61,456 nt of DNA from an uncultured Candidatus Melainabacteria bacterium (GTDB lineage Bacteria; Cyanobacteriota; Vampirovibrionia; Gastranaerophilales; Gastranaerophilaceae), in the NCBI GenBank assembly GCA_949741915.1, contig CATJOM010000060.1, positions 1-61,456 on the forward strand, given 5' to 3'. This document shows positions 1 through 61,456 of this stretch, piece after piece. Every line of letters starts with the position of its first letter. Positions within the stretch are counted from its first letter, which is position 1. Position numbers and translations under genes: made by a program. The notes beneath the pieces are model-generated. The model had not been told where the DNA came from. It saw only the letters and a list, made by a program, of their open reading frames with translations, and ran no database searches.

Positions 1-681
1 ATTGACCAAAACTTCCACCACACTCTCTACACTAAAGCCCTAACAACAGGAGCAGATGTGGTGAAAACAGGGCTTGTAAAAATGCATGGTGTGTTTGATA
101 AAAATGGCGAAAAATCTTTGTTGAATAATGCCATAAGACAAAACAGACTGAATTTTTTGAAAGAATTTTATTCTGCCATCTATAAAAAAGATTTTTTAAT
201 TAATAATAATCTCTTTTTTCCTGAAGGCATTTTAACCTTTGAAGATCCCATATTTTCTCTTGGTGTGATACTCAAAGTTAAAACATTGGAAATTATTGAC
301 GATATAAACTACCACTATCTTGTAAGAAAGGATGGCAAATCAAGACTTTGCAATATAAAAATGGCAGAGTCATTTATTTGTGCTGCTGAAATATTTCTTT
401 TAACATTAAACGCTGCACACATTGAAAAGTGCGATTATATTAGAATTATTAATGATTTAATAATTTCGTCATTCTACAAAAGATGTACCTCTAAAAATAT
501 AAATAATGTAGAATTTAGTTATTTGTTTAAAAAGTTTCAAAAATTGCTGAATGAGAATCTTCTTTATAAGGATGAATTTAAGCCAATGAAAAAGAAAAGG
601 TGTTTTGTGCTAAAATATTTTGACAAAATGCAGCAACAGACAGTTTTTAGAGCATTAAGAAAAAGGGTGATAAATGCTTAA
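1..681 (+). CDS. Glycosyltransferase, C-terminal part (family 2-like), cut by window edge
   Basis: The reading frame is open from the first base, so the gene begins outside the window; the first in-frame start-like codon (58) is internal. The visible 226 residues begin with a GADVVKTG stretch and continue with FPEGILTFEDPIFSLGV and a YHYLVRKDG segment, a layout like the region after the acceptor site of GT-A family 2 glycosyltransferases (E/D-D-x-x-F). The stop overlaps the start of the KpsC-like gene by 8 bp, so the two are probably co-transcribed for surface polysaccharide assembly. Donor and acceptor cannot be predicted. The catalytic DxD region would lie upstream and is not visible. Confidence 0.6.
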   Translation: MDQNFHHTLYTKALTTGADVVKTGLVKMHGVFDKNGEKSLLNNAIRQNRLNFLKEFYSAIYKKDFLINNNLFFPEGILTFEDPIFSLGVILKVKTLEIIDDINYHYLVRKDGKSRLCNIKMAESFICAAEIFLLTLNAAHIEKCDYIRIINDLIISSFYKRCTSKNINNVEFSYLFKKFQKLLNENLLYKDEFKPMKKKRCFVLKYFDKMQQQTVFRALRKRVINA

Positions 682-1846
682 TAACATAACCGAAGAACGG
701 ATGAAAAGATTAAGGCTTGCATTGTATGAAAAAAATGTTGAAAAAATTTATGCATCTCCACCCAAAAATCAAGCGGTAATGGAATTTTATCAAAACGAAG
801 CCTATAAACAGTATAAAGATAATCCTTTTGATATAAATAAAGAAAAAGAAAAATTTCAAAATTATATTCTTTGTTATGCTCTAAAAGATAGAATTAGTGC
901 AATAGGTGCAAACCATGATAATTATTATATCTGGGGAATGATGCCAAAGGATGTCACAATAGAAAAAATAACCACTGCAATAAAAAAGAATAAAAGAATA
1001 ATTTTTGCCGAGGATGGTTTTTTAAGATCGATTTTAACATATGCAAAGCAATTGCCTGCTGATGAAATTTGTTATCAGGGTGCAGCATCATATATAATTG
1101 ATGATTTAACATTTTATTTTGATGCAACAAGACAAAGCAGAATGGAAATAATCCTTAATTCTGATTATGAGATTTCAAAAGAAGAAATAATAAGAGTCAA
1201 AAGCTTGATAAATAAAATTCTAAAGTTAAAAATTTCAAAATATAATTCGCAGCCAATATATACTCCAAAAGTAGGCGCTGATGGCAGAAAGAAAATCCTT
1301 GTTGTTGATCAAAGCTATAATGATTATTCTATATTAAAAGGCATGGCAGACAAAAGTACATTTGAAAACATGCTAAAAACCGCAATAGACGAAAATCCTG
1401 GCAGTGATATAATCATTAAAACTCACCCGGACAGCATAGGTGTAAATTCTCTAAAGCCGCTTAATTACTATAAAAATATAAATGAAGAAAAAAATATTTA
1501 TAAGATAACTGAAGAAATTAACCCGATTTGTCTTATGGAATCTGTAGATAAGGTTTATGCTGTCACTTCCCAGCTTGGTTTTGAAGCACTTATGGCAAAG
1601 AAGGAAGTTCATACATTTGGTATGCCTTTCTATGCAGGCTGGGGGCTAACTATCGACAGATTAAATTGCTCAAGACGCAAAAGAAAAAGGACTCTTGAAG
1701 AAATATTTTATATTGCATATATTTTAATGAGCATCTATATTAATCCAAAAACTAATAAGCCCTGTGAGATAGAAGATGCGATAGACTATCTTGCAGAATA
1801 TAGGGAGTTGTATTTTAAAAAACATAATATTGTTTGCAAAATTTAG
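674..1846 (+). CDS. KpsC/LipB-like capsule polysaccharide Kdo transferase module
   Basis: The 390-residue protein carries signatures of the Capsule_synth (KpsC/LipB) family: EDGFLRSI near residues 113-120, VVDQS near 210, KTHPD near 248 and a GMPFYAGWGLT block near 316-326. KpsC enzymes add beta-linked Kdo to the lipid anchor of capsules. Classical KpsC has two such modules in about 670 residues; this protein has one, like single-module family members. It starts inside the end of the preceding glycosyltransferase (8-bp overlap), which supports a shared surface-polysaccharide operon. The family call is firm; the sugar transferred is inference. Confidence 0.8.
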   Translation: MLNNITEERMKRLRLALYEKNVEKIYASPPKNQAVMEFYQNEAYKQYKDNPFDINKEKEKFQNYILCYALKDRISAIGANHDNYYIWGMMPKDVTIEKITTAIKKNKRIIFAEDGFLRSILTYAKQLPADEICYQGAASYIIDDLTFYFDATRQSRMEIILNSDYEISKEEIIRVKSLINKILKLKISKYNSQPIYTPKVGADGRKKILVVDQSYNDYSILKGMADKSTFENMLKTAIDENPGSDIIIKTHPDSIGVNSLKPLNYYKNINEEKNIYKITEEINPICLMESVDKVYAVTSQLGFEALMAKKEVHTFGMPFYAGWGLTIDRLNCSRRKRKRTLEEIFYIAYILMSIYINPKTNKPCEIEDAIDYLAEYRELYFKKHNIVCKI

Positions 1847-1976
1847 CCCTTTATAAAATTTATTGAAAGAACTCCTTTTTTATGTTTAAGTAAAGCTTGA
1901 ACTTTTGAGTTTGCAAAGAATTAGAAAAAGCCAATTTTGTATATAATTGCCGAAATTTATATTATAATAAGGCCCA

Positions 1977-2678
1977 ATGGAAAATATTTTCTTTAAAAAT
2001 AAAAAAATAAATCATAAAAAACTAAGGGCTTTTGGTTTTATTTTGCACGATGGGGTGTATATTTTTGAACAAAATATTTTGGACAATGGGTTTAAATTTA
2101 TAGTTGAAATTGCCGAAAATGGTAAAGCTAAAACTAAAATGCTTGATTTGATATCAAACGAAGTGTACACGCTTCACTTGTCAGCTGCTGCAACCGGCTT
2201 ATTTGTTGGGAAAATAAGGGAAGAATATGAAAATATTTTAAATCTTATAGCGGAAAAATGTTTTGATGTAGATATTTATAAAAATTTATATATAAAGAAA
2301 ATAATAGAATATATTAATAAAAAATATGATGATAAGCTGGAGTTTTTATGGGAAAAGTCTCCAACAAGCTCAATTATAAGAAGAAAAGATACTAAAAAAT
2401 GGTATGCAGTTCTTATGATAATTCAAAAAAATAGGCTTATTGCAGGGGCAGAAGGGGTTGTTGAGGCTATGAATTTAAGAGCTGAACCTGATAATATAAA
2501 AGCAATGATTGATAATAAAATCTTTTTTCCAGGGTTTCATATGAACAAAAAACATTGGTTTACAATATCCTTTGATGCGCTGCCAGAAGCTCTGCCAAAT
2601 GAAAAAGGGATTAAACATCTAGCTTTAAATGAGATATTTAAACTTGTTGATTCAAGCTATGAGCTTGCTGTAAAATAA
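1977..2678 (+). CDS. MmcQ/YjbR family protein
   Basis: The 233-residue protein has a C-terminal half typical of MmcQ/YjbR (DUF419) proteins: W-Y-A-V-L-M-I near residue 141, a long helix with a LRAEPDN segment, then a FPGFHMNKKHWFTI block near residues 184-197. The fold resembles a double-wing DNA-binding domain, but no function is firmly established. The N-terminal 90 residues look like the extra domain found in longer members. It stands alone, with 130 bp upstream and 105 bp downstream. Confidence 0.75.
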   Translation: MENIFFKNKKINHKKLRAFGFILHDGVYIFEQNILDNGFKFIVEIAENGKAKTKMLDLISNEVYTLHLSAAATGLFVGKIREEYENILNLIAEKCFDVDIYKNLYIKKIIEYINKKYDDKLEFLWEKSPTSSIIRRKDTKKWYAVLMIIQKNRLIAGAEGVVEAMNLRAEPDNIKAMIDNKIFFPGFHMNKKHWFTISFDALPEALPNEKGIKHLALNEIFKLVDSSYELAVK

Positions 2679-2783
2679 GTTCAGGCAAGTTATAGGAAGA
2701 TTTAGGCTTGGCATCTATAAAACCCTGTGCCTTGAAGAAAAATTAAGGACCAACAACTGCAAAAAGATAAGGAGATAATAAAC

Positions 2784-3416
2784 ATGAAAGTTTTACTTGT
2801 AAATGGCTCACCCCATAAAAATGGCTGCACATTCACAGCTCTCAGTGAAATAGCTAAAATTTTGAATGAAGAAACCATAGGCACTGAAATTTATCATATA
2901 GGAAATGATGCAATAGCCCCATGTAGAGCCTGCGGTGCTTGTGCAAAATTAAAGCGGTGTGTCATTGATGATAAGGTTAATGAATTTATAAGCCTAGCAG
3001 AAAGCTTTGATGGATTTATAATAGGTTCTCCTGTTCACTATGCTGCAGCAGCAGGTTCTATTCCAATATTTTTACACAGAGCATTTTTCGCTGCAAGCCG
3101 CACGGGAAAGAAAATATTTACACATAAACCAGGTGCCAGCATAGTAAGTGCAAGACGTGCTGGAACAACGGCAACGCTCGATCAGATAAATAAATATTTT
3201 TCAATCAATCAAATGCCAATAATTACAGGCAGATATTGGAATATGGTTCATGGTTCAAATCCTGATGAAGTCATTAAAGATGAAGAAGGCATGCAAAATA
3301 TGAGAATTTTAGCAAGAAATATGGCTTGGCATCTCAAATGTCAGGAAGCAGGAAAGAACGCAGGAATTTTGCCGCCAAAAACAGAAGAAGTTATTTATAC
3401 AAACTTTATAAGATAA
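2784..3416 (+). CDS. NAD(P)H-dependent FMN oxidoreductase, flavodoxin fold
   Basis: The protein (210 aa) opens with a beta strand and the phosphate-binding loop GSPHKNG (residues 8-14), as in flavodoxin-like NADPH-dependent FMN reductases. A Cys-rich stretch CRACGACAKLKRC (about 47-59) matches the cluster region of iron-sulfur flavoproteins, although the spacing could also be a simple redox Cys group. GSPVHYAA near residue 80 is the second flavin loop. An AAGGAGA ribosome-binding site lies 8-10 bases before the ATG. A hairpin terminator follows at 3452. It is probably a cytosolic reductase of quinones, metals or small organics; the substrate is not predictable. Confidence 0.82.
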   Translation: MKVLLVNGSPHKNGCTFTALSEIAKILNEETIGTEIYHIGNDAIAPCRACGACAKLKRCVIDDKVNEFISLAESFDGFIIGSPVHYAAAAGSIPIFLHRAFFAASRTGKKIFTHKPGASIVSARRAGTTATLDQINKYFSINQMPIITGRYWNMVHGSNPDEVIKDEEGMQNMRILARNMAWHLKCQEAGKNAGILPPKTEEVIYTNFIR

Positions 3417-3451
3417 TTTTACTTGGATATTGTTAATATTTATAAAAATAT

Positions 3452-3489
3452 AAACGCCAAAATAGCAAATTGATGCATTTTGGTGTTTT
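3452..3489 (+). terminator. Intrinsic terminator after the flavodoxin-fold gene
   Basis: A 12-bp stem (AAACGCCAAAAT pairing with ATTTTGGTGTTT, one G-T wobble) with a 13-base loop is followed by a T-rich tail. It overlaps a possible TTG start at 3480, which argues for the downstream ATG (3498) as the true start of the next gene. Confidence 0.65.
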
Positions 3490-3497
3490 ATTGTTAT

Positions 3498-4514
3498 ATG
3501 AATATAAGTTTAATAACAACAAAAGTGTCTAGTATTTCGTTCAAGGCGCAAACATCAAATGTACCAGCTCCTAGAGATGCATCAGATGTGGACAATAAAG
3601 ATGCAATTCCTGCAGGGCCTGACTTTAATCCTGTCTTGGCTTCAAAAATAACAAGAAGAGATGATTTTAGTAAAACCAAAAAAGAAATTCAATCAGTATT
3701 GGACAAATGTATATATGGCAAAAGTCATATGCTTGACAATATTGATGATTTAAGTATTGTTAAAAGGGATGACAAATTCTATTTGAATGGTTTTTACAAT
3801 AACTATGATAAGGATGATGAACTTACTGGAAATTGTGAAGAATTAGCCTACAAGGCAGGAAAAGCTCTGCAGGAAAAATTTAAAGATAAATATAATGTTG
3901 TTGTACTATCTACAAGTGGTACAAAATATGGCTTTGCTGGCCATTCTTGTCTTGCCATGATTAAAAAGAATAAAGAAAACGACAGAATTGTTAATCTTAG
4001 AGAAAAAATTGCAGATATACAGAGACAAACAAGTGATTTTGATATAAAGAAGAATATATCAAATGAAGAATATAAAAAGCTGAAAGATTTGGAGGCTAAA
4101 GCAGTCACTAACTTAACTCAAGCATTTGACAAATCTGCTTTTCTTGAGGATGCGATTTTTATTGATCCGTCATTTGATTTCACTTGCAGAATGGAAGATT
4201 TGCCAAATGATTATGATTTGTTGGGCTTTAACTGCTCTGTAAATGAGGCAAGCATCCGTGATTTTGAACTCAGATATGAAGCAATAACTCCGCTTGGTAT
4301 GACCAGCAGTATTTTTCCTGAAATAGAAGAAATGTTTCCTGATACTGTAGTATCCTTTAGCTTGCAGAAATTTGAGCCATTTGCAGTATTTATTAATGGA
4401 GACAACTGCCAAGGGCTTCCTCTTAGCTTGTTAAAACAATATTTTCCTAATAACAAAGTGGTTAGATTTTTAGATAAGCTGAACAATGAAATAAACCGCG
4501 CAAAAGACAAATAA
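3498..4514 (+). CDS. Putative Cys-His-Asp hydrolase with N-terminal SISFKA motif
   Basis: I do not recognise this family. With the ATG at 3498 the protein has 338 residues. I prefer this start because the alternative TTG at 3480 lies inside a terminator hairpin. Residues 12-17 read SISFKA, a short motif shared with the large protein at 8969. GNCEE (Cys113), AGHSC (His149) and FIDPSF (Asp223) occur in the order and context of papain- or transglutaminase-like Cys-His-Asp enzymes, so a thiol hydrolase or transferase is possible. A charged helical stretch separates His and Asp. No transmembrane segment or classical signal peptide is visible. The fold call is inference. Confidence 0.55.
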   Translation: MNISLITTKVSSISFKAQTSNVPAPRDASDVDNKDAIPAGPDFNPVLASKITRRDDFSKTKKEIQSVLDKCIYGKSHMLDNIDDLSIVKRDDKFYLNGFYNNYDKDDELTGNCEELAYKAGKALQEKFKDKYNVVVLSTSGTKYGFAGHSCLAMIKKNKENDRIVNLREKIADIQRQTSDFDIKKNISNEEYKKLKDLEAKAVTNLTQAFDKSAFLEDAIFIDPSFDFTCRMEDLPNDYDLLGFNCSVNEASIRDFELRYEAITPLGMTSSIFPEIEEMFPDTVVSFSLQKFEPFAVFINGDNCQGLPLSLLKQYFPNNKVVRFLDKLNNEINRAKDK

Positions 4515-4881
4515 CAATGTAAAGTTTTGCACGGCTTATTTTGTATTTCAAAGCTGCTTCTATATAAACAGGGTAGGATTTTAGAGAACGCCTGCAGGCA
4601 TGGTTTTTAGAATATCATCCAAAATTAAATATGGTAATTATATGCAATTTTACACAAGAATATTGCCTTTATTTTTCTTGTAATGAAAGCCCCTATACGT
4701 AGAAAAGAGCCTTCTAAATAAGTATATTTAATAAATAAGCGTAAAATTTATATATAATTCCTTATATTTGCAGCAATGCACTAAATGTTTTTATCATTTA
4801 TCCTGTATGCTTTATAGTAACTTGGCCACTATCCTTCTGTGGGATAAAATTTATCCTTATTTATCTTAAATATTAATCATT
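4515..4881. other. Intergenic stretch without a recognised gene
   Basis: 367 bp of AT-rich DNA between the putative hydrolase and the dehydrogenase gene. I see no RNA gene, repeat or convincing ORF. It must contain the promoter of the downstream dehydrogenase-deoC unit, but no clear -35/-10 pair stands out. Confidence 0.5.
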
Positions 4882-5886
4882 ATGAAAATAACATTTTTTG
4901 ATACACTTCCTCACGAAGAAATATTTTTAAAAGAACATATGCCAGAAGGCTTAGAACCTCTTTTTGTGACAACAAGCCTGCATCCTGCAGCAAACATACC
5001 TGATAATGTTTTTGATTCAGATATGATATCTGTTTTCACTCCATCTCTTTTGAATCGCGAAATCCTTGAAAAATTTAAGAACCTGAAATTTATTCTCTTA
5101 AGGAGCGTTGGTTTTTCACATGTTGATATGCACTATGCAAAAGAGAATGACATTCATGTGTTTAATGCTCCCAATTATGGCGATTATACGGTTGCAGAGT
5201 TTGTATTTGCAAGTCTTCTGTCGCTTATAAGGCAAATCCCCCAGGCAAACAATGCCCTTAGGATGGGAAATATTCTCCTTGATAAATATATGGGTGTAGA
5301 ACTATTTTCAAAGACAATGGGAGTCATTGGCACAGGCGCCATAGGTTCAAAAGTTGTAAAAATAGCAAAAGGCTTCTCCATGGATGTTATAGCCTATGAT
5401 GTTTATAAAAATATTGATGTAGATTATGTTTCACTTGATGAATTATGCGCAAGAGCTGATGTCATAAGTATAAATACTCCCCTGACGCCCGATACAGTAA
5501 GGATGTTTGATAGAAACCGCATAAATTCCCTTAAAAAAGGTGTCATCATTGTAAATACTGCCCGTGGTGAAATTATCGACACAGACGCACTTTATGATGC
5601 GATTGTTGATAAGCGTGTGTCATACGCTGCGCTCGATGTTATGGAATGTGAAGATATATTATGGCAAAAACCATCAAGTTCAACAAGTTTTAATAATGTT
5701 AAAGAACTTTGCTTGAAGAATTTCTTGATTGCAAACCGTCTTTTAAAGATGGATAATGTTCTTGTAACTCCGCACACAGCCTATGATACAAAGGAAGCTA
5801 CACAAAGAATTTTGGATATAACATTAGAAAATATTAACTCCTGTTTAAATTTTAGCTCTGGCGCTAAAAATCAGGTTTTGGTATAA
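4882..5886 (+). CDS. D-isomer specific 2-hydroxyacid dehydrogenase
   Basis: The 334-residue protein fits the D-2-hydroxyacid dehydrogenase family (D-lactate dehydrogenase and relatives). It shows RSVGFSHVD near residue 74, the GTGAIG nucleotide-binding loop near 150, NTARGEIID (catalytic Arg) near 235 and TPHTAYDT (catalytic His) near 299. It would reduce a 2-keto acid with NADH in the cytosol; D-lactate formation from pyruvate is the simplest guess. deoC starts 8 bp downstream, so the two genes are probably one transcript. Confidence 0.85.
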   Translation: MKITFFDTLPHEEIFLKEHMPEGLEPLFVTTSLHPAANIPDNVFDSDMISVFTPSLLNREILEKFKNLKFILLRSVGFSHVDMHYAKENDIHVFNAPNYGDYTVAEFVFASLLSLIRQIPQANNALRMGNILLDKYMGVELFSKTMGVIGTGAIGSKVVKIAKGFSMDVIAYDVYKNIDVDYVSLDELCARADVISINTPLTPDTVRMFDRNRINSLKKGVIIVNTARGEIIDTDALYDAIVDKRVSYAALDVMECEDILWQKPSSSTSFNNVKELCLKNFLIANRLLKMDNVLVTPHTAYDTKEATQRILDITLENINSCLNFSSGAKNQVLV

Positions 5887-5894
5887 TATTTTCT

Positions 5895-6557
5895 ATGAAC
5901 TTAGCAAAATATATTGAACACACCCTTCTAAAGCCGGGTGCTACTGAAAACGACATTAAAAAACTAATTGATGAAGCCTTTGAATATAAATTTTTTGGCG
6001 TATGCATAAACCCGAACTTTGTAAAATTTGCACGCAAATATATTGATGAAAATAAAGAAAAGGGCAATGTAAAGCTTGTAACAGTGGTAAATTTTCCCTT
6101 GGGCACAAACTCTATGGATACAACCATGGTGCAGGTGCATGAGGCTGTAAATGAAGGTGTAGACGAGATTGACACCGTTATAAATCTTTCTGCCATAAAA
6201 ATGGGTGATTACAAAAAGGTCTCCGATGAAATCAAAATTCAAAAAGGTATTTGTGATAAGAGAAACCTGAAAGTAATCTTGGAAGTTGATCTTTTAACCA
6301 GAGATGAAATCAAAAAGGCTTGCCTTAACTGCATTACAGCTGGGGCTGATTTTGTTAAAACGTCAACAGGTTTTCTAAAAGACGGCCTTGGCGCTACAAC
6401 AGAGAATATCCGCCTTATGAGTGACACTGTTTCAAGAAGAGGCATGGGTGTAAAAGCCTCTGGCGGCATAAGAACAAGAGTGCAAGCAATAGATTTGATT
6501 AACGCCGGCGCTGATAGATTGGGTACAAGCTCAGGTGTCGCTATGGTTAAATATTAA
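5895..6557 (+). CDS. deoC: Deoxyribose-phosphate aldolase
   Basis: DeoC (220 aa) cleaves 2-deoxyribose 5-phosphate to acetaldehyde and glyceraldehyde 3-phosphate. Family signatures are IEHTLLKP at the N-terminus, FGVCINP near residue 34, EIDTVIN near 92, the Schiff-base Lys in ADFVKTSTGF (about 150-159) and KASGGIR near 189. Length is normal for bacterial DeoC. It follows the dehydrogenase by 8 bp. Together they suggest a small catabolic or fermentative unit fed by nucleosides. Confidence 0.95.
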   Translation: MNLAKYIEHTLLKPGATENDIKKLIDEAFEYKFFGVCINPNFVKFARKYIDENKEKGNVKLVTVVNFPLGTNSMDTTMVQVHEAVNEGVDEIDTVINLSAIKMGDYKKVSDEIKIQKGICDKRNLKVILEVDLLTRDEIKKACLNCITAGADFVKTSTGFLKDGLGATTENIRLMSDTVSRRGMGVKASGGIRTRVQAIDLINAGADRLGTSSGVAMVKY

Positions 6558-6606
6558 ATACGATTAATTATATTGTTAAGGAATAAAGAAGAGGTTTTTT
6601 AAGGAA

Positions 6607-6798
6607 ATGGATAAAATTACAATAAGATCAGACAGAGACACTGACTATACCTTTATGTATAAAGGTGAAGAAACTATTCTTAAAGCAGGCAGCATAATTA
6701 GTATTGCAAATGGCCTGAATGATGTGGTTTTACCAACTGTTGCAATGAAAATTATGAATAATCTTATTGTAATAAAAGAAGATGTTAAGAAACATTAA
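6607..6798 (+). CDS. Small conserved-looking protein of unknown function
   Basis: A 63-residue beta-rich protein (TIRSDRDTDYTFMYKGEE, then alternating hydrophobic segments). An AAGGAA ribosome-binding site lies directly before the ATG. It sits 49 bp after deoC and 48 bp before the ACT-domain gene in the same direction, so it is probably part of that transcript. I recognise no family, and no Cys or His cluster is present. Confidence 0.55.
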   Translation: MDKITIRSDRDTDYTFMYKGEETILKAGSIISIANGLNDVVLPTVAMKIMNNLIVIKEDVKKH

Positions 6799-6846
6799 GG
6801 TCTCAAAATAAAATCCACAAGGCCTTTTTTGAATAAGGAAAAAACA

Positions 6847-7125
6847 ATGAGTGAGGAAAAGATAATAATAACCATCTCCGGGTGTGATAAAGTGGGAATT
6901 GTAGCAAAAATAGCCGCTGCCCTGGCTGATTTAAATGTAAATATTGAAGATATCAAACAGACAATAATGCAGGATTATTTTGTTATGATGATGTTATGCA
7001 GCATTAAAGATGCTAAAAAATCCTTTAAAGAAATCAAAGAGAATATAATAAATTCCGGGCGTGAGCTTGAGATGGAAGTGTGGGTGCAAAGAAAAGAAAT
7101 TTTTGACTCTATGCACTCAATATAG
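6847..7125 (+). CDS. UPF0237 ACT-domain protein
   Basis: A single ACT domain of 92 residues: ITISGCDKVGIVAKIAAALADLNVNIEDI near the N-terminus is the usual beta-alpha-beta ligand-binding core. I take the ATG at 6847, preceded by AAGGAAA, rather than the TTG six codons upstream. In many bacteria this family is encoded next to UPF0210, as here (148 bp downstream), which suggests that the ACT protein senses an amino acid or similar ligand for its partner. The role is unproven in general. Confidence 0.88.
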   Translation: MSEEKIIITISGCDKVGIVAKIAAALADLNVNIEDIKQTIMQDYFVMMMLCSIKDAKKSFKEIKENIINSGRELEMEVWVQRKEIFDSMHSI

Positions 7126-7273
7126 GCTGTCTTAAAAAGCTTGTATCTGTCTCTCTTAGTGCTTGTGAAATGTCCTATTATGCAATGTAGCTCCGTTTTT
7201 AAGTTTTTTGACACATTTTTACTGCCACTGCCTATATCTATAACTGTTTACTGAAGAATTTGGAAAAATATTT

Positions 7274-8641
7274 ATGAAAGATTTTAACGTACAAAATGTA
7301 ATAGAAACAATTGAGATGATTAAGGTTCATCACCTTGATATAAGAACCGTAACCCTCTCCTTGAGCCTTAGAGACTGTGCTGGCGATGATACAAAGACTG
7401 TAGGCAGAAAAATTTACGATAAAATCCTAAAGCACGCTAAAAATCTTGCAAAATATGCAGATGATTTAGAGAATGAATTCTCCATCCCTATAATAAACAA
7501 AAGAATAGCTGTAACGCCAATTTCCATTGTGGCAGAATCTTGCACCAATCCTGATTTTGTTTATCTTGCCCAAATTCTAGATAAGGCAGCAAATGAAGTG
7601 GGAATTGACTTTATAGGTGGTTTTTCAGCCCTTGTGGATAAAGGCTGTACAAACGGCGACAAACTCTTTATCGAAAGTATTCCAGAGGCTCTTGCTTCAA
7701 CAAAAAGAGTGTGTTCATCTTTGAATCTAGCAACCTCAAAGGCTGGCATAAATATGGTTGGTGTGCTAAAAACCGCTAATGTAATTAAAAAAGCTGCCGA
7801 ATTAACAAAAGATGCTGATGGCCTTGGCGCAGCAAAGTTTGTGGCGTTTTGTAATTCTGTAACTGATAATCCATTTATGGCAGGTGCATACTGTGGCATT
7901 AATGAACCAGAAGTTGCCCTGAATGTGGGTGTTTCAGGCCCTGGTGTTGTAAGATGGGCAATAGAAAATATGCCAAAAACTGCTGATTTAGGCGAAGTAG
8001 CAAACATAATTAAAAAAACCGCTTTTAAAATAACAACAACTGGTGAATTAATTGGAAGGCGTTTGGCTGAAAGACTCAATATACCATTTGGCGTAATTGA
8101 CCTATCTTTAGCCCCAACCCCTGCTGAAGGAGACAGTGTTGCAGGCATTTTTGAAGCCATGGGGCTTGAAGCAGCAGGTGCTCACGGTACAACAGCCGCG
8201 CTTGCTATGTTAAATGATGCCGTAAAAAAAGGCGGCATTATGGCATCAAGCTATGTGGGAGGCCTTTCAGGTGCATTTATTCCTGTATCAGAGGATGCTG
8301 GTATGATAAAAGCTGCTCGTGATGGTGTTCTTACTATTGATAAACTTGAAGCTATGACAAGTGTTTGTTCTGTTGGGCTTGATATGATAGCTATTCCCGG
8401 AGATACACCAGCTTCAACTATTGCAGGTATTATTGCAGATGAAATGGCAATAGGCATGATAAATAAAAAAACTACAGCAGTAAGGATTATTCCGGTGCCT
8501 GGAAAAAAAGTAGGCGAAGCCGCCAAATTTGGCGGTTTGCTTGGTGAAGCACCAATTATGCCAACCAGCAGGCTTAATTCAAGTGTTTTTGTAAACCGTC
8601 TTGGTAGAATTCCTGCACCTTTGCATAGTTTGAATAATTAA
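7274..8641 (+). CDS. UPF0210 (DUF711) family protein
   Basis: The 455-residue protein matches the UPF0210/DUF711 family in length and motifs: [15 protein letters not shown] near residue 17, an FIGGFSALV block near 115, a GVSGPGVV segment near 220 and a Gly/Ala-rich C-terminal half ending in LGEAPIMP. The family is structurally related to pyruvate formate-lyase-like barrels, but no reaction is established. Its usual partner, the UPF0237 ACT protein, precedes it. A hairpin terminator follows at 8760. Confidence 0.9.
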
Positions 8642-8759
8642 AATACTTTTAATGAATGTTTGTTCAGCTTGGATAAATTTCCGTGTAAAACCTTTTGTGC
8701 TAAGATTTTGCCATTTAAATGTTGCAAAAATTGTTCCGTATTCAAGGCGTTTTATGCAC

Positions 8760-8790
8760 AAGCAAATACATAATTTATATTTGCTTTTTT
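8760..8790 (+). terminator. Intrinsic terminator after the UPF0210 gene
   Basis: A 9-bp stem (AAGCAAATA with TATTTGCTT), a 9-base loop and a T tract follow. It would end the ACT/UPF0210 transcript. The remaining DNA of the 327-bp gap (8642-8968) is AT-rich with no other feature that I can support. Confidence 0.7.
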
Positions 8791-8968
8791 CTGTTTGTCT
8801 GAATTTGCGCTTTTAAAATTCATTATTTATCTTAAATTTTCTTAATAAAGCAGCAATATTTTTCTTTTTTGGTTTTTGTATGATTGAAATCAAGTGTCGA
8901 TTTGTATCTTTAAAACAATGGATGCAATTGGCATAAAAACAACCAACATAAAGGAGTATTCTTCCATA

Positions 8969-11491
8969 ATGAATAATTTGAATAGTATAAGTTTTGGTGG
9001 ACTTGAAACAACTTCCAAGGTAAAAAATAACAATGCATCTTTTAGTACTATGCAGGTAAAACAAGCTGCTGACAGCACTACTTCTCAGTCTCCATCTGAT
9101 ACCCTCACCATCAAAGGCAAACAAATTAAAAAGAAAACAGCAATCGCTGTTTTAATAGGAAGCTTAACAACATTAACTGCAAGCATTATATTTGCTTCAT
9201 CAATGGTTAAAAAAGGCAATATAATGCTAAATGATAAAAAAGGAGGATTATTTAAAAAATTTAAAGAAAGTTTAAAAACATTCACCAATGAAGGTAAAGA
9301 ACAATATGATTCAGCATTAAAAAAAGTAAATGATAATAACAATAATAACAATAATAACAACAATAAAGCAAATAACATTAAAGATAAGACACCAACCAAT
9401 CAAAATGATTTAAATAACAATAACTTAGATAAGCAACGCCCGGAAGATACATCAGGTATTACAGATAAAAATAATCCAAACAAGAACAAAATAACATCCA
9501 AAACACCTCCTGCAAATCAACAAAAAGCAAATAATAATCAACAAAACCAAACAGCAATAAAAAAAGATGATTCATCTAATTCATCTAATAATTTGGAAAA
9601 TGAAATACTAATAACCCCCAATGCAAAAAAAGTACAAGATAACACAGCGGAACAAAAACAAACTGCTGCTGGAACTTTAAATGAAGAAAGCCAAACCCCT
9701 AAATCATTAACCCCAGAAGAAATAACATCTTCAAATGATAAAAACAATAATTCAAAAACACCACAACCTCCAAAAGAAGGTTCATCCAATAAACAAACAG
9801 CAACACAACCAGATAAAACATCTCCTACCACACCTCCTGCTATTCAAGAACAAGAAGCACAACGGGCACCCGTAAAATGGACAGATGACCATTCTAAGAT
9901 AATTGAGGCAAAAATTCCCAAAGAGCAATTTAGTGAATACAGTATTCAAGAACTGACGAGCGGCATTACGAAATTTTTTGATATAAGTGGTGAAAAACCT
10001 CTTTCTGCAATGGATGATGCAGAACTTAGGAAAAAAATTCCCTATGCTTATGATATATATAGACAAAACCTTGAAAAAAATTCAATAGCACAAGAACGTG
10101 CGCAGAGACAAGTGGATTGGGGTGTAATTAAGGCCGAGACAACTGCCAAACATAGGCTGGACCAGCAATCTGCTGCTGCTCAAAAATTGACTGAGGAGCA
10201 AACTGCCTATAATACTGTTGCTGAAGTTGATTTAAGCGGAGAAACCGTGCTTTCGGCGCTGCAACAAAGTAAGTTATCTAAAGAAGAATTTCAAATATAC
10301 GGAAAAAATTTAGAATTATTAAAAAATGTTAAGAACCGTGCCTCAACTGCCAGTAATACTGCTGCATTAAATAAAGCTCCAAATTCATCGCAAAAATCTA
10401 TGGACAACCTGCTTCAAAGGGTATCGAATGGGCAAATTGAACCAATTACAGATATTGATATAAGCCGAAAAACCCAACCGACAGGTGCTCAAATTGCGCT
10501 CCTTTGCAAAGAGTCGCCTGAAAAATTTATAGAATATCAGGAAAATCTTAAGAAAATCGCGCAGGAAAAGGTAATCTTGGGAAGTTCTGCTAAAGCTTCT
10601 AAGAGATTGCCGTTTGATGTTGATGATTATGTTAAATTAGGCAGCCTCAATGATGACTTGGCGCTTGCCATGACTAACATGGTAGAAACCATGGGAAATG
10701 CAAGCAAGGCGCTGATTCATAGGTCTCAAAATTTTGATTTACAAGATATAGATAAGCTTTATGATGATATTGCAAAATTTTCAAATGAAATGCTGAAGGC
10801 AAAGCAAAAACTTATGGATTTTAATATAAAAAATTCCGAAACAGACAGATTGCTTGATGCTTGTAATCGCGTTGAGGCAAATCTTCTGGCCTTGTATAAT
10901 GAGCTTGACAATCATACAGACAAGCTTAAAATTAATGCGGATGAAAAAGCAAAAACCCTCCTATTGAAAAAGAGCGCATCTGTGAAAAAGCCGACACCGC
11001 CTGAGGATAGAGCAAAAATTGCTACAAAGGTGCAACATACTTCATTAAATTCTGAAATCAATGGTTTGCAGGATGCTGTCAAGGTTTCAGAAAAAAACGT
11101 TAATGGGGTTGAAACTGCCCTGCCTGCTGCTAAAGCCAGTGATGTTGCCGATGGCTTACCAGATTTTGTGCCCGAAAAATCAGACCAGCCAACACCAATG
11201 AAAGACGACGCGTTTTTTGCTAAAGAAACCCAAGGGCAAGAAAACCATCCAGTCCTGGATTCTGGTGATGAGAATGAAACGCACAAGAAACAATATACTG
11301 AAATTGTAAATCGAGTGCTTGGCGGTAAGGATTCTGGCTCGGTTTCTGGTAAGTTGCCAGAAGTGAGTGCTAAAGAAAAGCAACAGACTGAAGTACCCGA
11401 TGTGCCAGCGTTGCAGGCCTTTGCTACTGCTGAAACGAGTCTTTCAAACAAAGAACGAGGCCTTTTAGGAAAAATCAAATCGCTTTTCTAA
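8969..11491 (+). CDS. Large Asn-rich membrane-anchored protein with N-terminal SISFGG motif
   Basis: Function unknown. I take ATG 8969, preceded by AAGGAG with 12-base spacing, over the in-frame GTG at 8894. The resulting 840-residue protein reads SISFGG at residues 6-11, the same position class as SISFKA in the protein at 3498. One transmembrane helix spans about residues 57-79. It is followed by a basic segment, a run of ten Asn (about 123-133) and roughly 200 residues of low-complexity Asn/Gln/Lys/Pro/Thr sequence. The C-terminal half is helical and charged, probably coiled coil, with several DLSG/DISR repeats near motifs such as TAEVDLSGET. It may be a surface or envelope structural protein. 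No enzymatic motif is visible. Confidence 0.65.
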   Translation: MNNLNSISFGGLETTSKVKNNNASFSTMQVKQAADSTTSQSPSDTLTIKGKQIKKKTAIAVLIGSLTTLTASIIFASSMVKKGNIMLNDKKGGLFKKFKESLKTFTNEGKEQYDSALKKVNDNNNNNNNNNNKANNIKDKTPTNQNDLNNNNLDKQRPEDTSGITDKNNPNKNKITSKTPPANQQKANNNQQNQTAIKKDDSSNSSNNLENEILITPNAKKVQDNTAEQKQTAAGTLNEESQTPKSLTPEEITSSNDKNNNSKTPQPPKEGSSNKQTATQPDKTSPTTPPAIQEQEAQRAPVKWTDDHSKIIEAKIPKEQFSEYSIQELTSGITKFFDISGEKPLSAMDDAELRKKIPYAYDIYRQNLEKNSIAQERAQRQVDWGVIKAETTAKHRLDQQSAAAQKLTEEQTAYNTVAEVDLSGETVLSALQQSKLSKEEFQIYGKNLELLKNVKNRASTASNTAALNKAPNSSQKSMDNLLQRVSNGQIEPITDIDISRKTQPTGAQIALLCKESPEKFIEYQENLKKIAQEKVILGSSAKASKRLPFDVDDYVKLGSLNDDLALAMTNMVETMGNASKALIHRSQNFDLQDIDKLYDDIAKFSNEMLKAKQKLMDFNIKNSETDRLLDACNRVEANLLALYNELDNHTDKLKINADEKAKTLLLKKSASVKKPTPPEDRAKIATKVQHTSLNSEINGLQDAVKVSEKNVNGVETALPAAKASDVADGLPDFVPEKSDQPTPMKDDAFFAKETQGQENHPVLDSGDENETHKKQYTEIVNRVLGGKDSGSVSGKLPEVSAKEKQQTEVPDVPALQAFATAETSLSNKERGLLGKIKSLF
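9330..9366 (+). repeat. AAC/AAT microsatellite coding for Asn
   Basis: About twelve consecutive AAC or AAT codons (mostly an AATAAC hexamer) inside the low-complexity region of the large SISFGG protein. Hexamer steps would change the number of Asn residues without a frameshift. Confidence 0.8.
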
Positions 11492-12502
11492 ATAGATAGA
11501 AAGATAGAATTTAATATTTGTGCAAAATTTCATAATTTGCAAAATGGTTTAAAATGAATAAAAAATCATACGTGCAGAAAAAGATGTGTCATAAATTTTG
11601 TTTAGTTAATAAAGAAATAATTAAATCTACTTGAAAGGCTTGCTGCCACTGTGCTGCAACGTATTGCTACACCTGATAAACTTGTGTTTATTGGAAATCA
11701 TGGTTTCAGCTCTTCTGTAAGCCTTGTGCTACATATTTTTGACGCTATTTGTAATCTTATTTTCCTTGCTGCACAAACCATTGGAGGCTTTTTTATTGAC
11801 TAAGTTTTTACAAATAATTTTAATATTGCCAAAAAAGCCATTTAAATAAAGCATTTTGGCTTACTGTCACGCCTGAAAGCCCTTGCCCTACTGGCATTTT
11901 AAGTGAATTAGTAATAAAATTACCTAAAAACCTTGCCATTAGGTATTTTTGAGTATATTGAACTGTTATAACGCGCTTCGTTGCTGTTATTTTACAGAAA
12001 AATACACTTAAAATCATTGCGGTAGGCTGAGTTTCATTTTATTGTTATTGAAAACTATCTTCTGTCTGCTATTTTACGCTGTATAACAGGTTAAAAGCCC
12101 CTGTAATATTAATTTTTAAAATCTTTGTTATGCTACAACCCTATTATAATGCTTAATTGGCAGATATTATCTTTTAAAATCCAGGCTGCACTTTGTTTTT
12201 AAGCCTCTTTTAAAATCTACGTGCAGATAATATATGTCTTTATATGTTCTGAAAGCTCAAAACCATTCTAAATCCTACGTTGTAATTCGTTTAATTTTTT
12301 AACGCCATGATAAATGCACTTTTCGGCAGCTATATGAATTTTGCATTGCGCGAAATTTATATATATCATTTTTCCTTCCTGTAAACATCGTTTAATAAAT
12401 ATTTTTCAAAGAGAATAAAAATATTCAAAAAATCAAAAATTTTAAATCCATATTTTTAGACATTCATGCTTTAAAATCTAGATGTAAAGAAATTTGCATA
12501 AT
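11492..12502. other. About 1 kb of apparently non-coding DNA
   Basis: No credible ORF on either strand between the convergent SISFGG gene and ctpA. The only ORF over 60 codons (11820-12017, minus) has no ribosome-binding site or recognisable composition. The 9-mer TTTAAAATC recurs at 12115, 12173, 12209 and 12470. Possible contents are a decayed gene or an undescribed RNA; I cannot tell which. Confidence 0.5.
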
Positions 12503-12540
12503 AAAGACAGGCCTTAATTTTACTCTTGGCCTGTCTTTTC
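12503..12540 (-). terminator. Strong hairpin terminator downstream of ctpA
   Basis: A perfect 11-bp stem (AAAGACAGGCC with GGCCTGTCTTT) and 14-base loop, with T runs on both sides, so it can work in both directions. It lies about 140 bp past the ctpA stop, on the side facing the long non-coding stretch. Confidence 0.75.
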
Positions 12541-12681
12541 ACCTGTTCAACACAATCTAAACTTTATTTTCCACTTAAGGTTTATGGTGCGGCTGTGGGT
12601 CTTTACTTTGCAGTTATGACACTTTGGTTGTATTTGCCTCAGCTGCAATCAGCACTAGCAGGGTTTTTTAAGGAATTCTGT

Positions 12682-13896
12682 TTATTTCCCCCTTGCTGCT
12701 CTTGTGCCTCTTGCCAGGATGTCATTAGCTTTTTGAAGCTGTGGGTCTCTTTCTGCCTTAATGTCTTCTGGTGTGATATCAACCTCTATATCAGGCTCTA
12801 TGCCTTTTTTGTTAATATCGGTGCCGTTTGGCGTTAAATATTTTTGTATCGTAATGTGCATAGCAGCACCGTTTGGAAGTTTGTTAATTTCCTGTACAAG
12901 CCCTTTCCCAAAGGATTTTTTGCCTACAATTGTCGCTCTGCCATTGTCCTTTAAGGCGCCTGATAAAATCTCACTTGCAGAGGCGCTTCCCCCGTTAATC
13001 AATACCACTAAGGGCTGTCTTGTAATTACTCTCTGGGTTGATTTTTGTGTTTCTTTATATCCTTCTCTGTCAACGGTTGAAACTATTGTCTGACCATCCA
13101 GAAGCATATCAGCGATAAATATCGCATTGGTCAAAAGCCCGCCAGGGTTTGATCTTAGGTCAATTATAATGCCGTCCTTATCTCTGTTTTGAATAAGCGC
13201 ATTTTGAAACTCCATTGTCGCATTTTTGCTAATAAAGGAGCTGAGCCTTATGTAGCCTACGTTTGGAGAAAGTTTTGCGTACTTGGGAATTTTGGTTGAA
13301 ACTGATTTTAACTCAATATTAGCCCTTTTTATTTTGTAAATTTTGTTTTCTTCTTTGTCTCTTTTGATTAAAAGTTCAACTGTGGTGCCCTCTTCGCCTC
13401 TAATTTTGTCTGCTGCGGCATCTACGGTTATTCCCTTTGTTGATTTTCCGTCAATTTCAAGGATTTCATCTTCAGCCTTTAAGCCTGCCTTTTCACCTGG
13501 TGTATCTTCTAATGGTGCTATAATCAAGAGTTTGCCATCTCTCACGCCAATTTGAACCCCAATACCCTTTAAAGACCCTTGAATAGAGTCATTCTCTTCG
13601 CCATATTCTTTAGGGTTTAAGAATTTTGTATATACATCATTGAGGCTTGAAACCATTGAGTCTATTGCAACATAGGCATCATCCTCTGTCTTGATTACAG
13701 AATCATATTTATGGCGCCACCTTGCCCAGTTCTGATTATTGTTGGTTTGATCTACAAATTTTGTATCAATTAATTTCCATGCCTTATCATAAAGGGCCTG
13801 GGGTGTTTGTGCTAATACCGGATTCAGCGCTGTTGTAACATATGACATAAATAACAATAGTGCCGCCACCGTTATTTTTTTCCAAATATTCTTCAT
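12682..13896 (-). CDS. ctpA: C-terminal processing peptidase, S41 family
   Basis: The protein (404 aa) has a signal peptide (basic start, hydrophobic core about 8-24, A-Q at 29-30), so it acts outside the inner membrane. A PDZ domain (about 108-185, with GIGVQIGVRDGKL) is followed by an S41 domain. The expected Ser306 in GGSASASE and Lys331 in SFGKG are 25 residues apart, as in Prc/CtpA. DLRSNPGGL near 247 is the oxyanion region. Such proteases trim C-termini of envelope proteins. It stands alone and diverges from the cyclase gene across 204 bp. CtpA-type naming is by family, not by known substrate. Confidence 0.92.
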   Translation of the reverse strand: MKNIWKKITVAALLLFMSYVTTALNPVLAQTPQALYDKAWKLIDTKFVDQTNNNQNWARWRHKYDSVIKTEDDAYVAIDSMVSSLNDVYTKFLNPKEYGEENDSIQGSLKGIGVQIGVRDGKLLIIAPLEDTPGEKAGLKAEDEILEIDGKSTKGITVDAAADKIRGEEGTTVELLIKRDKEENKIYKIKRANIELKSVSTKIPKYAKLSPNVGYIRLSSFISKNATMEFQNALIQNRDKDGIIIDLRSNPGGLLTNAIFIADMLLDGQTIVSTVDREGYKETQKSTQRVITRQPLVVLINGGSASASEILSGALKDNGRATIVGKKSFGKGLVQEINKLPNGAAMHITIQKYLTPNGTDINKKGIEPDIEVDITPEDIKAERDPQLQKANDILARGTRAARGK

Positions 13897-14100
13897 AATG
13901 TCCTCCTTGCTCCTTTCTTAAGGTTAGGCAGTTTTGTAAACCGTTTTTTAAAAAGAGCCCAATTCTAGTATTCTTCGATTTTGGCCGAATAATCGTTTAT
14001 CTTGGATAGTAATAATATAATTTTAATATAAAATAATTGTTAAGACAAATTTATCCTGTTTTTATTTGGCAAAACGCTGTTTATAAAGTAAAATAGGGCT

Positions 14101-16062
14101 ATGGAAATTTCGCATAAAAAATCTTTAATCCTTTTAACTATAGCATCAATTGTGGTGTTTTTTGTGGTATATTTAATCGGCCACACCATCTTCCAATATA
14201 AATCTTATAACTTTATGATGAAGCAAACATCAGTAAATAAGACTGCTTCAGATGATATTATCCTTATCGTAATAGATAATAAATCCCTAATCCGCCTCGG
14301 ACGCTGGCCCTGGAAAAGGACATTATTTCTTGAAATCTTTGATTATCTTGAACATCATACAGAGGCAAAAGTTTACGGTTTTGATGCCGTAATTATCGCG
14401 CCAGATACTGATTTTCCTGAGCATGACAGAGAATTTTCAAGAAGAATAGGTAGTTATGACAAGCTTGTTGCCGGTGTTGGCTTTATGTATGATTATTTTA
14501 GAAGCGAAACAGACAAGGAACTCTTTGATAAAGTGCTCTCTCAAAAGTATGATGTTAGCTTTATTGATAAAAGAAGTTCAAAATATCGCATAAAAAGTAA
14601 ATATAACAGCTTTACGCCATTTTTGAAAGATTATTTTTATAACGTTAAAAATCTTGGTGCTGTGAATACATTTCAGGATTTTGATGGGTATATAAGGAAA
14701 GTTGATCAGATAATTTCTTATGACGATATGCTTTATCCGTCTTTGCCGTTATTAATGTATTCAAAAGTCACTGGCATTAAGGAATTCACAATAACTGATA
14801 AGTATGTGGCTGGCGCAAATGAAGATTATAAGCTAAAAATGCCCATAATAAATATGGATGGTAATGTTTACAGCTACATTTCATATTACAAAACAGATGA
14901 CGGTGTTTATTCTCATCAAAAAATTTCTGCATCTGATGTTATTGAATCATTAAGAAATATTAAGCAAGGCAAGAAGCCCATAATTGATTCTGAAATATTC
15001 AAGGACAAAATTGTATTTGTCGGCTCAAACGCCAATTCACAGGCACTGCAGGATGTGAAGCGAACTCCTGTATCTGATACATTTGCGGGGCTTGATATCC
15101 AGGCAACAAATTTTAATAACCTGTATAAAAACGAATTTTTCATTGAAGCAAGCCCTGTATATGGTTTCGTGGTAATCTTGACAGTGTTTCTACTTGTTCT
15201 GCTTTTGATTTGTACCCTTCCTATTCCTGCAGCCCTTATGTGTACATCACTTGTAATGTTTTTATATTTTATCTTTACATTCTTAATGTATGATAGAAGA
15301 ATCGGCGTAGGGCTGATTTTGCCAGAAGTCTTTATGCTAATTGCAATTGGTTTTGGTTATTCTTATAGATATCTTGTTGAAGGTAGGAAGAAGGAGAAAA
15401 TACAGTCTGTTATGGGAAAATATATTTCAAAGGATGTTATGCAGAATGTTGTCTCAGATATTGATGGAGTGAGGCTTGGCGGAAAAAGAGCCTGTGTTAC
15501 TGTGTTGTTTGCTGATATAAGAGGTTTTACCTCAATCTCTGAAAAACTTTCAGCCGAAGAGGTAACAAGGATTTTGAATGAATACTTTTCAGCTATTGCC
15601 CCCATTATTGAAAATCATAACGGCATTTTGAATAAATTTATGGGAGATGCCGTACTTGCTGTTTTTGGTGAACCCATTAAGAATGAGAATCATGCAATTG
15701 ATGCTGTAAAATGCGCTGACGATATGTTGAAAAAAGTTAAGCAATTGCAGGCAAAGTGGCTTGATGAAGGCAAGCCAAAAATTGAAATTGGCATTGGAAT
15801 TTCAACAGGCGAGGCGTTTGTTGGCAATATTGGCTCTGAAGAAAGGCTTGAATACACGGTAATTGGTGATACTGTAAATACTGCAAGCAGGATTGAAAAC
15901 TATAATAAGGTTTACAAAACCAAGTTTTTAATCAGTGAAGAAACCTTTGTGCGGGTTCAAAAATATGTTGATGTAATAAAAATTAGAGAAGTTGCAATCA
16001 GGGGAAAATCCAAAAAAATTAATATTTATGAGGTTTTAAGGATTTTGTCACCTGAAAAATAG
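14101..16062 (+). CDS. CHASE2-domain adenylate/guanylate cyclase
   Basis: The protein (653 aa) has an N-terminal transmembrane helix (about 9-29), an extracytoplasmic CHASE2 sensor (about 45-330, with the typical IVIDNKSLIRLGRWPW start), two to three transmembrane helices (about 350-418) and a class III cyclase domain (about 445-640). Metal-binding Asp472 (FADIRGF) and Asp516 (MGDAVLA) are 44 residues apart, as in active enzymes; the EYTVIGDTVNTASR block is intact. It should make cAMP in response to an unknown periplasmic signal. Cyanobacteria are rich in this architecture. recG starts 9 bp downstream, an unexpected pairing that may only reflect compact layout. Confidence 0.93.
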   Translation: MEISHKKSLILLTIASIVVFFVVYLIGHTIFQYKSYNFMMKQTSVNKTASDDIILIVIDNKSLIRLGRWPWKRTLFLEIFDYLEHHTEAKVYGFDAVIIAPDTDFPEHDREFSRRIGSYDKLVAGVGFMYDYFRSETDKELFDKVLSQKYDVSFIDKRSSKYRIKSKYNSFTPFLKDYFYNVKNLGAVNTFQDFDGYIRKVDQIISYDDMLYPSLPLLMYSKVTGIKEFTITDKYVAGANEDYKLKMPIINMDGNVYSYISYYKTDDGVYSHQKISASDVIESLRNIKQGKKPIIDSEIFKDKIVFVGSNANSQALQDVKRTPVSDTFAGLDIQATNFNNLYKNEFFIEASPVYGFVVILTVFLLVLLLICTLPIPAALMCTSLVMFLYFIFTFLMYDRRIGVGLILPEVFMLIAIGFGYSYRYLVEGRKKEKIQSVMGKYISKDVMQNVVSDIDGVRLGGKRACVTVLFADIRGFTSISEKLSAEEVTRILNEYFSAIAPIIENHNGILNKFMGDAVLAVFGEPIKNENHAIDAVKCADDMLKKVKQLQAKWLDEGKPKIEIGIGISTGEAFVGNIGSEERLEYTVIGDTVNTASRIENYNKVYKTKFLISEETFVRVQKYVDVIKIREVAIRGKSKKINIYEVLRILSPEK

Positions 16063-16071
16063 GTTAATGTA

Positions 16072-18540
16072 GTGAAGTTTGATAACCTTTATACAGCGCT
16101 GAAAAAAGCGATAGAAATTGAAGAAAAGTATCAATATATTGATTTTATTGGGAAAACTACCTGTTTTTCTGACTTTGTCATGAAGTCTTTGAATGATTTT
16201 AAAAAAAAATTAGGCAAAGTTGATAAACAGCGCCTGGAACCTGTTTGTGGCTGTTTTTACCAATACCGTTTTGATTCAATCTCGGGCAGAATGAATTCTA
16301 TAAGGATGCTAAATGAGGTTTTAGATTACTTTAAAAAGGCTCAGAATAAGGCTCTTGAGGCTGCACAGATTAGGCTTGAAGAAAAAAAAGCAAAAAAAGC
16401 CCTTGAAGAAGAGGCACAAAATTTAGAGAGAGAGAATGCTAGAAAGGTTTTTTCAACAAACATTGATGAGATTGATGTTTCGTATGTAAAAGGCGTAGGG
16501 CCAAAGCTGGGTGCGGTCTTGAATAAGCTTTCAATTTATACAGTCAAAGATTTGCTTGAATATTACCCAAAAAAATATGTTGATTATGAAGGCAGGGTGC
16601 GCATTAAAGACCTCGAGCCGGGAAATTCCGTGTGTGTTTTTGGCACTATTAAAAATGTTGAATGCTATACAACAAGGAATAAATTAACGGTTTTAAAGCT
16701 TTTAATCAGCGATGGGACGGGTAATTTAAACATTGCAATGTTTTATAAAGCCGCCAATAGAAGGATGCAGGAACACTATAAATCTCAATACCCTAAAGAT
16801 GCAGGGATTATAGCCTATGGCACAGTAAAGGTTGATAAATTTACAGGGCTTTTGACCCTTGATAAACCGCAAATGCAGGTTATAACCTCAGATTTCACTG
16901 ATGAGGATGAAAATGCCCTCTATGAGACAAAAATCACCCCTATATATCCTTTGTGTGAAAATTTAAATCCTAAAACCTTGACGAGGGCAATATTTAACGC
17001 TGTTGAAAAGCACGCTGATTCAATCCCAGAGCCTCTTCCAGAGTTTTTAAGAGATGAAGTTAATTTGATTCCCAAAAAAGATGCTGTAAGTTCTATTCAT
17101 TTTCCAAAAACTTCAAAAGACCTTGAAAATGCAAGATTTAGACTTGTTTTCGAGGAATTATTTATTCTGCAGATGAATCTTGCACTTATCCGGGAATCTA
17201 ACAAGAAGCTTGACAGCGTGCCATTGAAAGTCAATAAAGACGGGCTTGTCGAAAGGTTTATAAAAAATCTTCCATTTGAGTTAACAAATGCCCAAAAACA
17301 AGCCGTAGATGAGATTAGGCGAGATTTAAGCCGTAAAGAGCCTATGCAGAGGCTATTGCAGGGTGATGTAGGAAGCGGAAAGACTGTTGTTGCGTGTATC
17401 ATGCTCCTCTGTGCAGTGGAAAATGGCTATCAGGGCGCAATTATGGCGCCTACAGAAATACTTGCTACGCAGCACTATAAAAATTTTATTGAATGGCTGA
17501 CGCCGCTGAATCTTTCCATAGGCTTATTTTTGGGCAAAAATACGTCAAGGCTCCGCCGCGAGATGCTAACCTCCTTAAAAAACGGCCAAACCCATATAGC
17601 AGTTGGTACGCACGCTCTTATACAGGATGGAGTCGAGTTTAATAATCTTGGTGCTGTTGTGGTGGATGAACAGCATAGATTCGGCGTAAAGCAAAGGTCT
17701 AAGCTTTTAAGCAAGGGCAAGACGCCTCAAATGCTTACAATGACTGCAACTCCTATTCCAAGAACACTTGCTTTAACCGTTCATGGAGACCTTGATGTTA
17801 CAACGATTGATGAACTTCCAAAGGGCAGGCTTCCTGTTAAAACAACTCTTGTAGGGGCACAGGGGCGAAAAGAAGCCTATGGCCTTATAAGAGAACAGGT
17901 GCTTTTTGGCCACCAGGCCTACATCGTATATCCCTTGATTGACGAAAGTGAGACTATAAGCGCAAAAAACGCCACACAGGAAGCTGAAAGGCTTCAAAAT
18001 GAAGTATTTCAAAGCTTTAAGATAGGCCTTCTGCATGGCAAGATGCCAAATGATGAGAAAGAAAAGGTCATGAATGACTTTAAGCTTGGCAAATACAATA
18101 TTTTAGTTTCAACAACTGTTGTAGAAGTAGGCGTGGATGTGCCAAATACCACCGTTATAATGATTGAAAACGCTGAACGCTTTGGCCTTAGCCAGCTTCA
18201 CCAGTTGAGGGGCCGTGTTGGCCGTTCTGATAAACAGTCTTACTGTGTTTTGGTTGCGCAAACCGCTTCAAAGCAAACAAAGGATAAGCTTTCTGTGCTT
18301 ACCGAAACAAACAACGGTTTTATTGTTGCCCAAAAAGACCTTGAAATAAGAGGTCCAGGTGAATTTTTAGGCACAAGGCAAAGTGGTATAGCAGATTTTG
18401 GCCTTGCAGATCTTGTTTCAGATGTTAAAATCCTTGAGTTGGCGCGCGAAAAAGCCTTTGAATTTGCTAAAAACTATAATGTCGAAGACTTTCCCCTTCT
18501 TCGGGATGAAATTTATAAGATGAATATGTTTAGAGGGTAA
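16072..18540 (+). CDS. recG: ATP-dependent DNA helicase RecG
   Basis: RecG remodels stalled forks and Holliday junctions. The 822-residue protein is longer than E. coli RecG (693) because of about 125 extra N-terminal residues, as in cyanobacterial RecG. Domains: helix-hairpin-helix and wedge (VKGVGPKLG near 141, then OB fold), Walker A GDVGSGKT (431-438), DEQH box (532-535), TATPIPRT near 560 and the C-terminal QLRGRVGRS motif VI. The start is GTG at 16072, 9 bp after the cyclase stop, so the two are probably co-transcribed. Confidence 0.95.
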   Translation: MKFDNLYTALKKAIEIEEKYQYIDFIGKTTCFSDFVMKSLNDFKKKLGKVDKQRLEPVCGCFYQYRFDSISGRMNSIRMLNEVLDYFKKAQNKALEAAQIRLEEKKAKKALEEEAQNLERENARKVFSTNIDEIDVSYVKGVGPKLGAVLNKLSIYTVKDLLEYYPKKYVDYEGRVRIKDLEPGNSVCVFGTIKNVECYTTRNKLTVLKLLISDGTGNLNIAMFYKAANRRMQEHYKSQYPKDAGIIAYGTVKVDKFTGLLTLDKPQMQVITSDFTDEDENALYETKITPIYPLCENLNPKTLTRAIFNAVEKHADSIPEPLPEFLRDEVNLIPKKDAVSSIHFPKTSKDLENARFRLVFEELFILQMNLALIRESNKKLDSVPLKVNKDGLVERFIKNLPFELTNAQKQAVDEIRRDLSRKEPMQRLLQGDVGSGKTVVACIMLLCAVENGYQGAIMAPTEILATQHYKNFIEWLTPLNLSIGLFLGKNTSRLRREMLTSLKNGQTHIAVGTHALIQDGVEFNNLGAVVVDEQHRFGVKQRSKLLSKGKTPQMLTMTATPIPRTLALTVHGDLDVTTIDELPKGRLPVKTTLVGAQGRKEAYGLIREQVLFGHQAYIVYPLIDESETISAKNATQEAERLQNEVFQSFKIGLLHGKMPNDEKEKVMNDFKLGKYNILVSTTVVEVGVDVPNTTVIMIENAERFGLSQLHQLRGRVGRSDKQSYCVLVAQTASKQTKDKLSVLTETNNGFIVAQKDLEIRGPGEFLGTRQSGIADFGLADLVSDVKILELAREKAFEFAKNYNVEDFPLLRDEIYKMNMFRG

Positions 18541-18814
18541 ATTACTCTCTAAATCTTTCGATAACTCTTGTTTGCCATAAGGATTAATACAATACAGGCT
18601 TTCGCTCGTATATGTTTTTGCATTTAGCAGTATAATCTATTGTAAAATATTTGGCTTCATAAAAGCAAAAGCATTGTTATGATTGATTTGTATATAACTA
18701 CCTTATTTTTTTCCTTTTCTTTATTTTTCTCAACAAACATTCCAGAATTTAGCAAAAATATTTATTTTTGTACAGGTTTTATATGCGCACATATAATATT
18801 TAGGAGAGAAGAAT

Positions 18815-19321
18815 ATGATAGGAAAAGTCTCATCAAATTTAGGCTTTGGCAATGTGTATCTTGGCGGAAGATCAAAGCCCAAGCAAAGAAAAGAGGCTGA
18901 GAAACTTGTGACATTATTCTATAATGATCCCTATTTCTCAATTAAAGAGTTTATGAATACATATAAAGGCATAAAAGAAGAAGTGGAATCAAAATATCCA
19001 GAGGAGGATATTGGTGTAACAGTTGATGCTGTACCTTGTAAGTATCGTAATACTAACAAGTTCTTTAACAAACTTACAATAACAATAAAAAGCCTAAGAA
19101 CAATTGACCGCCCAGGTTTAGACCTATTTAAACCTGGTGAAAAAATTGCAAGTAACGATTGTAATATGGAAACCGATTACTCTTTTTCTATTGCTAATGA
19201 AAAATTTGCATCAGAGATTATTGAGAAAATAGATGCAAAGAAGGCCGAAAAAGAGCAAAACGAATCAAGCCAGCAGGAAAGAGAAGCAAAAATTAAAGAA
19301 ATCCTTGATATGCTGGCATAA
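18815..19321 (+). CDS. Uncharacterised 168-residue protein
   Basis: No family recognised. A TAGGAGAG ribosome-binding site supports ATG 18815 over an overlapping 73-codon ORF in another frame. The N-terminus NLGFGNVYLGG recalls, loosely, the short SISFGG-type motif of other proteins in this window. The middle is mixed alpha/beta and the last 45 residues are a charged helix (EIIEKIDAKKAEKEQNE). No membrane segment. TTGTAC and TATAAT boxes 18 bp apart (18768, 18792) lie just upstream. The gene ends before a bidirectional hairpin. Confidence 0.6.
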   Translation: MIGKVSSNLGFGNVYLGGRSKPKQRKEAEKLVTLFYNDPYFSIKEFMNTYKGIKEEVESKYPEEDIGVTVDAVPCKYRNTNKFFNKLTITIKSLRTIDRPGLDLFKPGEKIASNDCNMETDYSFSIANEKFASEIIEKIDAKKAEKEQNESSQQEREAKIKEILDMLA

Positions 19322-19375
19322 AGGTATACCGATGCTGCAGACATAATGCATAGTTAAACAAGTAATATTTATTGC

Positions 19376-19410
19376 AAAAATGACTATAAGAAACTCTTAT
19401 AGTCATTTTT
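19376..19410. terminator. Bidirectional intrinsic terminator
   Basis: A perfect 11-bp stem (TGACTATAAGA with TCTTATAGTCA, 3-base loop), flanked by A5 and T5, lies between convergent genes and can serve both. Confidence 0.85.
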
Positions 19411-19420
19411 AAGTAATTCT

Positions 19421-21031
19421 TTATAACTCAATCACAAGTGTAATTTCGGCTGATTTTGTGCCAAACCCGCTCTGAGGTGGTTTCATATATGACAGTGTTT
19501 CTCTTACGCTCTTTTTGATGATTTCATCAATCTGACTGGAGCCAGAGGTTTGAGCTATTTTGAGGGATTGAATATCGCCATTGTGCCCAAATTTAATATC
19601 AACCTTGATCAGGCTGCTTTTTGCGGTTTCATTAGATAGCAGTAGATCGTTTTGCAGATTTAGTTTTATATTTTTTCCAACAAGCTGCAGGAACTTTTTG
19701 TAATTAGATTTATCTGCAAGGTTCTCGGGTACCTCCCAGGAAACCTTGTTAATTGTTGCAATAATAGGCTCTCCGTTCGCCTCGCTTGCAAGCGCATAAT
19801 CATTTCCCTTGCCATAATATCCGCTTGTTGAATTATAAAAGTCTTCTGGTAAGCCTTCGGTTGTGCCGTCTAATTCTCCTTGGCTTTCATCAAATGGCAG
19901 TTCTGCCCCTGCTGTATATTCATCAGCATTGGCAATAGGATCGGGCGAAGAGCCAGATTGCCTTGTGATTGCAAAGCCTGCAATACCAACAAGAATCAAA
20001 GCGCAAAGTGCCATTGCTGCAATTTTTTTCTTTTTGCTTCTTGGCGGCACAACAACATCGTCGCCGCTGCCTTCAAATTCAGGTCTGTCTCTAAAAATAT
20101 AATCTATTGTGTTTTTCTTGAATCTTTGTGCCGCCCTTTGTGCTGCGCTCATCATTGGAACAACATTATCAGTATCCTGTGCAGCATCTTGATTCAATGA
20201 TGCTTTGCTTAACATTCCAGTTACAGAATTTTTTCTTGGCAAAACAGGTGCGTTTGATGGTGCACTAGGTAGCGCAACAACTTTAGAATCCGCCGCCATA
20301 CCTTGCTTTTTGTGAAGCAGATACTTATTGTAATATTTCTCAATTGTTCTCGGGTATGCCTTTGCATTTTTTGCAGCATTGTCAAATTCTATTACATCTA
20401 CAAGTTTTTTTGTGCAAGTTTCACAGGTTAAAAGGTGCTGAATTAGCATTTTTTTATAGCTTGTAGATAGTTCATTGTCAATAAACCTTAAAAACAATGA
20501 CATGCACTCAAGATGCTTTCCAATAACTGCAGGCAGAGGCCCTGGGATTTTTATTAATTTCTTAAGGTCCTCAGCACTTTTTAATTTATCCTCTGGGGGA
20601 TAGAAAAATTTATTATCTTTTTTTGAGGAAATTACATCTGTTGGGTTTAAATACCCTATGATTTTTGTTTCTTTAAGCATTGCGCCTATCTGCACTACAA
20701 GATAAAAATGAGGCAGAATATCAAGTTCTGAATGAATCCTTGGAACCTTAATGGTTTTTTCTCTAAAAACGGTTATGACATCAATTCTGTAGTTGTTATA
20801 ATAGATGTCTGTTATTTTGAATTCCTCAAGCAGTCTTGGAATTTTGTGAAGGCTTTTTGAAACCTGCACTTTTATTTTGCCTGCAAGAAACCAGTTGACA
20901 GCACTCGTAATTCCTATTAAATCAATCATTCCTCTTTTTCTTGAAAGAGGATGAGACATTTTTGATGCCACCATTTTTGCATATTCGTTTTGATCGTCGC
21001 TTATTTTTAATAAAGAGCCTGTATAGGTCAT
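19421..21031 (-). CDS. DUF1822-like / zinc-finger / TonB-C-like membrane protein
   Basis: With ATG 21031 (GGGAGAG upstream; a longer start at 21106 lacks one) the protein has 536 residues. The first 180 resemble cyanobacterial DUF1822 proteins in pattern (AVNWFLAGKIKVQVS, then a VPRIHSELDILPHFYLVVQ-like block). A HLLTCETC segment near residue 210 resembles an anti-sigma zinc-finger box. One transmembrane helix lies near 335-355, after a KKKK stretch. The last 100 residues resemble a TonB C-terminal domain (SLIKVDIKFGHNGDIQSL to the end). The topology suggests a cytosolic regulatory part and a periplasmic part. The domain calls are by eye and moderate. Confidence 0.55.
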   Translation of the reverse strand: MTYTGSLLKISDDQNEYAKMVASKMSHPLSRKRGMIDLIGITSAVNWFLAGKIKVQVSKSLHKIPRLLEEFKITDIYYNNYRIDVITVFREKTIKVPRIHSELDILPHFYLVVQIGAMLKETKIIGYLNPTDVISSKKDNKFFYPPEDKLKSAEDLKKLIKIPGPLPAVIGKHLECMSLFLRFIDNELSTSYKKMLIQHLLTCETCTKKLVDVIEFDNAAKNAKAYPRTIEKYYNKYLLHKKQGMAADSKVVALPSAPSNAPVLPRKNSVTGMLSKASLNQDAAQDTDNVVPMMSAAQRAAQRFKKNTIDYIFRDRPEFEGSGDDVVVPPRSKKKKIAAMALCALILVGIAGFAITRQSGSSPDPIANADEYTAGAELPFDESQGELDGTTEGLPEDFYNSTSGYYGKGNDYALASEANGEPIIATINKVSWEVPENLADKSNYKKFLQLVGKNIKLNLQNDLLLSNETAKSSLIKVDIKFGHNGDIQSLKIAQTSGSSQIDEIIKKSVRETLSYMKPPQSGFGTKSAEITLVIEL

Positions 21032-21210
21032 TTTCTCTAGTTCTCTCCCAATAATAAGATGACACACAATTGAAATATTTTCAAATAAGTTAAAAAATCG
21101 TAGCATGATTTAATATAACTTAATATTTGGTCATTTTTTAGCAATAAATATTATTTTGATGTTTAATAATAGGTACAGTATTGGAATTATATTAAAGAAA
21201 AGAGCTAGTT

Positions 21211-21954
21211 TTGAACATCGCAAGAATTCATGGTGTGTGTACAGGCATTGGCAATAAGCTGACAGGCGCAGTGAAAAAAGCGGCAGGTGCCATAAGGGCG
21301 GATAGGGCAATAACCCATTGTGTCATACCTAATAAAGCAGTGGTTGCGTTTAGTGAAAAAAATAATCAAACAAGCTTAAAATTTTTAGATAGAAACAAAA
21401 AACCATTTTATACATGTACAGTTGACGGTAATAAAACTAGCCATTATAATCGAATGTTGTGCAAGCAAGCTGAACTTCCAAAGGAAGATGTATCGTTTTT
21501 CTCAATTATAGATGGCGGCATTAAAGAGACACCTGTAAAAAAGAGTACAGACGCCCCAATAGGAGTAATAGTAAAGAGGCCTGATGAAAGAGTAAACCTT
21601 GATATATCAAAGGCAACAATTACAAGGCTTGAAAATAAAAGCATGACTATTCCAGAGCTTATGTCTATGGGGATTGACAACGGTTTTAACATTGAACCCG
21701 TTTTTGAAAATTTAAATAAAGTCATGAATGCAAATATTTTTAACTACAATAATATTGAAAGAGTTGTTGTTTCAAAGGACAATTCAAAAATGACATTTGT
21801 TTCAAAAAATGGTGTAAGTGCGTTCATGGATTTTACCACAAGAAGGCGTGACATCAGTATGATTACAAAAGAGGGGCTTTGCATTCCGTTTTTAAGCGAT
21901 AAAAAAGGCCTGGCACTGAATGAAGCCTTTGAGAATATTGCCTTGCAAATGTAA
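21211..21954 (+). CDS. Uncharacterised protein with TTG start
   Basis: 247 residues, no recognised family. The frame begins at TTG 21211, preceded by AAAGAAAAGAG; no ATG is available before residue 61. Repeated short segments (VVAFSEKNN, VVVSKDNSKMTFVSKNG) suggest two related beta-rich lobes joined by a helical linker. No membrane segment or catalytic signature. It diverges from the TonB-C-like gene by 179 bp and ends at a hairpin before glyS. Confidence 0.55.
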   Translation: MNIARIHGVCTGIGNKLTGAVKKAAGAIRADRAITHCVIPNKAVVAFSEKNNQTSLKFLDRNKKPFYTCTVDGNKTSHYNRMLCKQAELPKEDVSFFSIIDGGIKETPVKKSTDAPIGVIVKRPDERVNLDISKATITRLENKSMTIPELMSMGIDNGFNIEPVFENLNKVMNANIFNYNNIERVVVSKDNSKMTFVSKNGVSAFMDFTTRRRDISMITKEGLCIPFLSDKKGLALNEAFENIALQM

Positions 21955-21978
21955 AAAACTTTTCACATTTTCTTTTTT
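21947..21978 (+). terminator. Probable terminator before glyS
   Basis: AAATGT pairs with ACATTT, extended by A/T pairs, followed by a TCTTTTTT tract. It overlaps the stop codon of the preceding gene and ends 17 bp before the glyS ATG, so it might also reduce read-through into glyS. Confidence 0.45.
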
Positions 21979-21994
21979 GTAATAGAATTGACTT

Positions 21995-24073
21995 ATGAAA
22001 AACTTTTTATTTGAAATTTTAGTACAAGAAATGCCCTATAAATTTATATCATCTGGGCTGGAACAATTAAAAAATGCATTTATTGCATTGTTTAATGACA
22101 ATAATATTGGTTATGAAGATATAAATGGCTATGCCACCCCAAGGCGGCTTGCTGTTTTAATCACTGGTCTTATTGAAAGCCAGGAAGATGAAACAAAGGA
22201 TATAAAGGGTCCTATTATAAAGGCTGCAATTGATGAAAATGGTAATTATACTATGGCAGCTCTTGGTTTTGCAAAGAAAAACAGAATTAACGAGAATGAG
22301 CTCTATCAAAAAGATGGCTATATATATGCAAGGGTAGAGAAAAAAGGCAGAAAAACCAAGGATATCCTTGAAGAAAATATTGAACACATGGTTTTAAAGC
22401 TTCAAGGACCGCATTTTATGCGCTGGGGCAATTTCGATGAAAAATTTACGCGACCAGTAGAAAATGTTCTTGCCATCTATGGCGATGAAGTTTTAGACTT
22501 TAAAATTATAGATAAAAAAGCCGTAAATAAAACAAAAGGACATAGGTTTTCTAAAATAAGCGAGGTTCAAATCACAAACCCGCTAAATTATCTTGAAGAG
22601 CTTAAAAAAGCAAATGTTTATGCTGACATTGCTGAGCGCAGAGAGCTAATCGTATCATCTGCAAAAAAAATGGCTGCGGATAACGGGCTCAAAATTGAGT
22701 TTGACAAGCTCCATGATTTGTTGGATGAAATTGTATATATAACTGAATACCCCATTCCTGTTCTGTGTGAATTTAATGAAAAATATCTTGATATTCCTGA
22801 CATTGTAAGCACAACAGAAATGTCAAAAAATCAAAGGTATTTTCCCCTTTATGATATTAATACAGGCAAACTTTCAAACAGATTCATCACCATGGCAAAT
22901 TTTGTTGGTACTGATGAAGAATCAATTAATAATATAAAGGCTGGAAACCAGCGGGTTGTTAGTGCAAGACTTGAAGATGGTATATTTTTCTATAATGATG
23001 ATGCAAAAACTTCCTTGATTTCAAAGGTTGAAAATCTTAAAGGAATGACTTTTCAAAGAGATTTGGGTACGCTTTTTGATAAAACAGAAAGAATTATCAA
23101 TATTTCAAAATACTTATGTGAAGAATTGCAGCTTCCATCTGGCGAACAGACTGATGTTTTAAGGGCAGCAAAACTTTGTAAGGCTGATTTAAGTACAAAG
23201 CTTGTATTTGAATTTACCGAGCTGCAAGGTTTTATTGGCGAAAATTATGCTCTAAACTCAGGCGAAAAAGAAAATGTGGCAGAGGCCATCAAGGAACATT
23301 ATTTCCCATTAAATGCAGGTTCTGAACTGCCTGCATCAATTGAAGGCAAAATTGTTTCAATAGCAGATAAAATCGATACAATTTCTTCCGTGTTTTTGAC
23401 AACTCAAAAAGACAAAAAGAAAAAACGCCCGACGGGTTCCAATGATCCTCTTGGGGTAAGACGTGCTGCTATTGGTATTTTAAGGATTATAATTGAATCT
23501 GGACTTAAAATTAACATAAATAATCTGGTGGATTTTTCTGTTAACAAAATAGCCAAAGACTTTAATTTGGATGTAGAAAATTCTCTAAAGACCGAACTTT
23601 TAGAGTTTATAATCGATAGGCTTTTTGTTATGTTTGAAGAAGATTTTGATATCGAAATTCTTGAAGCGCTGCGCAAAAATTCGCCACTTTCAAATTTGAA
23701 AGCATTTAAAGAAAAATGTGAAAATCTAAAATCTCAAAAAGAACTACAAAATTTCAAAGATTTTGTTGAACAAGCCAAAAGAATTTCAAGAATCACAGAA
23801 GGCGTGGATAAAAATCTTTTATTAATTGATGTGAATTCTGCCGAGTTAAAAAGCGAAGAAGAAAAAAATTTGCTCATAGCTTTAAATAGCTTAAGTAAAG
23901 CGGACTGTGTCCAGGATTTATATTACCTGACACCTGTTATTGGTAAATTCTTTGAGGCTGTCCTTGTTAATGATGAGAATGTTAAAGACAAAAACAATAG
24001 ATTATCTTTATTGCTTAAACTCAGAAATAAATTTGAATCTTTTGCAGACTTTACCAAGTTTAAAAAACAATGA
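21995..24073 (+). CDS. glyS: Glycyl-tRNA synthetase beta subunit
   Basis: The 692-residue protein matches the beta chain of the tetrameric bacterial GlyRS, which binds tRNA-Gly while the alpha chain carries the aminoacylation site. Signatures: LFEILVQEMPYKFI at the start, the YATPRRLAVLI block near residue 45, KGPIIKAA near 69, an HD-like middle domain (GFIGENYALNSGE near 408) and a C-terminal anticodon-binding helical domain. The alpha subunit gene glyQ is not in this window. The stop overlaps the next start (ATGA). Confidence 0.96.
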   Translation: MKNFLFEILVQEMPYKFISSGLEQLKNAFIALFNDNNIGYEDINGYATPRRLAVLITGLIESQEDETKDIKGPIIKAAIDENGNYTMAALGFAKKNRINENELYQKDGYIYARVEKKGRKTKDILEENIEHMVLKLQGPHFMRWGNFDEKFTRPVENVLAIYGDEVLDFKIIDKKAVNKTKGHRFSKISEVQITNPLNYLEELKKANVYADIAERRELIVSSAKKMAADNGLKIEFDKLHDLLDEIVYITEYPIPVLCEFNEKYLDIPDIVSTTEMSKNQRYFPLYDINTGKLSNRFITMANFVGTDEESINNIKAGNQRVVSARLEDGIFFYNDDAKTSLISKVENLKGMTFQRDLGTLFDKTERIINISKYLCEELQLPSGEQTDVLRAAKLCKADLSTKLVFEFTELQGFIGENYALNSGEKENVAEAIKEHYFPLNAGSELPASIEGKIVSIADKIDTISSVFLTTQKDKKKKRPTGSNDPLGVRRAAIGILRIIIESGLKININNLVDFSVNKIAKDFNLDVENSLKTELLEFIIDRLFVMFEEDFDIEILEALRKNSPLSNLKAFKEKCENLKSQKELQNFKDFVEQAKRISRITEGVDKNLLLIDVNSAELKSEEEKNLLIALNSLSKADCVQDLYYLTPVIGKFFEAVLVNDENVKDKNNRLSLLLKLRNKFESFADFTKFKKQ

Positions 24074-25215
24074 ATATCCTTCTTGTAACCGATTTATACC
24101 CGCTTTTTGAAAATGAAGCTGGGATTCCTTTAACTGTAAAGGACTTTGCTCTTGGCTTTGAAAAAGAAGGCTGCACCGTAAAGGTTTTTCGCCCAAATTT
24201 TATGCTTAATGTATTTTTAAGGGGCAGGAAACTCTATCGAAATGGCAAATATGCTGATAAAGGTTCCAATATTCAAATTTTCAACAAAAATTTTCTTTTT
24301 CCATTTAGAAGAAACAGTGTCATTAGGGCATGCAAAAAATACTTTAAGGATGAAAAATTTGACGTTATATTGGCCCATATGCCCTCTGGAATTTTGTGTG
24401 CAGATATAATATCAAAAGCATGGAACATTCCTATGCTCGGCGCAGTTCACGCTAGTGATATTAAGGTTTTATCCGATATAAAATATGTTTTCTTCAAACA
24501 GAGGATGATTGAGGCTTATAAAAATTGCAAATGCATTTTACCAAGATCCTTTTGGCTGAGAGATAAAATTAAAAAATTAATCCCAGGACTTGAAAAACCC
24601 TGTGAAATCATTTATTCGGGTGTTCCTATTAAAATAATAGAACAGAACGAAAAAATAGAGCCCAAAAAATTCAATTCCAAAAAAGCTAAAATTTTAACTG
24701 TCTCAAGCTTGATAAAAAGGAAGAATATTAACTCCTTGATTTTGGCTTTTAAAAAATTGCAGAAAAAATATCCGAATATATCTCTTGAAATAATTGGCGA
24801 TGGCAAATTAAGAGAAAAACTTGAAATTATTAATGTTAAAAGCAAGGCTTGTGCCAAGTTTTTAGGACGCCTTCCAAAAGATGAAGTTTTTAAAAAGATG
24901 AGAGAATCAGATATTTTTATACTACCATCAAAGAAGGAAACCTTTGGAATGGTTTATATGGAGGCTCTATCATCAGGTATGGTTGTGTGCTGCACTAAAA
25001 ATTCCGGCATAGATGGTATCTTGAAAGATGGAGAAAATGGCTTTTTAATAAAGCCTGATAAAAAAAATATTCATAAAGCTCTTGAAAAAATTTTAAAGCT
25101 AAAGCCCAAAGGGTTTGAAGAAATATCCAAAAATGCCTTAATAACGGCTAAAATGTTTTCTTATGAAAATTCAATAAAAAATTATTTGGAAAAAATTGAA
25201 CTTTTTAGGCTATAA
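24070..25215 (+). CDS. Glycosyltransferase family 4 (GT-B)
   Basis: The 381-residue protein starts with MNILLVTDLYPLFENEAGIP, as in GT4 enzymes, has the acceptor-side loop GAVHASDIKVL near residue 138, and shows the C-terminal donor-binding domain with KILTVSSLIKRKN near 207, IIGDGKLREKL near 240 and the KKETFGMVYMEALSSG retaining-GT4 E-x7-E motif near 288. It is probably a cytosolic enzyme of surface glycan synthesis. It overlaps glyS by 4 bp (ATGA), so translation is likely coupled, although the functions are unrelated. Confidence 0.88.
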   Translation: MNILLVTDLYPLFENEAGIPLTVKDFALGFEKEGCTVKVFRPNFMLNVFLRGRKLYRNGKYADKGSNIQIFNKNFLFPFRRNSVIRACKKYFKDEKFDVILAHMPSGILCADIISKAWNIPMLGAVHASDIKVLSDIKYVFFKQRMIEAYKNCKCILPRSFWLRDKIKKLIPGLEKPCEIIYSGVPIKIIEQNEKIEPKKFNSKKAKILTVSSLIKRKNINSLILAFKKLQKKYPNISLEIIGDGKLREKLEIINVKSKACAKFLGRLPKDEVFKKMRESDIFILPSKKETFGMVYMEALSSGMVVCCTKNSGIDGILKDGENGFLIKPDKKNIHKALEKILKLKPKGFEEISKNALITAKMFSYENSIKNYLEKIELFRL

Positions 25216-25251
25216 TAAATATGCACAAATTAGACTGATAAGGAATATTCA

Positions 25252-25905
25252 ATGCAAGCAAGACGCGCTTCAAGAGAACTAGCACTTATAATATTTTCAC
25301 AAATTGGGAAAGACATAAATAAATATAACAATGATGACTTTGGACAGATGGTCTTAGGTTCCGTTAGAACGTTAATTAGCAACTGTCAGGAGGAAATTTC
25401 TATAGTTACTTCGGGCCTTTCTAATCTAAAAGAATATGTCAATGATTTTGAAAATAATCATCCGGAAAATCTTGCAAGGCCTATTGATGCCCATAACATA
25501 CCAGTTGAAATGCCTTTAACATCAAAGATGAAGGAAGATATTAATTTAATTATGGATGTAGCAGAAAAGTCTTTGTCTGCTCTTGATGTTGCAGAATTGA
25601 GCATTTTGTCAGGACAGAGCGATGTAAGACGCTATATCCATAAAATAATTAAAACCTATAAAGAAAAAAATTCTGAAATCGATGGCGTAATTAAAGAGCT
25701 TGCATCTGGCTGGGATATTGAAAGGTTGTTTAAGATAGACAAGGATATTTTAAGGATTGCAATCACAGAGCTTTTATTTATTAAGGATGCACCTGTAAAG
25801 GTGGTTATAGATGAAGCACTGGAACTTGCCAAAAAATATTCAACAGACGAATCGCCTTCATTTATAAATGGTATTCTTGCAAAAGTGGTTGAGGTGTATG
25901 TTTAA
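25252..25905 (+). CDS. nusB: Transcription antitermination factor NusB
   Basis: NusB joins NusE (S10) on boxA RNA for rRNA antitermination. The 217-residue protein starts with RRASRELALIIFSQ and ends with the characteristic WDIERLFKIDKDILRIAITELLF and VVIDEALELAKKYS blocks. It is longer than E. coli NusB (139) owing to an insert of about 60 residues after the first helices (STVTSGLSNLK to KMKEDI region), as in some cyanobacterial relatives. AAGGAA precedes the ATG. Its last 8 bp overlap ftsY. Confidence 0.93.
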   Translation: MQARRASRELALIIFSQIGKDINKYNNDDFGQMVLGSVRTLISNCQEEISIVTSGLSNLKEYVNDFENNHPENLARPIDAHNIPVEMPLTSKMKEDINLIMDVAEKSLSALDVAELSILSGQSDVRRYIHKIIKTYKEKNSEIDGVIKELASGWDIERLFKIDKDILRIAITELLFIKDAPVKVVIDEALELAKKYSTDESPSFINGILAKVVEVYV

Positions 25906-26887
25906 TTTCTTTAAAAAAAAGTCTGAAAAATCGGATATAAATACATCTGATATACATGAGAGCAAACAATCTAAAAATGATAAACAAGAAAAGGTTTCGA
26001 CAGGGGGTTTCAGTTTAAAAGATGTATTATCCAAAACTTCATCTTTTCTTGTAAAGAATGTGCTTGATGTGGTTTCGGGTGACGAAATAAGTGAATATGA
26101 GCTTGAAGATATTGAGGCAATGCTGATTAAGGCTGATTTAGGCCTAGAGCTTTCTAGTGAAATAACAACAGAAATTAAAAAAAAGAAGGTTAAATCATCT
26201 GACCTCAAGGATTTTTTAAGGCAGAAATTTCTTGAAATTCTGCACTTGGCTGGTTCAAACAGATTATTATATGATAAAGATAAGCTTAATATCTACTTTG
26301 TAGCAGGAATAAATGGCGCGGGAAAAACTACACTCATAGGTAAATTTGCACATAAGCTGAGAAACGAAGGCAAAAAGGTTCTTTTGGCTGCAGGCGATAC
26401 TTTTAGGGCAGCAGCCGAAGAACAGCTAGACATCTGGGCACAAAGAGCAGGCGCTGAAATAGTAAGGAAAGATAAGGCAGATAGCGCGAGTGTTGTTTAT
26501 GAGGCAATTAAAAAGGCGCAAAATGAGGGCTATAATGTCCTAATTATTGATACAGCTGGCAGGCTTCAAAATAAGTTCAACCTGATAGAAGAACTTAAGA
26601 AAATCAAAAATGTGATATCAAAAAATGCGTCAGATAGTATTGTTGAAAGCATTCTGGTTTTGGATGCGAACCTAGGCCAAAACGGCCTTAGCCAAGCTAA
26701 AGTTTTTGGCGAGGCAATTGATATAACATCTGTTGCCTTAACAAAACTTGATGGTTCTGCTAAGGGTGGCATTATTCTTGCTGTTGCAAAGGAATACGGT
26801 CTTCCTGCAAAGCTAATCGGTGTGGGTGAAAAAATTGACGATTTAAAAGATTTTAACCCAGATGAATTTATCGAGGCTATATTTTAA
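25898..26887 (+). CDS. ftsY: Signal recognition particle receptor FtsY
   Basis: FtsY docks SRP-ribosome complexes to the membrane translocon. I choose ATG 25898 (329 aa), giving an MFNFFKKKSEK start like other FtsY proteins and an 8-bp overlap with nusB (ATGTTTAA). Domains: a short acidic/basic A region, the NG domain with GINGAGKTT (about 137-145), DTFRAAAEEQL, DTAGR, and TKLDGSAKGG. It is the last chromosomal gene before the prophage. Weak A/T hairpins at 26885-26907 and 26918-26948 may end the transcript. Confidence 0.96.
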   Translation: MFNFFKKKSEKSDINTSDIHESKQSKNDKQEKVSTGGFSLKDVLSKTSSFLVKNVLDVVSGDEISEYELEDIEAMLIKADLGLELSSEITTEIKKKKVKSSDLKDFLRQKFLEILHLAGSNRLLYDKDKLNIYFVAGINGAGKTTLIGKFAHKLRNEGKKVLLAAGDTFRAAAEEQLDIWAQRAGAEIVRKDKADSASVVYEAIKKAQNEGYNVLIIDTAGRLQNKFNLIEELKKIKNVISKNASDSIVESILVLDANLGQNGLSQAKVFGEAIDITSVALTKLDGSAKGGIILAVAKEYGLPAKLIGVGEKIDDLKDFNPDEFIEAIF

Positions 26888-26982
26888 GAATAGCTTGGTT
26901 CTTTTTTGTAAGGCATAAAACCAAAATATATAAAGCCATATATGGTTTAAAAACTATAAATAACGCTTTTCATAGAACCAGC

Positions 26983-27400
26983 TGTAATGGGACTGGAAGT
27001 TTGGCAATTTTTGAAATGGGGCATATCTTAGACAGGATAAGGGTTTAGGGAGAGTTTTGGAGTTTGGCAAAAAGTTCCCTTTTTTCCATTTTTCTTCCTT
27101 AAAATTTCCTTTAAAAAATCTTTTAAAAATCAATCAGGGAGGGAAATACAGGCTAATTAAAGGTTTGGGGCATGGAAATTTTTTGGAAGTTTTTAAAAAA
27201 TCGGGTCAAAAGGCTTATAATATGCGGATTTATGGGTGATAATAAACTGCCTAACCCCGGACAGGCGCGGACAGGGTGCGGACAATTCTTTTGTAAACTT
27301 CCAAAATAGGCTGTATCGACTTTGTAGTGTGGATTTGAGGCATATTTTGGAAATGGGTGAAATTATGGAGAATCTGGATAAAATTAACAAAAATTAATAA
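26983..27400. promoter_or_regulatory. Candidate left end with transposase-site-like repeats
   Basis: A G-rich, protein-free stretch contains several related motifs: GGAAGTTTGGCAATTTTTG (26995), GGAGTTTGGCAAAAAG (27059), TTTTTGGAAGTTTTT (27181), the reverse AAACTTCCAAAA (27296) and TTTTGGAAATGGG (27344). Multiple degenerate end sites in both orientations are what MuA-type transposases bind. Three CGGACAG words at 27258, 27268 and 27279 lie roughly one helical turn apart. No gene is supported between 26888 and 27642; the 60-codon ORF at 27057 lacks coding character. Confidence 0.5.
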
Positions 27401-27642
27401 GATTTAGGATTTGAATGATTATTTGTATAAATGGGGTGAAAGATACGTATAGTGGTGCTTTTAGCTCATTGTTATACAATTATCATATATGTATTGTCAC
27501 TGCATCCGGTTTGGTGGCTTTTAATAAAAATTATTGTATTATCTAACCCTTCCTTGGCTTTAATTATTTTATTTATTATACCATATTTAAGCTTATTGTA
27601 TCCTGTTTAAACAGCCTTTAAAGTATATTTAAAAGTGATTTA

Positions 27643-27984
27643 TTATTTTATAAAATCATCAGCATATTTTATTAAGTCATAAAGAGAGGCTTTAGCATTA
27701 CCATTTACTGTGATAAAACCATCTTTATCATCTAGCCAAAATTCATCAGGCAAGAATCCTAATTCTAATAGATTTTCAGTAATTGCGTATATATCTTCAC
27801 CTATTGAAACCGCAACACCATCCAGGAAATCATCAATAAAGATATGTATCAGGGTTGTATTATTACATTTAAGCGGCCAGGCTCCTTTAAATTGAAATTT
27901 AAATATATGGGTTGTTGATATTCTTTTATACTTTTTACTGAATTTTTTAAATTGTTTGAGTTTTATTTTAATGTTTATCCCCAT
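27643..27984 (-). CDS. Prophage early-region protein, unknown
   Basis: 113 residues, the last gene of the leftward early operon. A basic N-terminus (KIKLKQFKKFSKKYKR) precedes a beta-rich middle and an acidic C-terminal helix (LYDLIKYADDFIK). No family recognised. It starts 16 bp inside the end of the small membrane-protein gene, consistent with translation in the same transcript. Confidence 0.55.
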   Translation of the reverse strand: MGINIKIKLKQFKKFSKKYKRISTTHIFKFQFKGAWPLKCNNTTLIHIFIDDFLDGVAVSIGEDIYAITENLLELGFLPDEFWLDDKDGFITVNGNAKASLYDLIKYADDFIK

Positions 27985-28138
27985 GTATCTTTATCATCCT
28001 TGCACAAAATACAGGATCACGTGCAAATCTACACTCAGGAACCTGGTTTATGGCACTATGGTCTGCATTGTAGTATAAAAAGATAATTACAACTACTATA
28101 AGTGCAATAATGGTGTTAATAATGTTATTTGTATTCAT
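27968..28138 (-). CDS. Small single-pass membrane protein
   Basis: With ATG 28138, preceded by GAGG, the product has 56 residues: a transmembrane helix (IINTIIALIVVVIIFLYY) and a short tail with two Cys (ECRFARDPVFC). It overlaps its upstream neighbour by 14 bp. Function unknown; a phage membrane protein active on the host envelope is possible. Confidence 0.5.
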   Translation of the reverse strand: MNTNNIINTIIALIVVVIIFLYYNADHSAINQVPECRFARDPVFCARMIKIHGDKH

Positions 28139-28628
28139 TTTTAACCTCATTGATTATGTCTAAAATATCTTTATGCCAGCATACTGCGCAATCTGCACCT
28201 AAACCATAATTATCACAGCATATATTGCATCTGTGTTCAAAGTGTTCTTCAATCTTCTCTAATGCCAGTTTATAATTCAGCAGTTTACCCATATTTTCTA
28301 CAGTTAAATCAAAGGTTTTTTCATCAATGGTTATGAATCCTTTATCATTTAGTTTGTTTTTTAATTCTTCGCATTCCTGCTTTATTGTTAAATATTTATA
28401 TCCCATCTGCTTGTTGACGTCTTTAAAATCTGTTGCTAATTTTTTATATCTTTCGCATTCCTGTTCTTTTGCTTTAAGTTGCTTGTAATAACAATTAGGA
28501 TGCAATTTACATTTATCTAAGCCGTCTAAACATACATTATATTCATCCAGAGTGCCGTCAAATTCTTCAAAACATTCACACCCACTTACATCTACACCAT
28601 TAATTATTACTTTTTTGCTATCTGTCAT
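28125..28628 (-). CDS. Cys-rich coiled-coil prophage protein
   Basis: 167 residues. The N-terminal part has clustered Cys (GCECF, CLDGLDKCKLHPNC), followed by a coiled coil rich in KEQECERYKKL and KQECEELKNKL heptads, and a C-terminal CNICCDNYG...CAVCWHKD group that could bind zinc or be a zinc-ribbon remnant. I know of no function. It overlaps the next small gene upstream by 11 bp. Confidence 0.6.
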   Translation of the reverse strand: MTDSKKVIINGVDVSGCECFEEFDGTLDEYNVCLDGLDKCKLHPNCYYKQLKAKEQECERYKKLATDFKDVNKQMGYKYLTIKQECEELKNKLNDKGFITIDEKTFDLTVENMGKLLNYKLALEKIEEHFEHRCNICCDNYGLGADCAVCWHKDILDIINEVKNEYK

Positions 28629-28800
28629 CTTTAATCCTTATCCATTTGTTTATTCTGCATACATCATCTGTTCTTGCCCAATAAGTGTCATAACGCCTTG
28701 AAGGAAAGCCAAGAAAACACGATTTTTGTTCTTCTGTTCTGCCACAAGTTTTGCATATGCGGTATTTCTTTGGAAAGGCATAGTAGAGGAATTCATCCAC
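28618..28800 (-). CDS. Small CxxC protein, start unclear
   Basis: From GTG 28800 the product has 60 residues with CKTCGR near residue 16 and CFLGFPSRRYDTYWAR. The same frame is open upstream to 28842 and reads NLKCKIGCHKWNYYV before the GTG, which looks like a natural N-terminus with two more Cys and a His. No ATG, GTG or TTG is available there, so either GTG 28800 is used or the original start has been lost. No ribosome-binding site decides the case. Confidence 0.45.
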   Translation of the reverse strand: MDEFLYYAFPKKYRICKTCGRTEEQKSCFLGFPSRRYDTYWARTDDVCRINKWIRIKDDR

Positions 28801-28851
28801 ATAGTAATTCCACTTGTGACATCCAATTTTGCATTTAAGATTTTAAATAAA

Positions 28852-29052
28852 TTAATTATTTTTTTGATTTGCATTGGCTTTGTTTTGCTTTCTTTCGTAC
28901 TCTATGTGCTTCATATATTCTTCCCATTTATTGGGAATTACTTCAAACAGTAAATATACATAAACCAGCCCAATGAACATAAGGGTTAGGATTCCTATGA
29001 TAATAAATGCGAACAGGCAGAATAAATGAAATAAACTCTGTATTGTCATCAT
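28852..29052 (-). CDS. Small membrane protein
   Basis: 66 residues with one long hydrophobic segment (about 8-37) and a charged C-terminal helix (EYMKHIEYERKQNKANANQ). AGGAG lies 8 bases before the ATG. No family recognised. Possible roles include holin-like or host-interaction functions, but neither is shown. Confidence 0.5.
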   Translation of the reverse strand: MMTIQSLFHLFCLFAFIIIGILTLMFIGLVYVYLLFEVIPNKWEEYMKHIEYERKQNKANANQKNN

Positions 29053-29078
29053 TTTTAAATCTCCTCTATGTTTTTCTT

Positions 29079-29243
29079 TTATGCTATTGTATCTTTAATA
29101 CCGACAGCATATTTTAATGCTGCAAGTTTTGCCACCAGACCTGTATAATACTCGTTATTGGCGTTTAGTTTCCGACTTTTGCACAGTGTAATCCTATGCT
29201 GCAGTTCAAGCATTGCTTCTATTATTTCTTTTTCTGTTCTCAT
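29079..29243 (-). CDS. 54-residue helical early protein
   Basis: A short ORF with start ATG 29243 and stop 29079, read as MRTEKEIIEAMLELQHR and ending AALKYAVGIKDTIA. It overlaps the 3' end of the MazG-like gene by 38 bp and fills a gap in an otherwise continuous leftward operon. Amphipathic helices, no membrane segment. Function unknown. Confidence 0.5.
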   Translation of the reverse strand: MRTEKEIIEAMLELQHRITLCKSRKLNANNEYYTGLVAKLAALKYAVGIKDTIA

Positions 29244-29496
29244 TTTCTGTTTCCATCCTCTCTATCTGCCTGTAAGCTTTATTGAACATTGTGCAGATAA
29301 TTCTATCACTGTATTTTGAATGGAATCTGAATTGGTCCAATATTACCAATACGTCTGCCATCTCTTCAACGATATTTTTTGTATCACCTTTGGATATAGC
29401 AATTAAAAGCTCTCCGATTTCTTCCGTTAATTTATTTAATTGGTGAGCCATACCATAATGCACAAAGATTTTCTTTAAATTATCAAAATATTTCAT
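29206..29496 (-). CDS. MazG-like nucleotide pyrophosphohydrolase
   Basis: The 96-residue protein has the all-alpha NTP-PPase pattern: LTEEIGELLIAI (about 23-34, metal-binding Glu residues) and IVEEMADVLVILDQ (about 42-55, E-x-x-D). MazG-like enzymes hydrolyse (d)NTPs or ppGpp-type alarmones; phage versions may lower starvation signalling or clean nucleotide pools. The protein is small, like phage MazG-type members. The exact substrate is unknown. Confidence 0.75.
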   Translation of the reverse strand: MKYFDNLKKIFVHYGMAHQLNKLTEEIGELLIAISKGDTKNIVEEMADVLVILDQFRFHSKYSDRIICTMFNKAYRQIERMETENENRKRNNRSNA

Positions 29497-29499
29497 TTG

Positions 29500-29619
29500 T
29501 TATCTATACCTTTTCTCTACCTCGATACCAATAACATATCCGCAGTACCAAGTTAGAAAATATGGCGCTAAATCAGTAATTGTATTAATAATTATTTCTT
29601 TAAATGTTAACATTGTCAT
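29500..29619 (-). CDS. 39-residue membrane peptide
   Basis: Start ATG 29619 overlaps the previous stop (ATGA), which favours translation. The peptide has a hydrophobic segment (DLAPYFLTWYCGYVIGI) and a basic end (EKRYR). It is too short for family assignment. Confidence 0.4.
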   Translation of the reverse strand: MTMLTFKEIIINTITDLAPYFLTWYCGYVIGIEVEKRYR

Positions 29620-30035
29620 CTATTGTTATCCTTTTTATTCCATTCGTCATGTATTACAAAATATGGCATTTTGCCTGGAAGTAATACCCACATTTCCTTC
29701 GGGAGAGAAAAATGAATGAGATCCAGAGCATTTGGCAGGGCGATGAGCCATTCTATATGCTTATGCTCTCCCCATTGATTGCCTTCTTTATCTATACAGG
29801 CATTTAGAAAACTCCATCCTCCGCCTTTAGATAATTGGAATTCATCCGGAAGTTGTTTTAAGAATGATATAATTATTTTTTTTGATTCGTTTAACTCTTT
29901 TTTGTCAAATTGATATTCTGCCATTGCACCATATCCTGTGATATTAGAAATATCAGGTTCTGTTGCAAGGCAGTTTATGAATATTTTTTCTACATTCTCT
30001 GCGGTTAATTGGTTGATGTTGTTGGGTCTATTCAT
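29616..30035 (-). CDS. Conserved-looking prophage protein, unknown
   Basis: 139 residues. The segment FLKQLPDEFQLSKGGGWSFLNACIDKEGNQWGEH looks like a widely shared phage/prophage motif (I recall it from other gut phages, without a function name), followed by LPKEMWVLLPGKMPYFVIH. No catalytic residues stand out. It lies in the leftward early operon between the zinc-ribbon protein and the MazG-like gene. Confidence 0.55.
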   Translation of the reverse strand: MNRPNNINQLTAENVEKIFINCLATEPDISNITGYGAMAEYQFDKKELNESKKIIISFLKQLPDEFQLSKGGGWSFLNACIDKEGNQWGEHKHIEWLIALPNALDLIHFSLPKEMWVLLPGKMPYFVIHDEWNKKDNNR

Positions 30036-30085
30036 TTGTTATTTCCTGCTTTCTTTTTCTTGGTATTTATTTAGGTTAGAAACAT

Positions 30086-30577
30086 CTATGCCTGATTCTG
30101 CCCTTTAAGTTCACAACTACATCTAGGTCCGTTTAACATTTTTAACTGTGAAAGACAAATGGCATATTCCTTGCTTATCCATTCTGTAATTTGGTCTAAT
30201 TCAAAAGGCTCTTTGCAATGCGGACACACAGGAATACTGCCTTGTCTTAAATTCGATGCTATTTTTCTTAATGTTGCTCCCATCCGGTTATTGAGCATCC
30301 ATTTTTCAAGCTCTTCTTTTTCTTGTTTTAAGAATTTAATATTATTGATGTATCTGGATTCGCCATCTGCTATACTAACTACAACATCAAAAGGGTCTAA
30401 TATGGCACCGCACTCTGCACATTCTAGTATTCTGTTTTTTAAATCATAATATATTGTTCGGGTTTGGCATTCACAAAGTTTTTTAAGTCTTGCCGATACA
30501 AAGGCTCTTTTTAATTCTTTTTCTGACACCTTTAAAATATCGTCTTCATTTTTTCCAAATAAAGAATCATCATTCAT
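30086..30577 (-). CDS. Zinc-ribbon prophage protein
   Basis: 163 residues with three Cys groups: CECQT (about 35), CAECG (about 54) and CPHC (about 120), plus CSC near the end. The layout suggests one or two zinc ribbons separated by a helical region (EEELEKWMLNNRMGATLRKIA). A DNA- or RNA-binding helper protein is plausible. The function is unknown. Confidence 0.6.
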   Translation of the reverse strand: MNDDSLFGKNEDDILKVSEKELKRAFVSARLKKLCECQTRTIYYDLKNRILECAECGAILDPFDVVVSIADGESRYINNIKFLKQEKEELEKWMLNNRMGATLRKIASNLRQGSIPVCPHCKEPFELDQITEWISKEYAICLSQLKMLNGPRCSCELKGQNQA

Positions 30578-30585
30578 TATTCTTT

Positions 30586-30867
30586 TTACTCCTTAAAATC
30601 ATCAGGCTTTGGGAATCTGTCAGTGAATTCGATTTTGTCACATTCATCAGAAGCTATATTAAATGCATCATCCCAATATTTAAATAAATTTTCATCTGCA
30701 GGCAGATAGGCCACAATTGTGGCAGCAGAAAGTGAAAAATTATCATCAAGGCTATATCCTGTAACCCAATAGGGATACCTCGGGTTATATATCAATGGTC
30801 TCGGATCATCTACGCTTTTTGTATAGAATCTGTATATTATCCACTTTGTATTCTTATTTATTCTCAT
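30586..30867 (-). CDS. Small hypothetical prophage protein
   Basis: 93 residues, Tyr- and Asp-rich (WIIYRFYTKSVDDPRPL, then WVTGYSLDDNFSLSAATIVAYLP). Its stop lies 8 bp before the next gene start. No family recognised. Confidence 0.5.
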   Translation of the reverse strand: MRINKNTKWIIYRFYTKSVDDPRPLIYNPRYPYWVTGYSLDDNFSLSAATIVAYLPADENLFKYWDDAFNIASDECDKIEFTDRFPKPDDFKE

Positions 30868-30910
30868 ACTTCCCCTATCTTTCTTTCATTATTTTTCCAC
30901 TTCCACCCTA

Positions 30911-31453
30911 TCACCCCGGCAAATTCATATAATATTTACACGCAAGCTCAAATCTGTTCTTTACACCAAACTTTTTATACAGCCGTCCTGCAATAACATC
31001 CACGGTGCTTCTTGAAATATTATATATTTTACCTATCTTGGGATTACTTAAACCTTCAATCAAACTGAAAAACACATGATATTCCCGCTTGGTTAATTTT
31101 GCACCTTTGAAACTATTATTCGGGGAGGTTAATCTTTGCCAGTATGTAGAACCATCTCTGTCATTAATTGAAAATACAGTATCAAAATTATTAAAAGGAA
31201 TAATAGTTTGTATGCATTCTATGATGTCATCAAACAAAAACTGTTCATTAAAACCAATTCTGCCTGAGAATCTGTATACAAGTTGCTGCATGGTTATAGG
31301 TTTCTTTATCTTAATGTTTAAATTTTGAGCAATTTGTTGTATTTCTTTGCAATTCATTTCTGTGGCACATACTATCCTGCCTCTGCATCCCGCGAGTTTA
31401 ATCAACTCTGTTGTTTTTCCTGTCCTGCTCTTTCCTGCTATTATTGTGTTCAT
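30911..31453 (-). CDS. P-loop NTPase fused to LuxR-type helix-turn-helix
   Basis: 180 residues. Residues 7-15 form a Walker A loop (GKSRTGKTT). The C-terminal 60 residues (KLTKREYHVFFSLIEGLSNPKIG to the end) match a LuxR/GerE helix-turn-helix, including the TxRE start and a recognition helix region STVDVIAGRLYKKFGVKNR. The middle shows no clear Walker B. It starts 3 bp after the Mor-like gene, so it may be a second regulator of the middle/late switch. The fold calls are good; the role is inference. Confidence 0.65.
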   Translation of the reverse strand: MNTIIAGKSRTGKTTELIKLAGCRGRIVCATEMNCKEIQQIAQNLNIKIKKPITMQQLVYRFSGRIGFNEQFLFDDIIECIQTIIPFNNFDTVFSINDRDGSTYWQRLTSPNNSFKGAKLTKREYHVFFSLIEGLSNPKIGKIYNISRSTVDVIAGRLYKKFGVKNRFELACKYYMNLPG

Positions 31454-31456
31454 TTC

Positions 31457-31807
31457 TTATGCTTTCTTTCTGTAGGTTTCTACATTAAATAACTGTCTTT
31501 GCCCTTCTGTTGGAAGTGTGGCGTTTTTTGAATAAAGAATATCCCTGATATTCTTTTCTGTTGTATTAAATTTTCTTGCCAGGCGCTGAATACCTATTGC
31601 CGTGCCGTCGTATTCATCTCTAATAATTCTATCCTCAATCTTTTTAAAACCTCTTAATGGAACCTGAATTTTAGAGCCGCCGAATTCTGCTAAAAGTTTT
31701 AGGGCAACCTCGGCTCCGCAGCTTAGAAAAATATCCTCAAACTGTTCGTTTGGCATATCCTCCATTGTTATGGAATTAATATCAATTTCTATTCCGTTAA
31801 TTTTCAT
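31457..31807 (-). CDS. mor: Mor-type transcription activator
   Basis: 116 residues, the length of Mu Mor (129) and related C proteins. The segment FGGSKIQVPLRGFKKIEDRIIRDEYDGT carries the beta-strand dimer interface seen in Mor, and GIQRLARKFNTTEKNIRDIL is a C-terminal helix-turn-helix. Mor activates the middle promoter so that late genes can be expressed. Its place after Gam in the early operon fits. No second C-like gene is visible. Confidence 0.7.
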   Translation of the reverse strand: MKINGIEIDINSITMEDMPNEQFEDIFLSCGAEVALKLLAEFGGSKIQVPLRGFKKIEDRIIRDEYDGTAIGIQRLARKFNTTEKNIRDILYSKNATLPTEGQRQLFNVETYRKKA

Positions 31808-31854
31808 CCATCTTTATCCAGTTGAAGGCAAATAAGGTTTTGTGACACCAGGGT

Positions 31855-32367
31855 TTATGCTGCAGTTTGATTATCGCTTACAATTTGCACAATGTCAGGC
31901 TCTACGGTTATTTTGTCTTTTCTTGTGACATTAATACCGGCTTTGGATAACGGAGCAAGCTCATTATCGCTCAATGCAAGCAATGCTTCCTTGTCTATAC
32001 TTTCGGCTGTCCTTATATATTCATCCATATTCATCTGTTTTAAGGTTGCAATTGCCGAAGCTGAATTTTTGACCGATATTTTCCTTGTACTCCTGAATGA
32101 AATTGTTCCAAAGGTTAGTTTTTTAGAACGTTTTTTAGTGAATTCAGAGCGGTTTTGTTCTGCAAAAAGAATGATGTCTTTTTCTATTGCAGTAATTTCA
32201 TCCATTACAGCATTTGTTTGCTCCATGAACTTTTCTTTAATTTTGTTTGTTTCTTCGGTTTCCTGATTCTCCAAGGTGCGTTTTTTAATTTCAAGGTCTG
32301 CAAGATTTTTTAATTGCAGGTTTACATCTTCCCAGGATGTCAGTGTACTCTCTTTTTTCTTTGCCAT
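31855..32367 (-). CDS. gam: Host-nuclease inhibitor Gam
   Basis: 170 residues with the Mu Gam layout: two long helices forming a coiled coil (DLEIKKRTLENQETEETNKIKEKF region, then an EQNRSEF segment), the LTFGTISFRSTRKI beta hairpin near residue 86, and a C-terminal helix around KEALLALSD. Gam binds DNA ends and protects them from RecBCD-type nucleases, a Ku-like role. It matches Mu Gam (174 aa) in length. Confidence 0.88.
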   Translation of the reverse strand: MAKKKESTLTSWEDVNLQLKNLADLEIKKRTLENQETEETNKIKEKFMEQTNAVMDEITAIEKDIILFAEQNRSEFTKKRSKKLTFGTISFRSTRKISVKNSASAIATLKQMNMDEYIRTAESIDKEALLALSDNELAPLSKAGINVTRKDKITVEPDIVQIVSDNQTAA

Positions 32368-32627
32368 TAGTTGTACTCCTCTAATATTGTGTTAATTTCA
32401 TTATTTGTCTTAAAATTTATCCTTCCTGTGGCGTAGTCTATGTCTGTGCATAGAATATATGGGGGATTGCCTAATATTTTGCCTTCTGATTCTTTGTTTA
32501 TCTTATCCAGATAATCCTCAAGCCTGTCTTTTATGGCATCAATATCAGGCTGTAATAGCTTAGTCGTTTCTATATTAAGAAAATCCTCACAAAGCCCTGT
32601 GATTATATTTTTAAGGTTATTAGTCAC
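32367..32627 (-). CDS. Small hypothetical early protein
   Basis: 86 residues, starting at the base where the downstream gam gene's neighbour ends (1-base overlaps on both sides). The acidic helical N-terminus is followed by a beta hairpin (PPYILCTDIDYATGRINFKT). No family recognised. Confidence 0.55.
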   Translation of the reverse strand: MTNNLKNIITGLCEDFLNIETTKLLQPDIDAIKDRLEDYLDKINKESEGKILGNPPYILCTDIDYATGRINFKTNNEINTILEEYN

Positions 32628-32944
32628 TACAACAATCCTTTTCTCAACTGTTCATTAATCGCTGCCTCGTTCTTAATAAATTCGGTTGTTGTCATCTTCT
32701 CAACTTCATCCCGGGTAAAAATATGACCATACCCATTTGGAATGTCACCAATCGGGAATAATTCCGCGCCTTGATTTAGGGGCTTTTTATTGAGATGGTC
32801 GTAGCTGGTAGTACCATACAAGAAGTGTTTTCTGATTCTGTTAAATCTGTTGATTGCACATTTTGTGCGCCTTATTTCATTTAAAATCTTCCATAAGGCA
32901 ATACAGATTAGTATTTCTGTCCCAATCCCTATAATCTTCATCAT
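32627..32944 (-). CDS. Hypothetical protein with N-terminal hydrophobic segment
   Basis: 105 residues. A hydrophobic stretch (about 3-19) is followed by a basic segment and a C-terminal FTRDEVEKMTTTEFIKNEAAINEQL region that resembles a motif common in small phage proteins. The start overlaps the gp16-like stop. Function unknown. Confidence 0.5.
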   Translation of the reverse strand: MMKIIGIGTEILICIALWKILNEIRRTKCAINRFNRIRKHFLYGTTSYDHLNKKPLNQGAELFPIGDIPNGYGHIFTRDEVEKMTTTEFIKNEAAINEQLRKGLL

Positions 32945-33417
32945 TTTCCTCCCATATTTTCCATAGCTTTTTTAAGCTTATTTATATCCGTTTTCTTTAA
33001 AAATCTTATATTCTGTACGCCTATAATCCTTTGAATAAAAGAATTTAGAGCATTTTTCCTGTCTGTATCGTTTGTCTGTCTTGAAACTTTAAACCACAAG
33101 GCTTCAATCATCCTTAATTGTTTAGGTGTTGCCATATTCTCTCTTTGACCCCAGTTGTTATATTTATACTTCTGGAATGAATGAATCCGGGTTGATTTAA
33201 AAACACCCATATTGCGCCCAATATCCCTTAGTTTATTTAAGAATTCTTTAGCCTGGCTCAAGGTCAATTTTTTTGAACTGGATACTCCATATATATTGAG
33301 AAGCATTTCGTAGTACAAATCATCATCCAGATTCAAAAGTTTTCTTAGATATCCTATATCCTGCCTTTGTTTTGCTGTACTTAGCCCACTATTTGATATT
33401 GCATTTGCTGCTGTCAT
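32941..33417 (-). CDS. Mu gp16-like protein (DUF1018)
   Basis: 158 residues. LSTAKQRQDIGYLRKLLNLDDDLYYEML at the N-terminus and MATPKQLRMIEALWFKVS near residue 95 are typical DUF1018 blocks. In Mu the homologue is encoded in the early region after MuB and has no firmly known function. Its place 12 bp from the MuB-like gene matches. Confidence 0.88.
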   Translation of the reverse strand: MTAANAISNSGLSTAKQRQDIGYLRKLLNLDDDLYYEMLLNIYGVSSSKKLTLSQAKEFLNKLRDIGRNMGVFKSTRIHSFQKYKYNNWGQRENMATPKQLRMIEALWFKVSRQTNDTDRKNALNSFIQRIIGVQNIRFLKKTDINKLKKAMENMGGK

Positions 33418-33428
33418 AATTAAATCCT

Positions 33429-34382
33429 TTATCTGAAAATGAAATCCCTGCCCCTTATTACCATATCCGAATTTATATCATCTCCTGTTGTTATACTTAA
33501 ATCCCTGGCGCGTTTTAGGATGTTAAACAACAGCCTCCCGTTATTTTCGCAGGCTGCTTTAAATGTATTCAACGTTTCAATATCTGCATTTGGGAATACC
33601 TGCCTTGTTAACATTTCTATATCACTCATATTTAAGACATTGAGTTCTTTCATATATGCAATACGGTTAACAAGATATGTAAAATCGCCTCTCAGATTCT
33701 TTAAATTCACCCACAGCTTTTTGGTTCCAACAAATAGAAGTCCAAAGGTGAAATTACATCTGTCATGTATTTTTCTTAATGCTCTGAATACACTCATTGC
33801 AAGATTTTCGGATTCATCAACAATAATTAAAAAGTTACTGTCTTTGAGTTTTTTAACGGCTTCATTCATTAAATCACCTGTTTTTGTTGATGGGCAAGCC
33901 AGTTTTAATTTTTCCGAGAGCTGCTGCAAAATGTTTTTTGCTGTGGCGCATTCGTTTGGATCAATTACATATACTCCTGAGTTCTCTTTGGCGTACTGAT
34001 TTATTGACATCGTTTTACCAAGCCCGGACGCACCGTAGCATATTCCTATTTCTCCATTCAGTCTACAGGTTTTTGCAGCATTGAATATGTCTTTTGATAC
34101 ACTTGTTTCACTGAATTGCAGGTTAATTTTTTCATATTTTATTGAACTTTTTTGAAATGAAATACACTGCCTTAGGGCGCTTTCAAGCTTTTCTATGTCT
34201 CCCGGGTATTCATTATTCAGATACTGGCTTATTGTTGCAGATGAATACCCTGCCTTTGCTGCCAGTTGTTTTTTGTTAAATAATCCGCTTTCGATGGCAT
34301 TCAATATCTCTTGTTTTAGCTTCATATCAATTCCTTTTTTGGGCTTTTTGGCCTCTGGTGTTTCATTTACCATATTTTGCAT
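33429..34382 (-). CDS. MuB-like AAA+ ATPase
   Basis: 317 residues. The N-terminal helix-turn-helix (NKKQLAAKAGYSSATISQYLN, about 36-56) and the AAA+ core with Walker A GASGLGKTMS (about 117-126) and Walker B FLIIVDES (about 184-191) match MuB. MuB coats target DNA, stimulates MuA and gives target immunity. It is encoded just after the MuA-like gene, as in Mu (312 aa). An alternative start lies three codons in. Confidence 0.92.
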   Translation of the reverse strand: MQNMVNETPEAKKPKKGIDMKLKQEILNAIESGLFNKKQLAAKAGYSSATISQYLNNEYPGDIEKLESALRQCISFQKSSIKYEKINLQFSETSVSKDIFNAAKTCRLNGEIGICYGASGLGKTMSINQYAKENSGVYVIDPNECATAKNILQQLSEKLKLACPSTKTGDLMNEAVKKLKDSNFLIIVDESENLAMSVFRALRKIHDRCNFTFGLLFVGTKKLWVNLKNLRGDFTYLVNRIAYMKELNVLNMSDIEMLTRQVFPNADIETLNTFKAACENNGRLLFNILKRARDLSITTGDDINSDMVIRGRDFIFR

Positions 34383-34475
34383 CTTTAATTCATCCCCTAA
34401 AACTCTTTTTGTTTTCTATCTAATTCGTTTTTTTATTGTTATATCTGTTGATTCTCTTGTATCCGGATTAGTCTT

Positions 34476-36485
34476 CTACAAGCTTATATTCCTGTATTTA
34501 TTTCCACCTGCTATGCGGCTGTCGTCCACGAAATCAAGACTAGCCTGCATTACTCTGCTTTTTTTAGTAACCTTTTTTGGAGTTTCTGCAACCGGCTTAA
34601 TTGTTTCCCATTCAAGGTTTTTCTTTAGCCTTGGCACCGTTTTATACGCTTCCTGCATAATTTTTTGTTCAATCTTTTTCTTAGCCTTCAGGGCGCGTTT
34701 GTAGCTGTAGACATCTTTTGCTGTGCCCAAATACTCTGCCATGGGGTGAATCTCCTCGATAGCTTCAGCTGTACAGATGAATTCACTCTTTTGGCTATAG
34801 ATTTTAACCTTGAAAATGTCTGTCAGGCTGTATTTTACAACCACATCATCCTTTAGGCCGGTTAATTCCTCTGAATAATACCATTGTGAAAATAATCTTA
34901 TTCCGTTTCTGCCAACAGTTCTTATGGCCTGTACCATCATTAAATCATTTAGTAAATCGGGATCTACACCATCACCCCTTCCTTCATTAAATACTTCACC
35001 TATTGTTTTACCTTTAACATTGACGCAGGGCTGGCTCCTGTAAAATTTCAGCCATTCCTCAATGGCATTTACGGTTTCCTGTATGGTTGGTACATAATCT
35101 GAACTTATACTTTTTTGAAACTTTTCATTTCTCTTTAAATGCGCTGGTCTGTTTATAATGCAATTACCAATATAGCTTGGCATAAGGCTTGAAAATGTTT
35201 GAGTAAATTCTCTAAACACCCTCTCAACCAGTTTTGCCTTTGCATTATATGGTGTTGCAAAAACAGGCTGGATTCCAAGCGTTGAAAATATACCATTAAA
35301 GCCGCATTCTTCTAAATTGACATCACCTTTAAAAAAACTTGATTTAAACGCCCTGCCGTTATCCTGATAAGCAATTTTTGGTATTTTGCCAAGCCTTAGA
35401 ATGGAATTTCTTAATGCCGAAGCTATGCATTGAGTGTTTTCTGTGAGCATTATTTCATAGCCTGCAATATCTTCAGACTTCCAGTCCACATACACTATTA
35501 AAGTTGCACGGCAAGGCCTGCCGTTTTCAGGATTTTGCACCATAAAATCAAGAACATTACCGTCAGCTATAAATACATCGCCAACATTAAGGAGTTTTGC
35601 ATTACGTTTAATGTATGGTAAAACCTTGTCAGAAAGCTCTTTTTGACCGCCACGCATAAGGGTATAGATGTCATTTTTGTTTCTGATAAAATTATCAACA
35701 TATCTTGCATAAGTTTTGTATGAAGCAATCTGACCCGTATAACCCTTGGATTTAAGTGCATACATAATTAAACGGTGTGCGGTTCCAACCCTAATCTTTG
35801 CATCTTTTAAAAGCAAATCTTTTAACATGTTCTGCTCAATTTCGCTTAAGCTTGTATTGTATTCACTTTCTTTACCGTATTTATATCCCGGGATGAGACT
35901 GTGAAAATTATTCCCGGCATCATTAAATGTTTTATACCAGCGATAAAGGCTTCTTTTGGATATTTCACCAATAACATTTAAAAGATTTTTGCTTATTAGC
36001 CCATTATTATATGATTGAATAAATGCCTTATCTGCAGCCTTTTTATCCTTTTTATTTTTTCTGCTTGCTTCCCACAAATTTATTAAATCAACCTTTGCCA
36101 AGGCGAGTTTTTTGGCTTTTTCGGGATATGTATTATTACTAATATTGCCGTAATTATGCAATGCTGTTTGGCTGTTTAAAGAAACAGGGGTGAGGAAGTT
36201 AAGAGATTCACCCCCTGAAATGTCATCACTGTGAGAAAAAAGTTCGGGTTTTGATAGTCTTATCTTTTCCTGTATTTCAGGTTCTAATGAAGATACAAGG
36301 ATTTCATAGCGTTTGCCATTTTTATCATCTGTGGTTTTAAATACATAAGAACATTTAAAATTGCCAAGATGCCTGCGTATAGTTCTGCACGCCATATTTT
36401 TAGCCCTAGCCACAACACTCACCGGCACATAAACATCTTCGGACGTACTATTAAAATTACTCATTTCCACTAACTGATTTGCCAT
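34476..36485 (-). CDS. MuA-like DDE transposase
   Basis: The 669-residue protein (MuA 663) catalyses end cleavage and strand transfer. The N-terminal Mu-type winged helix (VPVSVVARAKNMACRTIRRHL) is followed by DNA-binding helices and an RNase H catalytic core. Asp308 (IADGNVLDF), Asp375 (YQDNGRAF) and Glu421 (KLVERVF) fit the DDE triad; the first spacing of 67 residues equals that in MuA. The C-terminal beta barrel and MuB/ClpX-interacting tail follow. The catalytic residues look intact, so the element may still be active. Confidence 0.95.
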   Translation of the reverse strand: MANQLVEMSNFNSTSEDVYVPVSVVARAKNMACRTIRRHLGNFKCSYVFKTTDDKNGKRYEILVSSLEPEIQEKIRLSKPELFSHSDDISGGESLNFLTPVSLNSQTALHNYGNISNNTYPEKAKKLALAKVDLINLWEASRKNKKDKKAADKAFIQSYNNGLISKNLLNVIGEISKRSLYRWYKTFNDAGNNFHSLIPGYKYGKESEYNTSLSEIEQNMLKDLLLKDAKIRVGTAHRLIMYALKSKGYTGQIASYKTYARYVDNFIRNKNDIYTLMRGGQKELSDKVLPYIKRNAKLLNVGDVFIADGNVLDFMVQNPENGRPCRATLIVYVDWKSEDIAGYEIMLTENTQCIASALRNSILRLGKIPKIAYQDNGRAFKSSFFKGDVNLEECGFNGIFSTLGIQPVFATPYNAKAKLVERVFREFTQTFSSLMPSYIGNCIINRPAHLKRNEKFQKSISSDYVPTIQETVNAIEEWLKFYRSQPCVNVKGKTIGEVFNEGRGDGVDPDLLNDLMMVQAIRTVGRNGIRLFSQWYYSEELTGLKDDVVVKYSLTDIFKVKIYSQKSEFICTAEAIEEIHPMAEYLGTAKDVYSYKRALKAKKKIEQKIMQEAYKTVPRLKKNLEWETIKPVAETPKKVTKKSRVMQASLDFVDDSRIAGGNKYRNISL

Positions 36486-36515
36486 AATCTTTACCTTTTT
36501 GTTTAATTTATTTTA

Positions 36516-37187
36516 TTACGCTCTTTTACTCAAAACCTTTTCGTAATATTGGGTGACAACCCTATCAAACAGGCATAAATTTCCGGTTACAATTGTGTTA
36601 TATTCTGAATTGCTTCCTATAGTCTTCTTTATGATTTGGACTTCACAGGTTTTAATTTCAGGAAGCTTGTACTCTTTGCAATTAATTCCTTCATCCTTCT
36701 TTTTATCCTTTTCTCGGTTCCAGTTATTATCCGTATTGTCGTCTTTATTGTTATGTTTGCGAAATATTTCAGATAAATCATCAATAGCTTTTTTGATGTA
36801 ATCTGAAATATCGGATTTTTCCTCATCATTTTTGTTGTTAATGTCATCCCTTGTTTCAGATTCTTTGCTTTCTAAATTTTTCTCGTTATCAATATCAATA
36901 GTTTCCTGTCTTATCTCTTTAAGAATTCCAATTGTTGTATCTGCTTCATTATGGAAGTAGCCTCCCAAAAATCCACTATAGTGATTTATCAATTCATCTA
37001 TTGCCTGAATTTTGGTTAATCCTGAATCTGTCTTTGATGAGATTCTTTCATTGATTTTTGAAATAACCATCTCCCTAAGATCTCTATCCCATGTTTCAAA
37101 CAGTTTGGTCATTTGCTCCAAATTTTTATCCGATACATTTGTATTGGATGTCTGTTTTGTTTCTTCTTTTAATAGTTGTTCGTTCAT
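36516..37187 (-). CDS. Acidic hypothetical protein
   Basis: 223 residues between the RhuM-like and MuA-like genes. The N-terminal 90 residues are helical (LFETWDRDLREMVISKINERI); the middle is very rich in Asp, Asn, Glu and Lys; the C-terminal 50 residues (KTCEVQIIKKTIGSNSEYNTIVTGNLCLFDRVV) form a short folded region. No family recognised. The early position suggests a role in transposition or its regulation. Confidence 0.5.
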   Translation of the reverse strand: MNEQLLKEETKQTSNTNVSDKNLEQMTKLFETWDRDLREMVISKINERISSKTDSGLTKIQAIDELINHYSGFLGGYFHNEADTTIGILKEIRQETIDIDNEKNLESKESETRDDINNKNDEEKSDISDYIKKAIDDLSEIFRKHNNKDDNTDNNWNREKDKKKDEGINCKEYKLPEIKTCEVQIIKKTIGSNSEYNTIVTGNLCLFDRVVTQYYEKVLSKRA

Positions 37188-37191
37188 TTTT

Positions 37192-37932
37192 TTACACTCC
37201 TAAGTTTTCTATATTTTCGGCATCATATAAACATGCAACAGAATTTAATAATGTTTTAAGTTTTTCAAGTGCGGTAATATCCCCATTTAAGGCATTTTTT
37301 AATAATTTTTTTGATTTTTTAAATAAATTGTTTTTTTCTTCATCACATTCTTCTAAAAATGCTTCTATCCAGTTTTCAATAACAAGATTAAAGTGTTTAC
37401 CGCGAATGCAGTTGCAAATGGTAACATATGAGTATCCTAAATCCTTGGCTACCTGCTGCTGGGTCATTCCTTTTCTTCTTAATAAATCATTTATTAATAT
37501 GGCGCGTTCAGCCCCGTTGTTTTTTAAGTTTTTAGGCTTTGGATTTGAATATTCCTGTCTTATTCTCTCTTTTATAATTTGTGTTGCCCATTGTCTGAAC
37601 ATTACACCTCTTTTAGAGTTTACTCTGTAACCAACTGAGATTATTGCATCGAGGTTGTAGTAGTTTGCAGTTGTAGTTTGTGTTTTACCTTCTATTGCAC
37701 CATGTTGAGTGGTTGTAAAGAATTCCTTTACAGTCATTTTTTTATCCAACTCTCCGCTTTTAAATATATTTTTAAGATGCAGGCTGATATTCATTTTTGA
37801 ACATTCAAACAACTGAGCCATCTGTTTTTGCGTTAACCATACATCATCTTTTATCTGTGCTACTTCAATTGTTTTTGTACTGTCGATTTTGTACGGTACT
37901 AAATTATAATTTTGCGTTTGCGTGTTTGCCAT
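37192..37932 (-). CDS. RhuM-like domain fused to a Cro/CI helix-turn-helix
   Basis: 246 residues. The first 130 match the RhuM family (VWLTQKQMAQLFECSKMNISLHLKNIF, then YNLDAIISVGYRVNSKRGVMFRQWA). The remainder has a second helix-turn-helix (RKGMTQQQVAKDLGYSYVTICNCIRG) and a C-terminal helical tail. RhuM proteins are encoded near virulence and restriction genes with unknown function. Here the protein follows the Ner-like regulator (10 bp), so it may act as an early regulator. Confidence 0.7.
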   Translation of the reverse strand: MANTQTQNYNLVPYKIDSTKTIEVAQIKDDVWLTQKQMAQLFECSKMNISLHLKNIFKSGELDKKMTVKEFFTTTQHGAIEGKTQTTTANYYNLDAIISVGYRVNSKRGVMFRQWATQIIKERIRQEYSNPKPKNLKNNGAERAILINDLLRRKGMTQQQVAKDLGYSYVTICNCIRGKHFNLVIENWIEAFLEECDEEKNNLFKKSKKLLKNALNGDITALEKLKTLLNSVACLYDAENIENLGV

Positions 37933-37941
37933 TTTTTTCTC

Positions 37942-38154
37942 CTATACCCCTAAGTTTTCTTTTAACCAGTTATCTACTCTTTGGCTTGTTGCAATGCCTG
38001 AAATTACTCTTGAAATACAAGATTCAGTGACGTTTAATTCATCAGCTATCATTTTTTGCGTTAAACCGGCTAATTTTAAGCGGTATTTAATATCCGCACC
38101 CCGTTTAACTTTTCTTAAAAATTCGTTTTGAAGTTTGTTTTTTTGTATTATCAT
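37942..38154 (-). CDS. Ner/Cro-like helix-turn-helix regulator
   Basis: I prefer ATG 38154, preceded by TTGGAAG, over an upstream start (38190); this gives 70 residues. The core LAGLTQKMIADELNVTESCISRVISG is a helix-turn-helix. As the first gene of the leftward early operon, opposite the repressor gene, it sits where Mu has ner, a regulator that shuts down early transcription. The assignment rests on position and fold. Confidence 0.65.
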   Translation of the reverse strand: MIIQKNKLQNEFLRKVKRGADIKYRLKLAGLTQKMIADELNVTESCISRVISGIATSQRVDNWLKENLGV

Positions 38155-38250
38155 GTTTGAACTTCCAATTAAATTAATATTTCGTATCAAAATCTTAAAT
38201 CAACTACTAGTCAATTGTATAATATTAATAGTCAAAAGTCAAGTAATTTT
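38155..38250. promoter_or_regulatory. Divergent early/repressor promoter-operator region
   Basis: The 96 bp between the Ner-like and repressor genes contain TAGTCAA at 38208 and 38229 (21 bp apart) and a related AAGTCAA at 38236. A further ACTAGTCAAA lies inside the repressor gene at 38428. These are candidate repressor operators. TATAAT at 38218 could be the -10 of the repressor promoter; on the other strand TTGACT overlapping the first TAGTCAA could be a -35 for the early operon. TTGGAAGTTC (minus strand, near 38168) resembles the repeats of the left end. Confidence 0.5.
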
Positions 38251-38871
38251 ATGGGAAAAACAGAAGATAAACTTTTTTTAAAACAAATACGGTTTGAACA
38301 CCGCTTATCGCAACAAGAATTGGCGCAAAAAATTGGCGTTAGCAAGGGCTACATAAGTTTGGTTGAACTTGAAAAAAGTGCATTGAGTCAAAAAGTACGT
38401 GATAAAATTTTAGAGACATTTAGCAATACTAGTCAAAAAAATAGCATGGAAATAATCAGAGCAAAGTTATTTTTGGATGTCATTGGCTCTTGTGGTGGAG
38501 GCGCATATGTGCAATCACAAGAATACGAACTGGTTGAAATTCCTGCATACTTGGTTAATAAACATGGTCCCAATAAAGAATATTCTATAATCACAGCCAA
38601 GGGCGAGAGTATGGAGCCTTTTATTAAGGATAATGACAAGTTGATTATAGAACATTGTAAGGATGAACAGATAATTGATAACAGAGTTTATATATTTTGT
38701 TATCAGGATAAAATTTTTATCAAACGACTAGTGCGTAATCTAAATGAATTAATAATACAATCTGACAATCCTGACAAAAATATATATAAGACAATACACT
38801 TAATTAAAGAAGAAATGAATGATGTTTATATAATAGGGCAGGTTGTAGGTATAATGAGGAATATAAAATAG
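38251..38871 (+). CDS. CI/LexA-like phage repressor with S24 peptidase domain
   Basis: With ATG 38251 the product has 206 residues. A Cro/CI-type helix-turn-helix (LSQQELAQKIGVSKGYISLVE) is followed by a C-terminal S24 domain containing the catalytic Ser in KGESMEPF and Lys in IFIKRLVR. Such repressors keep the prophage silent and can self-cleave after DNA damage. Mu's own repressor lacks an S24 domain, so this lysogeny switch resembles lambdoid or BcepMu-like rather than Mu control. The longer TTG start at 38215 would put the -10 inside the gene. Confidence 0.85.
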   Translation: MGKTEDKLFLKQIRFEHRLSQQELAQKIGVSKGYISLVELEKSALSQKVRDKILETFSNTSQKNSMEIIRAKLFLDVIGSCGGGAYVQSQEYELVEIPAYLVNKHGPNKEYSIITAKGESMEPFIKDNDKLIIEHCKDEQIIDNRVYIFCYQDKIFIKRLVRNLNELIIQSDNPDKNIYKTIHLIKEEMNDVYIIGQVVGIMRNIK

Positions 38872-38888
38872 ACAAGGAAAACGATAAT

Positions 38889-39377
38889 ATGACAAGTGAA
38901 GAAAACAAAAACAATACTAACATTCAACAGCCAGAAGTTTCAAATAAGGATATAATTACCGGATGTGGATGCTTGATAGGTATATTGCTTGTCATTGGTG
39001 CATTGGTTGGAAGTTGTTGTAGCAACATGAACAAAGACATCCCGGATAATTCATCAACAACTGCAGCCTCAAATCCTCCCATCAACAAAAATCTAATCAC
39101 AAAAGAGTCTTTCAATGGTGAATGGCCGTTTAAAGCGGATAGTGTTGAGTTATATTGCGTGGACCTTGGCGGATACTTAACGGGTGTAAAGGTAGTTATA
39201 GAGGGCAGTACATATGCGGTTACAAGAAATCTTGAGGAACGTCATACTTTCTTGCCATATAATGAGTGGAAAGACGCAAAAATGGAAGGTTTGCTTTGTA
39301 ATGGAGTGTATATTGAAAAGCAATGCAAGGTTAGTTTAGCAGATACTGTTAATTTTGCAAACACATTGTGCGATTAA
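38889..39377 (+). CDS. Membrane-anchored DUF2511-like protein
   Basis: 162 residues, 17 bp after the repressor and probably co-expressed with it in the lysogen. A hydrophobic segment (about 27-47: CLIGILLVIGALVGSCC) anchors it; the outer domain has ESFNGEWPFKADSVELYC, the WPF motif of DUF2511/YebY-like proteins, and paired Cys. A lysogenic-conversion gene (for example exclusion of other phages) is possible but not shown. Confidence 0.6.
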   Translation: MTSEENKNNTNIQQPEVSNKDIITGCGCLIGILLVIGALVGSCCSNMNKDIPDNSSTTAASNPPINKNLITKESFNGEWPFKADSVELYCVDLGGYLTGVKVVIEGSTYAVTRNLEERHTFLPYNEWKDAKMEGLLCNGVYIEKQCKVSLADTVNFANTLCD

Positions 39378-39383
39378 GATATT

Positions 39384-39791
39384 ATGATTAAACCCGCCTT
39401 ATTTCTTTTAACATTTTTTATGCTCTGCAATGGTGCTTATGGAGCACACTTGTATTCTGAAAAAACTTATCAGGAGCAATGGTGCAAAGCAAAAGGCGGT
39501 TAGCTGGAATATAAATTAAATGATAAAACAAGGGTGGATTGCTTAACTAATCAATACGCTGTCGAGTTTGATTTTGCTCCAAAATGGCATGAATGCATAG
39601 GACAAGCTCTCTATTATGCTGAAAAAACAGGCAAACAAGCAACCTGTGTCTTAATAATGGAAAGAGGCGAAAGGGATTTAAAATATTTAAAGCGCCTCCG
39701 TAATGTGGCCTATAAAAAAGGTATTAAAACATTTACAATGAAAACGGAACATATTATTTGCAATTCAGACATTAATGCTAATTGCAAATAA
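39384..39791 (+). pseudogene. Secreted protein gene interrupted by one in-frame TAG
   Basis: The frame from ATG 39384 encodes a signal peptide (KPALFLLTFFMLCNGAYG), then YQEQWCKAKGG, a TAG stop at 39501, and continues in the same frame with LEYKLNDKTRVDCLTNQYAVEFDFAPKWHECIGQALYY and CVLIMERGERDLKYL to TAA at 39791. The sequence on both sides of the TAG reads as one protein of 135 codons, so this looks like a recent nonsense mutation. TAG terminates several intact genes here (gpF, tape measure, gpV), which argues against code reassignment. Read-through is an alternative. Confidence 0.7.
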
Positions 39792-39803
39792 AAGCCAAGA
39801 TAA

Positions 39804-40325
39804 TTATAAAAAGCTTTCGTTATATTTCTCATTTACATATAACTCTGCCATTAATTCATCAAGTATATTTTGCTTCAAATCCTCATGCCATTTCATAAAT
39901 GTTCTTTTTGGTATATGCATATCAACATCAAAACTTTTGCCTGATTTTTTCATATGTTTTGTGATTTTATCATCAAATCCAAAGTTATGAATGGCTGCAT
40001 ATTCCTTATCGGAATAAACTTTTGCTGTTGTTTCCGTGACCTTTCTTCCGACACCTTCCCTCATTTCTCCTTCGAGAACCAAAAGTTCACCACCTCCTCT
40101 GTTGTTTTTCTCCCTCCATATTTTATAAGGATCAAACCAATCTTGCCAACTTTCATCTGCGTTTTTGCCTTGTGTATCAAAGTTTGAGTCAACATCCTCT
40201 AACATAATTTGAGAAGCAATTCTCATTAATTTTTTGGGTTTTTTTGCCTTGTTCCCAACTTCTTTTAATGCTTCCATGATCCTTTTGTCGTTTGTTTCAA
40301 TGCATATGGAATCTTTTTTTGCCAT
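39804..40325 (-). CDS. Virion morphogenesis protein (Mu gpG / gp31 family)
   Basis: 173 residues. The layout (EALKEVGNKAKKPKKLMRIASQIM, then DESWQDWFDPYK, LVLEGEMREGVG and YAAIHNFGFDDKI) matches the Phage_tail_S/gpG family, proteins needed for head or tail completion. In Mu it follows gpF; here it is last in the leftward head block and converges with the lysogenic genes, separated by 12 bp. Confidence 0.82.
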   Translation of the reverse strand: MAKKDSICIETNDKRIMEALKEVGNKAKKPKKLMRIASQIMLEDVDSNFDTQGKNADESWQDWFDPYKIWREKNNRGGGELLVLEGEMREGVGRKVTETTAKVYSDKEYAAIHNFGFDDKITKHMKKSGKSFDVDMHIPKRTFMKWHEDLKQNILDELMAELYVNEKYNESFL

Positions 40326-40523
40326 CTTTATTTTTTATCCTTTTTAATATTATATATAATATTGTTGAGTTTAATTGCCATCAACCTGGGTTTGAAATAT
40401 GTTTAAAGTTAATTTAAATATGGTATAATATATATGAATAGAATAATTGAGAATCTCATTAAGACCTAGCGGGCTATCTTGATAGTTACAGTGGATTATG
40501 GCACCACCTCAATTATTTGTTTT
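40326..40523. other. Intergenic stretch between gpG and the 114-bp repeat
   Basis: About 200 bp, AT-rich at the left. TAGCGGGCTATCTTGATAG near 40466-40484 has short inverted segments. No ORF or RNA gene that I can support; together with the adjacent repeat it separates gpG from gpF by 366 bp, an unusually wide gap for a late operon. Confidence 0.4.
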
Positions 40524-40574
40524 GTTTTAATCGTCAAGGCTCACCGCCTTGGCGATTTTCGTACCGGCTTACGC
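40524..40574 (-). repeat. Partial second unit of the 114-bp element
   Basis: It starts with the 16-base unit head (GCGTAAGCCGGTACGA) exactly 114 bp after the head of the neighbouring full unit and then carries its own hairpin (AATCGCCAAGG with CCTTGACGATT, one mismatch) at the same internal position as the full units. After the hairpin the similarity ends. Confidence 0.7.
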
Positions 40575-40688
40575 TTTTTTCCGCCTATGGGTATTTCGCC
40601 CCGACGGGCTCAATTATCCTACGGCGGTTATCGACAGTTGCGTTTGTGTCTTGCTCATCGCAAGCCCCAAACTCACTCCGGCTTACGC
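40575..40688 (-). repeat. 114-bp palindrome-containing element, copy 1
   Basis: This unit aligns without gaps to the copy at 49016 over all 114 bases, with 25 differences by my count. Conserved parts are the head GCGTAAGCC, an internal hairpin (GTTTG/CAAAC outer and CTTGC/GCAAG inner stem), the box AGGAYAATTGAG, a GC-rich hairpin and the tail AGGCGGAA. It begins 3 bp after the gpF stop codon, reading in the same direction. The frame that is open in the other copies contains one TAG here and has no start codon. Confidence 0.85.
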
Positions 40689-40691
40689 TTT

Positions 40692-42005
40692 CTATTTTAT
40701 TTTTTTATACATCTTTATATTCTTAAATGAGTTTCTGTTTACAATACTTGCTGTCGCTATATAGTTTACAGGTTTTTGCTTATTTAGTTTATTTAATTTT
40801 GTACATACTTTTATACACTTATTATTCTCTATATTCTTGATATAGATTAGGCCTGTGGCGTTTTTGCTTGTATAATCAATATAAACTTCATCCGGATTGT
40901 TAATTATATTATATATATCAAACATCTCACCATCCGAGAGTTTTTGTTTTTCAATCTTAACGTTTCCAATAATATGGCCTATTCTGTTATCCTGCAGCAC
41001 TATAATTGGTGTTTGGGGTTTAATATTGTCTTGATGAAGAGCATTCAAAATATCCGGGTTTATCCAGGTAACTGTTTTTTCTATCCCTCTTGTCTTAAAG
41101 CCCGATTTTATAACATTAGATATAAAGGTGTTGCAAACATCACTGTTGTGAAGATTTTGTGCCATCTCCGAAATGAAGGTGTCTTTTAAATTTTGGGGTA
41201 AATCTTTAATTTTTGAATAAGCCTGGACATCTAGACCCCAAGCACACTTGCCCGGGTTTGTTGACCATCCTGCATCTGCTGCAAATTTAAATCGTTTGCC
41301 GCCAATCGTATAATCATATACAGCGACCGGTTTTTCTAATCCGGTTTCTTTATCAACAACGACAAATTTATGCGATATGTTGCCACTACTCTTTTCTACG
41401 GTTAACCCAAGGTGCTTGAGCTTTGAAGCACTTAAACTTCTCACTGTACATCTGCAGCCCCAGCCGTTTGGCGGATAAAAATACAGCCAAAACTCATCAT
41501 CATATCTAAATATTTTTTGATGTAGCGCTTTATGTTCAGGGCGTGTTACACTATCTATGACACAGACATACTGTAAATATGGTGCAATATCTGCGTTTTC
41601 AAGCTGCTCCAAATATCTTCCGGCGTTATAGGCGCTTTGAATATTCTGTTTGTAAATTGTTTTAACACGGTATTTTGAACCTAGCTGTATAGTTTTCTTT
41701 TCGCCGTTTTTATCCTCAACTTCTCTTTTACCCCACCAGCCCTTTTCAATAAAAAGTTTTTCAACCTCTTTTTGTGTTGTTCTTGCGCTTGTGCCGTTCT
41801 TTAAGGAATTTTCAAGGATTTCTTTTGTATCCCGAAGCAGGTCCGCCTTTGCCATTTTAGCTACAGTAAAAGCCTTAGCATGGGCATCTTCCCACATATC
41901 GTACCAGTTATTAGATATCTTATATCCTTTATTTTCAAGATATTTAACAGCCCTTTCAGGAGGCATTTTGAAGGCAAGAGCCAGATTAACATCCTCTTTT
42001 GTCAT
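40692..42005 (-). CDS. Head morphogenesis protein (Mu gpF family) with C-terminal nuclease-like domain
   Basis: 437 residues. The first 240 match the SPP1 gp7/Mu gpF minor head family (VKTIYKQNIQSAYNAGRY, a VTRPEHKALHQKIFRYDDEFW block, and NGWGCRCTVRSLS). The C-terminal 150 (VTWINPDILNALHQDN to the end) resemble the Barnase/EndoU/ColicinE5-RelE-like (PBECR) domains found attached to gpF proteins, with IIVLQDN, VYIDYTS and an ATASIVNRNSF end. Such a domain could act on host nucleic acid after delivery with the virion. The tail domain call is moderate. The gene overlaps the portal gene by 4 bp. Confidence 0.82.
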   Translation of the reverse strand: MTKEDVNLALAFKMPPERAVKYLENKGYKISNNWYDMWEDAHAKAFTVAKMAKADLLRDTKEILENSLKNGTSARTTQKEVEKLFIEKGWWGKREVEDKNGEKKTIQLGSKYRVKTIYKQNIQSAYNAGRYLEQLENADIAPYLQYVCVIDSVTRPEHKALHQKIFRYDDEFWLYFYPPNGWGCRCTVRSLSASKLKHLGLTVEKSSGNISHKFVVVDKETGLEKPVAVYDYTIGGKRFKFAADAGWSTNPGKCAWGLDVQAYSKIKDLPQNLKDTFISEMAQNLHNSDVCNTFISNVIKSGFKTRGIEKTVTWINPDILNALHQDNIKPQTPIIVLQDNRIGHIIGNVKIEKQKLSDGEMFDIYNIINNPDEVYIDYTSKNATGLIYIKNIENNKCIKVCTKLNKLNKQKPVNYIATASIVNRNSFKNIKMYKKIK

Positions 42006-43552
42006 TGTGCATCCTCTGTGGCTCTATCTTTATTTGCCGTTGCCCTGCCCCATAAATTACTTATAAATATAACCTTTGCCAACGTTTCTTCAAGCTCTTT
42101 GAAATCCATCTTTGGATATATTTCTGATAATTTTTCCAGTGCGGCGTCTGTGTTCTGTTCTTCCTTAAATGCTTCTATTATAGGTTTAATGCTGTTGTTT
42201 AATATTTTATCTACCTCGTTATTACACATATAATCGTTTAAGACATCAAGATTATTTTGAGGTTCAAATTGAGCTGTCTCTGAAAAATTATTAGCCTCAA
42301 ACTGCACTCTGGGCGAAGCCAATTCAAAATCATCTTCCTCAAGATTATATGCCTTTTGAAAGTATAATTTTTTGAATTTGACACCAATTTCAGATAATAT
42401 TTTATCGCGTTCAGCAAGTTCTTTTTTGATGTCATTTTCGCCATATAGATTAAACTCCGGTATATCTTCATCATCAAAATTAATTTGGTGGATATAAGAA
42501 AGCAGCTCATTTATGGTCTTTTCAACCAGCCTTTTGTCTGATTCGATGATATCTTCTCTAACCCGAGCATGGACATTTCCCAAAGCATAGCTGCCTTTAT
42601 CGCCAGAATCTGTCGTAAGGGTTTGGCCTAAAATATTTTTTGAGATATTTTCATCACAAAGTTTTATAAACTCTTTATATATAGCAAAGCTTGCACTCTT
42701 TCCTGCAGCTTCTTTAATTTCAACGCTTGAATTATTAGGAATAACAATGCAGGCGTCCTGCACCATTGCAACTAAATCATTAAGCAGTTTTGTTATGTCA
42801 TCTTCGTTTGCGCTTTCATCATATTTGCCGACAAAGTATGGCATAGAATATTTTTCCATAAACTTTGCCCAAAATTCATATCCGCCCTTTTTAAAAGCAA
42901 TATCCCAAAAACAAAGACTCAATACAGCTTCACCATATGGATTTTCTTCATCTGCTTCATGTTTTGGGCATAAAAATTTCATCTCATCAAAATCAATAAC
43001 AAGACCGTCTTTATAGCCTTTAGCCTTAAAGCATAATTCATTATCGGTATTGTAATGAAACCATTTAACAGGCGGGGCAGTTATTTCCTTAGGAATTACG
43101 ACACCATTTTCTATATCATTTTTCCAAATAATTTCCAATGGCTGAAAACCGTACAATGGTGCGTTTAAAATATTGCTCACAAGAGAGCGGATATCTATGC
43201 TTTTTAACAGCGTTTCATAGAATTCTTTCCTGTCATCTTTCGCGCATTCTATTTGCCAGTTTAGGGATAAAACCCCGGCCTTTCTTGATGTAATACACGT
43301 TGCAACCTGGCCCTCTTTTTTAAGGGATTTTAAAATTTCTATACCCTTGCCCGTTTTTTTAAGGACAGAATCAGGGTTTGGCAATTGGCCCGCTATTTGA
43401 TATAAGCCTTCGACGTTTTTTGCCTCAACAAGTTTATTGAAAAAATCTTTATTGTTTTTAGCCGTCCTTATAATATGTTTTATTTCGGCGCTGGTACCGG
43501 GTTGATTTTTAACATTTTGCTTTTGCTTTTTTATTTTTTTATTCTTTGCCAT
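42002..43552 (-). CDS. Portal protein (Mu gp29 / DUF935)
   Basis: The 516-residue protein matches the DUF935 portal family: GQVATCITSRKAGVLSLNWQIE near residue 83, LNAPLYGFQPLEIIW near 129, a FLCPKHEADEENPYG segment near 194, AFKKGGYEFWAKFMEKYSMP near 219 and LGQTLTTDSGDKGSYALG near 310. The portal ring is the DNA channel at the head vertex. The Lys-rich N-terminus (KKIKKQKQN) is an extension. It lies between terminase and gpF, as in Mu. Confidence 0.92.
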   Translation of the reverse strand: MAKNKKIKKQKQNVKNQPGTSAEIKHIIRTAKNNKDFFNKLVEAKNVEGLYQIAGQLPNPDSVLKKTGKGIEILKSLKKEGQVATCITSRKAGVLSLNWQIECAKDDRKEFYETLLKSIDIRSLVSNILNAPLYGFQPLEIIWKNDIENGVVIPKEITAPPVKWFHYNTDNELCFKAKGYKDGLVIDFDEMKFLCPKHEADEENPYGEAVLSLCFWDIAFKKGGYEFWAKFMEKYSMPYFVGKYDESANEDDITKLLNDLVAMVQDACIVIPNNSSVEIKEAAGKSASFAIYKEFIKLCDENISKNILGQTLTTDSGDKGSYALGNVHARVREDIIESDKRLVEKTINELLSYIHQINFDDEDIPEFNLYGENDIKKELAERDKILSEIGVKFKKLYFQKAYNLEEDDFELASPRVQFEANNFSETAQFEPQNNLDVLNDYMCNNEVDKILNNSIKPIIEAFKEEQNTDAALEKLSEIYPKMDFKELEETLAKVIFISNLWGRATANKDRATEDAQ

Positions 43553-43638
43553 ATTTGCCTCTGATGAAATCCGCTTTAAAACTGTTTTAAATCGTTTTAA
43601 AAATACTGTTAAATACTTTTTATATACAATTAATCATT

Positions 43639-45171
43639 TCAATACATACCCTTCCTTAAAAGGTCTTTAAACGGCGCATAATCAAACTCAAATCTTTTCT
43701 TGTCCTTTCGCCTTGGCATAGCGCTTTTTACAGCACCCATTACACCCTTTTTGTTAATTGAGGCGTGATACGCTAAAGCAATTGCCCAAAATCTGTCACC
43801 GTGTCCGTCTGTTGTATTATCAGCATCAAAACGTATGTTTCCGGATTTGGTTACAAACTTTTTGATACTATGTAAATCCGCCCTTAAATCAGGGTCGGAC
43901 GGGATTCTTATCAACCTGTCTTCAAATCCTGTATACAAGAGATGAGCAAGTTCTGATTTGAACGCCGGTGTAAATGTGCTTGCTTCAACCTTCCACTTGC
44001 CAAATTTTTCCTGCGCTCTTTCTCCTAATTGTTTACCTATGCCTGTCGTATCAAGCTGTGCACGCCTTAGATTTTTATGTTGCAAAATATTGTATAAAAC
44101 ATCTTCTTGCACCTTGAAACGGGTTTTTTGCATAACTTCGGAGTTTCTTAAATAACAAACGTCTCCAAGTTTTTCCAAGGTTTCAATTGCAGTGAGGTGT
44201 CTTTCGCGTGCTATATCCATTCCGGTATAAAGATCGCCCGTAGTGGAAGCGAGAGGCATTAAACAATTATCAATTTCACAAGAATTAATGAGCGCGTATG
44301 ATAAAAAGCTTGTGGATTCATCCACAGGATCACACATATATTCCTGCAGCCAGGTAATTTCATCTCCGGCGTTTTCTTTTATAAACTTAAGCCATTCCTG
44401 ACGTTCAAGCTCTGTCAGGGCCTTATGAAGGATTTTGTCAGCAAGTCCGCCATTAACGGCATCGACAATCGTTGTGCGGTGAAGACCCCATTTAAGCTTA
44501 CCTTTGTTAATTTTGTCTATGAATTCATAGAATTTAGAATCCTGCCCGTTATGCGTAGACAAAATTCTTATAGGATAGCCCCAAATCAGAGCGGATGCGC
44601 TTGCAGCCGTCCACATTGCCTGCTGGTCCTTATGATGTGCAAATTCATCTAAGACAACCTTGCCGCCCTTTGATCTGAATTGTGTCGGGTTGGAAGATAA
44701 GGCATTAATTCTGGCGCCATTCTTAAATTCAATAGTTAAGGCTTTTACATCTTTATCTTTGTCAATTATTATTTCGCCTAAATCCTGAATAACCTCATTT
44801 AGAACACCAGCCCAGTGGGCGCAGTACATTATGTATTCTTTAGCTGCTGTAATATCAGCTGATGAAAACCAAACATCACAGGGTTTGCCGTGAAGTCTTA
44901 AGGTAAGTGCATCTCTGACGTCTTCATAAGCTTGGACATACGTTGCACCAATACGGCGGGATTTTTCCCAGATTTTAATCTGGCTTTTATCATTAAGCCA
45001 GTCCTTCTGGTTTTTCAAAAAAAGCCCTTTGTGCGGGGCTTTTTGTGTATTTATAAAATCCGATGCAAGCCATTCCTGATTTTGTTTAGAAGCTGCAACC
45101 GCAGGAGGACTCACAGCGTTTGCACCCTTCTTAAGGGCTCTTGTCAGTTTTTTTCTTTCCTTTTTCTTCAT
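43639..45171 (-). CDS. Terminase large subunit (Mu gp28 family)
   Basis: 510 residues. ATPase part: an atypical Walker A (WEKSRRIGATY), Walker B followed by Glu/His (KVVLDEFAHH) and the ILSTHNGQDSKF coupling motif. Nuclease part: TGMDIARERHLTAIETL and AQLDTTGIGKQLGE. It packages DNA by headful cutting; Mu-type phages package host-flanked ends. The Lys-rich start (KKKERKKLTRALKKG) is typical. It follows gp27 by 4 bp. Confidence 0.93.
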   Translation of the reverse strand: MKKKERKKLTRALKKGANAVSPPAVAASKQNQEWLASDFINTQKAPHKGLFLKNQKDWLNDKSQIKIWEKSRRIGATYVQAYEDVRDALTLRLHGKPCDVWFSSADITAAKEYIMYCAHWAGVLNEVIQDLGEIIIDKDKDVKALTIEFKNGARINALSSNPTQFRSKGGKVVLDEFAHHKDQQAMWTAASASALIWGYPIRILSTHNGQDSKFYEFIDKINKGKLKWGLHRTTIVDAVNGGLADKILHKALTELERQEWLKFIKENAGDEITWLQEYMCDPVDESTSFLSYALINSCEIDNCLMPLASTTGDLYTGMDIARERHLTAIETLEKLGDVCYLRNSEVMQKTRFKVQEDVLYNILQHKNLRRAQLDTTGIGKQLGERAQEKFGKWKVEASTFTPAFKSELAHLLYTGFEDRLIRIPSDPDLRADLHSIKKFVTKSGNIRFDADNTTDGHGDRFWAIALAYHASINKKGVMGAVKSAMPRRKDKKRFEFDYAPFKDLLRKGMY

Positions 45172-45175
45172 TGTT

Positions 45176-45589
45176 CTATGAGTTTTCCAACAAATTGCAT
45201 ATTCTGCTTAAAATCGTTTCATCAACGTTTTTGGGGCCATTTTCTTCTTTCTCATTCTGCACTAGGGTTTCAACGGTTTTAGCCTGCATAATTCTTGGAA
45301 TTACAGCTTTTATAAAATTAAGGGTTTCTTTATCGGGCTTCTCGCCGGTCTTTTTGTATGTTTCAAGCGCATCTAATGTCATCAAATTTGTAAGTTCAAT
45401 TAAGGCTGCAGATGTACTTGTATTTGCAGCCAGAAATTTCTCCCTCTTATTCTCCCAATCACCCTCTTTTTTCCACTTATGCAGGGTTTTTGTGCTAATA
45501 TTGAGCTCTTGTGCTATTGTTTCAACACATTTTTGCTGCTCAACAAATTTACTTTCAGCTATTGGAAAATATTGGTCTTTCTTTGCCAT
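45176..45589 (-). CDS. DUF1804 protein, probable small terminase (Mu gp27)
   Basis: 137 residues. The N-terminal helix-turn-helix (QQKCVETIAQELNISTKTLHKWKKEGDWENKR) is characteristic of DUF1804, the protein before the terminase in Mu-like phages. The C-terminal helices (LNFIKAVIPRIMQAKTVETLVQ) resemble the oligomerisation part of small terminases. DNA recognition for packaging is the likely role. Confidence 0.85.
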   Translation of the reverse strand: MAKKDQYFPIAESKFVEQQKCVETIAQELNISTKTLHKWKKEGDWENKREKFLAANTSTSAALIELTNLMTLDALETYKKTGEKPDKETLNFIKAVIPRIMQAKTVETLVQNEKEENGPKNVDETILSRICNLLENS

Positions 45590-45840
45590 TACACCCCTAA
45601 ATCTCTTTTAATCTGCCCAATGTCCTGCTGTATTTCAATCAGACGTGCTTTTAGGGTCTGAATTTCATCCCCGACCTGTTTAATGGCATCAGCCTGGATG
45701 AATTTAATTTCATCATCTGTAAAATAGGGTTTAATAAAGCTTTGAAGCTCTGCAAATTTGCGTTTCATTTGAAGCTTGGCTTCTTTAAATTCTTTTTCCT
45801 TTTTTGCAAGTTCAATTTTTATCTGCATTATCTGCGACAT
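45589..45840 (-). CDS. Coiled-coil protein (Mu gp26-like position)
   Basis: 83 residues, nearly all helix with heptads (KKEKEFKEAKLQMKRKFAELQ, then QTLKARLIEIQQDIGQIKR). It occupies the place of Mu gp26 between the lysis-type genes and gp27. The start overlaps the upstream gene by 29 bp and the stop overlaps gp27 by 1 bp. Function unknown. Confidence 0.65.
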   Translation of the reverse strand: MSQIMQIKIELAKKEKEFKEAKLQMKRKFAELQSFIKPYFTDDEIKFIQADAIKQVGDEIQTLKARLIEIQQDIGQIKRDLGV

Positions 45841-46120
45841 CTTTAAAATCCTTTCCTTTTAAAAACCCTTGCACAAAGGGGCACCATTGGTTGTTTGTGA
45901 TTTTTGCCTGAATATCCTGTAGTAAACTTGTTTGCAAAATATTGGTTTGAATCATATCCTTTAACAGCTCAAAATGAGCCTTTGAGGCTTCATTTTGCTG
46001 TGAAATGATTTCATTAAACTGTGCCACGCTTGATTTGTGGTAAAAATACCAGATGGCAAAAATTAAGGCCGGAAAGCCTATCTGTTCAACCATCTTAAAA
46101 AGCCAACTGAATTCCTGCAT
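45812..46120 (-). CDS. Single-pass membrane protein, possible holin-like gene
   Basis: I choose ATG 46120, preceded by GGAAG, over a longer frame from 46237; it gives 102 residues. One transmembrane helix near the N-terminus (IGFPALIFAIWYFYH) is followed by a helical cytosolic or periplasmic tail (EIISQQNEASKAHFELLKDMI). This resembles small BhlA/UviB-type holin-like proteins and sits where Mu-like phages carry lysis genes. No endolysin is visible next to it. The role is inference. Confidence 0.5.
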   Translation of the reverse strand: MQEFSWLFKMVEQIGFPALIFAIWYFYHKSSVAQFNEIISQQNEASKAHFELLKDMIQTNILQTSLLQDIQAKITNNQWCPFVQGFLKGKDFKDVADNADKN

Positions 46121-46376
46121 TGTTAATCTTCCATTCCCTGATTTTGCGTATATTGGGAACAATATCACGCCGTAAATATTAATATTAGGGCCTTTGGTTA
46201 GTATTTTTGTGAGTAAAAAAAATACTAACCAAAGCATCTTAAAATACTTTGCCGTAAAGGTTACAGTGTAGACAAATACAGGGAAATCAACCCATTGCTA
46301 AACTTTACAAAATGCGGGGCTTAACCGCCCCGGTTTCATTAAAAGTACGAATATATGGAGAATTAATAAATTAATT
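46121..46376. promoter_or_regulatory. Divergent late control region with hairpin
   Basis: This region separates the leftward packaging block from the rightward capsid/tail block and must hold promoters for both. A perfect hairpin (CGGGGC at 46315-46320, loop TTAACC, GCCCCG at 46327-46332) lies 44 bp before the protease gene ATG and is followed by a short T-rich stretch. It may be a leader structure or an attenuator. I cannot identify a Mor-type binding site with confidence. Confidence 0.5.
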
Positions 46377-47513
46377 ATGAAGTGGTGCGAAATATTCAGA
46401 GCAGGAAAATATAAGGATAATGAGGGCAAGGATTTAGAATACACTGAATCTGACCTTGACCTTATTGTAAAACACTTTAATGAAGCGGAAAATCCAATGA
46501 TTCCGAATGTTGTAGGACACCCTGAACATAATTCACCCGCTTATGGCTGGGTGGAATCCTTAAAACGTGAAGGCAAAAAGCTTTTTGCAACATTCAAGGA
46601 TGTTCCGGTTGAATTTATGGAAGCTGTAAACAGTGGGTGGTTTAAAAACCGCTCTATCAGCCTATATCCAAACCTGATGTTAAGACATGTCGGCTGGCTT
46701 GGTGCTATGCCTCCCAAGGTTAAAGGAATGGAGCCGTTTTGCTTTAATGATGATGAGCAACTTGTTACCACAGTAGAGTTTTCCGAGTTTGAAGATTACA
46801 AATTTGAAACTATCTCAAGATTTTTCCAGAATATGAGAGATTTTTTCATTGAAAAATTCGGACTTGATAAGACAAATGAACTTATTACACCTTATGGAAT
46901 AGAATTAATTAAAAAAGTAGAGAACAAAAATTCTGAAACCATAGCTATTAGCAGGTTTTCAGAGGATGAAGAAAGGAATAAAATGGCTGGAAAACTTGAT
47001 ATGCCAAATGGCGAGCTTGTAAACCGCCCACATGAAGAAACGGTTAGTGCCGAGGATTTTGCGGAATTACAACAGGCTAATAAAGACAAAGACACTGAAA
47101 TTAAAAGCTTGCAAACACAAATTAATGAAATTAATGCCGCAAACCGTAAAAAAGAATTTACGCAATTTGCAGATGAGCTTATTGCAAAAGGTTGTATTAC
47201 ACCTGCCCTAAAACCGTTTGTGGTTGATTTTCAGGAAGTTTGCCACAATCAAAACACTTTTGATTTTTCTGAGGGTGAAGAGAAATCCACATTAAAACGT
47301 TTTCAGGATTTTTGCAAAGGGCTTAAAAAGGTTAATTTCTCTGAAATTACAAAAAAAGAAAACGTGGATACCACCCCTGCTGTTGATTTTAGCGATGCCA
47401 AATCTATAGCAATCGCCATAGATAACTTGGTTAGTGAGGCAGCTAAAAAAGGTGAAATACTGACAAGAGATGCTGCATTAACAATACTTCAAGGAGGGTC
47501 TAATGCACAGTAA
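46377..47513 (+). CDS. Head maturation protease / scaffold (Mu gpI, gp32)
   Basis: 378 residues. The N-terminal protease part has WCEIFRAGKYKDNEGK, VVGHPEHNSPAYGWV (about 49-63, with a His), and NRSISLYPNLMLRHVGWLGAMPPKVKGM (about 90-117), blocks typical of the Mu I family. The C-terminal half is a Glu/Lys-rich coiled coil (ELQQANKDKDTEIKSLQTQI), the scaffold (Z-like) portion. It should process the head scaffold. The decoration-protein gene begins 10 bp inside its end. Confidence 0.9.
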   Translation: MKWCEIFRAGKYKDNEGKDLEYTESDLDLIVKHFNEAENPMIPNVVGHPEHNSPAYGWVESLKREGKKLFATFKDVPVEFMEAVNSGWFKNRSISLYPNLMLRHVGWLGAMPPKVKGMEPFCFNDDEQLVTTVEFSEFEDYKFETISRFFQNMRDFFIEKFGLDKTNELITPYGIELIKKVENKNSETIAISRFSEDEERNKMAGKLDMPNGELVNRPHEETVSAEDFAELQQANKDKDTEIKSLQTQINEINAANRKKEFTQFADELIAKGCITPALKPFVVDFQEVCHNQNTFDFSEGEEKSTLKRFQDFCKGLKKVNFSEITKKENVDTTPAVDFSDAKSIAIAIDNLVSEAAKKGEILTRDAALTILQGGSNAQ

Positions 47514-47904
47514 TAAAATATCATATAAGGCAAATGCTGCACTTCCAATGTATACCATTGTTGCAGCAAGCACAAACCACAATGAAGTAAAACTTGCAAC
47601 CTCCGGCACTGACCTTATAAAAGGCATAACAAGTGATGTAGATGTAAAACAGGGCAATCTCGTTGACGTACAACACTATGGTGTAACCAAGGTAAGATGC
47701 GGTAGTGTTATAAAAGACGGTGAGGCATTTACTGCAGATAGTGAAGGCAGAGCTGTTAAAGCCAAGGATGGAGACAATATTGCAGGCATAATGCTCGAAG
47801 ATGGCGCAAAGGATGAAATCTGTTATTGCAACATTGTACTGCAAAGAGCAGTCGCGCCAACACGGGATGAAACGCCGCCAAACACAGCCCCGTCGCAAGG
47901 TTAA
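47503..47904 (+). CDS. Capsid decoration / cement-like protein
   Basis: 133 residues. NAALPMYTIVAAS, IKGITSDVDVKQGNLVDVQHYGVTKVRCG and GEAFTADSEGRAV resemble DUF2190-type capsid cement proteins, small beta proteins that stabilise heads. It lies between protease and major capsid genes, the usual place. GGAGGG lies just before the ATG. The C-terminal 18 residues are Pro/Thr-rich and probably disordered. Confidence 0.75.
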   Translation: MHSNKISYKANAALPMYTIVAASTNHNEVKLATSGTDLIKGITSDVDVKQGNLVDVQHYGVTKVRCGSVIKDGEAFTADSEGRAVKAKDGDNIAGIMLEDGAKDEICYCNIVLQRAVAPTRDETPPNTAPSQG

Positions 47905-47931
47905 AATATTTAAAGCAAAGGAAGATAAAAG

Positions 47932-48876
47932 ATGGTAGATTACAATTTTGAAGTAAGCCCCACCTTGACGGGGATGGTAATAGGGTATCAAAACCCGACA
48001 TACAATTTAATTGCAGATAAGGTTCTTCCAAAAGTACCGGTTAATGGTGAGCTTTTCAAATGGAAAGAGTATCCGGAAAACGCATTTTTAAGGGTTCCTG
48101 ATACAGAAGTTGGCAGAGAAGGCGCACCCAAGGGACTTGGGCTTAGATTTGAAAAGAAAACAGCTGAGATAAACCACTACGCTACGGTTGAAAAAGTACC
48201 AATGGCAGACGTTAATGCTGCAACCGACGGGGATGATCCTGTAAAAGACCATGCAATTCTCGCTGCCAATTCCCTCATTCTGGCGCGTGAAAAAAGGGTT
48301 GCAGATATTATGCAAAACCCTGATAACTTTGCTCATAAAGAAACATTGACATCATCTGACAAGTTTGACAATCCTGATACAAACTTAACTAAAATGATGG
48401 CGGATATTAGAAGTTCTATGCGGGTTAAACCAAACTGCGGCATTATATCGGATGCCGGTTTAGTTGCCCTTCAAAGACATCCTGATATTGTTGCAAGCTA
48501 TAACGGCTCTATTAATGGAAACAACAGGGGTGAGGCGCCCTTTGAAGCAGTTATGAGGTTTTTGAAATTAAAAGAATTGTTTGTAGGCGAATTATTTCTT
48601 GATTTTGCAAAAGAAGGCAGGGGCCCTGATATTAAAAATATTTGGGGTAACAACCTGATATTGTTCTTTAAGAACCCGCAGGCAAAGCCAAATAACGGAG
48701 AAATGACATTCGGACTAACGGCAGAATTTGAAACAAGAAAAGCTTCAACCTGGGATGATCCCAATCCCGGTGCAGATGGTGTTAAGCATATTAAAGTCGC
48801 TGAAAAACTTAAAGAGCTTGTTATTGCACCATCCTGCGGTTATTTAATTCAAAACATTACAGACGAGGCAGCCTAA
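47932..48876 (+). CDS. Major capsid protein (Mu gpT-like)
   Basis: 314 residues, similar in length to Mu T. SPTLTGMVIGYQNPTYNLIADKVLPKVPV at the N-terminus, KEYPENAFLRVPDTEVGREG near residue 45, and the C-terminal WDDPNPGADGVKHIKVAEKLKELVI block are typical of the Mu-like major head family with an HK97 fold. An AAGGAAG ribosome-binding site lies about 6 bases before the ATG, strong as expected for the most abundant virion protein. Confidence 0.88.
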   Translation: MVDYNFEVSPTLTGMVIGYQNPTYNLIADKVLPKVPVNGELFKWKEYPENAFLRVPDTEVGREGAPKGLGLRFEKKTAEINHYATVEKVPMADVNAATDGDDPVKDHAILAANSLILAREKRVADIMQNPDNFAHKETLTSSDKFDNPDTNLTKMMADIRSSMRVKPNCGIISDAGLVALQRHPDIVASYNGSINGNNRGEAPFEAVMRFLKLKELFVGELFLDFAKEGRGPDIKNIWGNNLILFFKNPQAKPNNGEMTFGLTAEFETRKASTWDDPNPGADGVKHIKVAEKLKELVIAPSCGYLIQNITDEAA

Positions 48877-48885
48877 GGAGATACG

Positions 48886-49500
48886 ATGCAAAAAACAATT
48901 TATAAGGTGTTAAAGCCCATAAGATATGAAGGCAAAAAATACGAACCAGGCAGACTAATTCCGCTTGGCGGGGATGTCGATACTAATGAGCTCCTTGAGC
49001 TTGGAGTTATTGAAAGCGCAAGCCAGGGTGAGTTTGTAGCTTGCGATAAGCAAGATGCGAACGCAACTATTGATGACCACTGCAGGACAATTGAGCGCCC
49101 GGGCGCGAAATGCCCACAGGCGGAAGGAAGTGCAAGCCAGGGTGAAGACAAAAATTATGACACAGTAAACACTCCTAAAACCAGCGCACGAACAAATGGC
49201 ACCATCGTAAACCCGGATGGTGAAGATGGTGTCATTTTAAATCAACATTCTAATGACATCGAGAGTGATTCATCCAATCTGAATGAGCAGAGCCAACCTG
49301 AATCACAAACACCTTCTAATGATACCGAATATTCTTTTCTGACAGCGAATAAGCAGCTTGAGTACATACAAAATATTGCAGACACTGCCATTCTGGAAGA
49401 GCTTTTAGAGGAGTCCAAGGCAAGCGTTCAAAAAGTAATCAAGAAAAGGATTAAAGACACAAAAACCGCAACACCCGAAGGGCTGGAGAATAAATCATAA
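48886..49500 (+). CDS. gp35-like virion protein with in-frame 114-bp repeat insertion
   Basis: 204 residues. The N-terminal 43 form a small beta domain (YKVLKPIRYEGKKYEPGRLIPLGG, then LLELGVIE), typical of the short protein after the capsid gene. Residues 44-81 are encoded by a 114-bp repeat unit inserted in frame, followed by a second copy of its first residues (SASQGE). A Ser/Asn/Glu-rich linker leads to a helical C-terminus (YIQNIADTAILEELLEESKASVQKVIKKRI) that resembles Mu gp35's LEM/HeH-like end. The insert sits between two domains, where it is likely tolerated. Confidence 0.7.
   Translation: MQKTIYKVLKPIRYEGKKYEPGRLIPLGGDVDTNELLELGVIESASQGEFVACDKQDANATIDDHCRTIERPGAKCPQAEGSASQGEDKNYDTVNTPKTSARTNGTIVNPDGEDGVILNQHSNDIESDSSNLNEQSQPESQTPSNDTEYSFLTANKQLEYIQNIADTAILEELLEESKASVQKVIKKRIKDTKTATPEGLENKS
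49016..49129 (+). repeat. 114-bp palindrome-containing element, copy 2, inside a coding region
   Basis: This unit has head GCGCAAGCCAGGGTGA and a hairpin (GTTTG/CGAAC outer, CTTGC/GCAAG inner). A box AGGACAATTGAG, the perfect palindrome GCGCCCGGGCGC, and tail AGGCGGAAGGAA follow. A 16-base repeat of the head (GTGCAAGCCAGGGTGA, 49130-49145) follows exactly 114 bp after the first. It is a whole number of codons and keeps the frame of the surrounding gene, adding 38 residues including DANATIDDHCRTIE. Confidence 0.85.
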
Positions 49501-49958
49501 TGTACTGCACAATAAATGACATACAAAACATAATACCGGCACAGGAGCTTATAAACCTGACAAATGACAGGGTGGAAATAGGCACGCCTGTGAATATGGA
49601 TATAGTTAATATTGCTGTTCAACACGCTGATAACCTTATAGATAGCGCATTGAGGGCAAAGTATAAATTACCGTTGTCATTTATTCCACCGCTTGTAACA
49701 ACATTATCAGCAGATATTGCAGCATACAGAATTTATCTAAGGCGGCCCTTGGATATTCCTGAACATATTGGCAAAAATTACGATAAAGCTATCCTAATCC
49801 TGGATAAAATCTCAACTGGCAAAATGCTTTTACCATTGCCGGATGAGTATCCGGATGAAAATATCCCAAAACCGCCAAGTGTGGTTTTAACAAATAAAAC
49901 ACCAAACGACAAAATATTTAATGACAGATTTTTAGGGGCTTTCAGGCACACAATATGA
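49500..49958 (+). CDS. Mu gp36-like head-tail protein (DUF1320)
   Basis: 152 residues. MYCTINDIQNIIPAQELINLT at the N-terminus and VQHADNLIDSALRAKYKLPL near residue 40 are DUF1320 hallmarks; TTLSADIAAYRIYLRR follows. These helical proteins form part of the connector between head and tail. It overlaps the previous stop by 1 bp and the next start by 4 bp (ATGA), so it is tightly coupled. Confidence 0.92.
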   Translation: MYCTINDIQNIIPAQELINLTNDRVEIGTPVNMDIVNIAVQHADNLIDSALRAKYKLPLSFIPPLVTTLSADIAAYRIYLRRPLDIPEHIGKNYDKAILILDKISTGKMLLPLPDEYPDENIPKPPSVVLTNKTPNDKIFNDRFLGAFRHTI

Positions 49959-50443
49959 GAATAAAAGAAGCGATTGATAAAATAAAAAATAAGCTAAAAA
50001 CAACATTCCCGGAATTTTGTGTGGATGATTACAATAATGATTTTGACAAATTATTGTTTACAGCTCCAAAGGGTTGCCTGCTTGTAAGATACGATGATTC
50101 GGAATTTTCAAAACCCGAGACTACGGATAAAATACTGCAAAGTGAAAGGATGAAATTTGTAGTATTTACAGGGCTTCGCTATTGCAAAAATTATAGTGAA
50201 TCTTATGACATTCTGGATGACATTAAAGATTGTCTTTTGGGGCTTAAGATTCAGGACAGAAAACTTTATTTAAAGAACCGGCAGTACATAAAAAAGATTA
50301 AGGCTGATTACTGGTGGGCGTACACTCTTTATCTTGATGTCATAAGTGAACAAACACAGAATCTGCCTGATTTTTCAATGATTAATCACAATGTTTGGGC
50401 AGGAGAATTCACCAAAGTACATACTGAGGGCTTATTAGCCTAA
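49955..50443 (+). CDS. Mu gp37-like protein (DUF1834)
   Basis: 162 residues. Position between gp36 and the sheath, the KGCLLVRYDDSEF strand near residue 46, a middle VVFTGLRYCKNYSESYDILDDIK helix and the conserved ending with tryptophans (DYWWAYTLYLDVIS) fit the gp37/DUF1834 family, probably a tail terminator or completion protein. Confidence 0.78.
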   Translation: MRIKEAIDKIKNKLKTTFPEFCVDDYNNDFDKLLFTAPKGCLLVRYDDSEFSKPETTDKILQSERMKFVVFTGLRYCKNYSESYDILDDIKDCLLGLKIQDRKLYLKNRQYIKKIKADYWWAYTLYLDVISEQTQNLPDFSMINHNVWAGEFTKVHTEGLLA

Positions 50444-50477
50444 ATGTAAACAATTATTAACCAAAGAAGAGGAATAA

Positions 50478-50669
50478 ATGGCTAAATTTTACTACGATGG
50501 CGACTTTGCAGTGATAAATGTCGCAGGGAAAGACTATACCCTCATAAACGGCAAGGAATATGATAACCTGCCTGAGGATAACGACAAGATTAAACAATTT
50601 GTAGCACAGGGAAAGCTAATCTATGTGCCTGGCGCAAGGAAATCTGAAAAGAATGGAGGCAATGAGTAA
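50478..50669 (+). CDS. Small gp38-like protein
   Basis: 63 residues before the sheath gene, in the position of Mu gp38. Beta-rich (FYYDGDFAVINVAGKDYTLING) with a Lys-rich end. AGAAGAGGAA precedes the ATG. The stop overlaps the sheath start by 1 bp. Function unknown. Confidence 0.6.
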   Translation: MAKFYYDGDFAVINVAGKDYTLINGKEYDNLPEDNDKIKQFVAQGKLIYVPGARKSEKNGGNE

Positions 50670-52102
50670 TGTCTACAGGATTTTACCATGGAAATGAAAC
50701 CAAAGAGCAAGATACGAATGAAATAATTATTACCGGCGCCGATATGTCAATTGTCGGTATTATAGGTACAGCCCCTGTTTTTATGCTGGATGAGGCTGAC
50801 AGAAATATCAATAAGGCCGTTTGCATAAATAACTATGCTGAAAAATCAAAATATGTTGGTGAAAACATTTCGGGCTTCACTCTGCCGGATGCGGTTGAAA
50901 CCGTATTAACAGAATCCGAGGGGGCAAAGATTTATATTGTAAATGTTTTTGACCCTGCTAAACACAAGGCGGATTTAACAACAACAAAAACCTTTAAAAA
51001 CGGTGAAATAAGGCTTGATGAGAAAGGAATATTTAACCTTGTTATATCAAAAAATGATGCTGCCCTTGCTTTGGATGTGGATTATAGTTTCAATAATAAT
51101 ACTATTAGCATAGTTGATGGCGGGGCATTAGCTGATAAAGACAGTGTATCAATATCCTACAGCTATGCTGATTTAACCAAGGTTACAGCAGGTGATATTA
51201 TAGGTGCGGTTGATAAATATGGCGCAAAAAGCGGTATGAAGGCACTTGAAGATGTTGAATCAATTTACGGGGATCAGATAGGAATATTAATTTGTCCGTC
51301 ATATGATGGACTTGTCCCCGTAAGCTCAGCCCTTGAATCTTTGGCCGCAGAGCTTGATGCATTTACATATACGGATGCACAGTACGGTACAACGCAGGAG
51401 CAGGCTATACAAGGAAGAGGCTCCAAGGGCGAAATTAATTTTAATACTGTATGCAAAGACTGCATGCTAATAGTTCCATATGTCGGAAGATATAACAGCT
51501 ACCAGGATGTTGATGAATTAAAGCCATTGTCTCCTGTATATGCAGGATTAAGAGTACTTGTTGACAGGGAGGAAGGAATTCAGGCTTCAATTTCAAACCA
51601 TCCCTTAAAAACTGTAACAAGGCTTGAATACCCTATAGATTTCAGGATGGGCAAAACAAACACTGCAGCAAATAACCTTAATTCTAAAGGTATATCCTGT
51701 GTAATAAATTTTAGAGGGTACAGAAGTTTTGGCACAAGAAGTGCTAATTTTCCCTCTGAATCAGGCATTGAGACTTTTGAATGCTGCAGGAGGGTAGATA
51801 AGTATATACAGAAATCTATTTTAAATGCAACATTCACAATTGTTGATAAAAGCATCACAAGCGGCCTTATAAACTGCGTGTGTGATTCGATTAATGCGTT
51901 TCTTGACACTCTTAAAGACCCTCTGCGCCAAACCATAATAGATGGCAGATGCTGGTATGACCCGTCACTAAACAAAACGAGCGAGCTTGCCAACGGCTGG
52001 GTGAAGTTTTGTTATGAATTTGTGGCACCGCCTCCGGCTGAGCGCATAACATTCTACAGAACAATTAATATCAATCTTTTAAACAAGATAGGAGCCGTAT
52101 AA
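50669..52102 (+). CDS. Contractile tail sheath protein (Mu gpL / P2 FI family)
   Basis: 477 residues, normal length. ADMSIVGIIGTAPVF near residue 24, DAVETVLTESEGAKIYIVNVFDP near 72, the SPVYAGLRVLVDREEGIQASISNHPLK block near 290, and the C-terminal NGWVKFCYEFVAPPPAERITFY are typical of phage sheath proteins. The sheath contracts to drive the tube through the envelope. It fixes the morphotype as myovirus. Confidence 0.95.
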   Translation: MSTGFYHGNETKEQDTNEIIITGADMSIVGIIGTAPVFMLDEADRNINKAVCINNYAEKSKYVGENISGFTLPDAVETVLTESEGAKIYIVNVFDPAKHKADLTTTKTFKNGEIRLDEKGIFNLVISKNDAALALDVDYSFNNNTISIVDGGALADKDSVSISYSYADLTKVTAGDIIGAVDKYGAKSGMKALEDVESIYGDQIGILICPSYDGLVPVSSALESLAAELDAFTYTDAQYGTTQEQAIQGRGSKGEINFNTVCKDCMLIVPYVGRYNSYQDVDELKPLSPVYAGLRVLVDREEGIQASISNHPLKTVTRLEYPIDFRMGKTNTAANNLNSKGISCVINFRGYRSFGTRSANFPSESGIETFECCRRVDKYIQKSILNATFTIVDKSITSGLINCVCDSINAFLDTLKDPLRQTIIDGRCWYDPSLNKTSELANGWVKFCYEFVAPPPAERITFYRTININLLNKIGAV

Positions 52103-52103
52103 G

Positions 52104-52155
52104 AGTGACAACCACCCTGCAATGGCAGGCACGATGACACTGCGGTTGTGATTAT
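52104..52155 (+). other. Nested hairpin between sheath and tube genes
   Basis: An outer stem ACAACC (52108-52113) with GGTTGT (52144-52149) encloses an inner hairpin CCTGC (52116-52120), loop AATG, GCAGG (52125-52129). The tail genes are otherwise closely packed, so the structure may tune tube mRNA stability or processing. Confidence 0.5.
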
Positions 52156-52173
52156 AAAAATGAAGAGGAAGAA

Positions 52174-52698
52174 ATGGAAAGAAGAAATGTAATAGTAGAT
52201 GGTGTCTTATACCTGAATGGCAGTCATATGCTGGCTAAGGTTAAAGAATTTGAACCGCCTGAGATTGTTCAGAGAATGGCAGAATGTGAAGATTTGGGCT
52301 CGCTTGGAAAGTATAAGATTCCAATCTTAAAAGTTGATGAATTAAGCACAAAGATAGTATTTAACAGCTTTTATGCTTCGGTCTTTGAGAATTTTGCAAA
52401 CCCGATGGCGGCAAATATTTTGTCTTTACAATATGGCGTTGCAGAGTATGAAAACCAGGCAATGACAGGTCTTAAGACCGGAAGATTAATAATGCGGGCA
52501 ACTGCAGAAAAACTAAAATCTCTATGCGACCTTAAGGGGCAGGAACCGGGAGATTATCCGGTGGAGCTTAACTGTTCAATGATAAGCCACGTATTTGCAG
52601 GCAAGGAAAAATACTATATAGACATACCAAACAGAATTTACAGGGTGAACGGTATTGATTTACTTGCAGCGGTTAATGCGGCTTTAGGGCTGACTTAA
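52174..52698 (+). CDS. Major tail tube protein (P2 FII family)
   Basis: 174 residues. VIVDGVLYLNGSHMLAKVKEFEPPEI at the N-terminus and EYENQAMTGLKTGRLIMRATAEKL in the middle, with a C-terminal RVNGIDLLAAVNAALGL, match the FII tube family, which forms the inner tube inside the sheath. GAGGAAG lies 6 bases before the ATG. It directly follows the sheath gene, as in P2 and Mu-like phages. Confidence 0.9.
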   Translation: MERRNVIVDGVLYLNGSHMLAKVKEFEPPEIVQRMAECEDLGSLGKYKIPILKVDELSTKIVFNSFYASVFENFANPMAANILSLQYGVAEYENQAMTGLKTGRLIMRATAEKLKSLCDLKGQEPGDYPVELNCSMISHVFAGKEKYYIDIPNRIYRVNGIDLLAAVNAALGLT

Positions 52699-52766
52699 AA
52701 GCGTTTTAACGGGCTTTTGAAAGAGATTTAAATAATAAGAATATGTAAAAAATAAGGAGAATTCAA

Positions 52767-53165
52767 ATGGAAGAGAATAATGTTTCAACTGCAGGTGAAA
52801 ACAATGAGATGACGCAAAATACAGAGCATGCAAACCCCCAAACTGGAAGTTTGCAAAAACCTGTTATAAATCCAAATAAGATAGTTGCTTTTGTTTTGCC
52901 TGAATCCGGAATTGAAGTTGTTATGGATTTCAATAAAAATACTGCCAAACTTCTTGATGAAGCAAGGCTTGTCTGCGAGGACGATAAAACAGGCTACGCC
53001 GTTACAAGATATATAATATCAAACATTTCCACATTTAATGGTCATCAGTGCACAGTTCGGGAACTTGAAAATAATCTTGATGCATTCGACATTATTGAAC
53101 TTGAAACACAATATGGAAAAGCAAGAAAAAAGCCGGTATCAGCTCAAGCAAAGACATCTGCATAA
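52767..53165 (+). CDS. Tail assembly chaperone, zero-frame product (gpE-like)
   Basis: 132 residues. The N-terminal 40 are polar and disordered; the rest (VAFVLPESGIEVVMDFNKNTAKLLDEA to the end) matches E/gp41-type chaperones that coat the tape measure during tail assembly. A slippery heptamer A AAA AAG lies at 53126-53132 in the correct phase (aga aaa aag), so a share of ribosomes probably shifts -1 into E'. Without the shift, translation stops at 53163-53165. Confidence 0.85.
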   Translation: MEENNVSTAGENNEMTQNTEHANPQTGSLQKPVINPNKIVAFVLPESGIEVVMDFNKNTAKLLDEARLVCEDDKTGYAVTRYIISNISTFNGHQCTVRELENNLDAFDIIELETQYGKARKKPVSAQAKTSA

Positions 53166-53296
53166 TTTCAAATGTCTTAGGCTGGAGCAAGGCTGAAATA
53201 TTTTCAATGCCTGAATACGACATTGTTTACTGGGCAAAACAGGCAGAAAACCTCTGTGACGAAATGTATAAAAGATATGCACTGCAGAAAAAATAA
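53132..53296 (+). CDS. Tail chaperone extension E', reached by -1 frameshift
   Basis: After a -1 slip on A AAA AAG the frame is open to TAA at 53294-53296 and reads AGISSSKDICIISNVLGWSKAEIFSMPEYDI, then VYWAKQAENLCDEMY. The WSKAEIFSMPEYDI...W pattern is that of the gpE' segment of P2-like phages. The frame has no own ribosome-binding site or early ATG, which supports production only as E+E' (52767-53296). A programmed shift at this position is established for many tailed phages. Confidence 0.82.
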   Translation, partial: AGISSSKDICIISNVLGWSKAEIFSMPEYDIVYWAKQAENLCDEMYKRYALQKK

Positions 53297-53324
53297 CGGA
53301 AAGAAACTGGAAGGCAATTAACAG

Positions 53325-55748
53325 GTGACAGCAAACACATTGCAATTGAATATGTTTTTAAGGGCAAAGGATGGACTATCCGGCATAGTTCATTCTGCTG
53401 TCACTAAATCTGACAAAGATTTTGAAGAGCTGCGCAAAAAAATCCAAAAAACATCTGAAACGCTTGATAAAGTTGGCAAAGGAGCTCTTGTTGCAGGAGG
53501 CACATTAACAGCAATAAGCGCAGTAAACCTTAAGAGCGCCGCTGACTTTGAAACCGGAATGTCCAGTGTATCTACATTGATTGACACGAATGTTGAAAAT
53601 CTAGGCGCTATGAATAAAGAGGTTTTAAACATTGCAAAGCGCACACCCGTTGCCTTAAATGATCTGACAACATCTTTATATGACATAAGATCTGCCGGTG
53701 TTGCTGCAGAAAATCAATTCACTGTTCTTGAAAAATCAGCCCAATTAGGTGTTGCCGGGCTGGGTTCAACCGGTGAAGCGGTTGACCTTGTTACTTCATC
53801 ATTAAATGCATTTCAACTAAAGGGTGAAAAGGCCGACAGAGTATATGACACTATCTTTAAGACCGTAAAATACGGAAAAACAACAATTTCAGGAATTGCA
53901 CAGGGTTTTGGTTCTGTTGCAGGAACGGTGGCAGCTGCAGGGATAGAACTTGATGATTATATGGCAACTGTTGCAGCACTCACAACCACAGGACAGCCTG
54001 CAGCGCAAGCCCATACACAAATCAAGGCTGCGATTTCAGGAATGACAAGGGAAACAAAGGAATCCAAAAAAGTATTGCATTCATTGGGCGCGAAGAATTT
54101 TAAAGACCTCGTTCAAAAATCAGGCGGGATGGTTAGTGCCTTTGCAAAGATTACAAAACAGGTTCAGGGTAATGATGCAGCGATATTGCAGTTGTTTGGC
54201 TCAACCGAAGCATACAACGCAGTTGTCGGCATCACAACTAACCAACATAAAGCATATTTAGATACCATTAACGCCATGAGAAACGGCCCATCCCTTGTGG
54301 ATGAAGCATACATTAAAAAACTAAATACAGTTAATGCGGGTTTGCAAAGGTTTTCTAATTATGTTCAAAAAATATCAATAGATTTTGGCACATATTTAAT
54401 GCCGTATTTTAATAAATTCCTTGATATTGCAGGCAAAGGACTTGACTTTATAGACAGGCTTCCGGATGGTGTTAAAAGTTTTATGGCAGTATCAGCAGTG
54501 GCTACAGGAATAGGTCTGACTCTTTTTGGAACCCTCTCAATAGGCGCAGGAGCTGCAGTTAGAGGGTTTGACAATATGCTTGTTGCCCATAGAAGATTAA
54601 GCCGCTTTATGAGCAATAACAATTTTAGAATGCCAACGTTTGAGCTTGGAACATTTATGGGGAATATCAATAATGTTAAAGCGGCGTGGATTGGCGCCTG
54701 TACCGATATTGCAGCCCAGTTTATAGCAATGAAGTCCAGCGCAATTAAATCCATAGGCGGTTTGAGTGCAGCACTAAATGGCATGGCGGCTTCATATGCT
54801 GCAGCACCTGATAAATTCGCCTGGGCTCTTAATGGTATGGGCAATGCATTAAAATCTCCGATAAAAGGTTTGTGGGGTGCAACAAGAGCTGCATTGGCAT
54901 TTACTGGAGCACTCTTGACAAATCCCGTAACCTGGGTGGTGGGTGCTGTTGTTGTAGGTGCTGCTTTAATCTACAAATATTGGAAGCCCATATCGGGATT
55001 CTTTAAAGGAGCTTGGGAAGGAATTGTTGAAGCAACAAAGCCTCTGCATCCAATGTTTAATAAGATAGGACAAGCAATTAAACCAATTGTAGACTGGTTT
55101 AAAGCCCTAATAAAACCTGTTGAAGACGTTGATGGCAAGGCATTTAACTTGGGTAAAACCATAGGTACCACTATTGGCGGGGCCATAGTTTCTATGTTTA
55201 AATTTGGCAAATCAGTTGCTGACGCTATTAGTGGTGCTGTCAAATGGTTTATGGATTTACAGAAAGCCATGTGGAATGTTTTTAAATGGCTTAACCCTTT
55301 GTATCTTGGTTTTAGGGCCATTAAAGCGGTTGCTTCAAGAAAATCCGGCTCAGCCTTGTATTTAGGATTTACACCATTGAGTGATTCTGTTATACCAGGC
55401 TCTCCCTCTGTGTCTGCTTCACCTCTGCCGGGTTTTGCTGCAGGCGGCTTTACAAATGGTCTAAGTATTGCAGGTGAAGATGGCAAAGAGGCTGTAATAT
55501 CATTTAATCCGGTACACAGGAGCAGAAATGTCGGTATTTGGCAGCAGGCAGGCAGTATGCTTGGCATTAATGAGGATAGCAACAATAATGAGACCATTGT
55601 GCTTCGTTATGCCCCGGTTATCCAGTTAATGGGCGACCTTAAAGAAGCTCCCGCGTGGCTTTTAAAACTTCTTGATGAGCACACAAAGAAAATTTTAAGG
55701 CTGCTCGAAGCAAGAGAGAAGCGCAGAAAGGCAGGTGCTTATGCTTAG
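53325..55748 (+). CDS. Tail tape measure protein
   Basis: 807 residues. The N-terminal third matches the TP901 tape measure family (AVNLKSAADFETGMSSVSTLID, a VALNDLTTSLYDIRSAGV block, and GQPAAQAHTQIKAAISGM). A long hydrophobic region follows (about 390-410 and 525-555: LLTNPVTWVVGAVVVGAALIY). The C-terminus has ISGEDGKEAVI-like SIAGEDGKEAVISF. The start is GTG 53325 with GGAAGG upstream. Its stop TAG is created at the border of an inserted 114-bp repeat; before insertion it would have ended AYA-TAA one codon position equivalent. Confidence 0.92.
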   Translation: MTANTLQLNMFLRAKDGLSGIVHSAVTKSDKDFEELRKKIQKTSETLDKVGKGALVAGGTLTAISAVNLKSAADFETGMSSVSTLIDTNVENLGAMNKEVLNIAKRTPVALNDLTTSLYDIRSAGVAAENQFTVLEKSAQLGVAGLGSTGEAVDLVTSSLNAFQLKGEKADRVYDTIFKTVKYGKTTISGIAQGFGSVAGTVAAAGIELDDYMATVAALTTTGQPAAQAHTQIKAAISGMTRETKESKKVLHSLGAKNFKDLVQKSGGMVSAFAKITKQVQGNDAAILQLFGSTEAYNAVVGITTNQHKAYLDTINAMRNGPSLVDEAYIKKLNTVNAGLQRFSNYVQKISIDFGTYLMPYFNKFLDIAGKGLDFIDRLPDGVKSFMAVSAVATGIGLTLFGTLSIGAGAAVRGFDNMLVAHRRLSRFMSNNNFRMPTFELGTFMGNINNVKAAWIGACTDIAAQFIAMKSSAIKSIGGLSAALNGMAASYAAAPDKFAWALNGMGNALKSPIKGLWGATRAALAFTGALLTNPVTWVVGAVVVGAALIYKYWKPISGFFKGAWEGIVEATKPLHPMFNKIGQAIKPIVDWFKALIKPVEDVDGKAFNLGKTIGTTIGGAIVSMFKFGKSVADAISGAVKWFMDLQKAMWNVFKWLNPLYLGFRAIKAVASRKSGSALYLGFTPLSDSVIPGSPSVSASPLPGFAAGGFTNGLSIAGEDGKEAVISFNPVHRSRNVGIWQQAGSMLGINEDSNNNETIVLRYAPVIQLMGDLKEAPAWLLKLLDEHTKKILRLLEAREKRRKAGAYA

Positions 55749-55878
55749 CGTAAGCCAGGGTGAAGCATATGGCAAATGTGAATTTGCCATATGTGAAACC
55801 ATTGATGGGCGACGTAGGACAATCGAGCCCATTGGGACGAGATGTCCACAGGAGCAAGGAGGCAGCATTTATGCTTAA
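55741..55878 (+). CDS. 45-residue ORF formed by the inserted 114-bp element
   Basis: ATG 55741 overlaps the tape measure stop (ATGCTTAG), and the frame runs through the whole repeat unit to TAA 55876-55878, which overlaps the gpU-like start (ATGCTTAA). The peptide reads SVSQGEAYGKCEF, then TIDGRRRTIEP and RCPQEQGG, in the same phase as the repeat that is translated inside the gp35-like gene. Whether it is translated is unproven. Its position would keep ribosomes moving from the tape measure to gpU. Confidence 0.45.
   Translation: MLSVSQGEAYGKCEFAICETIDGRRRTIEPIGTRCPQEQGGSIYA
55748..55861 (+). repeat. 114-bp palindrome-containing element, copy 3, with flanking 9-bp duplication
   Basis: The unit has head GCGTAAGCCAGGGTGA, a perfect 12-bp hairpin (CATATGGCAAAT with ATTTGCCATATG) at the same place as the shorter hairpins of the other copies, box AGGACAATCGAG, the GC-rich arm and tail. 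The 9-mer TTATGCTTA occurs at 55739-55747 and again at 55869-55877, with only a few bases between unit end and second copy. Removing one copy plus the insert would rejoin the tape measure and gpU genes with an ATGCTTAA overlap. Confidence 0.85.
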
Positions 55879-56488
55879 CACCATAGGTAATACCCTAAAT
55901 TTCTTCTTAAATCAAATCGGTGATAATGATGTGACAGAGATTTTTAAGAAGGCTGAAAATACAGATACTGAAACCGAATATGCATATACCGAGCAAAAGG
56001 GCATTGTAGGGAAACCAAGCATTGTGGCAACAAATACCGGATTGCAAAGATATTCTCTTCCAGTTAAATTGCATTTTCAATATTGCAATCCTACAAAAAT
56101 TATTAAAGGTTTAAAGGAATTGGCGGAAAAACATCAGATTATAAGCTATTTTCAGGATGATGAATATAAAGGGGAATTTGTTATTACAAAGATTGTAGAA
56201 AGTCCTAAAAATCATTACAAAGACAACCTTTTATATGCAGAAATCACAGTTGATTTATTGGAATATCCAATCGATCCGGATGAAGAATATACTCCAAATG
56301 CCAATCCAAATAAAAGCTGGCTGGATAATTTGATGGAAGACAAGGCTCCATTAGTTGCAGAACCCGTAAAAAAGGCCACAGGAGCCATTAATAGTGCAGT
56401 TGTACAAACAGTGGCGGATGCTGCGCTTGATTTTGCATTAGGGCAGACTAAAAGTTATGTAAAATCAGGTACAGGAGGACTTTTATGA
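55871..56488 (+). CDS. P2 gpU-like tail protein
   Basis: With ATG 55871 the protein has 205 residues. An upstream in-frame start at 55760 lies inside the repeat and is unlikely to be original. VGKPSIVATNTGLQRYSLPVKLHFQYCNP and LKELAEKHQIISYFQDDEYKGEFVITKI resemble gpU of P2-like tails. The C-terminal 70 residues are an extension. It overlaps the gpX-like gene by 4 bp (ATGA). Confidence 0.78.
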   Translation: MLNTIGNTLNFFLNQIGDNDVTEIFKKAENTDTETEYAYTEQKGIVGKPSIVATNTGLQRYSLPVKLHFQYCNPTKIIKGLKELAEKHQIISYFQDDEYKGEFVITKIVESPKNHYKDNLLYAEITVDLLEYPIDPDEEYTPNANPNKSWLDNLMEDKAPLVAEPVKKATGAINSAVVQTVADAALDFALGQTKSYVKSGTGGLL

Positions 56489-56694
56489 GATATGCAATCT
56501 ATACCACATCTGAAAATGACGATTGGAGCAATATTGCAGCTAAGTTTTATGGTTCACCCTTTGAATATCCGAGGCTTTTAAGTGCAAACCCCGATATTCC
56601 GAAAACAGAAACTTTGCCTGCAGGACTCAAAATCAAAATCCCTGAAATACTTGAAAACAAAGAAAGGTTAAACCTGCCGCCGTGGAAAAAGTAG
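56485..56694 (+). CDS. P2 gpX-like LysM tail protein
   Basis: 69 residues: DDWSNIAAKFYGSPFEYPRLLSANP and LPAGLKIKIPE match the LysM-type fold of tail protein X. It is usually needed for baseplate or hub assembly. It overlaps both neighbours (4 bp upstream, 13 bp downstream), typical of the X-D order in P2/Mu-like phages. Confidence 0.88.
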   Translation: MRYAIYTTSENDDWSNIAAKFYGSPFEYPRLLSANPDIPKTETLPAGLKIKIPEILENKERLNLPPWKK

Positions 56695-57680
56695 TCAAAA
56701 AACCATTTATAGAAATAGTAATGAACAATAAGGATGTATCGCATATTTTAAATAAATATGTACTATCCGTAAGATACACAGATTACCTTAAGGGGCAGGC
56801 GGATGAGCTTGAGATTACTTTAAAAAACCCGGACAATCTTTTTAATGGTGACTGGTACCCGACAAAAGGCGATAAGGTAAGCGCAAAGATTGGATATGCA
56901 GGAGATGATAAAATCCTTAACTGCGGTACATTTACAATTGATGAGCCTGAATTTTCAGGAGGTTCAGAGGGTGAAACTGCTATTATAAAAGGTTTAGCAG
57001 CTTCAATAAAACAAAGCACCAGAGAAAAATGCTCCAAACAATACATTAACAAAACATTGATACAAATAGCACAGGAAATAGGCGAAAAGCACAGCTTCAC
57101 TGTTCAGGGCGAAGAGGGCTTTTTAAAAATTGCTTATGTGGCACAGTTTGATGAAACCGATTTAGCTTTCTTATACAGAATCAGCGAGCAATATGGCTAT
57201 ATTTTCAAAATAACAGATGATGTTTTGACCTTTACAAAGCTTGATATTCTGGAAAAGTCTGAATCTTTATTGACGCTTACAAGGAAGGACTTAGCTTCTT
57301 ATACGTTTACCGATACAAGCACAAAGACATATAAGGCGTGCAGGGTGCAGTATTATAATCCAAAAACGGGCAAATACCAAAGTGTTACGGTAAAGGGCTC
57401 AAAAACTGACACCAAGGGTGACACATTAAAAATCAGAGAAAAATTCCAAACAAAAGAGCAAGCTGAGGCCAGGGCAAAGGCGGGGCTGAAAAATGGTCAG
57501 AAGACTGTAACCGGTACAATTAGTCTCAAAAAGGGTAATCCATATTGTATATCCGGGGCAAATTTCAATTTAGCCGGTTTCGCCTTGTTTGATGGCAAAT
57601 ATAAGATAACCCAGGCAACTCATGAGGTGACGAGTGACAATTATACAACAAATATGGAGATAGAAAAAATTGCAGCTTAG
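56682..57680 (+). CDS. Tail hub protein (P2 gpD family)
   Basis: 332 residues, start GTG 56682 inside gpX. LSVRYTDYLKGQADELEITLKNPDNLF near residue 28, GTFTIDEPEFSGGSEG near 84, and a FDETDLAFLYRISEQYGYIF block near 152 fit the Phage_GPD (late control D) family, the hub that links tube and spike. The C-terminal repeat-like region (EAEARAKAGLKN, then GANFNLAGFALFDGKYKI) is normal. Confidence 0.9.
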   Translation: MEKVVKKPFIEIVMNNKDVSHILNKYVLSVRYTDYLKGQADELEITLKNPDNLFNGDWYPTKGDKVSAKIGYAGDDKILNCGTFTIDEPEFSGGSEGETAIIKGLAASIKQSTREKCSKQYINKTLIQIAQEIGEKHSFTVQGEEGFLKIAYVAQFDETDLAFLYRISEQYGYIFKITDDVLTFTKLDILEKSESLLTLTRKDLASYTFTDTSTKTYKACRVQYYNPKTGKYQSVTVKGSKTDTKGDTLKIREKFQTKEQAEARAKAGLKNGQKTVTGTISLKKGNPYCISGANFNLAGFALFDGKYKITQATHEVTSDNYTTNMEIEKIAA

Positions 57681-58173
57681 ATTTGGAAATATTTGTAATA
57701 TTGAAGGCTTTAGGGCAAGGGTTGAATTGCCCGATGAGGATTATGCAAAAACCGACTGGCTGCCGATTTTAGTCTCAAATTCGCTTTCTAATCAGGAAAA
57801 TAACCCTATTGATATTCAGACCCCGGTTGCTGTCTTATTGGATGAATCTGGACAGGACGGTGTAATTTTAGGGGCAATTTATACGGATTCTAACCCGCCA
57901 GCAGTGGTGGACTCAACTAAAAAATATTATCACTTCAAGGACGGCTCACACTTTGAATTTGACCCAAATACTAGTAAATTCACAGCAGATATTAAAGGTG
58001 AAGCCTCAATAAAAGCTGTTAAAACAACCTTTGAAGGGGATGTGGATGTCATAGGCAACATTACAGCTACAAAAGAAGTTTCAGACAAAAAAGGCTCAAT
58101 GCAGGCTGTTAGAGACACATATAACGGGCATACAAACCCGGATGGCGGCGTTGTTAAGGAAAAGATGGAATAG
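57670..58173 (+). CDS. Baseplate spike protein (P2 gpV family)
   Basis: 167 residues with TTG start at 57670 inside gpD (11-bp overlap). The OB-like first half (RVELPDEDYAKTDWLPILVS and VAVLLDESGQDGVILGAIY) is followed by a beta-helical spike (FKDGSHFEFDPNTSKFTADIKGEASI) and a C-terminal NGHTNPDGG tip region resembling gpV metal-binding ends (HxN/H). It would be the membrane-piercing tip. Confidence 0.9.
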   Translation: MQLRFGNICNIEGFRARVELPDEDYAKTDWLPILVSNSLSNQENNPIDIQTPVAVLLDESGQDGVILGAIYTDSNPPAVVDSTKKYYHFKDGSHFEFDPNTSKFTADIKGEASIKAVKTTFEGDVDVIGNITATKEVSDKKGSMQAVRDTYNGHTNPDGGVVKEKME

Positions 58174-58178
58174 TGATT

Positions 58179-58559
58179 ATGACAATAGTAAAGGATGTAA
58201 GACAGCTAAAAACAAAATACTGGCAGCATAAGGCAGGAACTATTGGCGAAGTTGTGACTGAGGCCGAAGATATCGGGCAATGCCTGGAGACCATTGCAAC
58301 AACTGAAAAAGGCACTGTACCTCATAATCCGAATTTAGGTTCAAATATGATGCAGTTCCAGGATAAACCTTTGAATGTTGTTGCACCAAAAATGAAGGTG
58401 GTTTTGATGAAGGATTTCAATGTGCAGGAGTCAAGGGCTTCAATTGATTCCATTGAATTCTATTATACGGATGCAAAGAATGGGCATGTGGATGTAAAAA
58501 TTGCCTACACCATTAAAACAACCGGAGAAAAAACAACGAGGGAAATCACTCTATGGTAA
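58179..58559 (+). CDS. Baseplate wedge protein (gpW/gp25 family)
   Basis: I take ATG 58179 (126 aa); a GTG two codons upstream overlaps the gpV stop. AEDIGQCLETIATTEKGTVPHNPNLG near residue 29 is the gp25/gpW signature (helix plus turn-rich segment with the P-N-x-G stretch). It recruits the sheath to the baseplate. The gpJ start overlaps its stop by 7 bp. Confidence 0.88.
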   Translation: MTIVKDVRQLKTKYWQHKAGTIGEVVTEAEDIGQCLETIATTEKGTVPHNPNLGSNMMQFQDKPLNVVAPKMKVVLMKDFNVQESRASIDSIEFYYTDAKNGHVDVKIAYTIKTTGEKTTREITLW

Positions 58560-59680
58560 ATAACGGGACTACGATTGAAAATGAATTATTCAAGCTTGAC
58601 CCTGCAGCTGATGAAGCCATGCTTGTTAAAAAGTTTGAAAAGGATACAGATAAAACTCTTTTTCCTGCCCAGTCTGAGAGGATAATGATAAGCATTATCG
58701 CATATATGGCAAATGTTGTCCTTGCAAGGATTCAAAATGCCCTAAAACTTTTCTTTATACAACATACAACCATATTCTTTTTAAGGCTATGGGGTGAATT
58801 TGTTGACTGCCCGCAATTAGGGGCTAAACAGGCGCATGATATATTGGAGGTGATATTATATGAACCTTATTCAACTGAAAAAACTTTGCCAAAAGGCAGC
58901 AAGATTCAAACGAAAGATGGTGAATATAATTTCTTAACGGATGAAGATTTAATCATTCCTGCAGGTGAAACCAAGGGTTATGTAGCAATAACATCAGAAC
59001 TTGCAGGTACTGTGCTTAATAATTATGCAGCAGGTGAAATAAACACACTTATTGAGAATTATGGATATATTAAATCCGTAAGCAATCTTAACGGTGCTAC
59101 TGGCGGCGAGGATATAGAGGATGTTGAAAGATACAGACAAAGATTGTTATCAGCGCCTGAAAAATTCTCAACAGCAGGCCCAACCGGCGCCTATGAATAT
59201 TTTGCAATGTCTGCCCACCAGGGCATTCTGGATGCCAAGGCCACATCATCCGCCCCCGGGGTTGTTGATATCTATATCTTAATAAATGACCAGCTTAATG
59301 AAAATACAGCACTTTCCGCCTTATATAACAGTGTTTCAAAGGATGAAAGACGCCCGTTGACTGATAATGTTAAAGGTCATATCGCAGAAAAGATAGAGGT
59401 TAACTACAATGCAACCGCGACATTAAAGCTGGATGCCGACTGGGATACAACAGTTATTCAAATTGAGAATGTATTAAACAAATACTTTGATACACTAAGA
59501 CAAAAATTAAATACAGAAATTGTGCCAAGTGATGCCATAGCACTAGTTAAGGCGGTTAAGGGAGTGTATGATTTTGTACCCGGCGATTTGGTAATAAAGC
59601 CGGGGTATATAAACAAATATTATGATTGCAAAATAAATAATCTGGTATTTAAAAGGCAGAGGGATAATGTTAATGCTTAA
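58553..59680 (+). CDS. Baseplate J-like protein
   Basis: 375 residues. KFEKDTDKTLFPAQSERIMI near the N-terminus, GEFVDCPQLGAKQA near 78, GATGGEDIEDVERYRQRLLSAPEKFSTAGPTGAYEYFAM (about 182-220), and AKATSSAPGVVDIYILI match the Baseplate_J/gp47 family. It forms the wedge with gpW and gpI. The overlap with the next gene is 14 bp. Confidence 0.93.
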   Translation: MVNNGTTIENELFKLDPAADEAMLVKKFEKDTDKTLFPAQSERIMISIIAYMANVVLARIQNALKLFFIQHTTIFFLRLWGEFVDCPQLGAKQAHDILEVILYEPYSTEKTLPKGSKIQTKDGEYNFLTDEDLIIPAGETKGYVAITSELAGTVLNNYAAGEINTLIENYGYIKSVSNLNGATGGEDIEDVERYRQRLLSAPEKFSTAGPTGAYEYFAMSAHQGILDAKATSSAPGVVDIYILINDQLNENTALSALYNSVSKDERRPLTDNVKGHIAEKIEVNYNATATLKLDADWDTTVIQIENVLNKYFDTLRQKLNTEIVPSDAIALVKAVKGVYDFVPGDLVIKPGYINKYYDCKINNLVFKRQRDNVNA

Positions 59681-60242
59681 TTTAATCCCTGAAAGGATAA
59701 AGGATTTATCCAATAAAACCCTTTTAAACTGTGCAAAAGAAGCCTTTAATATTGATTTAAAACCTTTTGTCTTCTTTGTGTTTGATAAAGTTGACAAAAA
59801 ATTTCTCCCTCTTCTTGCTGAGATGTTTCATATAGCAGGGAATGAAGGCTGGAACCTTGCTAAGACGGAAAAGCAAAAACGCGAATTATTAAAGAATGCC
59901 TTTAAAATGCACAAATACAAGGGCACAAAGAAGGCTTTAAAAGATGTATTGAAATCTCTTGATTTAGAGGGCAGTATTCTTGAATGGTTTGACTATGACG
60001 GCGAACCCTATTATTTCAAGGTAGTTTTAAGAGTGTTTGACAGAACACTTGATGAAGAAACCGAGGATATGCTTCTGGCTTTGATTTATGAGTTTAAGAA
60101 TACAAGAAGCTGGCTTGAAAAGATAGAGATGTATTTAGCATCAAAGGTTGAAGTAACAGTATTTACGAGGTTGTTATGCGGAGAAGTAATAACAATAAAA
60201 CCATGCAAGCCAGGAAATAAGAACATAAAAGGGAACGAGTAA
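59667..60242 (+). CDS. Tail protein I family (P2 gpI)
   Basis: 191 residues. LLNCAKEAFNIDLKPF, MHKYKGTKKALKDVLKSLDLEGSILEWFDYDGEPYYFKV and DMLLALIYEFKNTRSWLEKIEMYLA are typical of the gpI family, with the K-G-T-x-x-A-L motif near residue 89. It belongs to the baseplate wedge. A second ATG lies two codons in. Confidence 0.9.
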   Translation: MLMLNLIPERIKDLSNKTLLNCAKEAFNIDLKPFVFFVFDKVDKKFLPLLAEMFHIAGNEGWNLAKTEKQKRELLKNAFKMHKYKGTKKALKDVLKSLDLEGSILEWFDYDGEPYYFKVVLRVFDRTLDEETEDMLLALIYEFKNTRSWLEKIEMYLASKVEVTVFTRLLCGEVITIKPCKPGNKNIKGNE

Positions 60243-61456
60243 ATGGCAGAAAATAATACAAAACAAGAATTTTACAGCATTTTAACAAAGCTTGGAAAAA
60301 TCAAAGAAATGAAATGTCTTAATGGTGAGGGGCCTTATGACATCTGGGAGATAGCTGTAGGAGATGGAAACGGCAGTCATTACGAGCCTGAAGAAAATCA
60401 AACAGCACTAAAAAATGAATGCTGGAGAGGGCCCGTGGCTGCTTGCGAGAATGAGGATGAAACAAGATATGCCGTAGCCCATATCCCGGCAAGTGTCGGC
60501 GGTTTTACAATAAGAGAGATTGGCGCATTCGATAAGGCCGGAAATCTTTTAATAATAGGTAAATGCGCTGCTAATGAAAAGAAATTACCTGAAACCGGTG
60601 ATATAAAGCAGGTTTCATACAGGGTGGATTTATCAGTAATAAATGAACTTGTTTTGCCGTATATTATTGACCCAAGCATTAACACCGCAAGTGTTAAATA
60701 TGTTGAAAAACATTTCCAGGCCTTGAATGAAAAATCAAAGCCCAATGGTTATGCCCCATTAAACAATGAAGCAAAGGTACCATTGGAACATTTGCCAAGT
60801 ACTTTCATTCCTTTCTGTTTTAATTCAGGCCCGGTTAATGAGAATGGGGAAGCTGCTTTGCTTAAATTAAGCACAGTGATTGAGACTGTACCGGAGACAT
60901 TAGCTGATACATCTGAGACTGAGCTATCTGAAAATATTGTTCAAGCTGATGCAGTGACATCTGATAGTAATGACACAAGCAATACACAGGCAACGTCAGA
61001 CGATAATTCCTTAGGAACATCAGAAGAGGAAGAACCTGTAACAATTGAAAAGAAAATAATAACTCTAAAATCCCCAGCGGTTTATACGGATGGGAATGGT
61101 AAAACCATTACAATAACAGAAGATTTAACATTGGATGTAACTAATTTTACACCGGGAAAAACATACAGTTTAAGGGTGCAGGAGACTAATTCAGGTACAG
61201 ATTTCGATGCAATTGAAGATACAAAAGTATACAGACAAAAAGATCCTCCTTCAAATCCAAACAATGGGGATTTATGGCAAAACCTCAGTGTGGCACCATA
61301 TCTCTCATACATTTATCTTTCATCTCTCAATGAAGATTTAGAACCAATTGGCTCCTGGCAAATAACAAACCAGGTAGAAGCAGGAACCTACACCGTACCT
61401 GCAATTACCCAAAACCCTGATTCCAATTCCAATTCTGACTCTAACTCGGGGGGGGG
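60243..61456 (+). CDS. Tail fibre / collar protein, cut by window edge
   Basis: The frame is open from ATG 60243 to the last base (404 residues visible). The N-terminal 160 (KQEFYSILTKLGKIKEMKCLNGEGPYDIWEIAVGDGNG, then GFTIREIGAFDKAGNLLIIGKC) match the tail-collar fibre family that joins the fibre to the baseplate. A Ser/Thr/Glu/Asp-rich linker (residues 230-265), a beta domain and a NPDSNSNSDSNS repeat follow. Host-binding parts would lie further on. The last bases are a run of G, so the final residues are uncertain. Confidence 0.85.
   Translation, partial: MAENNTKQEFYSILTKLGKIKEMKCLNGEGPYDIWEIAVGDGNGSHYEPEENQTALKNECWRGPVAACENEDETRYAVAHIPASVGGFTIREIGAFDKAGNLLIIGKCAANEKKLPETGDIKQVSYRVDLSVINELVLPYIIDPSINTASVKYVEKHFQALNEKSKPNGYAPLNNEAKVPLEHLPSTFIPFCFNSGPVNENGEAALLKLSTVIETVPETLADTSETELSENIVQADAVTSDSNDTSNTQATSDDNSLGTSEEEEPVTIEKKIITLKSPAVYTDGNGKTITITEDLTLDVTNFTPGKTYSLRVQETNSGTDFDAIEDTKVYRQKDPPSNPNNGDLWQNLSVAPYLSYIYLSSLNEDLEPIGSWQITNQVEAGTYTVPAITQNPDSNSNSDSNSGG

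Follow-up and report, generated by a model that had tools for sequence, protein, structure and literature searches.

An RNA-structured interspersed repeat of Candidatus Gastranaerophilales at an overlapping stop/start junction in a prophage tail operon

In this study we describe a 121-base unit between the tape-measure gene and the gpU gene of a prophage, found in a window of 61,456 nucleotides (the whole stretch of DNA that was analysed) from an uncultured Candidatus Melainabacteria bacterium. The unit belongs to a family of interspersed repeats, not described before, that occurs in Candidatus Gastranaerophilales and their prophages. It is probably a non-autonomous mobile repeat with a structured RNA that inserted into the overlapping stop/start of tape measure and gpU and duplicated about nine target bases. 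By such an insertion each gene would keep its own terminus, the stop on the left and the start on the right. The coordinates are collected in Table 1.

Table 1. Features of the tape-measure/gpU junction and further copies of the repeat core in the window
Feature	Position	Strand	Basis or remark
Third window copy (core)	40581..40641	-	directly after stop of minus-strand ORF 40692-42005
Second window copy (core), sense	49063..49123	+	in frame inside ORF 48886-49500, own 5' box repeated afterwards
Tape-measure gene	53325..55748	+	stop 55746-55748; ends GCT TAT GCT TAG within left repeat; PF10145, E 1.5e-30; phrog_991
Left TTATGCTTA copy, 9 bases	55739..55747	+	direct reading
45-codon ORF spanning both gene junctions, probably incidental	55741..55878	+	ORF reading; no Pfam/PHROG match
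Inserted unit, 121 bases between both TTATGCTTA copies	55748..55868	+	reading, copies elsewhere and empty site
Conserved 5' box GCGTAAGC, contains TAA; possible GUAA mini-hairpin	55748..55755	+	alignment, folding
P1 long hairpin with GAA/GAA internal loop	55756..55804	+	folding; sequence varies between loci, pairing kept
Conserved core (model R1)	55795..55855	+	72.9 bits, E 5.4e-16 in own genome
P2 helix, strands 55814-55828 (5') and 55837-55849 (3')	55814..55849	+	covariation
AGGAG after P2, Shine-Dalgarno-like	55850..55854	+	invariant part of core 3' end in alignment
AGGAGG, likely gpU ribosome binding site, 8 bases 5' of gpU ATG	55857..55862	+	direct reading
Right TTATGCTTA copy, containing gpU start	55869..55877	+	direct reading
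gpU (Phage_P2_GpU)	55871..56488	+	PF06995, E 1.2e-9

The prophage is of the Mu/P2-like type, with sheath, Gp36 and major head genes 5' of the tape measure. Pfam and PHROGs assign the tape measure to PhageMin_Tail and phrog_991 and place a tail protein X directly after gpU. The initial annotation had claimed that a 9-base repeat, TTATGCTTA, flanks the unit on both sides, that stops and starts overlap at both of its edges, and that the unit is an insertion; all three points held up. Both copies of the repeat were confirmed at 55739-55747 and 55869-55877, the unit lies exactly between the tape-measure stop and the gpU start (ATG 55871), and the only further TTATGCTTA in the window is at 24200. 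At the left edge the tape-measure stop overlaps a new ATG, at the right edge a new stop overlaps the gpU ATG, and the operon 3' of the unit is intact. A unit-free relative was expected to show a single junction copy, and this is what we found in G033, the closest such relative. There, the junction reads TCT TAT GCT TAG TGG with the gpU start ATG CTT AGT inside; a single CTTATGCTTAG is present, the gpU ATG lies inside the tape-measure stop, and one TTATGCTTA serves both genes with stop and start overlapping (locus L211). The element core has no match within 19.5 kb of the G033 prophage region. G033 is the only unit-free relative with the same tape-measure/gpU junction sequence and it is a distant one (gpU identity ~43%). 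The unit is also absent from overlapping TAATG tape-measure/gpU junctions in a second prophage of the same genome (L210) and at L218/L219; a search for gpU relatives in viral contigs returned none. Allowing for a gap, GAGGCAG before the right TTATGCTTA copy resembles AAGGCAG before the left one, a weak match that 2% of random segments equal. Judging from these letters the target duplication at this locus might be longer than nine bases, and the last 13 bases of the unit may belong either to the tail of the element or to such a longer duplication that has since diverged.

Beyond this locus, a second copy of the unit is found in the same genome at 82% identity, and diverged copies occur in relatives. 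In this genome our covariance model detects 11 confident copies, of which three lie in the window, and it matches 38 of the 146 genomes of the same bacterial family, with 0 to 16 copies per genome. Where records are named the hosts are Candidatus Gastranaerophilales, and three viral contigs carry copies as well. Distant blastn searches of phage and plasmid records gave no match to the family, and literature searches brought up nothing relevant to the core sequence or to repeats of Gastranaerophilales. Pattern matches in Azospirillum, Thiotrichaceae, Deltaproteobacteria and Gemmatimonadales reached 13-21 bits only and were judged to be chance; one contig in a 'Clostridia' bin gave 25 bits with the match cut by the contig end, and this contig may be misbinned. 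In an alignment of 12 copies the blocks GCGACGTAGGA and CCACAGGAGC are invariant, and the hairpins that they surround vary. Many copies stand in tandem or close with part of their 5' end repeated.

Several individual copies deserve mention. The sense copy at 49063-49123 adds about 38 codons (SASQGEFVACDKQDANATIDDHCRTIERPGAKCPQAEG) to a gene of the head-tail region, whose G033 orthologue is without the insert, and the minus-strand copy at 40581-40641 is followed by a partial second 5' box. At L114 (~7100-7400) the C-terminal part of a long ORF reads through the element in frame, and a KATADAKASSVEEQ segment is repeated there. In L006, L017, L018, L020 and L021 the 5' hairpin module is joined to other conserved cores, for example CCGCCGTTGNGA...CAGGCGG, which suggests a modular superfamily of repeats in Gastranaerophilales. 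Copies of the element are often found no more than 100 bases from a contig end (L068, L076, L112, L119 and others), and the repeat seems to fragment many Gastranaerophilales genome assemblies.

The RNA of the family has a conserved fold. The unit folds at -54.5 kcal/mol compared with -37.4 kcal/mol for shuffled sequences (z = -5.05, 0 of 200 shuffles as good). Among 104 distinct sequences, in an alignment that was fitted to the model and is thus biased towards it, the core helix has 99.3% standard pairs; an unfitted alignment of 12 sequences agrees. Double-changed cells in the core number 158 as against 47 +/- 6 by shuffling, with every slid control far lower, and one core pair splits into 50 GC and 43 CG. 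Of 99 distinct copies, 94 fold P1 as a single spanning hairpin, and 46 different outer helices were counted. In 89% of the copies the sense strand folds better than the antisense strand (mean difference -4.9 kcal/mol, -1.8 in flank controls), as would be expected if RNA is the selected molecule. At L019 (G066:C8, ~1455-1600) a 29-base direct repeat flanks the core; its 5' copy forms one P1 arm and comes close to being the reverse complement of the other, an arrangement that is a possible hint at a copying mechanism.

Insertion has a polarity. Where an upstream ORF could be assigned, it is co-oriented with the element in 91 cases and opposed in 18. Of 58 sense copies, 15 have the upstream stop directly before the 5' box and 13 have it at the element's own TAA/TGA within the 5' box, and in only about five does it lie 7-60 bases away; some of these 58 upstream genes are homologous, leaving fewer independent cases, perhaps ten. 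In the tape-measure copy the stop is at -2. From their C-termini we take upstream genes to include those for GroEL, phosphoglycerate kinase (pgk), ATP synthase beta (atpD/atpC junction) and YbaB (ybaB/recR), with nrdJ as a further example; these names come from reading the sequences, and the YbaB terminus alone was compared across genomes. The bias in position may reflect targeting or the survival of harmless insertions.

Sense orientation, placement at stop codons and strong covariation would also suit a functional regulatory RNA, that is, a dispersed intercistronic RNA that is not selfish but kept by selection and that determines expression ratios or how mRNA is processed at operon junctions. 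Orthologous copies indeed persist at shared junctions across genomes (L060/L091/L113/L305). However, at almost every site tested the element is present in some species and missing in others, genomes carry anything from none to 16 copies, and tandem arrays and in-gene copies occur. We therefore hold a regulatory function to be conceivable but rather unlikely.

The duplication of target bases can be followed at a second and cleaner filled/empty pair, G019 (L060) against about a dozen relatives (L307-L317), with flanks up to 98-100% identical. Here (and in L305 and L091) the element sits between two phage genes unrelated to tape measure and gpU. The empty junction is GAATGCTTGAATATTAGAGAGATTG, in which the TAG of gene 1 overlaps the TTG start of gene 2; its TTGAATATTAG is gene-1 stop and gene-2 start together and is doubled in the filled state, where TTGAATAT stands on either side of the element. 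In total, 8-10 bases of the overlapping stop/start junction are duplicated, and the logic proposed for tape measure and gpU recurs at an unrelated gene pair. Other sites are less clear. In another prophage (L179) the element is at that prophage's own tape-measure/gpU junction, relatives are empty and a duplication is not clear. On the viral contig L177 the element occupies another tail-gene junction; the upstream gene there now has its end within the element, and CAGGAGG precedes the ATG of the downstream gene; empty relatives again are without a clear duplication. The site L177:1302 was dropped as a tape-measure/gpU case because the upstream gene is not a tape measure. At 1200-1450 of the same contig the element is seen just 5' of gpU, with an upstream non-tape-measure gene reading in frame through it. 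For ybaB/recR in the same genus the spacer of G000 is a different sequence, from which only absence of the element and no duplication can be read, and G000:C48 yielded no usable empty site. Across 47 single copies most show no flank repeat above the shuffled-pair null. Going by the sequences of filled and empty sites, target duplication is seen at two loci, L060 and the tape-measure/gpU junction for which the initial annotation had claimed it, and we do not claim it as a general hallmark of the family.

It might also be asked whether the TTATGCTTA repeat is a target duplication at all. The element could have joined 'TAT GCT TA' to a pre-existing AGGAGG-ATG leader, the repeat then being coincidence or a coding constraint (tape measure ending YA, gpU starting ML). 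The sequence before the right copy is already leader-like, and the missing enrichment of flank repeats across the family points in this direction too. But the single G033 copy serves both genes, L060 shows an independent duplication against near-identical empty sites, and the chance of a window 9-mer reappearing 100-170 bases downstream is about 0.0015, all of which makes such a junction improbable.

A further question is whether the 45-codon ORF, which spans both junctions, is a gene. Its product is MLSVSQGEAYGKCEFAICETIDGRRRTIEPIGTRCPQEQGGSIYA, opening with the ATG at 55741 and closing with TAT GCT TAA (stop 55876-55878), and the gpU ATG falls within these closing codons. It had been proposed as a cistron coupled on both sides: ribosomes coming off the tape measure would start again at the left ATG, read 45 codons and then start once more at gpU. 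This geometry is real, as both overlaps exist and the frame is open end to end, and it is likewise open in the in-gene copy at 49063. The coupling itself did not find support. Only 12 of 83 copies keep this frame open (6 and 1 for the other two sense frames), the 45-residue product has no family match in Pfam or PHROGs, and other copies retain the downstream gene despite stops in the element. As an AGGAGG of its own precedes gpU, uncoupled initiation is no less likely. We thus doubt that a real coupled gene is present, and the ORF is probably incidental. With so few open frames the family would mostly be a translation terminator and not a peptide gene. In 16 of 133 copies a long ORF begins 3-13 bases downstream of AGGAG, compared with 0-8 of 124 at shifted positions; this excess is modest and would fit a role of the element as ribosome-binding site at some junctions. 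An intervening element that splices itself out of the mRNA or that ribosomes bypass, with the empty junction restored either way, would fit the precise insertion between duplicated bases and the strong RNA fold but is most improbable, as Rfam, with its group I/II introns, ribozymes, HEARO and other families, gave no match in the window at the gathering threshold and none that convinced in six loci at E up to 10, and the placement at stop codons, not at random in genes, argues for staying in the mRNA.

In the reading that we prefer, a mobile repeat inserted with a short duplication, the operon would tolerate the insertion through sense-strand stop codons near the 5' end of the element, a compact two-hairpin RNA fold and an unpaired 3' AGGAG. 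The upstream gene could end and the downstream gene could be re-initiated, presumably by ribosomes using the 3' AGGAG. The duplication would arise from staggered cutting. The size of the unit leaves no room for a gene, and we infer that a transposase or another enzyme acts in trans. Reverse transcriptase (PF00078) is absent in the copy-rich genomes G066 (13 copies) and G083 (16 copies), and Y1 transposase (PF01797) is absent in G000, G066, G083 and G057; neither tracks copy number and both were rejected as mobilisers. Our search yielded no other candidate enzyme or element.

As far as features can be compared, the family appears to be of the same general kind as the RPE, BOX, bcr and MITE small interspersed repeats and to fall outside those whose defining features, where tested, it does not show. 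Rickettsia palindromic elements (RPE) are palindromic, dispersed repeats of ~100-150 bases that sometimes lie in frame within genes (PMC10969869). The window copy at 49063 resembles them in its in-frame position inside a gene. However, most copies of our family are closed in every sense frame (the best is open in the 12 of 83 given above, with no conserved peptide frame), in-gene sense copies are few (49063, L114) while the bulk end the upstream gene at the 5' edge of the element, and the hosts belong to another phylum. BOX elements of Streptococcus pneumoniae are small, modular and interspersed, fold as RNA, are co-transcribed with genes and in part contain small ORFs (PMC3049150). In contrast to our family, which prefers the upstream stop codon itself, they have terminal inverted repeats and boxA/B/C modules, a comparison made by description only. 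The bcr1-type repeats of the Bacillus cereus group are dispersed and mobile, with 100-400 bp (PMC6542083), but their mobility is tied to a TTTAT motif, whereas the duplicated target of our family differs at each site. Hairpins, arrays and high copy number are shared with REP/BIME sequences; unlike the REP/BIME-RAYT system, the unit is larger and multi-hairpin, and Y1 transposases are absent from the most copy-rich genomes. MITE-type terminal inverted repeats were not found in the window unit or the aligned copies, where 5' GCGTAAGCC and 3' CCACAGGAGC are not reverse complements. A MITE-like target-site duplication is present at the two loci with empty sites and undetected across the 47 single copies. 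A retroposon or SINE-like kind would require the reverse transcriptase that is absent in G066 and G083.

In conclusion, small interspersed repeats are common in bacteria, and what is unusual in this undescribed family is the address at the upstream stop codon, including overlapping stop/start junctions, together with a conserved RNA fold that ends in a ribosome-binding-like sequence. It might be possible, and we propose this only tentatively, that a mobile RNA module targets stop codons or overlapping junctions and, with its own termination and re-initiation signals, colonises operons, phage tail operons included, without breaking them. If such targeting were real, it would explain how compact operons and phage genomes can be filled by a selfish repeat and still survive, and the element would be a natural portable intercistronic spacer.
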